From Steinernema hermaphroditum (taxonomy: Eukaryota > Nematoda > Chromadorea > Rhabditida > Steinernematidae): a DNA stretch of 64,000 bases. The position numbers and the translations under genes were made by a program. The notes under the pieces were generated by a model. That model saw only the letters and a program-made list of their open reading frames with translations, did no database searches and was not told where the DNA came from. This document shows, piece by piece, positions 1 to 64,000 of this stretch (its first letter is position 1; every line of letters begins with the position of its first letter). Location: positions 3,434,769 through 3,498,768 of the forward strand of contig CM059624.1 in the NCBI GenBank assembly GCA_030435675.1, written 5' to 3'.

Positions 1-1462
1 AGGGAACTGGAAGTGGACGTATCCGAGAGAATCTGATCAACAGATTAACACTGACATGTAAATAGTTACTTATTAATAAAATAAGCCCATAACATTGTTG
101 TTAGGGTTTTCTGAATATGTTGTCTTCTGTCCTTCTGAATTTGAGGTCATCATCATAAGAATTTGGCAAGGTGCTCTCTCAATCAGGTCAGCGCTGTATT
201 GTATTATTCCACAATTACAGTGAGCCAGATAAACTACAACATGATTAATTTACTACGATTTACCACAGCAGCATTGTTCAAACTCAACAAATTTATGCTC
301 AAAATGAAGCTACATCAGTCGCAAACAAGATTTTAACGAGTAGTGCTCGAAAGGACCATTACGCTTTGATGTAGGCCTAAAGAAGCTTGCGGAAGGAACC
401 CATGATCGCGGTCATGTCCTGCCATGTATGCTCCAGAGCGGACTTCAGGGTTGCGTATTGTAGAGCATGAGGAATGGGAATGATCAAACTTTAAATTCCA
501 CTGTTCAAACACGGCCAAGTCTGCCGCCATATTTTTGACTTCTCTCACTGTTTTTTTAGAATAATTCAATCCAGGTATTTTCCATCGTTGTGTATTACCT
601 GAGCCTACTTTGAGGGCATGACCCGGATGCCGCGCTCGTGGAAAATTCCAAGTTTTTCCAAAAATTCCAAATTCCAAAATTCCATTCAGAAAGCGTAGAG
701 TCAAAAGTAGCAAAGTAACCTGTAAGCTGCAAGATATCAGCTTTGTGATGAGCACTCGTCTTTATTTATTTCATGGTTTTTTCCAAGTCATAATTTTATC
801 GGCTGTTCGAAACCGACTACTTTTGTGGTAGCAGAACAACAGACACACGTAACTAGACCAGTCTTCCTTTGCTTCGGTCTCTTGTCGTCATGTGAGCACG
901 TTGTTCTAATTTATGGTCTAATTTCACATTGTCTCACAATGGTTGAAAGACTTGACTGGGCAATGATGGAACAACGGCACAAAATTGTACGGAACTCTTT
1001 GTGTTTTTCGATATAAACACATTAAATGGTTCAGTTCGTATTGTCGATTTCAAAAATTTCAAGTGCATTTGCACTTTCACCCCAAACGGTCTTCTCCATC
1101 TAACTCTCCTGCCGCCCGTTCTCTCCCACCTTCAGACACGTTCGACTCGTTGTCCCATGAAGGGTCGCGCGGCGTTTCAAATGGCCTTTCGGAATGGACA
1201 CCGGGCGCTGCGGAGATTTGCCGCGGCGCTCGAAGTCCAATCGATGTGTGTGGTGTTTTGTGTGTGCCGTCGTCTTTCGGTAGTTAGAAATCATATTCAG
1301 ATAGCGTCAGTTTAGAATATCATTCATGAAATCGATCGGCAGCATAATAACCGCTAGACGCTCCGTTTGTGCACCGTTTGAGTCATCACCGCTCGGGCAG
1401 CGCATCGCGATCCGCCGCATCAGTGACTGGCACACTATCCTGTACTTTCAGAAGCTGTTGCG
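1..1462. other. intergenic, no gene recognised
   Basis: I see no exon set with consistent phase here. Open frames on either strand are short and lack family resemblance. The last ~20 bases carry a TTTCAG site (ending at 1451) that serves the next gene. Confidence 0.5.
1445..1451 (+). promoter_or_regulatory. probable spliced-leader trans-splice acceptor
   Basis: A TTTCAG acceptor lies just upstream of the ATG at 1463 and no matching upstream exon is seen. Paralogues at 4.5, 14.0 and 34.4 kb have the same layout (AG 11-15 bases before the ATG), which supports trans-splicing over a missed cis exon. Confidence 0.45.
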
Positions 1463-3062
1463 ATGTCACGGAATGCGCGTAGAAGAGTTAGCCCACTTGA
1501 AGACAACCCGGAGTCAAGACAAGGGTAAGCGCATGATTGCTAGTCGAGTAATTCTTTCACTGTGTGCTCAAAAACGAGCTTCAAAACAAGACAACAGAGA
1601 ATACCACTAGCCATCTAACAGCTTTCATAGAGATACGAAATAATCTATTTCACAAAATTAACTCAGAACTCTGCTCTTCCCCTAGTCAATTCACAGATTC
1701 CTGATACACCTTTCAACAGAGCTCATAACCCCTCGTTTCAGCTTACTCACCCGGCTTCCTTCTCATCTCCGCCGAGGCCGTACGTATCGTCCTCGCATGC
1801 CGACCCGCAGCGGTGCCGCTCGTAGAGATCCGTTCATTGACTTCTACGCTTTCTCCGATGATGACATGGACCTGTCGGGATCTTCATACCGCGACCGCTC
1901 AGAGGACCGAATGATCCAAGATCGAAGTCCCAACCAGCAAGAAGCGATCCAGGGATTGCTGGAGTTGGACTCCGCTACTCGTGCGATAATGGCCGACATC
2001 ACTTTTCCGGTCATCGAGGACCGTTTCGATACACCTCAAAATCCGATGCTCGACGATGACGCTTTCAAGTGTCCCATCTGCACTGAGGTCTACGATCAGC
2101 CGAAGTTCTTGCCATGCTGTCGACGGTCCATTTGCGAAAAGTGTGAAAACCGAATTGTAAACAACACACCTTCTTCAAATTGCCCTATGTGCAACAGTCC
2201 TCGACAGCTCACTCGACGGGGACCTCTTGGAGTGAACATCGACCTTAGAAGTATGTCGTGCCGTTCTAAATGTCAAAGTCATCTTTCTAGATGCCATCGA
2301 GGCACTGATCAAGAATCCGAACCCGAATGGGCTGATGCATCGCACCTGTCAGGAATGCGAGCGCAAGGTCGAACCCGAGGATTTGTGTTTCTGTGCTAAT
2401 TGCAATCGTGAGGTGAGTGGATCTCACCCTAGAGCGCAGATCCCACATTTCGAGCAGTTTGACCCTCTAAGGTGGTTCCGGTATATAAAGCAGATGTTAG
2501 AATTCTGGAATCTAACGTGGTCACTAACAAGATCGTCATGTGATACACACCGATTTGACTGAAACTGTGCACACTAGTAGAACTTAAGGCATATCTAAAA
2601 GGGGAAATATCCTATCTCACCGGTCGTTCCCAACGGGACCTGTCTGGACAACTTTTAACGCTTGGACATTTCAGAAAAAGATCTGCTGGAGGTGCGCCGG
2701 CCGCTCACACAAGGGTCACACCATTGGCGAGTTCAAGTACATGAGCGTTGAGAAGCGGAAGAAGCACGTCGACGGATTGAGAAAACACTTCACTAAGGCA
2801 CAGAGCGAACATGACAGGGTCATGTCGGACTGCGCTCACAAAGCGAAGGAAAGCTTGGATAAGGCCAAAGAAATGTATGAGGAAATGCTCAAGAATAACT
2901 TCCAAACGGAAGAGGAATTTGCGGAAAAAGTGAGACGGATCGAGAAGATCAAGCAGCAAGTGGCTAAGGTAAAATGTCCGCTCTATCGTGTGATTTAATT
3001 TCATGTCGTCACAGACAATACAAGCTGTTAAGAACGCTGTCAACGATGACGAAGACCAGTGA
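1463..3062 (+). CDS. RING / B-box-like / coiled-coil protein 1 (TRIM-like)
   Basis: Five exons: 1463-1524, 1742-2250, 2291-2412, 2675-2968, 3015-3062; all phases join to give 344 residues. A RING-like C-rich domain lies at about residues 131-171 (CPIC ... LPCCRRSICEKC ... CPMC). A second zinc-binding module at about 210-246 (C-x2-C, C-x2-C, C-x2-C, H-x2-H) resembles a type 1 B-box. A charged helical, probably coiled-coil, tail follows (255-325). This order is that of TRIM/RBCC proteins, which are usually ubiquitin E3 ligases. The RING position that normally holds His (CGH) is Arg here (CCRR), so zinc binding and ligase activity are uncertain. The start was chosen because a short first exon with a TTTCAG site 11 bases upstream is repeated in paralogues. 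An alternative start is the ATG at 1797. Paralogues lie at 4.5, 9.7, 14.0, 15.4, 23.9 and 34.4 kb. Confidence 0.8.
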
Positions 3063-4537
3063 CGGGAAATGTGAATGCGAGTTGATCTGTTCGGGAATAC
3101 TTTTGGAACTTTAAATGTTGATTTAGCTTTATGTGACTGTTGTGCATTTGCAATAAAGGTATAAAGGAAGGACCGTTTCTTATTATGCAGCCCCGGAATG
3201 CTCAGGGTGTATGCTTCCATAACCACTTGGTGGAAAACTCGGTAATTGCAAATAAGATCATAAAATAGGCTGACATAGTGCCTTCCGATCTATGATATTT
3301 GCAGCACGGAACAAAAGATGTATCTCTCTCGACTGCAGTCCAGTCTCTTCGCCACCTTCTCTGCTGAAGCCCAATTACAATACCAATCAACTTTGTAAGG
3401 CATCATTCATTTTGACGTTATGACTTTCCGTCTTGGGCACCGAAAACGTAGACGCAACACCAGCTTTGGTTTTCTTCACCTGGCCTTTTCGTCCAGCCCA
3501 GGCACTGGAAGCCGTTAGAACTACAGCCTTATTGGTGTCCCAAATGTAAAGTCAGTGGTGGGTGACTATAGCTAATAGTCCAAACAGCGAAGATGGCCAC
3601 CATCGAAGGAATCGGTTGCTCAGCCAGAAGGGGCGTTAGAGTGATGGGGTACCATCTGTTGTACCAAGATGAAAGCGACTACAGTATTCTGCCAGCGGTG
3701 GATTCCTAAGTCTTCGCTATGTCATCTCTCCAGTCTATCTTAAGTCTTCCTACCTGGCGCATGATTCGACGCCTGCGCTCTGAAATCGAAGTTGATCACT
3801 TGTGGCGTCCACAGAGCGGTTTGCCACGATTCTTCTGCCACTTCCTTTAGCCCCCACCATCGTATCCTCCGTTTCCTTAACGATCGTGTTGTTGATGGAA
3901 TCCACTCTGTTATTAGATGCTCCATGGGTATGTCCACTTCCTCTCTATAGCTGCCCCGGTAACGTCTTTCACCTTTATTATTCTTCGGCTCCAACCATTT
4001 GTTCAGCGGCTCAAAAATCTCACTCCATCTCACACTAAAATCTCCAAGGCTACGGTGTGACATTTCCATATTACTACGTTTTATTTATATTGTGCTCGTA
4101 TTGCGACAATCTCAATGCGTCATCAAATGTAAGATTTTCTGAGATCCTTGCGACCGTAAAAGGCCATACTTCCACGATCATCTTACCTTTGCTCTTAATT
4201 TGGACAAGCTCAAAGACTTAAATTTCGCACGTTCGTTTATTTAATGTTCACAGGGTCAGACGCAAATAATATTATTTCGGATTATTATGCTTGTCACCGC
4301 ACAGCTCACGTATAATATGCTTAGTGCTGCCAAAGTTGTTGCAAACACCGCAAATGCGTGAAAACACGAGCATGACGGCGTGACAGTGAACGGAGAGACG
4401 TAATAATCGATTTTTCACTTTCGTCGACGCGCGCTGTCCTTGATGCGCGTCGCTGTTTTGAAGGCGTTTTTCGAAAGCACCCGCGGTGTTCGCCAGCTAA
4501 TATGTAGATTGAACGGTTTATTTCAGATACCGACTCA
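3063..4537. other. intergenic with a possible retroelement relic
   Basis: No gene recognised. A minus-strand open frame at 3740-4069 has a basic, Trp-rich stretch (RKRRIRWWG) reminiscent of LINE reverse-transcriptase tails, but I cannot align a domain. The final bases contain the acceptor for the next gene. Confidence 0.3.
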
Positions 4538-6415
4538 ATGCAGTTTGAGCCGGATCTCGTGTCGGATCTGTCCGATTCCGACGGAGAAGGATCGGAGCCG
4601 ATGGTTATGTAAGCACTTTCTTTGTTTATATTACTGCTTGAAGTCAATAGCCTAGGCCCTGTTTCTGGTATGACGGTATTTAAAAGTCCTTTTTATGTTA
4701 ATTGTGAAAGAGCAATGACAAAGCAGATGACGGCCATCATGACACACCTTTTATTTCGGAATATGACTAAATGAATAGTTGGTAACGTCTGACTATGACT
4801 TTATTTTATGAATCAAAGGCCACCATCGTTCTCTGTCGCCACCGCGACACGAATGACAGTCCGTTATTCATGTTATGAATCAGAAAATATCGCTATTAAA
4901 GGCTTTCTATGATGCAAAATCTCATCAAGTTCTGTTTACCGTTTTTCGATCCTGTCATCCTCTTTTGCCGTTCATTTCCTACATTACAGTTGGGGCAGCT
5001 TTCTCCCGTCAAGATGTATGGAATCTGTCGCAACCTTATACAACCGCTTGATATTGCAATTTACTCTTTCAGTACCTATCACGACAACCCGCCTGGTCAC
5101 ACCATCTCCGCTACACTCAGACAATTTGTTCCATTTCAAAACGACGACCAGCGCGAAACATACGGGACTCGTTGGCACCAGTGGGACCGAAACGAAGAGA
5201 CACTGCCAGGCGGAGAAACCGGCTGGGTCCGGGACATCACGCTCTCCTATGTCAGGCAACAAGCCGGCATCGACCTAGTCAACGAGTATCCAGCACCCAG
5301 TGACTCGATGGACGAAACACAATCACACGATCAAATCCACAATCCTATTCTCGAGGACGACGCGTTCAAGTGTCCGATCTGTACGGAGATCTTCGCGCAG
5401 CCAAAGCTGCTCCCTTGCTGTCGCCGATCGATCTGTGAGAAGTGTGAGCGACGCATGGTGCATGAGTCCGAGTCAGGCAACTGTCCCATGTGCAATAGTC
5501 CGGGACAGATCAGGCGAACCAGAGTGCTCGGGGTGAACATCGACTTGAGAAGTAAGCAGAAAAGAGTTGACTAAGCTTGGTTTATCGGATTCATTTAGAC
5601 GCTATCGAGGCCTTGAACAAGCAGAAACCCGATGTCACCAAGCCGGCCTGTCAAGAGTGTCAGAGAATTGTGGATCAGGACGATTTGTGCTTCTGTGCCA
5701 CCTGTGATCGAGAGGTAAGTGAATGTAGTTTAAGAAATGGCTTAGGCTGCCTCGCCAAGCGGGTAAAATATCATGTAGTTTACGACAAGGCTACCTTTAA
5801 AACAACTTAAGGTATTGATTAGATGATGACAGTTTCCATGGGATCAAGAGCCCAATACAGAGTGTTGCATAAAGATAGGGCCACCCTGTTTTTTCACGAT
5901 TTTGATGGAAACTATGTCCGAATCAATCACAGTAACCTTTCAGAAATTCATCTGCTGGCGTTGCGGAGGAAAAGCTCACAAAGGTCACGATCTCGAAGAG
6001 CTGAAGTATGTCGGCCTGGAAGAACGACAGAGAGCTTACGATGCGCTGCAGAGGTCGGATTGCGCCTTCAACGATGTGAAGACGAATCTCCAAAAGGGTC
6101 ATCAGGACTGTTTTGAGGTTAGTTGCTGCGAGCAAACTGTGCATCTATGTAATGATGTTCAGAAAGCCGGTGATATTCTTGATCGAGCCAAGAACATTGC
6201 CGAGGAGACGTTGAAGAACAACTACCAAACGGATAAGGAATTTCACGAGAAGCTGAAGAAGATAGAGAAGATTCAGACGCATATAGATAGAGTAAGGAGA
6301 TGTGTATTGGACTCATTGATGGATAGATGCCTATCTTCAGATCACACTAGCTTTAAAGCACATACACAACGATATGCAACAACTCACTGATCAGATCATG
6401 GAGGACGAACGTTGA
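4538..6415 (+). CDS. RING / B-box-like / coiled-coil protein 2 (TRIM-like)
   Basis: Six exons: 4538-4608, 5073-5551, 5599-5714, 5944-6117, 6163-6291, 6341-6415, giving 347 residues. The first exon encodes an acidic start (MQFEPDLVSDLSDSDG) and is preceded by TTTCAG at 4521-4526. The RING-like domain is at about 124-164 (CPIC ... LPCCRRSICEKC ... CPMC), the B-box-like C6H2 module at 201-237, and a coiled-coil tail at 245-340. It is the closest relative of the 1.5 kb gene, with the same intron phases (phase 1 after the RING, phase 0 inside the B-box). As there, Arg replaces the RING His. The 45-nt intron at 6118-6162 is a multiple of three without a stop, so a naive translation would retain it; the paralogue alignment supports its removal. 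Likely an intracellular E3-ligase-like protein. Confidence 0.8.
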
Positions 6416-9400
6416 CTATGACTGTTGTATTACTCTCGTTCATTTTCAAGTCTTCAATCATTCCCTTTCATCCGGATTCCACTGAATACAGTCATCAATC
6501 GTGCATTTTACCATGGAAGATCTCTATATGTACTGTTATATTTCTTGACCTTCTACACAACCCGAAAATAATGTTAATTCCATAAGCCGTTCAGCCGTTT
6601 ATTTAAGTGTACATACTTGTTTTGTGATGTTTAGTGACTGCAACGGGCAGCAAGACGGACATTTCTGTTTACTTCATTGACGTCCTCAGTTTAGCAGTAC
6701 ATTCCTGCAGTCTTTTCCTCATTGTATGTGTACAGTGGGTGTAGTAAACTCTACATCGATGACCGATCAACATAGGTATATGGAAAACGGCCAATTTTAC
6801 CGTTATAGGGCAGTAAGCGATATAAAGATTGAGGTAGCTCGTCGTTCGGGACTCATTGCCCACCTGGCTGCACCAGCAACATCTCGAGAGATAAGGAGAC
6901 TTATTTAATTGCTTCATTTACTTTTGATTCAACGGTATGATATCTCATAATACGAAGAGCCATATGTTGTCGTATTTGTTGCTTCTTTACCTTTATCACA
7001 ACGTCTGGCTCGAAGACTGTTTTCACATCACAGTCCTCAAAGCGACAAACGCAGTTAAATGCTATCCTAAGGGATGGAGAACGAACATTTAAATTCTGTA
7101 TTAATCGGAATGTTTCCAGTTGGTTATGGACATAAAAGAGCTGTAGCAGTTGGAATGTAAAATTTGCTAAAACGGTCTAACTCGAACTAGATAACAATCC
7201 CATTCTAGGACAATAGAACCGATCATCCTATTTTCTAGATGATCGCCATAGTAGATCCTTTTTTGGTTGGGATATTTCTGTTGATGTACAGGGTGCAACA
7301 ATAATCTGCAATGATTGTTCGAAATGGCTACCTTCGGTCGTGGATGCGAGCACTTTGTCAGTAATTCCAGCCCACACTTGCTCCAAATATCTTTCAGTCT
7401 GTGCACAGAAGTGTGCCGAACTCGCAAAACTTCACTCTCTAAGATTCCGGAGATGGCATAGTGCAGTGGACTCACATCAGCACTATTCGAGGGCCACATG
7501 TCCTTGCCCCACATCTTGGGGCAGATCTAGTTCGCGGGTGATTGTTTTATGTACATATAACACTATATCTGATTACCAGCTGTGCCTTACCAGCCAGCCC
7601 TTAAATCCCTCGAAGAGAGAGTGACTTGATGATCCGAATTGTTACAAATATGGATGTCGTACGAAAGTAAATTTTTTTCAATTGTCACCTCTCAATCTCA
7701 GTTAGAAACCATTCTGCTAATGTTCCAATCCCACATCAGTTCCAACTTTTTATTCAATCATGCAAATTGATCGACATCGGACAAATTCACTGTGGGAATG
7801 CCGAACTCTGATCTTTAGAGTTCACCATCGCTGTTTTTGGAAAACCCGTTTATTTGTATCAGAAGCCCTTGCGCAAAGAATATAAAGTGAACAAACGAAC
7901 CCTGCGTTTTTCCTCGCCGGCTGGTTTCTCTGATGGAGAAATTAGTAACATGTGACACTTACGTATTGATTGAGTTCTCGTTGCGCTTTTGCACGCTTCG
8001 TCACCCTTTTTAGGGTCGTGTTATTTAGACCTCAAAATTGCCGTTCAACCAGGCGTGTGTTTCCAGCTATGAAACGTCAAAATGTCCATTTGGTATGTGG
8101 ACTTAGTTTTTGTTTATTCTGCCTGAGTTTATAAGTTTATTTCCCGCATCACGAAAAGGGAAATGACGTGCGCTGAGTCTTGTGCTGTGCAATAGGCTTT
8201 GAGGCCAGGTCTGCGACCGAGCTGGCACAGTTCCAAACCTCATGCTTCCAAAATCGTTTTTGCACGTTATCTGATTGTCTGCATTCCACAGTTCATGGGA
8301 CTAGGAATGCGCCGTGCCCTTTTACATGAATAACAACATCCAGCGTCATGCAACTGCACGGCGAAGTCATCTGACTTGCAAATCACCAATGTCTCTTCAT
8401 GCTGGGAAAAGTTTTTGCCGAATGTTTTGGCTGAAAAAGTGCATAACTCCATATGCACTTTTGTCCAGTTGTGAATACGTAATCGGCGCGCCTGGTTGCA
8501 AATGCGCCGATCGAAGCGCTTTCGCTGCTGCAGAGCGCATCTCATTTTCCTTTTCTTTCGGAGTTCCGGGTCATACCCTCATCAGTGTGCCTTCCAAGTC
8601 AGGCGCTCATCGCTCACACTCATCGCTATTTGCTGCCTTTGTCCTTTAGCATCTCTCATTTGACCAAAGGTCGGTCCGATGAAGGCGCGGGAGAATAGCA
8701 AAGAAGGTGCTGTGGAGCGCAATATTGCGGGCTATTACGACAGCTATTAAAGCTCGCTTTGTGATTTTTCCGCGCATTGGCACCGAAATGGATAGAATTG
8801 TGAAATTTGTGAACTACTTTCTGTTCTTATACTTTTCAATCTGGCGGTCTTTGACCAAATTTCAATGTTATTACAGCTCTAGAAATGTCCTTAGCTATCT
8901 CACTCGTTCGGTCTGTTGAACCTTATTTCCTCTCGATAAGGGCTTATCTACAAACTGGACTTATTTTAATTCATGGGTGGAGGGAAAAAGGGAGGATCAA
9001 CTGCTCCCCGACGATCCGTTCTCTGCTTTCCACTGTCCGTGCAGATCTGACCTGAACGGTGTCATAATATCGTTAAAGTGACTACAATGGGATTGAGTAT
9101 TTTGAGGCCCAGGCATTGAAGAGCCCGCCCGTCCATAGGTCAAAATACGTGCTGCTTTCACAATGGATCCTCAACGTTCTCTTCTATTTCTTTCTGGGAA
9201 AAGAGAACCAGATGTTCAGATACCTCTGATTTCTTATGACTGCCTATGGAGTTCAAATAAGCCTCTATCAAGCTTTTTGCATGATAACCGCCTTCGTATC
9301 CTCCCTTTTCTCGGAGTCTTAATCGATCATGGAAGATCAGGCTCGTCCTAAGAACCGCTATTCTTCACCATTGGCGGCTGACAAGGGGAGCTTCAATGAG

Positions 9401-9702
9401 GCTTCACGACTTTACAGGGGGTGCAGCCTCTGCTGAGTCAATAGGAATTTAGTGAATGTGCCCCTCTTTCCTTTTGATCGCTTGTATGTGTTATTCTGCA
9501 ACAATCTTACGCTTTCGGACCCAATTTTTCCCAGTAAAGACGGAACATTGTCCTTCATACAATACTTCCAACATTCCTTAGTTTTGTATTTGTGCCGATT
9601 TTTCCATTTTTTATAACTATCCGTACATCACAGAGTGAGCGATTTCAGATCTCAATCTCACTTGCCATAATTTGCGTCAAAGCACCCTCTAGGCAGCCGA
9701 AG
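6416..9702. other. intergenic; one mariner relic, otherwise unrecognised
   Basis: Apart from the transposase fragment at 7167-7514 I find no supportable gene. Open frames around 8267-8650 exist on both strands of the same stretch and match nothing I recognise. Confidence 0.4.
7167..7514 (-). mobile_element. Tc1/mariner transposase C-terminal relic
   Basis: The minus-strand reading frame contains WPSNSADVSPLHYAISGILE, which matches the final catalytic block of mariner-family transposases (family form WPSNSPDLNPLDYSIW..L). Family knowledge places the third catalytic Asp in this block. Only the C-terminal part is visible. I see no intact upstream catalytic domain or inverted terminal repeats, so this is a dead fragment. 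Confidence 0.65.
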
Positions 9703-12416
9703 ATGTCGGAAACTCCACACAGAATCGACCTTGACAATGGACGTAAGTAGAATTTCTACTGTAATGCAAAAGCGTGTATTTTTGTAGTTCAAAAGGAAGC
9801 CGTCCTCATTGACAATGAAGGAAAGTGCCCCACTTGCACGCATCTGGTTAACTGGGGAAAGTCTTCGACGGTCAAAAAAGTAGTTCTGCAAATGGCAGGG
9901 GATGATGTGCAGGACGATTCTAAGAAGACGGCTTGCGTCGAAGCTGATCCTTCCGAACAAGGAGACGCCAAAAACCCTGCTTCCGTTTACAATCCGTTCA
10001 CCATCCGCTGCCCTACGTGCCAGGAAGTCGTTTCGATTCCGAAGATACATCAGTGTCGCGGTAATTCACCGGTACAGATATGTATGCGTAAAACGGCCTT
10101 TTAAGTTGACGCGACGAGTGACAAGGAGCGATGTTCGATTTGTCGGAAGTGGCATAGACAGACCGAGAACTCTCCTATATACTGCATCTCGCTTAAAGGT
10201 GCTTGATCCCGTTTCTTGGAGATATGAATTTCAACTTGTTTAGATGCAACGTTCCTGAACATGTATTACGGCAATGCCCATAGGCTCTTGACCTATACTA
10301 CGAAGCGGCAAGAGGAGCTCAGGACGTGTCCTTACAGCAATCAGCAGTCCCATCAGGTAAGCCAAATACTCATAGACACGGTTTGAAGCGTGCGATTTCC
10401 AAAGTTGAAGTTAATGCTCTGTGTCCATTATACTCCATCAAAAATCGAATCCATGAATTGTAAATATTTCGCTTTTGGTGTCGATTCAGTGGACAAACTG
10501 TGCACTATTGTGTGGAATTTAAAGACGAGGAATTTTGAATGGCGAAAGCTGTTGACAAAAAAAGCGGAAGAATCAAAAAACGCGAAAACATGTTTTGACG
10601 AAAGACTCGCGAAAGAGCCTCGCGCGCAGAGCCACAGAGCCTCCATTCGCATCTTGTGATCGCTGACCGCTGTCTTATTTTTAGTGTTCTCGTGGTTATA
10701 TTTTGTGGCACTTTCGGTTTTCGGTTCGGATTTCAATCTGCGCGGTGGGGGAACACGAAGGGAAGGGTGTACGGTCCTATTCTGTAGCCGAGACTGGTGC
10801 TCCGTGAAAGGAGCCCGTCCGCCGTTGGATAAGTTCCTACTAGAAGAGGGACCCACTGCCTAACGAGATTTTCTTCCTTATTGCCCATGAAGAAAGCGCA
10901 GTTTAAGTCCACCACATTCCCAAGATAATGGATGTGCCCTTAAGGTGTGAAAGGGCGTGTTCTGGTGTGCGTGATTGAATGGAATGGCGCGATAGTGCCA
11001 ACTTATTACAACGTCTCAAACTTTGTTATACTGGGTCCTTAAGTTGAAGCGTTAGGTTAAGGACCATCAGAACAGCATAGGCTTCCAAATGAGGAAGAAT
11101 GCAATGGACAATCATAGTGTAGGGTGAGAATTCACTGCACTAAACGCGCCCATCGATTGCTACACGGAAGTAAAATGTATGGAAATAGACGTGACCCGTT
11201 TTCAACTTAACAACCCAAATATTTCTTCGTTCATAAACTGTGGTACGCAGAATACCACCTTATGTGATCGTATCGTATCGTTTTTAACGGTGCAAAAGTT
11301 TGATTTGTCGTTCCTGGCGAATCCGTATTCATTCTTGCCGATTGCCTATGATTCAGGGCACATGACAGGAAAAACAACCTGGATTGAACGCTATTTGGAG
11401 TAATGCCTAAAGGTCTAGAAAACGTCTTCAATATTGTTGCACAATGTCAACAAATTATACCAAAGTGCGCCGCATGGAGCTTCGAATTTCGAGTTTGATC
11501 TCTCGAATCAATGGGACAAAGCCATGCAAGGCACCTGTTGTGGCACAAGGATAGCAAGCATAGGTTTTGTTCTCTTTCGGTCCAAATACAGTGTAGTGAT
11601 TTCATTATTACATGTACGGGCGCTGAAGAGGCTGTTTCACACTTAACCTTCATTTTTTATTATAGCATACCAGTAGAAATAAGTTACTATAAAATCGGGC
11701 TTATAACATACAAATTCAAAAGACCAATTAGCTCTTGATGCCGCCGGACATTTAGGGTGCGTCAAAAGGTGCGAGAAAACCCGTTCTCGGATGACGGATG
11801 TGACAGGCTGAGAAGTATTGCGGGCTATTTTACTTGTTTGCGAGCGGCCGGCGTATTAGTACTGCTGATCTTGGAGAGTAATCTCAACTGTTGACCAGAG
11901 ATTGGTAGCACTCAGCTTGTTTTCGAGTATACTCCACAATTTTGTTCGACCTTAACTTTATTCACTTTTTGTGCATATTCGTCGTTTCAGGAGGAGAAGT
12001 GTGAATCGTGCATTACGTACAAAGCGACTATGGCCGAACTCAATGAACTCAAAAAGGCACCGAAAGGAAAGTCGCCCCTTGAGAAGACGCCAAGTGAACT
12101 GAAATTGGCCGAAATGGCCAAAAACATCAAGAACGAATACATCCGTGCTGCCTTCGAGGATGTCTTCAACTTGCAACAGGAGCTCAAGAAAGAAATGTGG
12201 GAGAACAAGGATCATGATGTCCATGAGGAAAAGATCACCCCCGAGGAAGTGGATCGCCAGAAGGAGGAATGTGAGCGCATCCTCCATAAAATCGAAGAGG
12301 TAAGGAAATAGGCGACGTGATTGTGTTCCAATTGACGACATCCCTAATTTCAGGCTTTCGTCAACCTCACCTTGGCCACTAGCGGTATCACCGATCATAT
12401 GAGGCGCTCAGACTAA
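9703..12416 (+). CDS. divergent RING-family member 3, RING degenerated
   Basis: Six exons: 9703-9742, 9788-10060, 10106-10198, 10244-10356, 11991-12299, 12354-12416, giving 296 residues in consistent phase. Two Cys pairs (C27/C30 and C88/C91 in RCPTCQE) and CSICRKW around 114-119 mark what is left of the RING. The following exon starts in the family position (LK then DATFL, compare LRNAIEA in paralogues). The B-box-like module keeps only scattered Cys (EEKCESC). The C-terminal ~100 residues are highly charged and helical like the tails of the paralogues. The fourth intron (10357-11990) is 1.6 kb, far longer than any other in the family. The protein belongs to the family by intron positions and layout rather than by a working RING. 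Function unknown. Confidence 0.65.
10357..11990. other. 1.6-kb intron of the divergent RING-family gene
   Basis: The intron holds no recognisable gene. It includes the short string GTGACCCGTTTTCAACTTA (about 11189-11207), which recurs nearly unchanged at about 40657-40676, so it probably contains remains of a dispersed repeat. Confidence 0.4.
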
Positions 12417-12999
12417 ACAGATTCCTATTTTATTGTAGGCACGCTTTACTGTAAATTCGCTCTTTTCTGTCTTCAATCGATTGTCTTCATCTTGCCCTAT
12501 CTTCAAATCTAAGGCATTCCTTGTCTCACCACGTACCAATGGCTGATTATTTCCTTGTATCACGCGAAATATCGCGACATACGACCGAAGGAGTTGTAAT
12601 ATGTACCTCTTTGAGCTACGTATAGATCTAAAACGTGTCATGTTTGTGATTTACAACTGCACTTCCTTGCTTTCCTCTTCGCCTCCAGAATGTCACCGAT
12701 TTTTGACTCTTGTCGTAGGTTCAAACGATGCCAACGGTAAATAAACATATCAACTTTTCAGTCCTTGCCATTTTGAAAAGGAGCTTTGTTCGCGATTTTA
12801 GTAAACTGCCACAGTACCCTGCAGCTGTGAATCATCGCGACTTCGACATGATTGACGATTTAGAACTGAAAATTGCTCGTATACACAGTCTTACTCAATT
12901 GTAATGGGTAAGTGCACGCTTAGGTATCATAAGACCTACCTTTTCACGTAGCCTTGGTCAGTTAGGGACATAGATAATATCTGCCATCATTCGACAACC
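12417..12999. other. intergenic, nothing recognised
   Basis: No exon set, repeat or RNA gene seen between the RING-family gene and the tRNA. Confidence 0.4.
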
Positions 13000-13071
13000 G
13001 GGGGTATAGCTCAGTGGTAGAGCGCTCGCTTCGCATGTGAGAAGTCCGGGGTTCAAACCCCCGTACCTCCA
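13000..13071 (+). tRNA. tRNA-Ala (anticodon CGC)
   Basis: All four arms fold: acceptor GGGGGTA with TACCTCC, D arm GCTC/GAGC, anticodon stem CTCGC/GTGAG with loop TTCGCAT (anticodon CGC), and T arm CGGGG-TTCAAAC-CCCCG. The discriminator is A. Internal promoter boxes A (TAGCTCAGTGGTAGAGCG) and B (GGTTCAAACCC) are intact. No intron. Likely functional. Confidence 0.95.
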
Positions 13072-13374
13072 ATTGTATTTTGCAGAAGCTCCGATCTTTT
13101 TGCTTGCTTTAAGATTATTCGAAGTGTTGCCACCGAGTTGAATGTTGTAAGCTATGAGCAATAGGTAAAAATACGAATACTATGCAAACAGGCTTACGTG
13201 AAATACCTGGGTACGTAAAGCAGCACTTCTCATAACGAAGATCATAAAAAAACGAATTGAAAATTTCGAAGGCAACGAGTTCAATGATCTCCCTTGGTTC
13301 TTCCATATCCAATCGAGGTGTCAGGTGATAAAGGTGACTATGCTACCACATCACCATAAGATTTTCAGACAAGA

Positions 13375-13827
13375 TCCCCTATATATAAATGGAGAACCGA
13401 CGGGTCCGTTGGTCTGTTTGTGTGTGTGTGTGTTTTTCCGTGAGCACGGCGAAAGCACCCACACAAAATAGGGACCCCGAGGGGAACCGAACCCGGCACC
13501 GCCCGCTTACAAACGAAGCACGTTCGCAATGAGCCACACAAGCAGTTGAGATGGTAGCGCTACACTTCCACCATATCTCTGGGGACGCAAGGCTTTGCGT
13601 TTCTTTACAGTTTTTGTGCCGTTTTTAGCGTATTTTTTAGCTTTGCAGATTTTTGGACAACTTCAGTCATTTGCATGATCACCAATCTTGCCGCCCGCAG
13701 GGCTATGGTGTTTTGCCGCCCGCAGGGCTACAGTTTTTTGGCCTGAAATTCAGCCCTTTGCATGAGCTTCTAATTGGCTTTTAGTACCTGGAGGGCGCGA
13801 ATTCGCGCGCAGCCGGGTTTATAATAG
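13375..13827 (+). mobile_element. Helitron-like non-autonomous element (tentative)
   Basis: A noncoding block runs from TCCCCTATATATAAATGG to a GC palindrome (GCGCGAATTCGCGC at 13795-13808) followed by CCGGGTTTATAATAG. A T/TC-type start and a hairpin just before the 3' end are Helitron features. It contains a TG microsatellite (13419-13433) and a short tandem duplication TTGCCGCCCGCAGGGCTA near 13690-13730. Part of it recurs inverted at 22188-22262. The 3' end is not a clean CTRR, so the class is uncertain. Confidence 0.4.
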
Positions 13828-14020
13828 ATAATTTTAAAGCGTATCTTCCTTCCAGAAGGCAGCACGACTCTTATCCTGTTTTCTATTTTCCGGTCTTCCA
13901 TGTTTGTTTTCGTCGCCCCGCCAAAACGGATAAGAGATAAGCCACTTTATACTTCGGACGTAAACAGCGTGCAGTCGAGCTACAAATCGGTTCCTTTTTT
14001 TCCGTAGCAACGCTCGATTA

Positions 14021-15224
14021 ATGCCGTAAGTTCTGACTGATATCGAATGCTTTCACATGACTTAGATACGCAAATTCCGATGGATACCCTGTCTCGGAAG
14101 CTCCTCTTCACATGTACCCATTTCCAAATACTGGAACTGTTGTGCATGTCTATCCCACAAGGAAGATAATCGAATCCATCGCCGACGAAATGGCTTTTCG
14201 CAGTGAAAGTGACGCCATGTCAAGTGGATATTTGCAGTGGGGCGTCGACTCATCTCGATGTCCTGCATGCAACTATATCCTACCGATCAGCTTAACTATC
14301 ACCGATCAGGTGAGGTGTGCATTTCGTAGAGATGGATGTTCCTTCTAGAAGCCGCAAGGCACATCTCGAGTCCTGTGCCATCAGTGTAAAGAGTGGACAG
14401 AAACGAAGATGATGTTTCATTGCCGAGACTGTGGTCCGAAGGTGAGTAAATATTTGCTAAATCACCATAGAAAGGTGGACATTAAAGTATACATGTTCAG
14501 GGGTAGGTACTGGGAGCCCAGCGAAGTGTCCTGGGGCCGGTAAGCCATAGGACTACTGGTCCTCTAGAGAAGGGTTCTGGGATCGATAGGACGTAAGATT
14601 ACTGGGCCCCTAACAAAGCGTCCTGGGTTGATAAGCTTTAAGGCTATTGGGTGCCTAGCGAACTGCTCTATGACCGGTCGAGAGTATAACTACTGAGCCC
14701 CTAACGAAGCGTCGTGGGGCCAATGTGCCGTAAGTCTGCCGAGCCTTTGGCGCCCAGAAGATGCACTCATCTTCGCTAAGCATAGAAAATAACCCATTAA
14801 TGCTGTTACGCCTTTCTATCAACCATTTCCAGACCTACCTCTGTCCACACTGTCTTATCAGAGAGCACAACGGTCACAACATCGAATCCTTGTCGTTCAT
14901 CAGGAGAAAGAAACGAAAACAGCTGGTCAACGAATTCCGACTGAATTCGCTCTCACCCGTAGAACTTTTTGGGCCGCTGGGATACATCAAAGGAAACGTT
15001 GACTCTTCATTTGCAAAAATTCAAAATATCCTGAACGATGTCGTGGAAGACAGCACTCAAACCGAACTGGACATACTTGCAAAACTAGAGAAGGCGATGA
15101 TCATTGCGGACACATTGAGGGCGGTTGGTGAAAGAAGTGCGTTGCGTAAAGAACCCAGACATTTCAGGTTTATAAGAAGTTAGAGGAGGCCAGGATAATG
15201 TTGGAAAGTTTGTCCCTGTGTTGA
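14021..15224 (+). CDS. RING-less B-box-like / coiled-coil family member 4
   Basis: Five exons: 14021-14025, 14066-14309, 14349-14441, 14833-15123, 15168-15224, giving 229 residues. The first exon is only 5 nt (ATGCC), preceded by a TTCCGTAG acceptor 13 bases upstream. The frame through the junction is open and continuous. Only the first Cys pair of the RING remains (CPAC at 67-70); the following RING half is missing. The B-box-like C6H2 module is intact (VLCHQC, CRDC, LCPHC, H-x2-H at about 93-130), followed by a helical tail like those of the paralogues. It may act as a binding or dimerising partner of full-length members rather than a ligase (inference). The last intron uses GTTGGT. Confidence 0.65.
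14508..14757 (+). repeat. 46-nt degenerate tandem repeat in an intron
   Basis: Five full units of 45-46 nt and a partial sixth begin with TACTGG/TATTGGG near 14508, 14554, 14600, 14645, 14691 and 14737. Each has the layout TACTGGGCCCCTAACGAAGC, then a variable GTCCTGGGGCC part, then TAAG. They fill most of the third intron (14442-14832) of the B-box-like gene. Confidence 0.8.
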
Positions 15225-15406
15225 AACTGGGTAGCAGTAAAAGGCTTTGAGATCGATCGAAAATCGGGTCTGTCATACGAGGTGGTACTTGGGTCAGGAA
15301 CTCAATTCGATCACAGCCGATGTGCGATGCTTTCGCACATCGTGCACTGCTAGCAGATGCATATAAAAAGCGACTCACGTACAGCATGACCCTTTCATTC
15401 TTGACC

Positions 15407-16601
15407 ATGTATCCAAACCGAAAACGCAGTCGACCCACCGTTATCGATCCTCTCGAGCGTCTCGATCATCTCGATCGATTCGATCATCTCGAGCGTCCTC
15501 GATCTTCACGTCCTAGCCGAGATGCGGAAAGAGACGGCTCGAGATCGATACTTTTGGATCTTATTCCTCCAGCGGCCTCTTCAAGCAGTGCTGCCTCATC
15601 GTCCGTCCGTACCCGTTTGAGTCCACAAAACATTTTGCCTGCATCCTACTTAGACATGCCTACAATATTGCCAGTTATGGACTTCGAACGCGATTTCCGA
15701 AGTTTCCTCGACTCAAACGCAACGTCTCCTCGATGGAGTCCTCTAATCATTCCATCAAACAGCCCTCCTTCTGCGACCCAACCTCAATCCTCTACGCGTC
15801 CCACTGAAACCCAAAATGAGACATCTTCGTTCGATAGTAACGGCTTGGAGTGCCCCATCTGTTGTGATGTGTTCACTTCCCCAAAAGTGCTGTCGTGTTG
15901 TGGACAATCACTTTGTCAACCTTGCGCTGTGCGAGCTTGCTCTAGGCATTGTCCGTTCTGTAGAAGTCGCGTAAACAGCAGGCATTTGAAGGACAATGTC
16001 GCCCTCAGAAGTAGGTCGCTTTTCTGAATACTTTTGCTGAACATCAACATATTTTAGATTTCATAGAGACCAGCAACTCGCAGAACAAAGACACGCTTTC
16101 GAAGTGTTCAACTTGTAACGAAGACGTCGACAAGAAACACGTTTACAGTTGCACTACGTGTGGAGCAGAGGTAAACATTTTATCTGAGAAATGTCCATAT
16201 GCATCCAATTCAGGAAAACATCTGTCCTCACTGCATTATCGCCAACCATCCTGGTCATGCAGTTCAGCAACGCTACGTAAGCAAAGACTGTCTGAAGAAG
16301 ATAATCGCTGAAGTGGGCTTGACAGAACAGATTTGTGGAAACGAGTCCGAGTCATATCTGAAAACCTTCGAAAATGCTCAGAAGAAGATTCAAGATGTCG
16401 TCACGCAGCTGAAGCGTCGGGAGCTGCTAACGGAAAAGGAAGCCAGAGATAAGCTCGACGAGATCAAGCCGCATGTGGAATTGATCAAAAAGGTAATGGT
16501 TGAATGCAAGTTATAGTCTATAAATGATGAACGTTCAGGCGCAGAACATGGCGCAGGTATTCGAAGCGCAACTGACGAATGTAAATGCCCATGTCGACTG
16601 A
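15407..16601 (+). CDS. RING / B-box-like / coiled-coil protein 5 (TRIM-like)
   Basis: Four exons: 15407-16010, 16058-16170, 16214-16492, 16539-16601, giving 352 residues. The long N-terminus is Arg/Asp/Ser rich with a short Leu-Asp-His-Leu-like repeat from TCGATC-type DNA repeats. The RING-like domain is at about 149-185 (CPIC ... LSCCGQSLCQPC ... CPFC); the usual RING His is Gln (CCGQ). The B-box-like module is at about 219-255 (CSTC, CTTC, CPHC, H-x2-H), followed by a helical tail to the end. Intron phases equal those of the paralogues. An in-frame ATG at 15386, one base after a CAG, is an alternative start. AATAAA at about 16661 can serve as polyA signal. Confidence 0.8.
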
Positions 16602-18049
16602 CCGGGACTGTGGCAGTAATTCGTGCCTTTTGGTCCCTTAAATATCATACACTATGTGTAATAAAGTTGATGGTTTTACTGCTTTTGTGCTGCTGTTATC
16701 GTCTGGTTTATTTACATTTAAGCGGATAACAAGGGTGCGAAGGTCACCTTTAATTAAGCGCAACTTCTAACGATTTGGTCACCTGGCTATGGTCAGGTCA
16801 CCTGCATAGAATGCCGAAGGGCGCCTGCCCATGCTGTGGCACCGAACTTTTGTGTTCTACAGCACCTTTGAAATGTAAAAGAGAAGTTTATGTTTTGTTT
16901 TCTTCCTTATCACATGTTCCATGTGTTCCAAATGTATACGGAATGCTCTCATAAGCCGACCGTCGCTCACATTGTGTTTATTCGTAACTGATGATGATGC
17001 GCAATCGCCCGATTATATAGCACAAAACAGACATATGAGAAGTGTGACCCTGATAACACACTTTTACGGCAGATGTGCTCGCCTACGTCGGCTTATCCTA
17101 TAAAACAAAAAGTCATGATGTGACACGATTCGTGACACCAAACGCTAAAAATGTTACTACAGGTATGGGCCCTCCTATCCACCATTCAACTAGGAGCCTC
17201 TTTTGAAAGTACCTATGTCTTTCCTGTGTTGCTAAATATCACATAATGGGTCATTTATGAAAAGTGCAGTCCGTCACCAAAGCATGGATGAGCCGCTATA
17301 AAGTATGCCACATAGCAGGAAGCTACAACTCGATTCGAAGAAGTGAATTCATATGTGATATTTATCGAATGGGTTACAAGCTTTTTACAGGTTTATACTC
17401 TAGGAATTACACCGCGGAAGGCGATAAGAAAGACATACATACCACTGGAGTCATTGCTTCTCGTACGGCTTCAGCGTCGAATCCGATTAGTTCGCGATCT
17501 GAATTCGTGACCATCCCGTTTGGTACTCCCTTTTTTGTGATCCTTGAGCACGAAACGGCATAAAGCCGTCGCAAGTATCCCATTTGATATTTAGTTCGTT
17601 TTTGAGTTGCAATGCAGATGCATTGAAACCCAAGACTTTAATGATTCCGAGTTCCACTAGTTCTACAGTGCAACGCAGAACTGATTCAACCCTCCCCTCT
17701 GGAATTTCGATCGTCCTTCCATGGATTTGCGCTTAGTCACCGGAATCAGATTTGCTATGCGACGTGTACTCGCACGAGTTGGACGAACAGTAGTCCGACG
17801 CCTCATGGACCGGTCACTGTAGCGTCAATCGCAACGTAGTGTACTGTAGCGTCAAGCCTAACCTATGCGGTAGTAGCGCTGGAGAGCGGTCGAAATCTAA
17901 AAAAAGACGGCTCAAAAATCCCTTGAAAGCAATGGGAAACGGTCGAGATCAAGGGGAACAGTTAAAAACCTTAAAAAAGCAAAACTACAATTCGCGTTTT
18001 TACACCAGAAATTCCTGTACAGAATCGCATATCAAGCGCATCAAGCGCG
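16602..18049. other. intergenic, no gene recognised
   Basis: Contains the 3' end of the preceding transcript and no further supportable exon set. Short open frames at 16921-17103 and 17264-17563 match nothing I know. Confidence 0.4.
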
Positions 18050-18299
18050 TTCTCCTTCCCCTCCCACCGGCCAGGTTGAAGATTGTGGATGCGGTCAAGG
18101 AGCTTGAAAGGAATGTGCTACTTACGAACAAAGATGCAAACAGGCACCCTGGAGAAAATGAAACCTTATGTGGAACTGATTCACAAGGTGAGCCTGGCAG
18201 TGAAGCGTCCTCTTAAAGAAGAGCATGGAAAAACAGCTCAAAGAGGAGTTTGATGCATTGGAGCAAGAAACGGGGCAAGAAAACTGGGTGCAATGGTGA
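18050..18299 (+). pseudogene. 3'-end relic of a RING-family paralogue
   Basis: The stretch KIVDAVKELERN (about 18079-18114) followed by LEKMKPYVELIHK corresponds to the tail of the 15.4 kb gene (KIQDVVTQLKRR ... LDEIKPHVELIKK). The two halves are in different frames, with a one-base shift near 18143. A GTGAGC donor follows at 18188 and a short last exon-like frame (18219-18299) ends in TGA. No RING or B-box exons are found upstream, so I read this as a truncated, frameshifted copy. Confidence 0.6.
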
Positions 18300-18375
18300 T
18301 TAATACATGTATTCTGGCAATAACTACTATAATGTGGTGTATTACTTATGGTTGATAGTCTAGACCTCTAGATAG

Positions 18376-18775
18376 TGTAGCTTGTAAGGCTTGTACAGAC
18401 TCGTTGGCATTTCAATCAGCCGCTTATAGGGCTCTTGCAGATATAAATAAAGCTCTTAAGTCATTCAGACAGTCTCAGAGCGCACCGTTCTGGGCTTTGC
18501 GTGATCGACATCGAGACGAGACAGACTGGCGAGCGAGACGTCTGAACTCGGTCCATAAAAGGGAAGGAAAGCGGTCGGGACGCCATTCGAACTGCGAGCT
18601 TCGAACAAGGATGGATCTCTCCCAGAATCCCGCTGGTATCCCGCTTCCTCGGCCCCGGATTTCTCGCCTTCGAACACGCCTTCTCTGCAAGGAGCGCAGT
18701 CCGACGCCGTACCCGCACTACTCCTGGAGGTCTCTGCCTGTGTCGGCGCCGATCAAAACGTGATCGATTGTGAAC
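18376..18775 (+). mobile_element. possible solo LTR (tentative)
   Basis: This noncoding block has a TATAAATAAAGC signal near 18441, dense GC-rich sequence after it, and ends near GGCGCCGATCAAAACG. The layout TATA, polyA signal and GGCGCC resembles an LTR with adjoining primer site. I see no second copy and no target-site duplication, so confidence is low. Confidence 0.2.
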
Positions 18776-19049
18776 AGTTTTTTGTGGTAGTTTTGGTATT
18801 TTGCACAATAAACACTTGTATACCATTCTGTCATTGCTCTTCCGCTCATCTATCTCGTGGCAATGTGACTGGGTTTTAAAGGCTTCTCGTGTTCTTGGGG
18901 CGGGGCCGCAATGACCCAGAAAACACAATGAAAATTTACGGAAATCAAAGCGGAAAGTAAAGCGAGACAGAAACACCAGAAAGGCACACAGGCAGTCAAA
19001 AGGCAGTTTACAGCGACACCGTTCAAATGAAATTAAATAATATATGCAT

Positions 19050-20286
19050 CTATTCATAGTGGATCACGAAATTCTTCCGTTCTCTTCCGACTTTCTCGTT
19101 GAGGAAAAGCTTCTGGGAGAATTCCTGAACGGTAGGGTCGACATCGTCGATGAACATGTAGTCAATCGAAAGTCTATCGTCCTTGGTGGACGGAGTAGAA
19201 TCCTGGAGATCCACAGCGACTTTTATCTAAAATGCATCGGAATCATAAACGCTAATAACTTACGAGCTTACCTGAACAGAGCCGCCAACAGAAAGAATTC
19301 CATACGAAGGAGTGGCACCAATTCGTTTGCGTGAGTTCGTCTTGATCGCCCACATGATACGACGTGCAGCGTTGTTGGAAACGTAAAGAACGCACTGCTG
19401 CCGATTCGGCAAAGCAAACGTCAACGTATCGGCTGGCGTTGTGATCAGATCATTCTTGGGAGCTTCCTTTACAGACTGCGTTGATTTTCCCAAAGTCATT
19501 GTTAAATCCTGAAATTATATGATTAATTAAAAGAAAACAGTTGTGCTCAACCATGGTCGTTGCTGACGGCTTGGAAGTCGATTCGACTGAACCACTAGAA
19601 GTGCTAACCCGTGCTGTAGTGCACTCGGACTTTGCTTCACTTGCATTTGGTGGTGGAGTCTTCGCTGTTGATGCGGCGCTTCTTTCACTACTCTTTGTAG
19701 ATTTGTTCTGAAAACGAAACACAAGTCAACTATGTACCAACAGTCACATTTTCTTACTGTTGCAAGCGCCTTCTTGCTGAGGTTGTCAAGCGTTTCCGAC
19801 AACAGGGAAGACTTAGACGACCCTGGCGGATTTAGTCCCACCGGAAGATCGTAGTATTTTTCCGAGCTCAGACGATATCCATGGAGCAGCATGATGCTCA
19901 AGAAAGTGAATTTGGCGACGTAGTAGCCAACGAGATCATTCATGGCCGAGTCGACCACAACGAGCACACCTTGAATAGTCCAGTAGAGCAGCATAAAGTT
20001 CTGAAAATAGATAAAATTAAGCCGAAATTCAACGATGACAACGACTTACCACCTGCTCGGCGATCTCGTCGTTCCACATCATCCACACATTAAGGAGAGC
20101 GGCTGGCACGCATGTGAAAAGATGACAGACGAATCTGGCCTCTCGTCCGACGGCCAAATAGATTGCGATCAACACGCAGATTCCAAGGACGACTTCTCGC
20201 CTTCGCGGCAACCTCTGAATCAGCGGCAACAGGTGTCGCGAGGCACCCGTCTGAGAGCGAAGCGATTCGCTCGAACGACCCTTCAT
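19050..20286 (-). CDS. REEP (TB2/DP1/HVA22)-like protein fused to an MSP domain
   Basis: Five exons on the minus strand: 20286-20050, 20000-19758, 19707-19552, 19508-19272, 19226-19050, all phase 0, giving 349 residues. Residues ~25-140 are hydrophobic with four membrane-dipping segments (e.g. VVLGICVLIAIYLAVG, YYVAKFTFLSIMLL) and align in order with TB2/DP1/HVA22 proteins, which curve ER membranes. Residues ~161-213 are a Ser/Thr-rich linker. Residues ~214-349 match the major sperm protein fold (VLYVSNNAARRIMWAIKT, then RKRIGATPSYGIL, then DRLSIDY, ending near RKNFVIHYE). The Lys of the IKT motif, important for FFAT binding in VAP proteins, is kept. Together this suggests an ER-shaping protein with a cytosolic adaptor. 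The N-terminus is uncertain: a TTTCAG site and another ATG in a different frame lie about 90 bases upstream. Confidence 0.75.
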
Positions 20287-20525
20287 CTCACGACCGGCTT
20301 CGACGACTCTCAGCGATGCGAATGGCCCGACGGGCGGCCAAGGGGTCTGCAAGCAGACACATCTGTCTGAAATCAGAACTCTTTGTCTGGATGACGAAAA
20401 TGCACGTATGCGCCACATGAGTTCAATGCAACAAGAAGTCCGTCTCTTGATCGCCAGTGGACGAAACAGAAATGTAACAGCATACGATAATTTAACATGC
20501 AACAAAAAAGAAATTGCACGAAAAG

Positions 20526-20706
20526 TTCGGATTTTTGGAAACGATCACGACGGTCAGCGAGCGAAAAACGATGTGCCGGTGTGGATTCGGGGAATTGTGT
20601 CACTACCGTACTCTTATTAATCGGCAGATCCCTTGCGAGGCCCAAATCCACACTGGCACATCGTTTTTGGCTCTCCGACCGTTGCGATCGTTTCCAAAAA
20701 TCACGG
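20526..20706. repeat. imperfect inverted repeat, 66-nt arms
   Basis: The arm at 20526-20591 (GGATTTTTGGAAACGATC ... AAAAACGATGTGCC ... GTGGATTCGGG) is the near-exact reverse complement of 20641-20706, with a ~49-nt spacer and only a handful of mismatches. Transcribed from either strand it would form a long hairpin. No flanking coding sequence explains it. Confidence 0.85.
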
Positions 20707-21621
20707 CGCGAGCTATGGAAAACGGGCGCGGACGGTAATACTGCATCCTCATGGAAAGCGCGGTGGGACCCTTTGATGGCGCAGATTGTAGCTTCAGTCC
20801 CTTGGACTGTCCTAATGATGCGGAGTTTTCGAGCCGAATTCGAGACGATTCGGACGTTCGGCCAGGCCATTTCGGTTACTTGGGCAAAAAGATCCGGAAT
20901 CGGACCTGTTCTCTTTTGTGGATCTGCCAAATGAAGAAAGTTTTGTGGATTCGACCCCCATGTTTTCAGCAAAAGTGCACCACATTTCGCTTTTGTCGGC
21001 CTCTCTACCTTTTAGTGTTTTACTTTGCCCGTCCTATGGACGATGTGATCAACAAAGTGCGCAAGACTGTCTGGAAAGTGCAAATCGGCCCTTTTCAAGA
21101 TTGCACGTTTCAAACCAAACCAGTCTTGACACCATACGTTCATATCCTTTCTGTATACAGATAAAACACATGGCGACAACGTCCCCTTTTCCTCCTCTTC
21201 ATCCACTCCTGACTCAGCCCTTATTCCTTTGGCGCCGCGTGCCTCGATCCAGCCTCCTCCTCACGCGCGTCGTCTCACGCGCCGCTTGTGATATGTGCCG
21301 CGCGACGGACAGCCGCTCCAGTTTGGTCCTTTCGCCGTTGCCTTTTCCTCTCCACCAGCCAGCAGCCGGTCGCCGCCGACCCTCTCTCCTCGGCGATAGA
21401 AAAGTCGAGGTATTCGCTTATTAAGTGAGCGGCCTCTTCCGTGCCAGTACGCCGGTGTTACTCAGGGCAACAGAGCGTCGGCCCGCCGGCAATTGATTAT
21501 GCACGCGTGCGCGTCCCCTTCTTCTAGATGAGGCGAATTTAAATCCGTGCTCTATCGTCAATACCTCTCCCTCTCCTTCAGAGTTAGTTAGATTGGTTTG
21601 GACATCAGCTGGACAGCGGGG
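20707..21621. other. intergenic, GC-rich upstream region
   Basis: Open frames run through this stretch on both strands without family resemblance. The part from about 21180 to 21600 is CT-rich and directly precedes the next gene, so it may hold its promoter. No defined site can be named. Confidence 0.35.
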
Positions 21622-23203
21622 ATGGCTCGCACCAGGATGACCTGTCGATGTAGTACCATTGTGCGGTCTGGACTAATGTAAGTTGAAGTTTTCCTAATTG
21701 TACTGAGCGAAATTAATGGCGATAAACGTGCCTTTTCGGCGCTAAGGGCCAAGACATCTGTAGTCACATGAAAGGCCTGTTGGCGGCACTATAGCCTTGC
21801 GAATAGCAAGATGAGTGATCCTACAAATTATTGAGGAATGGCTGAAAGACCTTTCGGACGGAAACAGAATAAAATGATGCTCATAATGGGAGTTAGAAAT
21901 GAGCCAAAAACTGTATATCATGGATTCTTTCCGCAAGCGTTTTCAGGCCTGTGTAGTGTAACGGTGGCATATGAACTGTCTTTATGACTTGAGCCTGATC
22001 TGCGAGACATGAACAAATGGTTGAAGTTAGCTCAAAACTTGTAAATACATGAAAAACCTTTCGGACGGAAACAGCATAGAATAGTAGTCATAAAAGGGAT
22101 TATAAATAACTCAAAAACTGTGAAGAAACTCGAGGCCTAGCTAGTATAGCGATGAGCTGTCCTTGTGGATTGTGCTTGATCTGTAATCGGGTTCGGTCCC
22201 CCCCCCCTGCGGGTCCCTATCTTTTCCGGTCCTCTGCGGACGGAAACACACACACACAAAGGCCACCGTAGTTTAAATCTTCGTGATCTGAGAAACCTCT
22301 GCTTCATTTGATTTGTTTAGCCACGTCTATAATTGCCCAAGATTCGGACGACGAGGCCCGATGTTTGTGCGGTCTCCTTACGACCTGAACATCTTCGATT
22401 TAAGCGCGCTCGATCACCCGGGTGAATCGCCATCCGGAAATGATCCAAATATAAACGTTGTCAGGTACTGTAATCATTAAGACCTGAACCAAAAGAGCGT
22501 TTCCCTGCAGGGATCCAACGCCGCCGCCCCCGAGACCACTGACTCCGCCTACGCCCACGTTTTGTGACATCTTCCAACCTCCCAAGTAGGCCAATGCATT
22601 GTGATGCTTGTTCAACACATTTTCAGCCCGACGTCGCCTGAGGACGCGGACTCAGATGTCGAATTTCTTGGCGTTTATCGGAACACCAATTGGTTTGACC
22701 AAGCGTAAGCTAGATGCAATGCAGTAACCGCCAAGTTGATCTTTTCAGCAATCTAGTATACGATCGCAACACGGATACGTACAGGCATGCTCCGCCACCA
22801 GAGCCGACTCCTCCCGTTCCGCCAAACCAAGAGCAAATGTACCACTGAATATTCTCTCTGACATACATAGGAACTTACTGTTTTAGAGCCATTCTGCGTG
22901 AGCAAAGGGCGCGATTTACGATGCCCCCACATCTTCAAGAGTAGCTTCTGTTTCTTCTTATCTATATGAGCAGATAGTGTTTAGAAGGATCGATAGGGCA
23001 CAGCGTCAATCTCGACTGCTTCATCTGGTTGAAGGAGCCCTGTATGATCGATCTATTATACGGTATATAACTAGTCCATGTATTTTAGACCGAGATCAGC
23101 AGTTGAAGACATTGCGCGCCACTACAACATCGACAACTTTTATGACTATTTTCGGAATCAAGACCTGCGAATGTCGCGGACCGGCGATATTCGAGCCTTG
23201 TGA
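21622..23203 (+). CDS. unrecognised protein, seven small exons
   Basis: Exons 21622-21677, 22321-22464, 22627-22704, 22749-22838, 22887-22940, 22985-23041 and 23089-23203 join in phase to 197 residues. I do not recognise the family. Visible features are an acidic DADSDVEFLGV segment that resembles a SUMO-interacting motif, a Pro-rich APPPEPTPPVPP stretch at about 112-123, and a charged helical C-terminus (IAILREQRARF ... VEDIARHYNIDNFYDYF). Skipping the 48-nt intron at 22839-22886 is needed; without it the frame stops after MYH. The final TGA overlaps a GTGAGT donor-like site, so another downstream exon cannot be excluded. Start is the first ATG of the first exon, 15 bases after a CAG. Confidence 0.6.
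22188..22262 (-). repeat. inverted fragment of the 13.4-kb Helitron-like element
   Basis: The string CGGGTTCGGTCCCC ... GGGTCCCTAT ... CGGAAACACACACACACAAA resembles the reverse complement of 13419-13495. It lies in the first intron of the unrecognised gene and is too short to be mobile. Confidence 0.55.
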
Positions 23204-23849
23204 GTTATGTGACGTAAAATGCAAACGCTCCAAATAGTGTTGCGACACTATTGACACTACATTTGTGCTTTTGAAACGGGATACAGTAACTGCTGAATGA
23301 GAGAGCTAGCATAGTACACCGGTGCTTCTTTTCTACAGAAGACTGTAGAACACTAGGTTTAAGATAGTCACAGTAATAAGAAATCATTTCACAATCAAAA
23401 AAAATGACAGAAGACATCCAACATCAGGAAGAATGCAATGTATAAGCTAGTTAAGTTAAATTTTGGTTCGGATTTCCCCCTCGGATTTTTGATTCATTTG
23501 TAGTTGTTTATACTTTAAAAAATGAAAGCATATGCGCGTGCTCTCGCCCCCTTTAGGTGCTAGGAGTCCAGTAGTTCGGATGGCAACAATGGTGGCCATA
23601 AAGTGGATTAGACTTCGGCATAATCCCTTTTGATAAAGACAATGCATAATGACCTCATGTCACAGTAGCACTTAACTGGACGTTTGTGAAAGTGGCTAAA
23701 AATGAATAAAAAAAACTGCAAAGAAATGTGAGTTCTGACATCTCCAGAGACCGGTCGGGATCGGTTTCGTCCTCTGAAAAAAACCATCGTGTACCACATC
23801 GCACACGATTCACCTCCTCCTTTTCAGTGGCTACAACCTTTTCGGCACC
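23204..23849. other. intergenic, no gene recognised
   Basis: No supportable exons. The last bases hold a TTTTCAG site (ending 23827), a likely trans-splice acceptor 22 bases before the next ATG. Confidence 0.4.
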
Positions 23850-24597
23850 ATGTCCCATTTCCATCGTTGTCTCCGACGTCGGAACGACGGAGATACGTCC
23901 TCCAGTTCCTCGGACGAGGACGACGAGGAACAGCAAGAGGGCGCATTTCCTGAAGAGTGGGGACCACCAGCAGCCAAGCTTCCGAAGAGGGAGCCGCTGG
24001 CTGAACAGAAGCCAGCATGCTGTCCCGTTTGCTTAATCGAGTACGGAGTCCCGAAGTTGTTGAGATGCTGTGCGCGTTCCATATGCGCCGAGTGCGAGAA
24101 GAAGACCTTCCAGCCCTTGCCGTCGAAGAAGAACAAGAGATACAGGCAGTGGACACGCAGGAAGCGGGTCATGGTTGACTGTCCGGTATGCTTCAAGCGG
24201 GTCAGAAAGCACCAAAAGTTGGTGACGAACGTCGCCCTCAAAAGTAAGATTTCAGTGTTGGCTGCTGTTGATCTTAAATTGTTCTTTCAGACGTAGTCGA
24301 CGAAACACTAAGACGTCGAAAGCGGCCTTGTCCGAGATGTAAGAAGGCCGTAAGCAACGCCTATCTCTTCCGCTGCAATACGTGTAAAGAAGAGGTGAGC
24401 GATCCCATGGAAATCACCTTTTGCACTAAACCGTTCGCGTTAAGGGAATGTTCTGCTCCAAGTGCGGACTCGAGCAGCACAATGACCACGATGTCAAACC
24501 AGTCGACGTGATCACAGCTGCCCAGGTCGGCACCGACGTAGTCATGGCGGATCCAGATAAGCCTGGTCCTTCTGGTCTGTCTACTCTTCGTATCTAA
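23850..24597 (+). CDS. short RING / B-box-like family member 6, no coiled coil
   Basis: Three exons: 23850-24243, 24291-24394, 24445-24597, giving 216 residues. The N-terminus is a Ser/Asp/Glu-rich acidic tract. The RING-like domain is at about 58-114 (CPVC ... LRCCARSICAEC ... CPVC) with a basic insertion (KKNKRYRQWTRRKR) between the zinc pairs. The RING His is replaced by Arg (CCAR). The B-box-like module follows (CPRC, CNTC, CSKC, H-x2-H). The helical tail of the other members is absent; the protein ends in a short Pro/Gly-rich tail. Intron phases match the family (phase 1, phase 0). Lack of a coiled coil suggests it does not form the TRIM-type dimer (inference). Confidence 0.75.
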
Positions 24598-25009
24598 CCT
24601 CTGCAATGCTGGTTTCTCTCAGTCGTACACTGTCTTTTCGGTATCTGTTCCAATTCGTTATGTTCTGTAATACTTGTATTCATACAAATCGCTCATCGTT
24701 TCTACTTCTTCCATGATCAAATATCTAACGCTCGATATCAACGTCAGTAATTAAAGTCGGCAGAAAGAAACATTTTCTGTTTCGAGGCCGTCATATCTAC
24801 TTCGTCATGTTTTGTAAATGTTCACGCTGCATTTCGTATCATCTTATTCTGTGTTCTGTGGCTAAGCGTATCAATGATAATTTTCTCTTCAACCTTATTG
24901 TATCGATCTGACGCATTTGCCGAATAAATTCGAAAAATAATTCAATTTTCTCGCAACCTTTTGATCGAATCGAACAGTGTTTTACTGAATGATAGGCTCT
25001 CAAGATGAT
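24598..25009. other. intergenic, nothing recognised
   Basis: AT-rich 3' flank of the preceding gene with no further exon set seen. Confidence 0.4.
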
Positions 25010-25012
25010 AAC

Positions 25013-25140
25013 AGGACATGGAGTGGTGACGGAGCATGGCCAGGACGACAACAAGGATCAGCTTGACGCCGTAGTGGCCGATTTGGGCGATGCCAGCAAC
25101 GACCAGCTTTTTCGCTACGGTAGAACAGTCGATGATTTAC
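25013..25140 (-). pseudogene. truncated copy 3 of the small membrane-protein exon
   Basis: The membrane exon of the 25.3-25.6 kb gene is repeated here (AQIGHYGVKLILVVVLAMLRHH). About 24 nt of the hydrophobic segment are missing, and the donor GTAAGC has become GAGAGC. No tail exon follows, so the copy is probably dead. Confidence 0.6.
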
Positions 25141-25249
25141 CGTATCTAAGACAGCTACCGTAACCGAAAATAAGCAAGCGGTCATCTGCGTTCCCTTTTA
25201 CAGAATTATTTATTCAAGTAACCGTATGGTTTCACATATCGCCTTGCAT

Positions 25250-25589
25250 TCACTGTTGGACCTTCTTGATGGAAAGCTGATCGTAGGCCGGTGGGGGCGC
25301 GCCATGGACCAAGGCGGCGACGTATATGTTGTCGGCGGACTTCTCCGGGAGAGGTCCGGCCTCGGCGTTCTTCGGTGTAACGGCTACGACTGCGAGGAGC
25401 GTCTTTTCGTTCTGAATTCACGGATTAGTGGCCTGAACTGACGGGGAAAGGGCTTACAAGATGACGGTAGGACATCATGGACTGGTGACGGAGCATGGCC
25501 AGGGCGACGACGAGGAGGACAACGAAGAGGACGACCAGGATCAGCTTGACGCCGTAGTGGCCGATTTGGGCGATGCCAGCAATGGCCAG
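25250..25589 (-). CDS. small single-pass membrane protein, partial model (copy 2)
   Basis: Two minus-strand exons, 25589-25458 and 25411-25250, join in phase with a GTAAGC donor and a TTCAG acceptor. The first encodes a strong membrane helix (GVKLILVVLFVVLLVVALAM). The second encodes a short tail that is Pro-rich near the end (APPPAYDQLSIKKVQQ). The PPPAY element is a possible WW-domain ligand. No start codon precedes the membrane exon in frame, so an upstream exon is missing from the model or the copy is broken. Related partial copies lie on both sides (25013-25140, 25737-25990). Function unknown. Confidence 0.5.
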
Positions 25590-25736
25590 CTTTTAGGCTA
25601 CGGTAGAACAGTCGATGATCTACCGTATCAAAGACAGATACCGTAATCGGTAACCGAAAATATGGTCGTCAACGTTCCTATTTACAGAATTATTTATTCA
25701 AGTAACCGTATGCTTTCACATGTCGCCTCCCATTCA

Positions 25737-25990
25737 CTGTTGGACCTTCTTGATGGAAAGCTGATCGTAGGGCGGTAGAGGCGAGCCATGGACCGGGGCG
25801 GCGGCGTATATCTTGTCGGCGAACTTCTCGGGGTGAGGTCCGGCCTCGGCGTTCCCGCAGAGTGTCTTTGGGTCTAAGTACATGGATTAAGAAGTTTCAA
25901 GAGTAGCTAAGTGACATACAAGATGGCTGGTACACCACAACGTGGAAGCAGAGAACGTTAAGGACGATGATGAGCTGCTATGCTGGTTAC
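25737..25990 (-). pseudogene. diverged copy 1 of the small membrane-protein gene
   Basis: The tail exon is clear (NAEAGPHPEKFADKIYAAAP ... YDQLSIKKVQQ then TGA at about 25737-25735). The upstream hydrophobic part (LIIVLNVLCFHVVVYQ) is barely alignable. It may still be expressed with an exon I cannot place; no complete frame is seen. Confidence 0.45.
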
Positions 25991-26145
25991 TTAGCTCAGA
26001 ACATTAGGGTTTTCAGCGTTTTATACTGACGTCTATGCTTAGCTCTACGCCGCAATACTCATCATTGCAAAGTACCAGCACAATAGCAGCTACATCTCAT
26101 CTCATTATAACACAACATAACTTAATAAAAAAAACATCATAATCA

Positions 26146-28105
26146 CATAGATTTCAGTTCGATCCAATAAGATCCAGTGTACACAGGGAAATACACACCG
26201 CTGGCACAGCCACTCGGGCGTCAGGTCATCACATTGTTTAGGCTTGAGACCCACGTTAAGACGCACGAACTCGGACGTACTGGAAGTACAACTCGAGGGA
26301 TATAGCCAACGTGTCCTTTTAATGCCTTTTGCGCCGTGAATGACCCAAGCGCATGGTGACTGAACCCACGAAGGGACAGTGAACGATGTGCCGAAGCACG
26401 CATAGCAATAATAAAGCGCAGACAGCAAAGAGTATGTTCCTGTTCGGGGAGACGTCGTTGCATCGAACCTAAATGAAACAGGAGATGCAGATTTGGAGCG
26501 TTGGATGTCCCACGTCGAAATCGAATCGAACCTAAATGAAACAGAAAACAGAACGAAACAGAACGACATCAATGTCACGTGAATTTCAGTTCGATCCAAT
26601 AAGATTCAGTGTCAGGGGTACCGGCATCAGAGCGTCAACGGCTTTGGGTCATCTCGTAGAGCGATACGGTCTCGGCTAGGCCTAAAAATGCACCCTGCTG
26701 GCTCAGCCACTCTGACGCCAGGCCATCACATTGTCTAGGCTTGCGACCCACGTTAAGACGCACGAACTCGGGCGTACTGAAAGTACAACCCGAGGGATAT
26801 AGCCAACGTGTCCTTTTAATGCCTTTTGCGCCGTGCATGACCCAAGCGCATGGTGACTGAACCCACGAAGGGTGAGCGCCAGTCTGGAACTGCGGCTAAC
26901 GCCTGCGAGTTCATGAATGTGGCCACGCAAAGCTCAAACTACTCGAGTTCCGCGAGCCTGTTCGCTAAGCAACAGTCGGGCGTACTAACGAGGACCCTAC
27001 ACGCATGCACACAAACACTCAGTCCTACCTAGGTTCATCGTTTTCGGAGAGAACATTGTCCTCACCAGTCCGACTCAGTAAAAACATCAACAGAGACTGG
27101 GAACCTTCACCCAGTCACCCATACATCCCCAACACATTTCTCAAAGCACTGCACTAATCGAGTTCTCCTTAGGAGGTCTCAGATTAGAGAAGTGTTCCCT
27201 ATGAGGATGAGTTCTGTGCAGAACTGTTCCTCTTCTTCTGATGTTGAGTGCCGTTGGGCGGCGGAGGTCGAAATCGAATCGAATCTAAATGAAACAGAAA
27301 ACAGAACGAAACGGAAGGACATCATTGTCACGTGAATTGCAGTTCGATCCAGCGTCAGGGGTGGCTACATCTATCGGCATCAGAGCATCGACGACCTTGG
27401 TTCGTATCGTAGAGCGGCTACGCCTAGAAATACACCCCGCTGGCCCAGCCACTCTGGCACCAGGTCATCACGTTGTTTAGGCTTGAGACCCACGTTAAGA
27501 CGCACGAACTCGGACGTACTGAAAGTACAACCCGAGGGATATAGCCAACGTGTCCTTTTAATGCCTTTTGCGCCGTGCATGACCCAGGCGCTTGGTGACT
27601 AAACCCACGAAGGGTGAACGCCGGTCAGGAATTGCGGCTAACGCCTGCGAGTTCGAGAATGTGGCCACGCAAAGCTCAAACTACTCGAGTTCCGCTAGCC
27701 TGTTCGCTAAGCGACGGTCGGGCGTACTAACGAGGACCCTACACGCATACGCACATACAGTTAACCCTACCTAGGTTCATCGTTTTCAGAGAGAACATTG
27801 TCCTCACCAGTCCGAACTTAGTAAAACCATCAACAGAGACTGGGAACCGTCACCCAGTCACCCGTACATCCCCAACACATTTCTCAAAGCACTGCACTAA
27901 TCGAGTTCTCCATAAAGAAGGTCTCAGATTAGAGAAGTGTTCCCTATGAGGAAGAGCTAATCCTCCTCTTCTGATGTCGAGTGCCGTTGGGCGGCGGAGG
28001 TCGAAATCGAATCGAACCTAAATGAAACAGAACACCACCGGGCGGTGTACGTTGCTGTTCACGGAGACGTCGTTGTATCGAACCTAAAGGAAACAGAAAA
28101 CAAAA
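26146..28105. repeat. long tandem repeat array, period about 740 nt
   Basis: Copies start near 26146 (shortened to ~385 nt), 26531 and 27286, with a partial copy from about 28021. A conserved core around CTTTTAATGCCTTTTGCGCC occurs at about 26312, 26814 and 27556. Flanks with CTAAATGAAACAGAAAACAG and CACTGCACTAATCGAGTTCT repeat as well. Open frames on both strands repeat with the DNA, as expected from recent duplication, and are not evidence of coding. I do not recognise the element; rRNA, snRNA and tRNA genes were considered and do not fit. Confidence 0.8.
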
Positions 28106-28422
28106 CGAAATAGGAGCAGATTTAGAGCACGGAATGCCCTAGATACTGGTCAAAAAGATATGGTACAAACAATCTTTAGATTCCTTTGATCAAAACCAAA
28201 AAGCAGGCTATAATGTGACAATATGGCGTGAATAGGTTCCAATGATCTGTAGCTTCCTGCGATGGGTAGGGGATGACATACTGCAAATATTAGTTATTGT
28301 CGTTATACACGAAAAGAATAAAAGTTTATAGGTCTTCGGTATAAGGCCCTTCAATTGCCCGCCACTTTAGGATTTGGAACTTTATATCTTTACCGTCTAG
28401 CATAAGATTTGGATCATGCCCT

Positions 28423-28632
28423 TTAGATCTCGACTGCCCCTTTTCGGGTACGAACGAACATTTCTCTACCCATCGCAGAGTTGTTTGTTTCCAAAATCCA
28501 CCCGAAGGCGTAGAGATCGCTCAAATAGGGTCTCATTTGGAGGACTTTCTTTGCAACTCTGGTCTCCATATGCTTAGTTAAAACGGGGGTTCCGAGAGGG
28601 GACGACCAAATGCAAGGAGCACCATATCTCAA
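28423..28632 (-). pseudogene. protein-kinase-like relic (tentative)
   Basis: The minus-strand frame contains LRYGAPCIW and, 33 residues on, YLSDLYAFGWILE. The spacing and form resemble the APE and DVYSFG motifs of kinase subdomains VIII-IX. Nothing upstream encodes the glycine loop or catalytic Asp, so at most this is a fragment. Confidence 0.3.
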
Positions 28633-31600
28633 GGTGAAATCTAATGAAATCTAATGGGGTAAGTTGCTCGAAATGTAATGAACAAAGCAAAGGACGAAGA
28701 CATTCAAATAAATTGACTGATTGATGACTTGTGCACATTCCAAAACGAGTACAAAACGGCGTAGTTTTATGGATTTTCCTTTCCATATTCAATAGAGGAT
28801 TTCAGAAATATGTGCAGAATGAAAACCGAGTAAGACCGATATGTAGGAAATAAGCAGAAAAGCGTCGTGAAAAAATTTTCCTTTCAAGTCTTTAGTTTTC
28901 TCCATCCCTAGAGCATTTAGACTCACATCTTGTGCTCGTCCGATACTGTCCGTTCAGCCGTAGAGTCGATGTGTTACGAAATCCGGTCATTGTTCCGATG
29001 GAGGTTCCGCTCCCTTGTCGCCTTGCCGACTGTTGATCGGTGAAGCTCTCGACCAGTGAGGAGAGAATGCATGGAATGACTAACGCCTTCTTCTGAAATC
29101 AACTACCGTCGGCGCCACTTTTATGGCTGCAAGATGGGGCGGAGACGCGCACGCGGCGAGGTAACTCCTCCCAAAGGGCCTAAAACTGCGCGCGAGTGGA
29201 GAAGTGCGCGCGTGAGCTTGCGCTATTGAGCACATTAGGAGAGGAAAAACAATAAAGCTTAAGCATATGGATGTTATGGTATCGAACAGTTCCACACAGG
29301 TCACATTATGCATGATTGGAATTGAAATAGGGACATTTATGGCTCTCTGAATAGGGACTATTTGCGGCAAGGGGACTGAGTGATTTGGGAAGCGTGCAAT
29401 GGCACGAGCAGTGTTTATAGATGAATGCATTGGATGACAGTCAAAAATATGGATCTCCTCTTTTGTTGTCTGGCAGCGCTAGATACAGATATGACTCAAG
29501 CGGTCTTATGGAGCAGATGTGAGGGCGGATTGCTTCGCAGGGAGAAGAGATATTTGCCTTGATGGATTACGAAAAACCAAGTGTTTCCGAGGCACTAGCC
29601 ATGGAAATCAAAAGGTAGATTGCATGAAGGGATGTAATCGATGAACACAGGCAATGCTTTTTTCCCGCTATCAGAATCATTTTAAAACCTAATTTAAACA
29701 GAGCTCTATCTAAAAGTATTAAATTTCAACATTATGGACAATGAATAATATCTCTATTGCAATTCCCAGAATGCAGAGATGAGCCTCGTGGCTAATGAGG
29801 ATCGCTCACCGCACGGTGCATCATCATCCCATTCGATGCCAAACCACTCGACACTTTTCCCTTAATAACACAGCGTCGCGCAAATAGGCGTCAATCAAGT
29901 AAAAGCTCTACGCTTTTCGTCTATTTTAATTGGATGCGCAAATGGGAAGGAAGACTATGAAAAACATAGGGAAGCTAAACAACAGGCCACATACATCATT
30001 AAAAGATTTATGAGGAGAGGAGCAAGTTTTAGACAGGTGTTACTCATTTAGAGCAGTGAAATTGTCCTCTACATACTGTAGAAAAACGGAAGCTCGAAGA
30101 CACGACTATAATTTCGACTTTCCTCTCAGCACTCGGTCACGAACAGTCCAATTTTTTAGTTTCATTAATGACTGGTGAATGTAGTTGCGTTACCGGTAAT
30201 GCTGTCATTGACGCCCACCACATCAGCCTCATATGGTGTGGAAAAGAAATGACATGGCGGATATGACTCAGCGTGGCGCAAAGCGAATATCATATCCTCT
30301 TCACCAAAAAGAGGTAAACAAAGTGTGGCAAACAGATCATAAGGCAATTAGCAAATGAGCTCGTGTCATTTTTCTCTTTCGACATTGCTCGTATGATCAA
30401 ACGACACTGCTCCTATGACAAAATGAGAATGAGCGGAAAAAATGAGGGACACAATATTCTCAAACAAAAATTATCCTTGTACCGGACATGTTCCTTTTTT
30501 TGCCTTATTTTCGTGTGTCAATCTCTCAAAGACCTGAACGTGTTCTAGAATTGTCCGCAAACGTCTTCATTTCCTGTCTTTGGGAGAGGCGCCCTTCCTG
30601 CGCTTCCCACAGCAATTTGCATTTTTCGTACACAACTGCCGTTCGAAGGGGAATGAAGACATGTAGGAAAGGGATGCGCAACATTTCGTTACCAGGGAAC
30701 CTAGTAAAAAAGAAAAATGTTTGCCTCAAACCAAACTGAAAATTGATAAACCCTAAAGGCCGAAGGCTCACACGCGCAAATGGTCATATAAACAGCACTC
30801 AAAAGTAACACCTTTCCATAGATGTATGTAATCGAACTGGTACGCTCGTGCCATCTTTCTGGTTGACATCCTTCCCATCCCTTTTCGTTTTCGAACGTTC
30901 CATAATATTTTTCCCTCAATAAAATCCTCCGCACAAACAACGCTACAACGCAACTGTCCCCTTTACGACCTTCTTCCCACACTCTCTTGTAAACATCCTC
31001 CGTATCTGGAAGGGAAAAACAGTCCTCATGTTCACACCGCGGCCTGCATCCGTCGCAAAGAATCGTCGATCACGTACAGATGAAGAAAACAAGCGAGGCA
31101 AATCCCTAACATGTCAGCGACAGTTGCCTCCGTGTCGGCGCCCTGTTGCCGTTCCGTCGGCGCCGACTCAAAAACCGTTGCTTAATGTGCGCATATTTAT
31201 GGAAACGACGATTCATTTTGTGCGTGTGCATATGCAGCCAAATTTTGCATCTCAACCCGGAGATGCACTTTAGCGTATAACATTGAACACAAAAAAAGTT
31301 CACGTGTATTATTGACATAAGTGCTTTTGCTCCATAATGAGAGATGGGATGAAATCACCAAAGCAAAACGCAAAAAGATACTAAGGACGTTGAAAGGGAT
31401 AAGCGTCATAGGCTTTGCTGCGCTCGAAACGCATTAAGTCGATGAAAATCATTAAATCGCCCGGAAAGTGGGCGCCCTAATGCACATGATTCCATCACCA
31501 AATTAACTGATTTATTCCTTCCACGCTTTCGAAAAAAAGCGGCTTCTGTCTTTTTCGTAAACAACCGCAAATCTACTGGAATAGCAGTTACCACTAATAG

Positions 31601-31668
31601 ACTACAGTTAGCACTATGATTAACAGCGCCTATTTACTAAAACTGAAGATTTGGAGCCAACAGAGGGT

Positions 31669-32040
31669 TCACCCAATTGGCATTTCTGCTTCAGCGAGTA
31701 TGCCCAGACCAACGATAATAAACTGATGATTTCGATATGTAATGAACCATGAAGATATCGTTGTATCGTGTGCTGAAGTACCTTCAGTTTTTGTTCCTAG
31801 ATTCAGTAAAGCATATTGAAAATCGGATGCTCTTTTCGTATAGCTCCACGCGACCGAGTTATGACAAGCGATAGCAATTTTTCGGCCGTATGTGGCCGGG
31901 CCTAGAGGCGCTTCGGCTCGGAGCCAAGTAATGTAATCTTTGTATGTATTTGAAGAACACATGAAAGTCAGGTGTGCCATGCGGTCGCCTTCGCTAAACG
32001 AACCGAGCCCATTCAGATTGCGAAATAAAATCGAGCTCAT
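31669..32040 (-). CDS. hypothetical 123-residue open frame
   Basis: An uninterrupted frame with protein-like composition (aromatic and hydrophobic residues evenly spread, e.g. AIACHNSVAWSYTKRASDFQ). No family recognised and no flanking exons assigned. It could be an exon of a larger or decayed gene. Confidence 0.25.
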   Translation of the reverse strand: MSSILFRNLNGLGSFSEGDRMAHLTFMCSSNTYKDYITWLRAEAPLGPATYGRKIAIACHNSVAWSYTKRASDFQYALLNLGTKTEGTSAHDTTISSWFITYRNHQFIIVGLGILAEAEMPIG

Positions 32041-34413
32041 ATGGTGAGCGTGCTATCTCCAGCTCTGGCTCGGCTTGGATGGCTATGTCTCTGTTGGAAT
32101 CTCTGCGTTATCATTGTTACGAATTAAAGCGACCAGGCACTGACGGAAGTAAAGGCTTAGTTCATAGTGATTTGAACACGATTACTACAAATCGGACGGC
32201 GGTCTCAAATTGACACAATGTCACCTAACTTTTTCTTAAATCCAATTAACTCTTTGTATGCAATTGAAGAAAGCGCGTACAAATATGTGATTCATTTTAC
32301 GTGCTCGCGAGTAGGAAGCATTATGATGGATGAAACGAAAATCAAGATCTTCATCAAAAGATCCTTATTTGCCGTAAGAAACCAGAAACGAACATGGCTA
32401 TGTACAGTTACATTGTGTGTTCTCAATGAAAAGTGTAATCCCTCACAGTGCAGAACGATAGTTGCACTTCTGTTCGGTGTTTCGCGTATTTTTCTGCACC
32501 GCACTGTAGTGAAGGAAGAGCATGGCACGTCTACGCTTCCTCTGTTTTCAGCAGTATGAAAGTCAGGTGTGCCATAAGCCTGGAATTCTAGGAAATCACG
32601 CCTGTTTATGAGCTAAGGAAAGCAATCACGGTGCCATTCTCATTGCCGACACAGCGGATTACGCCTTCCATATATAGAGCTGTTTTCATGCATTCCTTAG
32701 CAACGGTGCCACTGCATTCTCTTGTATCGCTTCGAGCTATCCCGTTTCTCACAGAACTCAGTGCTAAATACTTTTTCAATCGGACATGAAACGGTGCCTC
32801 TGTATAAGCTATGGGGTATAAATTTTTCTCCAAAACCAGGGAGGTCAGGGATGCTGGTCGAACTTTCTTTCTGATCTACGTCAAAAGTGCATACACTACT
32901 GTATGCCGCCACCTCCGTCGATTGCGGGTCCTTATCACACAGATCTTCATGTGCGACCTCGGTTGTTTACAAGTCGTCTGTTGCTAAGGACCGTCGACAA
33001 CAGCCGGCCGTTCCCCTGGCAAGGATGCGAAATCGATTTTTAATGCGCGCCTTATGTGTGGCGGTTATTAAGCGGTCGCGAGCGCTCCTACTTCTGCACA
33101 GCGCAATTCGTTGCTGCCAGATTAGTTGCACCTTTGCGCCGCCTGTGGGCCGCCCGTGAAGCGTGCGCGATCGTCGCCATCGATTGGGACGTGTTTTTAC
33201 TCGTGTCCACATCCACAATTAGGGCGCTGTCCACTTTTGGAGATGCGAGAGTCGAATATTCAGCGGTTTCTCCTGCGCTTCCAATAAGAAAGGGTCAGCA
33301 GCAGCAGCCGGCGGTGTTTGTTTGTCGCGTTCCAGACGCGCCGCTCATCGATCGAGCGTGATAGTGAAACGAGTGGCAGCCCGAGAAGTGTGTTCTACTT
33401 CCTTTGACCCGATGAGGCTGTTTTTAAAAGTGCAGTTGTGGTTTAGAGACCGCGGGAGTTATGGGAAAAGCGGCCTTTGTTTACAAGAATGTCGGGAAGT
33501 CAGTAAACCAAAATTTTGAAACTACTCGCTCCTATAGATAACTTACTTAAAAAAGTAAAGAAGTCCTTCGGTATCTAATTTACTCACATAACATTTTGGG
33601 CAGACTGGTAGACTTTTTTCGCTTCACGATCATATCTTTTGCAAGCAAAACAAGCCAAAAAATGGACAAACGAAAGGCTGTCCCTTCGCCCCCCCCCCCT
33701 CATTTCTCTATCCAAACTAAACTTGTCGATGACAAACCCCGTTATTTTAAGTTCTCAGTCCAGGAGCACCGTTCAATTGATCCGGTCATCAGCCATGAAC
33801 CAAATCCGTAGGTCTGCAAACCGCGAACTTTTTCAGTCTGAAAGTCGTTTAGCAAAGGTCCGCTTTTAAAATTTTTGCATTTAAGACAGTTGAGCGCAAA
33901 CAAATTGAGAGTCTCTGGTCAGTCAAGCGATAAGCGTGAACACAAGCGTGCTATTCCACATTCGCTTTCGGCTCCCACACTTTATGGGCACCTGTCTTTT
34001 GGCACACGCAAGTCGGTTAGCGTAAGTCAACATTGTGCTGCTCAGAAAGAACATCAAAGAAAGATGCGCGCGCGAATAGTCTGCGCCGTCACTCTAAAAG
34101 TACAAGCGAAGAGGACGATTTGTGGGGTACAGATGGAGGCGGAAGGCTAAAGATGACGGTGGGTTAATAATTGTTGATGCCACCTTCACATGATATGATC
34201 ATAATGGCTCTGAATAAGCCCTTTGTGAACAATCAGCAAAAGGGCATGGAACTTATTTTTGGACCTTAAACGTGCGTAAAGATTCATCCTGTGAGACAAC
34301 AGCCAATCACGGCAAAAATAGCACACTTTGTTTATAATGTTTGCGGTTAGTAATGCGCGAAACAATAATAAAACTGTTTCAATGCGTACTAACTTACAGA
34401 CCTCACCTCCAGA

Positions 34414-35931
34414 ATGCCTCCATCTCGCCCTCCAACCCGACCCCGCACCCGTGGCCGTACGTCAAACAACACCGACGAACCCCCACCCCCACCTCAACCT
34501 CCTCGACAAAGGAGTCATGGAGGTCCGCTCCAATCTCGTCGGAGCGGACGCGAACGAAACAGGTAGGTATAAATAGCCAGTCACCACAGCGAATCAGATA
34601 TCAGCGATAGATCCCTCTCTCTTCGAGAGGCCTTACGAGACGAATGGATATAATGTCTTTCATTTTTGTGCTTTAAGGACTGCACGCGTACATGCAACGC
34701 ATCGTCGTCGTAGCCCGCTGTCTATGGAACGACTGTTGGGGATTCTTCAGCAAGTTAACAACGTGGATCGCATGGAGGAGGATGACGACGACGATGAGCT
34801 GAAGTGTCCGATCTGTTTTAGTCGATTCGTCGAGCCGAAAGTGCTGCCTTGCTGTGGTCACAGCATCTGTCAGACCTGCGAGAATAACATCAGCAGTCGT
34901 TCCGAGTACGGCTGCTCATTGAATTGTCCTGTATGCGGAACCCGGGGCACTCTTCGGAAGGGAGCCCTCAAGTGCAATTATTCGCTGAAGAGTGAGTGAT
35001 TTCAGCTTAAGGGAAAGGTCCAGTAGCTTACAAAGTGAAGATAGGGCCACTTCTCATTGACTGTCTTCAAAGTATCGGGTGACTTTAGTGAAATCAGACG
35101 AGCACGACGTCAGCTTTTTGTCTATGCTTTTCAACTAAGCAATTAGCTAGAACAGTCGTCTACTAGCCAAGCAGCATCAAATTGGCATCGATGTCGAATA
35201 ACACAGTTTCTATAGATCTTTGAATGCGAGTGTTCTCCATCCCTGATAACCTATAACTTCAGACGCTTTGGAACTTATGAACAAGGAGCGTATGGACAAG
35301 GCGAAGTGCAACGAATGCGACCAGCTAGTCGCGCTTCAGGAACTTTTCTGGTGCAAGACTTGCAACACTGACGACAAGGTATTCAATCATAAAACAGCAT
35401 TTGTCACTAGTTCTCCTTTAGAAGAAGCTGTGCTCCCACTGCGGCTTCAAAAGCCACAAGGGCCACGACATCGAGGCGTATGTCTTTGTGGCGAAGGCAC
35501 ATCGCCTGGAGGAAATCGCGGCAATGAAGAGGTCCATTAACTGGAAGGAGGACTGTAGCCTGTTCACCGATGACATCGACGAGCTCCAGGCGCTCTACAA
35601 GAACTTGCACGACGGAGGTCTTGCGATGAACATGAAGCTGGTGTCGAACAACTGCCTGACTCGGGAAGAGTTCGGTGCTAAGCTCGACGAACTGCGCAAG
35701 ATCATGGAGACCATCCAGCTGGTCTATATTGGTCCCCACTTATATTATTTAACGCTTAAAACTTAGGTCGAGCTCACAATCGGCAACTTAGTTAAAGACG
35801 TTGCCAAGGACGCCAACGCGGACACGTCGACCTCATCGGTCTCTTCCGCTTCCAGCGACGGTCCTTCTAACCCTCCCGCGGGCGCTGTCCAAGTGAAGCG
35901 GGAGCCACTTGAACACTCGGACTCTGACTGA
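34414..35931 (+). CDS. RING / B-box-like / coiled-coil protein 7, canonical RING
   Basis: Five exons: 34414-34562, 34678-34991, 35263-35378, 35422-35721, 35767-35931, giving 347 residues. The N-terminus is Arg/Pro-rich. The RING is at about 93-132 (CPIC ... LPCCGHSICQTC ... CPVC) and is the only one in the window with the canonical Cys-Gly-His, so this is the best candidate for an active ubiquitin ligase. The B-box-like module follows (CNEC, CKTC, CSHC, H-x2-H), then a helical stretch. The Ser-rich tail contains VKREP, a consensus SUMO-acceptor motif, and an acidic end. A TTACAG acceptor (34394-34399) lies 14 bases before the ATG. The last intron has a weak GTCTAT donor. AATAAT sequences follow the stop; no single polyA signal is obvious. 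Confidence 0.85.
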
Positions 35932-36989
35932 TCATCTACCTTGAGATTTAAGATTGTATTTTGTATCAGTTTTTAATTCCTTCGGATCTCTAATCGACCG
36001 ATCTTGTAACGTTTGTGTGTCTGTTCTCCCTAAATAATATCCATTCTTAACAGTGACATTGTGTTGTTAACTGTTTCTTCAAATCAGACTCTAGGAGCCC
36101 AGCTTCAACCATTGATGCAGTTGTAGCTAGCTCATCCTGATCTGCGCTGCCATCTGTCAGATTTTGATTTTCTGATTTGTGCGATTTTTGCGCCCATTGA
36201 CTTTTCCATTTAAGCGATTTTCGTAATAAATAACAATTAATAGACGTTGTCTTCAGTCCTCTTTCTGGTTTGAGGGCGAAGCGTTGATCTGTAGCTGCGA
36301 CTGTATATTCCGAATCCCAATTCGCGGAACCCAGTTCCCACCATAGGTGTAATTGCGTTCTGCTCGCTCGGATCTACCTTCCATGCGTCATCGCCGCCTT
36401 CTTGAACACGAATACGCCTGCCAAAAGCCTACTGGTCAACAGCTCCCTCGTAAATGTCGCCAACCGACTAACCGATCAGATAGGGAGTGCGACACGGAGT
36501 TAAGGTTTTTCCTTATTCCGTTCGTTTGTGGTAGCTTCCAAGTGGTCTACTTATGGGGTGTCCATTCGGCGATCTTTCGCTACCTTTTCGTTTCACCTTC
36601 GGCTTAGTTCGCGATCTAGATGCTTCCGTAATATCCTTGGCTCTCGCAAATCCTTGAAACCGAAGCAAGCAAGGAGAACGGACGTGTTGGCGCTTCCTTC
36701 GTATGTCGACGATCCAATTGGTTTCTATCTGGAACCCTTCCAACCGCTGTTGACCCTTCGACTGATTGCCTGAGGCACGATTTCGCATTATTCGTGACAT
36801 TGTAATGGCATAAAATGAAATTTAAGGTCATTCATCGGTCGAAGAAATGATCTTTTGTTTTGCATCCCTTGATCACTAAGCCACAATGCTCTATCGATTC
36901 AGTTTCCTAATTCAAATCTCAAAATTTATTACTTACATTCAAGTTAAAAATATTAAAGCATTATTCCACGAGAAAAGCCAATGTACATC
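35932..36989. other. intergenic, no gene recognised
   Basis: Convergent 3' flanks of the RING gene and a serpin. Overlapping open frames on both strands around 36.35-36.8 kb match no family. Confidence 0.4.
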
Positions 36990-38348
36990 TTAGTAGTAGT
37001 GTCCGACGAAGATGGGAGTTCCATGATGAGCGACTCCGAACAAGAAGGGACGATCGGCCTTGATGGTACGGTGGCAGTCTTCAGTGCAGATCTGTGCACT
37101 GAGGGGCATGATTCCGATTCCACTGGCGGCAGCGGCAGTCACTCCTTTCTCGTCGAGCTCAAGCACAGCCTTAATATAGGAATGGTTTGATTTGCATGAA
37201 GATACTATGAAAGTACCTTGTGGATAAGGTACTCCACATAGAGCGGTTCACTCGAGATCCCCTTGAGGTTAGCGGCGCTCTCAAAGACCTGCTTGATTCC
37301 GGCTTTCTCGAGGATATCCTTGAACTCCAGCTCACTGGAGACGTTGAACTTAGGCACGGTCACGTGAAGATACATGAAGCCCTTGGCACCGCCCAGAGCA
37401 CCGGAGAATTTCTGCGTTTTGGCGATGAATTTCTCCTTGATGGAGGCGAGGGAGTTGGACTTGGGGATGATGATAAAGAAGTGGAATCCCCAGTCGTTGA
37501 AGGGCATGTCTCCATAGGCGAAATCGTCGTTTTCGAAGAAACGTCCTTTGTGGGTTCCAGTCATCGTGTCGATCTAAACTTGGTCGTAGAGTGAAGGCCA
37601 TAGAACTCAAAGCTGCTAACCTCTTTCGTCGACTTATCCTCATTGTTAAAGGCCTTCTTTGCTGTGGAATCCTTGGAGAACTCGGATTTGAAAGCTGATT
37701 TCTGGTAGAGAGCGTTGACGGCGATCAGTCGAGTCTGCGACTTAACGTGGTCCTCCTTCAGAAGCTCAGGGATGTGGCCAGCGGTAGTCTCATTCACGAA
37801 ATCGTTGATCTTCTTTCGCTGAACCTGTGGTTCTGCAGCGAAGTCGACTTTTTCGATCTTGCTGAAGAAGTTATCCTTGACGTCGGTAATGTACCCTTCG
37901 AGGACATTCAGTGTTTTCTGAAAGAGATACACTGGTGGGGTTCAGAAGGAGCTATCATGCCTGAATGTAGATAGCAGAGGCTACCGAGAGAGGTGAGTAG
38001 TCTTCTTTGAATACAGCCAGCTTCGCCTTAAACCACGAAGCGACCTTTTCCTTGGAGATTCCTAGAACACAGTCAATCAAGTGGCCATAGAGCTTCCTAC
38101 GGCTCACCATGGAACGCCACGTCAGTGATCTCCTGGCTCGTCTTGTCCTTCGCTCCATCGTTGACCGTAGCCAGGGCCATGGCGACCGAGAACGGCGACA
38201 GAACAGCAGGCTTATTGCCCTCCTTGAGGGCTGTCAAGCTGAGTCCGAAAAGCGCATCGTTCATCTGCGCATCCAACTTCTCATCTTCCTTAGTCGGGGC
38301 GGCCAGAAGGAGACCGATGGAGCAGATGAATATAAGAAGCGATCTCAT
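36990..38348 (-). CDS. secreted serpin A
   Basis: Five minus-strand exons: 38348-38108, 38061-37961, 37917-37621, 37573-37217, 37169-36990, giving 391 residues. A signal peptide (MRSLLIFICSIGLLLAAP) starts the protein and TTTCAG directly abuts the ATG, suggesting trans-splicing. Serpin landmarks are present: NDALFGLSL, SPFSVAMALATVNDGAKDKT, TTAGHIPELL, LIAVNALY, the hinge EKGVTAAAASGIG and the end RPFLFGVAHHGTPIFVGHYY. The Ala-rich hinge suggests an inhibitory serpin. Counting from the hinge puts the scissile bond near Leu-Ser (PLSA), an estimate. The second intron begins with GC rather than GT. Target protease unknown. Same exon plan as the other serpins in the window. Confidence 0.88.
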
Positions 38349-41300
38349 CTGAAACGAGAGTACTGCAAGGTCGACTAGAGGATGATCCTCTAGAGGGTAG
38401 TCATCTCTTAAATATATCGAATTCGAGAGATAAACACGTAGTGTATTCGCAGATAAATCGCTTAGACATCAACAGTCCGTGTCTAGTGCGTGTTTTGAAT
38501 TTAGAAAATGTCCTATTTGGCATTTCGAAACGTCGGTGTTGTCAACCCGCCCAAAATCACCGCACTTTTCGCGTTCAATAGGCGATTTCTACTGCTTTTC
38601 GACCCGAACTCATGCGAATCTAGTCTACAGAATACAAGAAGAGAGCGCATCTGAAAGAGATCCGTTCTCACTGGATCCGTTGGATGATGTTGTCGAGGGT
38701 GATCCCCGCTTAAATATATCCCCGAGGCGTGGACTTCGACATGTAAACAAGAGTCAGGTGGCGTAGAATAAAAAACGCACAGATAAATCAAAGCCACTAA
38801 ATGTTACAACAGTTGCTGCGTCAACAGAGCGGCTCAAGGCGACTTCTGATCGCAAAGGTCGAAACAGCGATGTTTGCGGAGTGTCGACGGCAGCTGTTTC
38901 GCGGAGAACGCTGTCAACAGTGCGCGATGAGTCAGCGTTTTTTGCTCGTTAACGAGACAAGGAAGAGATCGCGGCGATCATTTTGCGATCAGCGAGTGGA
39001 ATGGGCGCGATGGTGATGTGTACTAAAGTGCAAACGGGTGAGTAACAGAACGAGGTCATTATCTTTGGCGAATACGGAAAGCAACCGGTTTCTGAAACAG
39101 AATCCGAACTAGGATGGCTATTTGACATTGCCATGGTCATGCAGTGGATTTGAGGTGGATGATTGGGATGTTACCGTATCATATTTTGTCGTTCATTTCT
39201 ATCTTACCATGAGCCACAAATCGTGAAACCCCGAGAAGCATTCTATTCCGTAACATTAAGTAAAATCTGCCGTAACTTTGTGGATTAGTGCTTCACGATA
39301 ACAATGCCAGTCCGGAAAGTGGTTCAGTTCCGAAAAACATGAACTTTAAATTACAAGCCATAGTACAGTCGCATTAATCCAGTGAAGAATGAGGTAGACC
39401 TGTTTTGATGAACTTAGAAAACCAAGTGGTTTACGTTTTGGAAGGCACTTTGGATCAGCTCTGATTTACAGTTTTGATCGAGAGGAAATGTAAGTGCATA
39501 CTGAGGTTGGGTGCAGGTGCATCCGATTGTTTTTAACTAGTCTTTCACTTTTATCGCGCGTAGTAGACTTGAAGGATAACATCGAGTCTCCAAGTGGCTG
39601 ATTTCCAAATTAAAATTGTTCTCCCCAACGCGCTACAACTCTCCGCAATTGCCGATAATGTGGATAATCTCACTTAAACCAGAGAATACGCCAAAACGAG
39701 TTCGTTTCTGACTCACTCTTCGGCAGTTCTGTTAGAGACATGTTCCAAAAAATGAACAGTAATCAATGCATTGGGTTGATCCGTAGAAAATGGCCGATTC
39801 TGTGCACATTCTTTAATTTTACAATATTTGCTCCCATGACCAAACCAATGGGTACATTGTTGAGTACAGTTAATTCTCTCCCCAAACTATGATTGGTGAC
39901 TTGTCCATTACATTTCTCCTGATGTTGGAGGCCTATTCTGTCGTGATGACCATTTTTCTGACACCTCGAGATGGCGAAATACGAAATGATGTGCGGGCGA
40001 AATGATGATATTCAGTGTGTAATGTACAACGACTGTCTTCAACCACGTACATCGCTGTGTCTTGCCTACCGAATGCACCTATCGCTGCGGTCGTCATACT
40101 AATCATGAGCTAATCTCAAAAAGATGGCTTTGTCGGATCACCATGCCCCGTTAACTTCAATGGTTCCAAATGGTTCGTTACCATAACAGATAATATAGAC
40201 ATACAGAAGGTAGCTATCACTCACAGCTACGATGCCCATATAGCGACTCTACGAGCTCATTTCTACTATAAAGAAAAAAGGGTCACATGTTGAAAAAATG
40301 ACCTTTGAATTCCTAAAAAGTCCGTCTACCCGACGCCGTATGTTTCCAAGTGGACCCTCGCAATGGCTTTTCGCTTTGAGTTGACAGATTCCGGTTCTCA
40401 TCTCTTACAGCGCTTTCTTCGCTCTATCTAACCTCTATCTACACTCGTCTGTAAATAACGATAGCAGAGAGAGAGATTCAAAATGAGAAAAAGAGGTCGA
40501 AAATTGGAACAAAAACAGGTTTTGATTCTAAACCCCTAGTGTTCTATGAACGAAGGATCCGGATGTTGCCCAAAAAATCGGCTGGTGTTGTTACGTGCCA
40601 ACGGTAAATACCCTGAGTGAAATATACGAGATTTAAGTGAAGAAACAATCGTTACAAGAGTGACCCGTTTTCAACTTAGCAACCCAATAGAATGCTCCTT
40701 GGCATCGGAAAGCGGTTGGGAAGAATGCCTCCTATCTTAAGGAGAACCTCCCGAAGGATCCCCTTCAGATTGGATTGCCATACAAGGAGTTCGATGTCAA
40801 AGCTGGCTACAGTCACTTAAAGATAACTTTCTAAAGTCAGCTGTGCGTATACGCGGACGCGCTTTTGGATTTAACGATCAACGATGCATACCTACCTGTG
40901 CGCCAATTTTTAGCTCGATCTAAAGATGGCCCGACTGCAACATTGTTAGTTCACCTTTTGTGCAGTGCATTCTTTGGTGTACAAAGTAGGATTTTTGCAA
41001 GCAACATTCTTCAATTCATCAGACACTGCTCCACTACTGGTCTCAAACAACAACAGATCGTTAGCAGAACACTAGAAAACAACGATAAGCAGCTGTTGGT
41101 TTTCTCTCGTTCTGCTTTGTTTATCCGACAAAGATAGGTCGCACAATCGTTTCCAACCCAACAGAAACAATGAATAGCATCAAAATCCAATATTCACAAT
41201 CTAACGGGGTCTGAACCATCTCCATAAGTTTCCAAAATCACCAAAGCGACAGTAGCAATAGCCAACCGTGAGAAGCGTGAACTACCATCTATTGAAACGT

Positions 41301-41861
41301 GTCCAACCTTTAACCATTTTTATTCTTTTAGAACTTGTCCTTGTTATGGTATTGTGTCCCGCCTCTTAACCTTGCCTCTTCTCAAATGAGCTATGTGCAA
41401 AGGTCTTGAAAAGAAACCGCACTTTCAGAAAGGACAATGTCATCTGTTCGGCGAGTGATGAATGCCATTAGGCAAAGTTCACCGGTTTTTCTCAAAAGAC
41501 GGCTTGACAAATAGCCTTGTTTTTGTTTAATCAGCTCCTGTTTGATCAGAGTTGCTCGCCGAAAATTGTCAAAAAAGGGACGTTGCACTAAAGTGCAGTT
41601 GGCAAGTCATCGATGCAAACATCGTCGGCCAATCTGTGTTGTGGTACCGCCACAAGCAGGCATGTAATTCTCAATTAAACGCAGAACGTATTCAGATAAG
41701 TCGTGCTTTATTTCAGTTTTTGAATGGACATTGACGCTCGATCAAGGGCTCTCGATTTAAGGGTTGCTTGTCAACAGCGGTCGAGCTTTTAACATATAGA
41801 AAGGTCATCAAGACAAAGTTCATCAACAAATTTGAAGAAAATCAAATGCTCCAAAAGAAAT
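38349..41861. other. intergenic; only a short coding-like fragment
   Basis: No gene supported over 3.5 kb. At about 40730-40834 (+) a frame reads NASYLKENLPKDPLQIGLPY, protein-like but without partners, and may be an orphan exon or relic. The serpin promoter lies at the left edge but no defined site is evident. Confidence 0.4.
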
Positions 41862-41946
41862 TCCAACCAGCCGGATTCGAACCAGCGACCTAAGGATATC
41901 TGACCAACACTACAGTCCTCCGCTCTACCAACTGAGCTATGGTTGG
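41862..41946 (-). tRNA. tRNA-Tyr (anticodon GTA) with 12-nt intron
   Basis: Minus strand. The acceptor stem CCAACCA pairs with TGGTTGG, the D arm is GCTC/GAGC and the T arm is GCTGG-TTCGAAT-CCGGC. The anticodon region is GAGGACTGTAG ... ATCCTT with a short insert (TGTTGGTCAGAT) right after the base 3' of the anticodon, the usual site of tRNA-Tyr introns. Box A and box B are intact. Likely functional after splicing. Confidence 0.95.
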
Positions 41947-42349
41947 ACACTTTCTTTAATGGTTGAAATGTCACATGACGCAGGGCGCTGCTTATAATTA
42001 GAATTCGGAAGTGTACTGCATTCAGCGTATTCTGCAGAATTCAGATCTAAACTCAAACGCTTCGAATCTGCACAGCGTTTGATCAATGCGTGTGGCCGCG
42101 CCCATTCGATTGATTCTTAGTGCAAACAACGAAAGAAGAGGACTCGTTTGGGGGCAGCTTTTCCAAAAAAAGGTTGAATGTGGCAAAACAACGCAAACGG
42201 TACAGTTAATGGATGGTAGGCGGGAAGATGAGAATAGAACGTTTATTCCGGTACATTTTGAAAATGCGAGTTGAGCAAATTGCGAGGAATGAAGACACTT
42301 GAATCTTGAATCGAAAGTGACGAGAAGTAAAGTGAAATGCTATGGAGGA
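41947..42349. other. intergenic, nothing recognised
   Basis: Flank between tRNA-Tyr and the 3' end of the phospholipase-B-like gene. No defined site seen. Confidence 0.4.
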
Positions 42350-44306
42350 TCAGTTGGCAATCGATGACTTTCGCTGAGCAGAATTCTGCTGCATGAGTTT
42401 TGGAGGAATGAGCAGTTCCTCTTCGACCGTTTGGGCGATCGTGTGCGAAGGCTCGTGTTTGCTTATCGCCTCTGGGGGCTCGTCGAATCTGCCCTTTGAG
42501 CCCTGAATGCATATGCTTTTGGTTATGCTACTCACATGCTGGCACACCTTTTTGCTTTTCCAATAGAAGATTGTCCCGAGAGTGGAGACGGTGCAGAATG
42601 CGACGAAGAAGATGACGCAGGCGGTGGTGTAGAGATGTCGCTTGGATCTTCGCGGCTTCTTCGCGTTCTCATTGTCCTCGAGCTCGGCGACGTCTTCGAC
42701 GTCGACGTGCCGCAGGATCTTGCAGTAGTGGCGGTTCTCCTGCGTCCGGAAGTAGGGACATCCCATGCCAGGACAGTAGTAGGCGTCCTCGGAAAGGATC
42801 GCCGACGAGAGGTTGTACTTCTCGCCGGCGATCAGCCGATTCCACAGCCACTTGGCGGCGTAACTATGCCCGCGACGATTAAGAAGGGGGCGGTTGGGGA
42901 TGAAGAGAGAGTAAGGGTACCGGGAGGTGACCGTAAGCATTGGAATCGCGAGCATGCCAAACGTTTTTCTCTGAAACGAAGGTGTTAGGATAGAGGTGTA
43001 AGGACGCAGGGGTACTTTGACGGAGTTGACGTGCTCCTGGAGATTCTCGAATGCTTCGGTCCACGAATCGCTGAGGGCATCCATGAATTCGATTTTTTCT
43101 TCTTTCGAGCAGGCGCATCGGTTTTGAAGCAGGTTAGCCTGTAACTTTGTGGTCAGCACCTGTGATTTTTCGATCGTTACCTTAAGGCGATATGCAGAGG
43201 AGACGTGGATCGGCCCGAGCAAAACAACGAACGCCTTGTGGATGCCGCGGTTGAGGATGTCGAGGGCTTCCACGAGCGCATCATAGTCGGGCGCTTTGCA
43301 GCCACCACAAATCTCCTCAGTACCGATAGTGATGATGACCATGGTCCACGTATTCCACACATCGACCTCCTTGAGGAGTCGCATACGGCGAACGAGCTCC
43401 TTCGCCTGTTGTGGCATCGTGGCGCTGGTGGCGCCTTCCTCAGCGACGTTCAGCTGATGAATGGGCAGCTGCTCGCTGGTGCCCATGCCGTGACTGACTC
43501 CCACGAGCTCCTGAGCGTGGAACTCGCGCATAATGTTCGGAATGGTGACGAGGCCGTCGATAGTGGCGTCGCCGCCAATGGGGAAAGCGGCCCCACGGAA
43601 CTCGATACCCGTCTGCGGCCAGAGGCCGGTGCCCGTGGCTAGCGAGTCGCCCATCGCGGCGATGATGCCGAAATCTTCGGGCGTGAGGTCACCCACGGAG
43701 CGGCCTGTGACGAACTCCTGCTTGATGCGCGGACAGCTGAAGCTCTTCCTGAAAACAAAGGCAACTGAAAGGGCCTCTCGGGGAGACTCACTTGTTGTTG
43801 AAGACTCGCTCGATGATGGATACGGTCTCGGGAGGACCATGCTGTTTCCCCGGCACCACGGGATGCAGGTCGCGGTCGGCGAAGTCTTCAGGATTGCGTT
43901 CTTCACTTATACCGCTGTCGCCGTCTTCGATCTCCTCGTCGGACTCCTCCTCCGAATATTCGTGGTCCTCATCAGGCGTATGCATCGCCTGTAGCTTATC
44001 TGTAAAAGCGTTACGGTCAACGATTTACCACAAGTGGCACCTACCGTGCTCCGCTTCCTCCCTGCGGATGTCAGCCAGTGTCTTGTCAATCTCCTCTGGT
44101 CTTCGGGCATCAGCGCTCTCTCCGAGGAACGGCGAAGCCGCCTTCGACTCTGAGATCTGTTTCGCGGGCTGAAGCGTTCCGACCGACGAAGAACGATTGC
44201 TGTGGACGTTGTAGTAGCCTTCGGGCGTGCGCACAACGCTGACGGCGGCCTCCAGGGCCAAAAGCGAGACGGCGAACAGAGCTACATGGAAGCTTGGATG
44301 GTGCAT
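42350..44306 (-). CDS. phospholipase-B1-like GDSL membrane protein, probable pseudoenzyme
   Basis: Three minus-strand exons: 44306-44045, 43999-43792, 43748-42350, giving 622 residues. A signal peptide (FHVALFAVSLLALEAAVS) begins the protein, followed by an acidic region (EYSEEESDEEIEDGD). The SGNH/GDSL domain starts near 180: the nucleophile block AAMGDSLATGTG (Ser 192), a GVSHGMGT block and the TIGTEEICGGC block align with membrane phospholipase B1. The block that should supply the catalytic Asp and His (PDCFHFS..GH in PLB1) reads PNRPLLNRRGH, so both appear lost, and GGND is GTEE. A transmembrane helix (529-552) and a ~70-residue cytosolic tail end the protein. A possible 33-nt in-frame intron (42503-42535, GTGAGT...TTCAG) would remove 11 tail residues. 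Confidence 0.8.
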
Positions 44307-45779
44307 GACTCGCGGAGCATCTGAAAGAGGAAGAGCCGTTCGTCGAGACGGTATCGATCGTCGCGTCCTTATCAGCTCCCCTATGGCGGTGGAAGTGTGA
44401 ACACGGCGCTGATGAGATTACCGCAGGTCGTCTGACCTATGGCTTTGTCCCCAGAGGGCACTGTTGTCTCAAGATCAGGCTTCTTTCACGTTATCACGCT
44501 TCTGGAGACGACGCGCAGTACAGAACTCGACATGAATAGGACACAAGCATATAAAAAAGAGATCATCTGATCGACTGCCGCGAAACCGATTTCCCCCTGG
44601 GCCGCGCATAGTTCAAAGCCTATCGATCGCCACCGCCGTCAGCTGCTCGATCCATTCGATCAATGGCCTTTGGGCCTTTTAGGAGTGCAGATATCTACTG
44701 CGCGCGCCGACTGATTCGACTGCGCCCGGCGACCAATTCAATCGATAGAGACGACCTGATGGCGAGTCGGCGGGTCGCACTGTCGCGTCTTGTGGAAGAA
44801 GCGTCGAGTTTGACTCAAAGGTGTGACAGATACGGTACGGGACAGTGTAAGTGGTACCGATTTCGACCTTTTTCAGAACGAAAGACTCTCTGTGACTATT
44901 AGACTTTACGGTATTTAGACCCTTTTAAGTATTATCGATCTTAATTTGTGGATTACGGTACAAGTTTCTTCTCGAAGTGCAAATCAAAGATGATGGAGTT
45001 ACAGCAGCGTCCGCATTCCCAGTGCATCCATAGTTCCTGGAAATCCAGTCGCTGAATGGAGTCAAATTCGAATCGAACTCATGATAGCTGAGAAACCCTT
45101 CTTGTTTCGAGTCTCGCTGCTTACACAATCTAACCTCGCGAACTATATTATACCATTAATGACATCTTATAAGCACAAAATATAATTATCACACAGCATT
45201 TGAAGAAAATATAAATTTTCAGCTACGGTCAAGAATAGCAGCTGTTTCTGGTCTAATCTAACTTAGAACGGAAATTCTTGGACGATCGACGATCAAACCA
45301 AGGATGGGTAATACCTTTCCATACTGTTATAAGCATCTTCCGTACCTCCATATGGCCTCCGTATATTATTTATTTACAGAAGATATTGTTCCTGAGGTCT
45401 TCAATTTGTGTTGTTTAAACAGTATAAATGGCTCTACTATAACAATAAGCTTAGACGAATGAAGCAATTGTGCAAACAGTTGAAATTCGGTAGAATGCAG
45501 TCATCATATTATCCTTATTTAAATTTTGAATAATGACTTTGTTTGTTGTTCGTAGGTTTGTTTTCTTCTTGCACATTACAATGAGGAACCTAAAAGCAGT
45601 CTTCGAGATTAATCGGCATTTGTTCCGATATGTACAAAAACATTTCTTCGCCGACTGATTTAAAAGTGCATGCGTTGTAACAATGTGACTTGTCCACTTA
45701 AAACCACTCAGCAAACCAACATAAACTCATTTTCCTTCTCATGTTCCAACATTGTGAGTTGCAGGTATATCAAACCACA
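44307..45779. other. intergenic between divergent genes
   Basis: Divergent upstream regions of the phospholipase-B-like gene and serpin B. The serpin-side part (from about 45430) belongs to a block repeated upstream of serpin C and at 54.6 kb. No other feature. Confidence 0.45.
45430..45770 (+). promoter_or_regulatory. serpin upstream block, copy B
   Basis: The stretch with TTTTGAATAATGACTTTG, GTCTTCGAGATTAATCGG, ACATTTCTTCGCCGACTGATT and GTCCACTTAAAACCACTCAG is closely repeated at 47940-48150 and 54602-54878. Conservation outside coding sequence, and position just before serpins B and C, suggest promoter and 5' leader. The last part ends in a TTGCAG acceptor. Confidence 0.55.
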
Positions 45780-47107
45780 ATGAAGATTCTGGTTGTGATC
45801 TCCTGCATCATCGGCTTATGTTCATGTACTTCTGATCCCCGTAGTTCGAGACGCCTTTATGTGAACGGACAAGACGTCTTCACAGATGCTCTCTTTCGTC
45901 TCGCATTGAAAGCACTCAACGAGAAGCCCAATGAATCCAGCGTGGTGTCCCCGTTTTCCATCGGCATGGCTCTGGCAACAATGAATGCCGGTGCCGGAGG
46001 CAACACCAGCAAGGAAATCACCGACGTCGCTTTTCCAGGTAGATGAGTCATAGAAAACAAGGCTAAACAGATTGTTAGGCCTTGAACCGAAAGATATCGA
46101 AAACCTCTTCGATTACGAACTCGGACGTCTCGGTCTCATCATCTATCAGGAACACAGACCCGTAGACGTAGCATCTGTCATATATCTCGAGGTATTCCAT
46201 CATTCCACTAGTAGCGCAGAGAGTCAAGATCAACAAATTCGCGTCCGATGCCACAAAAGGGCATATCAATGAATTATTCAAATCGTCGGACATCAGCGCT
46301 CAAACAAATGTTGCAGTTGTAAACGCTATTCACATAAGCTCTGAATTTTGGAAGCCTTTTGCGAAGAAGGACACGAAGAAGAAGGCGTTCCACACTGACG
46401 ACAAGACTGTAAAACAAGTAAGAATCCCATATTAATGCGTTATTAAGAGCAGTGGTCCTCGATAAAACCAAGAATGAACCCCAGGATTGCATGACCCCTA
46501 AGCAATTTTAGATTGACATGCTCAACGGGGTGATTAGATCAGCCGAATTTTTTGAAACCGATGACTATGTGTTCGCCAGTCTGGACTTGAATGGATTAAG
46601 TGGACTGGAGTACTTCGTGCTCGTGCCCAAGAAGGGATCCCTCGCTGCCCTGAAACAACAGTTCATCTCTTCGACCGAATCGTATTTCAATATACATTTC
46701 AAAAGCATGTTCTGCGACGAACTGCACATTACTATACCCAAATTCAAGACGAAGACCGACAGAAACCTCAAGGAAACGTTGAAGAAGTTGGGAATCAAGG
46801 ACATGTTCAACGAGACGAAGGCCGACTTCAAGGGAATCTCCAAGGCGCGCCTTTTGTTCAGCGAGTTTATCCATCAGGTCACATGGTGTTAATGGTTATG
46901 ACGAAAATTCTATGACTTCAGGCTGAGCTGGAGATTGATGAAAACGGTGTTATGGCCGCCGCTGCTTCGACCCTTACGGTGATCGGACTCTCCGAAGCCT
47001 ACCCAAGATATGAGCCTACCCCCCGCTACATCACAGTCGATAAACCCTTCATCTTTGGCATCACCCATTTGAGCATTCCCATCTTCGTTGGCCAATACTA
47101 TGGATAA
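45780..47107 (+). pseudogene. serpin B, broken by a 115-bp deletion
   Basis: Exons resembling serpin C occur at 45780-46038, 46079-46191, about 46214-46417, 46512-46877 and 46922-47107. Exon 1 has a signal peptide (MKILVVISCIIGLC). Compared with serpin C, the segment matching C 48603-48717 is missing. It contained the end of intron 2 with its acceptor and the first 31 codons of exon 3. Reading through the remnant shifts the frame, and the remaining 'intron' would be 20 nt. The rest is open, including a hinge (ENGVMAAAASTL) and the end IFVGQYYG. Either it is a recent pseudogene or an unusual splice rescues it. Note the reactive loop differs from serpin C while the body is nearly identical. Confidence 0.7.
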
Positions 47108-48162
47108 CAAATAAGCAATGTCTGTTGCTGTGAAGATGAAGTGGAAATTACAATATTTTTCTATGTACGATTCGTGAGGCTCTCTAAGTGAACATAAATC
47201 ATATATAAATGCAGCCTTACATGAAAGTGCGCCTTGGGAGGAAAAGTTAGACCTCACGACAAGCGAGATAAAAAATCAGAGCTGCCAAAAGGGCCGGTAA
47301 TTAGATGTAAGATGCAAGAAGAACACTATCACCATTAGGTAGTGTGACGGATGTACTGCTGCAACATGATACGTGAAATTAAAGGACGCGATCGCTTGTC
47401 GCTACATGTACAGAAGCTGTCACGGACGCGCATTGTATGTTGAAAATCTAACAAGAAGGCAATGTACCACGAGATCTATCGCGAACGTCGCCGACCGCCT
47501 TGTACTTATCGAGATCTAATGCGGGTGTGCGAAGTAACACAATAAGTTCAGAGGCTTTCACAAGCGCTCCTGAGTACGTGTTCCGGTAGCTACAGTAAGA
47601 CGAAACAGCATTAATCATTGCCGTCAGGATTTGCATAGGAGGCTAGATGATATGGACGGAATATACTGCCGGTACGGACTACGGAAGAAGCAGTGATACC
47701 CCGAACGATCCGATGACCGATCGCCACCGACACAATTTGAGGAGCCTAAGTCAAGCTTGGATAGCCAATGCCTGAACCTGAGCCCAGTGACAATTAACCG
47801 TATATATTACGCTCTTTGTTTGCAGAATTTCTACCAATTTCTACGAATTTCTTTTTGTGCACAGCCGGGCCACATTGTCCGTCAGCCCAGAGCCTTAAAT
47901 GGCTAAACAAATTTTTGAAAAATAATTCGCTCTGATATTCGCATGGTTTGTTTTATTGCTTTATAAAGAGGAACCGAAAAGCAGTCGTCGAGATTAATGA
48001 GTATGTGCTCCGAAATACACAAAAACATTTCTTCGCCGACTGATTTAAAGTGCAGGCGCTGTAACAATGTGATTTTTCCATTTAAAACCACGCAGCAAAC
48101 GCACACGAATTCATTTTCCTTCTCACTCTTCGTTCCACTATTCTGTGTTGCAGGTTTTTCAA
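47108..48162. other. intergenic, contains serpin upstream block copy C
   Basis: No gene. From about 47940 to 48150 the sequence repeats the upstream block of serpin B (GTCGTCGAGATTAATGAG, ACATTTCTTCGCCGACTGATT, TTTAAAACCACGCAGCAAAC), ending in a TTGCAG acceptor 9 bases before the serpin C start. Confidence 0.5.
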
Positions 48163-49603
48163 ATGAGGATTCTTTTCTTGGTTTCCTGCATCGTCGGCTT
48201 ATGTTTATCCAGTTCTGATCCACAACGTCCCCCTATCCCAATTGGACCCGACGAAGCCCAGAAACCAGCGATCAACGATGCTCTCTTCCGTCTCGCATTG
48301 AAGACACTCAACGAGAAGCCTAATGAATCCGGTGTGGTGTCCCCGTTCTCCATCGGCATGGCTCTGGCGACAGTGAATGCCGGTGCCGGTGGCAAGACCA
48401 GCAAGGAGATCACCGACGTCGCTTTTCCAGGTAGATGAGTCATAGAAAACAAGGCTAAACAGATTGTTAGGCATCGCACCAAAACATATCGAAATCTTCT
48501 TCGATTACGAGCTCTTATGTCTCGGTCCTTCCGATTACGGACGTAAACCTGTGGACATAGCATCTGCCGTATATCTGGAGGTATACCATCATTCCACTAG
48601 TATATCCTTTAAATATTTATTAAGAAATCTCTGGATCTTCTTCAAGGCTATGAGAAAAAAGTAGCCAAGCTGTTCAGAACTAAGGTCGAGAAGGCTGAAT
48701 TCGCCAAAAACCCTGAGGCGCAGAGAGTCAAGATCAACAAATTCGCGTCCGATGCCACAAAAGGGCATATCAATGAATTATTCAAATCGTCGGACATCAG
48801 CGCTCAAACAAAGGTCGCGGTTGTGAATGCTATTCACATAAGCTCTAGATTCGTGGATCGATTCGCGAAGAAGGACACGAAGAAGAAGGCGTTCCATAAT
48901 GACGACAAAACTGTAAAACAAGTAAGACTTCCATATTAATCCTCAATTAAGAGCAACGGTCGCAGCTGAAAACAGAACTGACCCGCGTTACTACGCGATC
49001 CTTTTAGATTGACATGCTCAACGGTGTGGATAGAGACGCCAAGTTTGCTGAAACCGATGACTATGTGTTCGCCAGTCTGCACTTGGGTGGATTTAATGGA
49101 CCGGAGTACTTTGTGCTCGTGCCAAAGAAGGGATCCCTCGCTGCCCTGAAACAACAGTTCATCTCTTCGACCAAATCCTATTCCAAGATGCATGATAACT
49201 TCACGTTCTCCAAAGAACTGCACATCACAATGCCCAAATTCAAGACGAAGACCGACAGAAACCTCAGGGAAACGTTGAAGAAGATGGGAATCAAGGACAT
49301 GTTCGACGAGAAGAAGGCCGACTTCACGCAAATCTCAAAGGCGCGCCTTTCATTCAGCGAGCTTATCCACCAGGTCAGATAGTGATACCGATTACAGAGA
49401 AAATTGTATAAATTCAGGCTGAACTAGAGATTGACGAAAACGGTGTCACGGCCGCCGCTGATTCGGCCCATTCGTCGATCGAGTTCATACCACCCTTCCC
49501 AGGATACAAACCTACCCCCCACTACATCACAGTCGATAGACCCTTCATCTTCGGCATCACCAATGTGAACGTTCCCGTCTTCATTGGACAATACTACGGA
49601 TAA
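48163..49603 (+). CDS. secreted serpin C
   Basis: Five exons: 48163-48430, 48471-48580, 48625-48921, 49008-49373, 49418-49603, giving 408 residues. A signal peptide (MRILFLVSCIVGLCLSS) is followed by serpin landmarks NDALFRLALK, SPFSIGMALATVNAGAGGKT, ATKGHINELF, VVNAIHIS, EYFVLVPKKG, ELHITMPKFK and the end RPFIFGIT ... VPVFIGQYYG. The hinge is ENGVTAAADSAH, where the fourth Ala of the usual Ala run is Asp, and a Pro-rich loop (FIPPFPGYKPTP) follows. The Asp may weaken loop insertion, so inhibition is uncertain. The exon 3 acceptor (TTATTAAG, 48617-48624) was placed by matching the start KSLDLLQGYE with the KTLNVLEGY of serpin A. It is the intact sister of serpin B. Confidence 0.85.
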
Positions 49604-50605
49604 GAAACAAACGGTGTTTTCTTGTTTTTTGTTTTTAATGTGAACATAAACTTCAAGTTACAATATTCGTGAGCCCTTTTAAGTGAATACAAATCATATA
49701 TCAATTTAGCTTTTCACGAAAGTACACCTTAGGAACAAGCGTTGGACCTCATGATAAGCGAGGTTGAAAAACAAGTCAGCGGTCCGGAAACATGGCTGCT
49801 CGCGAAGTCACCGTAGAAGAAGCTTTCGACCAAGATGAATAGTGTCCGTGTTCTAAACAGGGAGTGCAATGGCTGGATCCGAGACATCGTAATGCTGAGG
49901 CAATGAACGTTTAAAGTCGTTTATTGAAATAAACCGAGAAACGCTGACTATCGAGAACGGGATGCTATGATTTTAGTACATGCGTTATACCAACAATTTG
50001 GCTATCATCATTCAGTAAGAGTTCTCCATTGAGTTCCCTCTGGGTACTGCATTATGCGCAAAGAAGATAAAAACCGGTTACCCTTTGGCGATTCTAGCCG
50101 GTCGGTTCTGTTCCGCCTTTTCGGTGACAGAGAAAAGGAAGAAAAGGAAGACTCTTCTCTGTCTGTGTCGCATCTATTACACTCATAGGCGCACTTTCTC
50201 TCAGACACAGCTCTGTGATACATAGAGATAGCGACGTATGTGTTCTGCCGTATTCCTCAGACCCAGTGGCATCTCGCAGGTCAATCAAATTCACTTTTAC
50301 GGTAAGAGCAATTCCATGCACTCGGAGTCAGCCACATCTTCATCTCCAAGTGCGGCGTTTGGGCAGGTAGCAGTAATCGAGTTTATAATCGAGTAATCGA
50401 GTAATTTCCGATTCGATTGCTGCTCCATGTCTAAACGCCATTCACAAGACCTCCCATACATCCCATACATGATTAGTCGTTCTCGTTGCCTACTTTATGT
50501 GTTTCTACTCAATAAATCGACTTTACTCTACCGAGGATTTCAATGAATCACAACCCTCTTCATATGACATGGACATGGGTTTAGCCGATTGCGAACAAGT
50601 CGGAA
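49604..50605. other. intergenic, convergent 3' flanks
   Basis: Between serpin C and the end of gdi-1. No supportable gene; short minus-strand frames at 50.0-50.3 kb match nothing. Confidence 0.4.
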
Positions 50606-52268
50606 TCACTCTTCATCTTCCAAGCTCAAATGGGTGATCTTCGAGAAGTCGAACTCCTGTTGGGTAGCGCGCTGGAAGATGTCGAGAACGTCCTGACATG
50701 TAGTTTCGAAGTGCGTAGTAGCGTCATATGACTTCGAGATGAAAAGTTGTGACTCATTTCCCATGTCAACCGGCTCGTAAACGTCGGAAATGCTTGTGAA
50801 CCTAAACAAAAATAGTCAAAACCACTTTGGGAAAGCCGGACTCTAACCGTTCAGCAATAGGGCCAAGAAGCTGAAGACCCGGAAGGATTTCAGCCTCGGG
50901 ATTCTGAGTCTCAATCGTCGTCGAGACCATGGCCACGTACCAGCTCTTCGGAGACACTTGGTTTGCGTTGGCCACACATGAGATGTAGATATCTGAATAG
51001 AGAAACGTTTCAGAAATTCCAGAAAGGGCGTTGATTTACCGGACTGGCGGTTGACCTGTCTCTGGGGGATGATGATCTGACAGCTTTGAGCATCGTTGGT
51101 ATTCGGGATCGGGTGGTTCAGAAGGCAAATGACCCTAATGACCTGACCGACCTTCTTGACTCGATCGTTGGCATATGAAGGGTCACAGAAGACCTGCTTG
51201 CAGCGAGCAACCTCGTCGCCAGAGCGCACTCCAACGACCTTGCCGTCCTCAATAACCAAACTGTCAACGGGCTTGTCCAACATAAAGGTTCCTCCGTAAA
51301 CGGCGCTAAGACGGGCGAAAGCTTGGGGAAGTTCGCCGAGACCGTAAAGAGGGTACAAGTAGGGCGACTTCTCATAGCGGGCCAGCGAGTTTCGGTACAG
51401 ACGGATGCGGTCGATAGTCGGTCCGAATGGTTCGTTCTTGTACCTGGAGGAGAGAACATTCACTTCAGCTGTGCATATAGGTGTTTTAGGATCCAATTAA
51501 GTTTACTGTACCCGAGAAACCAGTTTAGTTTAACGACCAAACGAAGCTACTTAGACCGAACGTTGAACGAAACGGACCTAGTAAGGTCAGGCTATATCAT
51601 GCCAATGCTGCTGATTTTAGGCGTCCAAAACTTACTTATCATCACGATAAAGAGCCAGAGCGTGGCCAGTGAAGTCAGCAGTGTTATCGTCGAGTCCGAA
51701 CTTCTCATACACCTGCTTCATGGTGTTGTTGTGGGGGTCCAGCCCCTGCCAGGTATCCGATTTCTCAGCATCGAAGTTCTCCACCCAAGCGAGGAACTTT
51801 CCAAAGCGGCGCTTTTCGAACATTCCCATCAAGCTGCTGGAGAGCGCCTCCATCTTGTCCGCCGGCACTTTAAACACCTTTCCGCCCTTGTACACGTACG
51901 ATCCCTCGATCGACTTGAATTCCAAGTAGCGCGTGACTCCAGTGTGGATCAGGAGCTTGACGAGACTGCCATCGGCCATGAGGAATTTAGGGATTAGGTC
52001 GACGTTCCAGTCACGTCCACGACCCATGGCTGGGAGAGGCTTGGCCTGAGGTCCTGTAATATGAGATGTCTCACTGAATTTAGCATTCGGATGTACCCAT
52101 GAAGTGCTCGTACAACTTCTCAAGAGGAGTGATCGAGGCCGAGTCGGCGCCATAGTAGTTGTTGCGATCCATGTGGAGGACCTTCTTGCCGGAGACGGCC
52201 AGCATTCCCGAAAGAATGCACTCCTTCAGGCCCGTTCCGAGGACAATAGCGTCGTACTCCTGATCCAT
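50606..52268 (-). CDS. gdi-1: Rab GDP-dissociation inhibitor
   Basis: Five minus-strand exons: 52268-52097, 52053-51636, 51443-51040, 50992-50848, 50801-50606, giving 444 residues, the normal length of GDI. The N-terminus has the family signature [18 protein letters not shown] followed by [13 protein letters not shown], a dinucleotide-binding-like start. Other conserved stretches are [53 protein letters not shown], the Rab-binding region and DEE at the C-terminus. GDI extracts prenylated GDP-bound Rab proteins from membranes and recycles them in the cytosol. It is a single-copy housekeeping gene in animals; here it sits among fast-evolving families. No break seen. Confidence 0.95.
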
Positions 52269-53786
52269 GGCTAATAGGGTGAACGATTCTGAAATAGGCC
52301 AGCGATCTTGTAACCCATAAACAGATATGCTGGAGATAAGTCGCGAAACGAAATGCATTCGGAATAAACGTGAAATGGTGCATTCCATAGGAGAGGTGTC
52401 AAGAAGGCAAAACTGTGAACGTTGTCGCTCGCTACGAGAGCCTGAGATAGGTTTCAGTAAGTACTCATTGCGCAACGGCCGGGAATCTCGAGAAAAACAA
52501 CACCCATAGATGGTCGAATTACATGGAACGCGAAAGAAACGTTGCGTTCGCGTCTCTACTTTGTCGTTCGAATAGAGAACGTGACGCTTAGTAATTCCCA
52601 TTCGGTTCGGCAACGCCGCGTGTGGCCCGCAATCTCAATTGATTAGTGCATGGTTGCAAGAGCGCCAGATGCAATCGATTTTCGAAATGTTGCCATAGGG
52701 TCAGGTAGCGTGATGCTTGATGCTCATAGCATGAGCATCAACTTACGCGGAAACGAGTAGAGCTGGAGCCGAGCCATCGGAGCCAAGATGAACTGCCACG
52801 TAGCACTTCGGTTCAGACCTCTCACTTCATCTTCTCGCCAATCCAAGTCAATCTAAGCCGACTAGAACCGCCCACTTAGGGATCGCTGTATATACAAGGG
52901 ACAGTAGTCACTGTTCGCGCGCAGCGGTTCGAAGAGTCCGCAGCGCAGAGGCACAAAGCAAGGATCGAAGTTTATCGTAGGGCCGTGCAGTCTTGACCAA
53001 GTTGTCCGACAAGTAATACAGATTCACGATTTGAATCAAACGAAGAACAGAAACAAGTAGAATTTCAAAATATGAAGGCTACATCTACACATCCGAAATC
53101 GTCGCTCATTGGCGATTTCCAACATGGGAAAAACAATTATATCCGCAGTGGGAAGAAGCAAAGCGAAGACCCACGACTACCATGAGAGACGACGCGACGC
53201 AGAGAGCGTCAGATGAATAAGGAGACGAAGGGAAACGTGAGTCACTGAGATATTGAATGGACGCGTCGCTAGTGTCTCGGATTGCTGAAAGCCGGCGCTC
53301 CCTCACAGCCTGATCCTTCTTCATTACGAGTGAAAACCAAACGGGAATTCATTTAACTGATAATTGATACGTGAACGAAATACCCACTCACATTCGGTTG
53401 AGACTCACAATCAAAATGATATGTTAAAGAGGGCACAAATATGAAGATAACATAGACTCTGTTTTGCTGAATCACTAGCAAAACCAATCAGTGGAGAGTC
53501 GTTTGTGGTATATGACCAAAATCACATTTCCTTTTCATTAATTAGAGTTTGAGGCACTATTTATGTTCTGAACCCATCCAAATCTTTGTTAAGTTACGGT
53601 AGTCGAATGCTTTGCTGTCTGCTTTTGGTTCAGGACTATCGACCCTATCTCTCGCTAGCAGACCGGAGCTCCTAAACCGACCCTATCCCGCAAATTCCAT
53701 CGACCAGTTCGACATCAGCGCCACACCAGGAATGAAGTCGGGATATCCCTTGTTTGTCTGTATTTTTATGTCACCAAACGCATAAT

Positions 53787-53860
53787 GCCTTTGATTCATG
53801 AAATAAAGTCGTGAAGTCGTCATAACGAGTTATTACGAGTTTATTTCGTGAATCAAAGGC
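53787..53860. repeat. short inverted repeat with GCCTTTGATT ends
   Basis: GCCTTTGATTCATGAAATAA (53787-53806) is the reverse complement, with about one mismatch, of TTATTTCGTGAATCAAAGGC (53841-53860). Single arms recur at about 4800-4821 and 54882-54901, which suggests terminal repeats of a small DNA element. Confidence 0.65.
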
Positions 53861-54601
53861 TTACGCCTTGCACGACACCGAATAATAGACAAACAGAGGA
53901 TGTCTCGTTGTAGCCGGCTTCATCCCTGGCGCGGCGCTTATGGCGAACCGGTCGGAGACGGCGCGCATCACGGGGCATGTGGGAGACGGCAAGACTTCGG
54001 AAATGGCAGTAGAACTTCTTCTTCTCGAGACGTTTGCGGCACAGAGGAGGCTTTTGAGCTCGCATCTTCTTCGTAGAGATGAGTTCGTGGTCCGGGAATT
54101 GCGTCTTCGGTGGTCCTCAGAGCGTCGGCGACCTTCAGGGTGACATCTCACGCAGCCGGATTCCTGGCGTCGGACATCTTGCTTGTCAGCGGTGGTGGGA
54201 CTACGGCTTCCGGGTGTCCCAATTCCCTCTGGAAGCCGGAAAACTCACAACTGCCACAGGGTTTACCATCAGACCAACCGGACACTCAGAAATAGAACGG
54301 AGGGACCGATCGCTCGCCACCGCGACAAGAGTGAGACTCGTCATAACACCATATCTAAAGAAAATAGAAATGGGAGCAGTTTCTGACGAAACAGTTAAGA
54401 TCAAATCTAATCACTTTGAATGGAAATTTTTGACAGTGTTCGGTCAAAATGGGCGAAACCAAAAGGCAATGGCCAAAACGGTTGTGACTGTATATAAGCA
54501 ACTGGAATACAACGCCCTTCATATGTACTACACGCTGTTTACAGCAACCATGGTTGCACTGCGGTCTTTCAATTGTGCTGTTAAACGGCATAAGCGCTAT
54601 A

Positions 54602-54878
54602 AATGGCTGTACTATAATAATCAGTTCAGACGAATAAAGCAATTGCTCAAACAATTCAGTCGAAAACTGTCATCTGTCTTGTCTTCTTGCTCAAATTTTG
54701 AATAATAATTCTCTTTGTTACTCGCAGAACTTGTTTATTCGTGCACATTACAAGGAGGAAACTTTGGGCAGCCGTCGAGATTAATGAGCATATGCTCCGA
54801 AATACACAAAAACATTTCGTTGCCGACTGATTTAAAGTGCAGACGTTGTAATAGTGTGATTTTTCCACTTAAAACCGT
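54602..54878 (+). promoter_or_regulatory. orphan serpin upstream block, copy 3
   Basis: It repeats the upstream blocks of serpins B and C (CAGACGAATAAAGCAATTGC, GTCGAGATTAATGAGCATATG, ACATTTCGTTGCCGACTGATT, CCACTTAAAACC). It stops abruptly at about 54878, where a GCCTTTGATT repeat begins. Serpin D, 0.5 kb downstream, is of a different subtype, so this block has lost its gene. Confidence 0.55.
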
Positions 54879-55411
54879 AGTGCCTTTGATTTATTTTGAT
54901 TCAGTCGTTTTAAGTCGGGTTGTGTGGCTCAAGAAATAAAATCACAAGTCCATTCTTTCAGCTTTCAGCTATCTTTAGCTGAGAAGCGTCTGTGTGAGGT
55001 TTCACACTGTTATTTCACAGGAAAAGTAACCAAGTGATCAAAGTCAAACCAAACGATTACAGTCATCAGGAACAGAAAGTGCATGACCAAGTCCGACACC
55101 TCATCCGCGTACTGTCATCCCTGACACCTCATCTAGGATCGGCCCGTCTCCTCATCCGACCGGGAGTCAGCCCTTTGTGAGTCAACATCGCCGCCTTCGT
55201 CCGAAGTGGAAATGAATATTCCACGGGTCCGACCTTTCAGTTCATTCTGTCCTGGCCACATCCTGGTGCGCTACCCCCGATGTCCAGCGCCACACCGAGT
55301 AGCTTTATGTCTTTGTTGGGACCACCGAACTAAACTTTTTGAGATTGGCGAGATAGATTCCATACATGGCTACCTTTCATAAAATCCATTTGGTTTCAGG
55401 TAGTTACGACA

Positions 55412-56775
55412 ATGAAAGTTCACATACTTCTATTTCTCCTCATTGGAGGGACATCTATTTCTCCTGTCGAATCCAATGTCCATTCGAAAGTGAACGACGC
55501 TCTGTTCCGTTTTTCCCTGAAGTTCCTCAAGGAACAAACAAAGGAGATCTCCGTCATGTCGCCGTTCTCCCTGGCCATGGCCATGGCTATGGTGAACGAT
55601 GGAGCGAAGGGCAAGACCAGTCAAGAAGTCACCGATGTCATCTTCAATGGTAACAATATGCAGGCATGTGCAAATCGCAAAAGTCCATCTTAGGCATCCC
55701 GAAAGATGAGATCACCTCTTGGCACAAAACAAAGCTCTCCGAACTGAAACGCGGAAAATCTCCCCTGGCTCTGGCCGCTCGTGTCTACATTGAGGTAACA
55801 TATACGGTGTTTCATCTGTCGACATGCAAAATTTAGAAGTCGGAAAAGATCCTGAAGTCCTTTCTTGATTCGATGACTGGCAATTTCCACAGCGAACTGG
55901 TAAAGGCGGACTTCCTCAACGATTCGGATAACGAGCGAAAAAACGTCAACAACTTCGTGAACGAGTCGACTCGTGGTCACATTCCCGAATTGATTCCACA
56001 GGGAGCAATCAATACAGATACGAAACTTATTCCGGTCAATGCTCTTTACATGGAATCGAAGTTCCAAACTGCTTTTGAAAAGTACTTTACGGGCCCAGCG
56101 AACTTTACCAATGAGGACGGCACCGTCAAACAGGTCAGCGTTTGGGGCTCAATCTCCCATGCTTTATGACGTGTTTTCTGTAACTGTTTCTTTAGGTCAC
56201 GACGATGTAGATGCCCTTCGACGGACTTGAATACAAGGACGACCCCCAGTTCAGTTACACCGAGCTCCCATTCGAGGACGACGGCTTCGCTTTCTTCATT
56301 CTGGTCCCGAAGGAACGCAACCTGACCGACTTCATCTCCGACACTCTGAAGCAGAAGGAGCCTATCGCGAAAAGCCTCCGTTCGCCATACCGTTATGGCT
56401 GTTCTGTTGACGTTGCTCTGCCAAAATTCAACGTTTCCTCTAGTCCTAATTCCACAGACACGCTTAAGAGCATGGGGGTTAAATCGATCTTTGATAGGTT
56501 TGAGGCCGACCTCAGTGGAATCAGCGAACGTTTAAATCTGTATGTGAAAGGAGTTGACCACAAGGTGAGCTTCGTAAGTAAAAATCATGGACGAACTTCT
56601 TCAGGCGACCTTGGATCTGACCGAAACTGGTATCAAAGCTTCAGCTGCTACTGCTGCCAGAGTCGATGTTTTCAAATCAGGCAACATGTGTTTTGGGAAA
56701 CTTGAAGCCAATCGTCCCTTCCTCTACGGTATCACTCACAACGGTACTCCTCTCTTCGTTGGACAATACTATTAA
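55412..56775 (+). CDS. secreted serpin D, in-frame TAG at one exon edge
   Basis: Five exons: 55412-55649, 55694-55794, 55837-56133, 56211-56564 (or 56196-56564), 56605-56775. A signal peptide (MKVHILLFLLIGGTSIS) and serpin landmarks NDALFRFSLK, SPFSLAMAMAMVNDGAKGKT, STRGHIPELI, LIPVNALY, FFILVPKE and RPFLYGITHNGTPLFVGQYY are present. The hinge TGIKASAATAARV is followed by VDVFKSGN. After the natural acceptor TTTCTTTAG (56195) the frame reads VTTM then TAG (56208-56210). Using the AG of that TAG as acceptor restores the frame, loses five codons and gives 386 residues. Either the gene has shifted its splice site to bypass a nonsense mutation, or it is a fresh pseudogene. Confidence 0.75.
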
Positions 56776-56956
56776 CTTGTGCCTTTGCTAATCAAATGAA
56801 GATATAAACGAATGAGATACTGAACCATGTGCGGACTCCACTGTGCGTAAACTCGCCACTAGATTGTCGATGCTGTCGGCAGGCGGCGATCTCATACGAA
56901 AATCATTTTTTATTAAATTCAATCTTCATTTGGTTTGAAAACACTTTCATATGAGT

Positions 56957-57493
56957 TTACAAATGGAACTTGGCCTTAATGAACGCCCAGGGACGACTCA
57001 ACAACGCCAGGAACTCATTCTTGATCGCGTCGATGATCTCCTCGGTGCTCTTGTCAGCTCTCCACCAGGCCAAGGCTCCAAGTCGCTCCACGGCTTCGCA
57101 CATCGACGTCTTCACGACGTTGCAAGCGGGGCCATGGCTGGACATTGCCTTGTTCAAGCAAGCGCGGAACTCCGCGTCACAGCGCTTCTTGGTCGTAGTC
57201 ATCTTGTTGTCATAACACTTGTCATGATGCACACAGCAGTCGTTGACCGTATCTGAATCCCACATTTTCAGGAGAAAGCAAAGAGGACATACCCAGGGCA
57301 TTAGCCGGGCATAGCGTCTTCACCACCTTAAAGGCGATTTTCCTTATCGGCGTCAGAGTTCCGCATTGGAAATCGGAGGAGTCCACGGATTCCAGAAGAG
57401 TCGAGGAGGCGACTGTCGTAAACGTAAGGGCGAGAAGAAGAGACTGAAATGGCGATATCAGTGGCGAAGGAAGAGATGAAGAACAACCTTCAT
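56957..57493 (-). CDS. secreted phospholipase-A2-like protein A
   Basis: Three minus-strand exons: 57493-57488 (ATGAAG only), 57443-57293, 57252-56957, giving 150 residues. A signal peptide (MKSLLLALTFTTVASS) is followed by DFQCGT, the PLA2 histidine motif NDCCVHHDKCYDN, and further Cys pairs (RCDAEFRACLNKA, MCEAVE). The His-Asp pair of CCVHHDKCY is the catalytic dyad region in secreted PLA2. The glycine-rich calcium loop is not obvious; the nematode members I know likewise keep only FQCGT-type sequence there. Hydrolysis of phospholipids is likely but unproven. Head-to-head with the B gene; nearest in promoter and sequence to D. Confidence 0.8.
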
Positions 57494-57984
57494 GGTGAGC
57501 TGAGCAGCTTCAGTGGTGATGAGTCTAAGGCTTAGGCGTCCTCTTTTATTCTGTTTATTTTAGCTGGCCACGTAGCTTATGATAATCGGTCTTCCACGGA
57601 CAGGTGCTAATTTGAATTTGGAGACAGCTTGTTTTATGGGAATTCCGACAGATTCTGTTTCCGATTCCCCACACAACCAAACATGTTCGAATTGTGGTGA
57701 TCTACAGAGTTTTGGCCGTCATACAATATGACACAAAACAGCAAATATAAACCTGGGCGCTTGAGTTGATAAAGTCGCTTGAGTCGCTTAAGTTGATTGA
57801 TAAAGGCGACGGAATCCCATAAAATCTCCACTCAGAATCTGTCTGCGCATTCAAATTAACACCTGTGGGTGGGAGACAGAAACAAACTGATTATCATGAG
57901 GCTTACGTGGACAACTGAAAAGAAGGCTTTATATGGAGAGTCTTCAGGATCTCGATCACCACAACTGAAGCCGCTCAGCTCATC
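57494..57984. promoter_or_regulatory. bidirectional promoter of PLA2-like A and B
   Basis: The 491-nt space between divergent starts contains TGATAA (57580-57585) on the A side and TTATCA (57891-57896) on the B side, each followed toward its gene by a CACGTA/TACGTGG-like box and an AT-rich TATA-like site. Much of it recurs inverted at 60031-60775. TGATAA-type GATA sites drive intestinal genes in nematodes; use here is inferred. Confidence 0.55.
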
Positions 57985-58521
57985 ATGAAGGTTAGTCCTT
58001 CATCTTTTCCTTCCAGGCTGATATCCCATTTCAGTTCCTGGTTCTCGCCGTTCTTGCCTCCGCAGGTCTGTGCTCGGCCGCCAAAGATCAGTGTGGTACT
58101 GGCGGTATAGTCACGAAGTTGGTTCACTGGGTTGTGGACACTGGCTGTTACATTCAAAAAGGTAATTCCTTTAGTTTTTATCTTTCACCCCTAGTGGTCT
58201 TTAGATGCGATAAACTCCTGTTGCGTCGAGCATGACGACTGTTACACCAAACAGAAGGGACGTGGTGCTTGTGACAAGCGCTTCTGTGGCTGCCTCGAAA
58301 ATGCCGTCACCAGCGTGGCCAGCGGAAAGGACCGTGCGACCTGTTCGCGCACGTCCACGGTCATGTGTGAGATGGTGGAGCTTCTTGGTTCGCCGGCCTA
58401 CACGAAAGCTGGTGCCGAAGAGATGCTCAAAAAGGCCAAGACGTGGATCAAGGAACATGCAAGTGCTTCTGCGACCGAGATCAAGTCCAAGGTTTCCGAT
58501 TGGAAGAAGGTGATTGGATAA
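57985..58521 (+). CDS. secreted phospholipase-A2-like protein B
   Basis: Three exons: 57985-57990 (ATGAAG), 58035-58161, 58205-58521, giving 149 residues. The signal peptide is MKFLVLAVLASAGLCSA. DQCGT, then NSCCVEHDDCYTK with the His-Asp motif, KRFCGCLENA and VMCEMVE follow. The C-terminus is Lys-rich and helical (EEMLKKAKTWIKEHA). The tiny first exon with the phase 0 intron right after ATGAAG is shared by all four genes. AATAAA at 58577 may be the polyA signal. Most similar to gene C. Confidence 0.82.
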
Positions 58522-59367
58522 GGTGTTCATTGAGCTGCGAACGAGCTCCGTCTTATGCGTTTCTAATTGCACGAAATAAATAATGATTGCACTTAAAATT
58601 GTGTACGGCAGTATACTTTCCATAGCAGCTGGAAGCGAGACTTCGGACTCCGAGAGTCGATACCTGAGACGACACTGTTTCTACCGTCTTTCTGTGGTCG
58701 AAATGTCAGCGAATATTGTGAACACTTAGGGTGGTGGAGGGTTACATTGGGGTGATGTAGGGCCTTTCATTTGTGTCGGTGGCGATCGGTCCTTTCGCTC
58801 TCCTAGAAATGAGTTGCATGTCCTGTTTGACCGCCGTCTTGGCGCAATAATCGTCCGTACGCGTGGAATACGTAGGAGCCGCATTTGAACCGTCTTGTCA
58901 AGACCGTAATAAATACCACGGCGCGAGGCATAACTGAAGCTTCGAGGGACGCACTGCAACCATTTCGATTATGGGATTCCACGATTATGATGCCGTGCAC
59001 CGAAACCAGAAGAAGATCAGTGTCTGAGGTATGATACTGTGACTTCTTGTGCTCAGAGACGTCCTGCGGACTTAATGTCATTGATTCGAGTAGATAAATT
59101 GCGAGTCGTGCCCAAGAGGTGTTCAAGAAGTGTTCATTTCAGAGCGGACATGTTCCCAATCGGGACTTTTGCATTGATTACACAACGTTCATTTCTGTGT
59201 CGACACACCATCGTCAAAGTATCAAAGGCATAGACATTTGATTGACTTACTAAGAAAAAATGAAAGCACAGGAAACACTTTCGACCACTTTTTTCCCCAT
59301 AGAAGTTATTTTTTTGTATGAAAATGCTTTATTTCATTTAAAACAAAGTGGAACATCACAACAAGAG
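58522..59367. other. intergenic between convergent PLA2-like genes
   Basis: 3' flanks of B and C. No supportable gene; short frames near 58.73-59.2 kb match nothing. Confidence 0.4.
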
Positions 59368-60030
59368 TTAGTCAGAATGTTTAGAAACCATGTTCTTGGC
59401 CTTGTTCCAGAGATTGGCAACTCCGAACTTCGCCTTCTGGAAAGCAGTCTTCGTCTTCTGCCATCCAGACTTCATGTTGGCCATCTTCTGGAAAATTTCC
59501 GGGGCGTGAGACTTGACGTAGGTGACGCTCTTTCCCCACGAGGCCTTCACCTTCTCCATCGTCGCATTCACCTTGACCATGTGGTAAGGCAGCTCGCCGA
59601 ATTTCTCCACTGCCCTGCACATGAGACTCGAGGTTCGAGGACAGGTGACGTCGTCCTTGGGGTCCTCAGTGAGCGTCATGTTGGCGACAGCATCGTTGAG
59701 ACAGTTGCAGAACGTCGCGTCGCAAGACTTCCGTCCCTTCTGCTCGTCGTAGCACGTGTCGTGCTCAACACAGCAGACGTTGATCGAATCTGAAGTGAAC
59801 GATTGGAGCGAGGTAGGCAGATGAAAGATTACCCATGCGAACGTAGCATCCCTCGGCGACGAACAAATGAACTCCTTCTCTGATCAGGCTGTTGGTGCCG
59901 CATTGGAAGTCCTTGAAGTCGACAGCATCCATGGCGATGGAGCAGAGAACTGCGGCGGGAAGAAGGGCGAGAAGAAGGAACTGAAATGGGATATCAGCCT
60001 GGAAGGAAAGGATGAAGGACAGACCTTCAT
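59368..60030 (-). CDS. secreted phospholipase-A2-like protein C
   Basis: Three minus-strand exons: 60030-60025 (ATGAAG), 59980-59833, 59789-59368, giving 191 residues, the longest of the four. The signal peptide MKFLLLALLPAAVLCSI is followed by DFQCGT, NVCCVEHDTCYDE with the His-Asp motif, and CDATFCNCLNDA. A long basic helical C-terminus (about 70 residues, rich in Lys, e.g. KSGWQKTKTAFQKAKFG) follows. An N-glycosylation-type NMT occurs within the Cys region. Head-to-head with gene D. Confidence 0.8.
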
Positions 60031-60775
60031 GATGAGCTGAGCGGCTTCAGTTGTGGTGATCGAGATCCTGGAGGCTCTCCTTATAAAGTTTTCTTTTTAG
60101 TTGTCCACGTAAGCCTCATGATAATCAGTTTGTCTCTGTCGCCCACCCACAGGTGTTAATTTAAATGCGGAGACATCTTCCGAAAGGGGATTTTATGGGA
60201 TTCCGACGGATTCGGTCGCCTGTGGGCAGACACCTTTAGTAAAGAAATATGCAACAGAATCACATACGGTTGAAATATTTCAGCCCAAATTCGCCCCACA
60301 TTCTCTTTGAACAATAAAGTGAATTTGACTTCTAAGGGATAGACATCTATTAGACTCAATCTTCAAATCAAGTTCAAATGTTGCTGTAAGGGCGAGAAGG
60401 TCTTAGTAAGGGCGCGTACCTTTACAGTCGTTTATCAACTCCAACGCCCAGGTTTATATTTGCTGTCTTATACAGTCTTTGGTTCTCTGAGGTTAATGCA
60501 ATTGTCATATTGGTTGACAGCCAAACTGACTGTCCCAACTGAACCTTGCCTCTGCAAATCTCCACAATTCGAACATGTTTGGTTGTGTGGGAGATCGGAA
60601 ACAGAATCTATCGAAGTTCTCATAAAACAAGCAATTGAAGGCTGTCTCCACATTCAAATTAGCACCTGTCCGTGAAAGACCGATTATCATAAGCTACGTG
60701 GCCAGCTAAAATGAAGACTATAAAAGAGGACGCCTAAGCCTTAGACTCATCACCACTGAAGCTGCTCAGCTCACC
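60031..60775. promoter_or_regulatory. bidirectional promoter of PLA2-like C and D
   Basis: Contains TGATAA at 60119-60124 (C side) and TTATCA at 60684-60689 (D side), plus CTATAAAAGAGG (about 60718-60729) upstream of D. The D-side sequence is the inverted counterpart of the A side at 57494-57720, and the C side of the B side. A ~250-nt central stretch is extra or has no counterpart. Confidence 0.55.
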
Positions 60776-61318
60776 ATGAAGGTCGGTCCCTACTCACCTT
60801 CATCTCGAAGTTCTCCATTTAAGATTCAACTTCTGGCTGCCCTGTCCGCTACGGTCCTCCTCGCCGCCTGTGTGGAATCCGTCGATCCATCGAATTTCCA
60901 GTGTGGAACGGAGAAACATCTTAACAAGGTGATCTACAAGATCGTCGACAAATTGTGCCCTGTGCACATTGGTGCGTGGTCGCGCTCTGCCACCTTTCAG
61001 TCTCTCAGTTCAGATTCCATCAACGACTGTTGTGTGGAACACGACGCGTGTTACGACAACACGACGAGGATAACGCGAGAAGAATGCGACACGAAGTTCT
61101 GTACATGTCTGACTGATGCAACCTCTTCCAACCCTACTTGTCAGTGCCAGGCCCTCGAGACGACCATGTGCAAGGCTGTGGAATTCTTCGGCGGACCCGC
61201 TTATAGGATTGCTCGAGCCAAGGTCACATATGTCAATCCCGTGTTCAGGAAGGGAAAGGAAATTTGGAACTCTGGAAAGGAAATCGGAAAAAAAATCTGG
61301 AACAAAATGAGCGGCTAG
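60776..61318 (+). CDS. secreted phospholipase-A2-like protein D
   Basis: Three exons: 60776-60781 (ATGAAG), 60824-60971, 61014-61318, giving 152 residues. The signal peptide (IQLLAALSATVLLAACVES) is followed by NFQCGT, NDCCVEHDACYDN with the His-Asp motif, CDTKFCTCLTDA and MCKAVEFFGGPAY, then a basic tail ending KKIWNKMSG. Both introns are exactly 42 nt, divisible by three and stop-free, so an unspliced 180-residue frame also exists. Comparison with A-C shows the introns at the same places, so splicing is the better model. The first donor, GTCGGT, is weak. Confidence 0.8.
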   Translation: MKVGPYSPSSRSSPFKIQLLAALSATVLLAACVESVDPSNFQCGTEKHLNKVIYKIVDKLCPVHIGAWSRSATFQSLSSDSINDCCVEHDACYDNTTRITREECDTKFCTCLTDATSSNPTCQCQALETTMCKAVEFFGGPAYRIARAKVTYVNPVFRKGKEIWNSGKEIGKKIWNKMSG

Positions 61319-62556
61319 AATTGAATTCTTGTGTTTCGTTTAAAATGCACTTGAAATAAGATAAAGTCAGATTCATAGAAACAGTATGGTGGCAGGGAGC
61401 ACAGATGCCAATGAGTACGAAAACGAGTCCACTCAATTCTCGTCGCGTCTCGCTTTCATTTGCAACGGGTGATGGCGGTGGACTGTCTGCGCGCTTACCT
61501 CTGCCTTTTGCAGCTAATGTATTTATGTGGTAATTCCATTCAATTCCCGCAATCCGTCCGTATTTTTTGCTGAAGGCCATTTCTTTTTAATACAATGCTT
61601 TACGATTTTTAATACTGGAGCGGGGAGGCGTTGGAAACAGCTGATATTTCTGATCTTTTCAGAGCTTCAGCAAGAGAACTGGTCAAGTTCGACTTCTGCG
61701 CTTATATGTAGTCCTCGCTCAGCATTAGAATGGACCAACTGTGATTACAGTGTGCACTACGCGTAGTGCAACGTGGAATCGTCATGGAAAGACGCCAGTC
61801 AAGTGGAACTCAGGTGGATGCTCTAGCTGCAATGATGTCATCCCTCTGCGGTCTTCGTGTCTAATCTCTAGCTTTAATATTTGTTCGACAAACCGCATTA
61901 TGAAATTCAAATGAAAAATTAAACAAAACTGTAATTTTCGAATTACATGTGCTTTAGAATTTTTTTCGAATTACTAGCTTCTTCGTGAACTCATCACTCC
62001 ATCGGGTCCGTGGTCTTCCGAGGGGCCTCTTCACGGGGGGACGCCATTCCTCTAGTCGGCTGGACCACTTTTCCGGGCTTCCGTTCGCCATCTTCCAGGC
62101 GAAGTTCCACTTTCTTCTTCTTGCGGCTTCGTCGATGTCCTTTACCTTCGTGACGCCCCGGAGCCACTCGTTGCTCTTTCTGTCTATTAGACGGACTCCG
62201 ACCATTCGCCTCTCCATCCGTCGTTGAGCGGTCGCAAGCCTTGGGATAACCACAGGAACAAGAAGTTAACCACAATAACTAATACAATTTAGAGTCTTGT
62301 ACACGACACTATGCATCTGAAAGTATCCTTGGTTTAGTGCCAGTTTTGAAGATCGGATAAAAAAGGATAAATGTGCACAAACCTTACAGGGTGGCCCAGA
62401 AGTAGTGTGATGCCTAAAAAAGAGATCATATCTCGATGCGATGAACGAATTAAAACAATTAGCAAAAGATTGAAGCGACGTTAATATTTAATCGACTTAA
62501 CCACACATGATTATCACAGAATTAACGATAGCAGCATACAGTTTATATACAAGAAC
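61319..62556. other. intergenic with LINE fragment
   Basis: Apart from the reverse-transcriptase tail at 61954-62275 nothing is recognised. Confidence 0.4.
61954..62275 (-). mobile_element. LINE (RTE-type) C-terminal fragment
   Basis: The minus-strand frame contains TAQRRMERRMVGVRL, then RRRKWNFAWKMANGS and RPLGRPRTRWSDEFTKK. This is the characteristic end of nematode endonuclease/reverse-transcriptase LINE proteins. The polymerase and endonuclease domains are not present, so it is a 5'-truncated insertion, typical of LINEs. Confidence 0.75.
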
Positions 62557-63946
62557 TCAATAATATTGTCCAACAAAGATAGGGGTTCCGCTGAAAGTGA
62601 CTCCATAGAGGAAGGGTCTGTCGGCCCTAAGCGTGCGCTCGGTTCTGTCCAAACACATGCTAAGCAAAGCGATTCCAACGGCAGTCACAGCAGCGGCAGT
62701 TACTCCGTCCTCGTCTAACTCCAAAATAGCCTTATGGATTACGGTATCAACGTGGATTTTTTCATCGGTGATTCCAGTGAAATCGGCAGCGGCCGTAAAC
62801 ATGTCGGAGATTCCAAGGCCCTTCAGGGCTTCCACCAGTCCGTAGCTGGCTTCGACGTTGAACTTCGGAAGGTGGACATGGAGATAGGGGACTCCTTGGG
62901 ATCCGGACTGACTAAGGGCGAAGCTGTGATTCGCGGAGACGAAGCTCTCCTTCAGATCCGAAAGGCCGTCCTTCTTGGGGACGGCGACGAAGAAGTTGAA
63001 GCCCGGATCAACGAACTCAAAAGTGCCAAAGACGAAATCGTCGTTTTCCAAAAATCGACCCTTTTTGGTACCGTTCATCGTGGGGACCTGAATGTTTCGA
63101 ATTTAGCATCCTGCTGTACGAGTTTGTCATTCTTTACCAGCTTGTTCGATCCATCCTCATTATGGAAATCAGCATCCTTTGTATTTTCTTTCTCGAACGT
63201 GTCGTAGAACTTCGCCTTCATGTACAAGGCATTCACCGCTACGATTCGCGTCCTTGTATGGATATCATCGTCGGAGAAGAGATCGGTGATGTGGCCACCG
63301 GTGTTCTTCTTCACGTACTCGTTGATCACCTCTTTCTGAGCTTTAGGAGCGCCGGCGAAATCAACCGACTCCAGCTCGCTTCTGAAATTTCCCTTCACGC
63401 TTGATTTGTAGCTTTCGATGAGTTTGATACTTTGCTAAAATGTGGCTATAGCCTTACAGCGAGAATGATAACTTTACGTCAAGGTAGATAGCCGAAGCCA
63501 CGGCCAGGGGGGAGTCGCCATACTTGTTCAGGTCGTGCAGCTTTTCTTTGAACCATTTAGTGATCTCTTCTTTGGGAACGCCTGAACAGCGATATGACGA
63601 AAGTGATTAGGTCTACCTCATACCTCCAAAGGCCACATCGGTAATTTCCTGGCTGGTATTTCCCTGAGCTCCATCGTTGACTGTCGCCAGAGCCATGGCG
63701 ATGGAGAAGGGTGAAACAACAGCTGATGAGCTACCCTTGTCTTTAAGAGCGTTGAGTGAGAGACGGAAGAGGGCATCGTTCACTTTATTGTTCAGTTCAG
63801 TGGCCTTGATCTGGAAGAGACATGATGCAGGGTTATCCTGAACCGTTTAGTTCATTTTAAGTTACCTGTTGTGGTGTCGGTTCAGCAAGGAGCGACCGGC
63901 CGATGGGTTCGCCGATCAAATCATCGTTAGCTTCGAAGGCTGCCAT
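62557..63946 (-). CDS. serpin E, no visible signal peptide
   Basis: Five minus-strand exons: 63946-63866, 63810-63624, 63581-63478, 63434-63138, 63087-62557, giving 399 residues. Landmarks are NDALFRLSLNALK, SPFSIAMALATVNDGAQGNT, NTGGHITDLF, VAVNALYMKAKF, FFVAVPKKDG, hinge EDGVTAAAVTAVGIALLS and the end RPFLYGVTFSGTPIFVGQYY. The hinge supports an inhibitory serpin; Leu-Ser/Ser-Met near the loop centre is the likely cleavage area (inference). The intron that other serpins here have after the HK/HQ of the last helix is absent, so the last two exons are fused. The N-terminus (MAAFEANDDLIG) is not a signal peptide. A strong poly-T TTTCAG lies 4 bases upstream, so either it is trans-spliced and intracellular, or an upstream exon lies outside the window. 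Confidence 0.85.
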
Positions 63947-64000
63947 GTTTCTGAAAAAAAAAACGACGTGAAAAAGCAAAAACCTAAGGTAAAAAAGTGG

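Follow-up and report, generated by a model that had tools for sequence, protein, structure and literature searches.

A predicted Steinernema protein that joins a diverged REEP-like membrane domain to a sperm-type MSP domain

The window analyzed here, a stretch of 64,000 nucleotides of the Steinernema hermaphroditum genome (contig CM059624.1, here C4), carries on its minus strand, from 20286 to 19050, one five-exon gene in which every junction is in phase 0. The predicted product has 349 amino acids and is 100% identical over 100% of its length to the deposited S. hermaphroditum prediction QR680_004154. The four introns measure 49, 50, 43, and 45 bases and all have GT-AG borders; exon 1 has two possible donors, three bases apart, and the deposited protein uses the later one. 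The features of the gene are as follows.

Exon 1, 20286-20050, minus strand: start codon (20286-20284), basic N terminus, and TM1 (YLAxGxxARFVCHL) and TM2 of a REEP-like domain; based on hydropathy windows at residues 32-50 and 52-70 and on sequence identity to QR680_004154.
Exon 2, 20000-19758, minus strand: the remaining half of the REEP-like domain (LLYW..QG, TM3, TM4, YYV.KF), then the beginning of the linker; based on a Pfam TB2_DP1_HVA22 match at residues 77-125 (18.5 bits) and hydropathy windows at residues 81-99 and 102-120.
REEP-homologous stretch, 20184-20050 (exon 1, from about residue 35), then exon 2 to about 19884 (residue 118), minus strand: based on hhalign.
Exon 3, 19707-19552, minus strand: Ser/Thr-rich linker.
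Exon 4, 19508-19272, minus strand: last linker residues, with the invariant TMTL, and the MSP domain as far as GSVQ; based on a Pfam Motile_Sperm match at residues 233-330 (60.7 bits) and on invariant alignment columns.
Exon 5, 19226-19050, minus strand: remaining MSP domain with an MSP-type last strand (RERKNFVIHYE) and stop codon (19052-19050); based on an alignment with MSP chains that reaches residue 124 of 126.

A first-pass annotation had given this gene the same coordinates, strand, five exons, and phase, all of which proved correct. Its central claim, the fusion of a membrane hairpin domain to an MSP domain through a Ser/Thr linker, holds at the level of the gene model: serine and threonine make up 39% of the linker (residues 135-226), and the arrangement is conserved in three Steinernema species. 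A 173-base inverted repeat (20530-20702), which matches its own reverse complement at 73%, lies about 245 bases upstream of the start codon; a search of the genome found no other copy of it.

A search with the full-length protein returned six entries, namely the window protein itself, three models of a paralogue (QR680_004133), and one protein each from S. glaseri (53% identity) and S. carpocapsae (43%), both covering 99% of the query. These amount to four distinct predicted fusion proteins, P0001 (the window protein), P0002 (the paralogue), P0005 (S. glaseri), and P0006, and all four have both domains and the linker in one chain and in identical order. Exon phases were read in the two S. hermaphroditum genes, the S. 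glaseri and S. carpocapsae members being known from predicted proteins. The paralogue lies inverted and about 103 kb away (C4:3349499-3350923, compared with C4:3453821-3455054 for the window gene). It has six exons, all in phase 0, and one GC-AG intron; its exons pair one for one with those of the window gene, apart from one extra linker exon, and its linker is longer. Judging from overlapping matches (window 19839-19552 and 1323-1659 of the paralogue locus, L009), the extra exon looks as if it arose by tandem duplication of a segment that runs from the last part of exon 2 through the intron into the first part of exon 3.

Comparison of the two S. hermaphroditum copies over 349 codons gives a dN/dS of 0.35 (bootstrap 0.26-0.47). 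By part, it is 0.22 (0.12-0.36) for MSP exons 4-5 and 0.38 (0.24-0.57) for REEP exons 1-2. For exon 2, both dS and dN are probably overestimates, because its end, which looks homologous to part of the paralogue's extra linker exon, was paired with exon 2 of the other copy and so perhaps with a non-homologous stretch. These values show that the REEP-like and MSP domains, as predicted, have both been kept by purifying selection between the copies. Linker exon 3 has only 3 synonymous and 11 nonsynonymous differences, and its dS of 0.08, against 0.56-1.03 in the other exons, suggests a recent exchange between the copies in this exon, after an older duplication. Downstream of the gene, the stretch 18504-18865 is 93% identical to one downstream of the paralogue (C4:3351180-3351548) and thus closer between the copies than the gene stretches are (77-82%); the search gave no further copy of it.

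It could be argued that two adjoining genes were merged by gene prediction, since the models are predictions only, and one deposited paralogue model (P0004) extends into a PF01060 domain, perhaps through a false join with the next gene. This is extremely improbable. The phase-0 junctions are preserved in the paralogue, domain order and linker are preserved in the proteins predicted for S. glaseri and S. carpocapsae, and both ends are under purifying selection. Introns of 43-50 bases, furthermore, leave no room for an intergenic region, and on these short introns and the conserved junctions the idea of two joined genes was rejected.

The predicted protein is a new combination of two known kinds of domain, conserved in three species of one genus. 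The architecture was not found outside Steinernema in protein searches with the full-length protein, with a four-protein profile, or, in a large protein set, with the REEP part only. The profile search (E ≤0.01) returned the same six entries; its scoring was confined to the 7998 candidates with the most words in common, and plain MSPs fall outside its length limits. The REEP part alone recovered only four entries, all from S. hermaphroditum, and because it missed the S. glaseri and S. carpocapsae proteins, it says little about absence elsewhere. The architecture is not known as a described family according to the first-pass annotation, and our literature searches agree: the combination of a REEP-like with an MSP domain, including PF03134 with PF00635 and the locus tags, was not found in searches of the open-licence PMC literature, and HVA22 with MSP domain and sperm gave no match there. 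Papers in the same collection that pair REEP with "major sperm protein domain" concern membrane contacts, to judge from their titles, and a paper on MSP domains does not mention REEP (PMC7610837).

Detection of both domains by profile search, which the first-pass annotation had put forward as a check, succeeded for the MSP domain (60.7 bits against a cut-off of 25.9) and fell short for TB2_DP1_HVA22 at the Pfam cut-off (18.5 against 27.2). Indeed, TB2_DP1_HVA22 (PF03134) scored 18.5, 15.2, 20.2, and 16.8 bits in the four proteins, below the gathering cut-off of 27.2 in every case, with E-values of 0.00056-0.021 (0.0019 for the window protein); in paralogue P0002, an unrelated family, SVN, scored slightly better (0.018) than TB2_DP1_HVA22 (0.021). 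A match under the curated threshold needs further proof, and this was supplied by profile-profile comparison. When an N-terminal profile of the four fusions was aligned by hhalign to eight REEP peptides of the same genome, the alignment of 83 columns had a probability of 94.6 and a score of 47.2; when the roles of query and target were swapped, the values were 77.2 and 34.4, and the reversed sequence scored 9.7. Shuffled controls reached at most 17.0 (60 free column shuffles), 21.2 (100 within hydropathy classes), and 25.8 (100 within six residue classes), and a chance match between hydrophobic sequences was rejected on these three designs (maximum 25.8 against 47.2).

Taken singly, the sequences scored 27.7 (P0001), 25.7 (P0002), 49.4 (P0005), and 38.2 (P0006) in hhalign, so that neither S. 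hermaphroditum protein clearly exceeds the top shuffle (25.8), and the REEP relation is plainest in S. glaseri, which has the highest score. With a profile of the genome's REEPs, the matches were likewise strongest in S. glaseri (6e-9) and S. carpocapsae (7.8e-5) and much weaker in the two S. hermaphroditum proteins (0.0083 and 0.093). In the other direction, the best partners of the four-fusion profile among the genome's REEPs were L001 (8.1e-7), L002 (7.2e-5), and the fragment L005 (0.0075); L004, L007, L003, and L008 were weaker (0.12 to 35), and L006 was absent among the matches listed. The REEP set comprised the eight with loci out of nine genome matches, L005 and L007 being fragments only. 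REEP1-4 are not known to have the first helix. Since the profile alignment spans TM1 to TM4, first helix included, and the best partners are L001, L002, and L005, we take the relation to be of the REEP5/6 type. Four hydropathy windows (mean ≥1.2) lie in the N-terminal part of all four proteins, and two of the four have another inside the MSP domain. Together, these comparisons show that the predicted N-terminal part, with its four hydrophobic helices, is a diverged domain of the REEP5/6 type.

With REEP5/REEP6/Yop1 and HVA22, the fusions share the order of the four hydrophobic helices and the motifs seen in L001 and L002, namely YL..G..A...C.L in TM1, YW before TM3, and Y..K at TM4. They differ in being highly diverged (15.2-20.2 bits, cut-off 27.2), in having an MSP domain, and in lacking a common amphipathic helix after TM4. 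Such a helix after the hairpins was not found as a feature common to the four fusion proteins: a candidate is common to both S. hermaphroditum copies (moment 0.41 and 0.44), but in the other two species the best stretch lies elsewhere (0.32 and 0.46), the moments of three genome REEPs being 0.44-0.49. As this canonical REEP element was not found in common among the four proteins, ER-tubule shaping is at most a possible function of the fusion protein. The want of a shared helix of this kind could also be taken to mean that the N-terminal part is an unrelated four-helix anchor, not derived from a REEP, which would make the fusion simply a membrane-anchored MSP protein; the scores below the gathering cut-off in all four proteins, and the two single sequences at or just above the top shuffle, point the same way. 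We regard this as highly improbable, given that TB2_DP1_HVA22 was matched in all four (related proteins, so not independent) and that the profile-profile score of 47.2, over an alignment from TM1 to TM4, stands against at most 25.8 in shuffles that preserve residue classes.

An AlphaFold2 model built with the four-protein alignment is poor (mean pLDDT 42.2, pTM 0.28) and has four helices followed by a beta domain, in the expected order; we count it as weak support only. Foldseek of this model against the PDB gave 287 matches at E ≤10 and none at ≤0.001, and the best 50 include no named MSP or REEP; we base no conclusion on this comparison. No listed REEP match of the genome lies within 15 kb of a listed MSP match (these are best candidates only, and the REEP list omits the present gene pair).

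At the other end of the protein, Pfam Motile_Sperm (PF00635) scored 60.7, 44.9, 47.1, and 53.9 bits in the four proteins, above the cut-off of 25.9, with an E-value of 1.4e-16 for the window protein. Against the PDB, four MSP sequences came first (2.3e-10 to 2.8e-9, aligned over their entire length, last strand included), with VAPB next at 0.0089. The genome has at least 65 MSP matches, of which 27 pieces were translated, some of them presumably VAP, SSP, and MOSPD-like, as we label them. Fifteen entered a tree together with the four fusion domains; L018, L023, L041, L042, and L045-L052 were omitted as near-copies, short or broken, and the one internal stop in L043 was read as X. In this tree of 19 rows, in which 7 of the 16 inner branches have support below 80, a branch with support 99/98 separates the four fusion domains and three MSPs from the VAP-like piece and the other 11 MSP-domain pieces. 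The fusion domains are 25-29% identical to the three genome MSPs, 10-26% to the other pieces, and 14-18% to the VAP-like piece. The predicted C-terminal domain thus shows itself to be a member of the sperm MSP branch and not of the VAP branch. With nematode MSP (PDB 2msp, 1msp, 1grw), it shares the whole fold, aligned to residue 124 of 126; MSP chains have 126 residues and no membrane part, whereas the fusion has 349 and four hydrophobic helices.

The first-pass annotation had also offered a VAP-like role, in which an MSP domain that binds FFAT motifs is held on ER tubules by the hairpin and there makes membrane contact sites. The plan of VAPA/VAPB/Scs2 and the MOSPD proteins, an MSP domain in the cytosol attached to a membrane anchor, is indeed similar, and all four fusion proteins have an identical basic loop, KTNSRKR. 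At the positions of VAPB K87-F88-M89, the fusions have R-L-S, R-L-S, R-I-S, and R-M-S, and the MSPs R-I-T or R-I-V. Thus, the FFAT-contact residues K87 and M89 are absent from all four fusions, replaced by R and S, and F88 is L, I, or M; R309 preserves the charge of K87, and an arginine is also found there in two other pieces, u43 and u44, which keep F-M or F-L. FFAT binding is reported to be impaired in VAPB with K87D and M89D (PMC4068158), although those changes differ from the ones in the fusions. The genome, moreover, already has a VAP-like piece (L031) that carries KFMVQ, with K and M at VAPB positions 87 and 89. VAPB is described as tail-anchored (PMC8707790), whereas the fusion has its anchor N-terminal to the MSP domain, with which the protein ends. 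The grouping on the MSP branch (99/98), the identity of 25-29% against 14-18%, and the serine in place of the FFAT-contact methionine make a VAP-like FFAT receptor unlikely, and this claim was not upheld.

The other role named at first pass, that of a protein of an ER-derived organelle in sperm, fits the predicted protein better than that of an FFAT receptor. We tentatively propose, with somewhat less than even confidence, that the gene encodes a membrane-anchored, sperm-type MSP protein that ties or nucleates MSP polymer on ER- or Golgi-derived membrane. Production in sperm is something we infer from the MSP branch only. The helices of REEP5/Yop1 are hairpins in the membrane, with both ends cytosolic. 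By analogy, the helices of the fusion would be inserted as hairpins into a membrane of ER or Golgi origin, leaving both termini in the cytosol; there the MSP domain, extended on its linker of about 90 residues, might dock with MSP dimers or filaments, so that MSP polymer would be tied or nucleated on the membrane. The identity to MSPs of only 25-29% means that the polymer contacts may have been lost. In spermatocytes, MSP fibrous bodies form against the cytosolic side of the membranous organelle, which would be the likeliest site. Speculatively, the protein could be regulated through phosphorylation of its Ser/Thr linker.

The long linker might instead allow the MSP domain to be cleaved off and released as a secreted signal, with the hairpin as a mere carrier, and secretion of the VAP MSP domain is described for VAPB and its fly and worm homologues (PMC7610837). 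We consider this quite unlikely, as the hairpin exons are under selection as well (dN/dS 0.38).

A location at the fibrous body-membranous organelle would not be without parallel. SPE-47 and SPE-50, larger proteins with C-terminal MSP domains, are described as FB-MO associated in Caenorhabditis elegans (PMC7774929), and the window gene might be the Steinernema counterpart of these proteins with a diverged N terminus: the order is the same, an N terminus of unknown function followed by a C-terminal MSP domain, and the location is compatible. By the published description, however, the MSP domain of SPE-47 and SPE-50 is missing its last beta strand, which is present in the fusion, and the term transmembrane is absent from that text (PMC7774929); we hold such a relationship to be very unlikely. 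The proposed role of a membrane-anchored organizer of MSP polymer is also reminiscent of Ascaris MPOP, which we compare by description. MPOP is reported to be a membrane protein that participates in MSP assembly (PMC3203103, PMC4400581); a 2014 paper makes it an integral membrane protein with a nucleating role in that assembly and with no C. elegans homologue known at that time (PMC4105102). MPOP resides in the plasma membrane, whereas the fusion is placed, by inference, on ER- or Golgi-derived membrane.

Anchorage of MSP polymer on nematode sperm membranes is only partly known. A natural fusion of hairpin and MSP domain suggests that membrane and MSP are physically linked and gives a testable gene in S. 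hermaphroditum, for which forward and reverse genetic tools are described (PMC10858997). It also indicates that, outside the VAP family, a sperm-branch MSP-fold domain can gain a membrane anchor. It is imaginable, though rather doubtful, that the protein is a lineage-specific membrane receptor for MSP filaments: with the hairpin fused to a sperm MSP, the organelle membrane would bear a copy of the filament subunit that seeds or holds the fiber and possibly curves the membrane. If so, the protein would be a concrete candidate for coupling the MSP cytoskeleton to membranes.

Elsewhere in the window, three plus-strand open frames (1686-2399, 4900-5574, and 15251-16027) have similar RING-like cysteine patterns; Pfam zf-C3HC4_3 scored 25.2 bits in the first and 26.2 in the second, just under the cut-off of 27, and gave nothing at 0.001 in the third. 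On the minus strand, an open frame at 42350-43906 carries a GDSL-like lipase domain (40.9 bits, cut-off 23.6).
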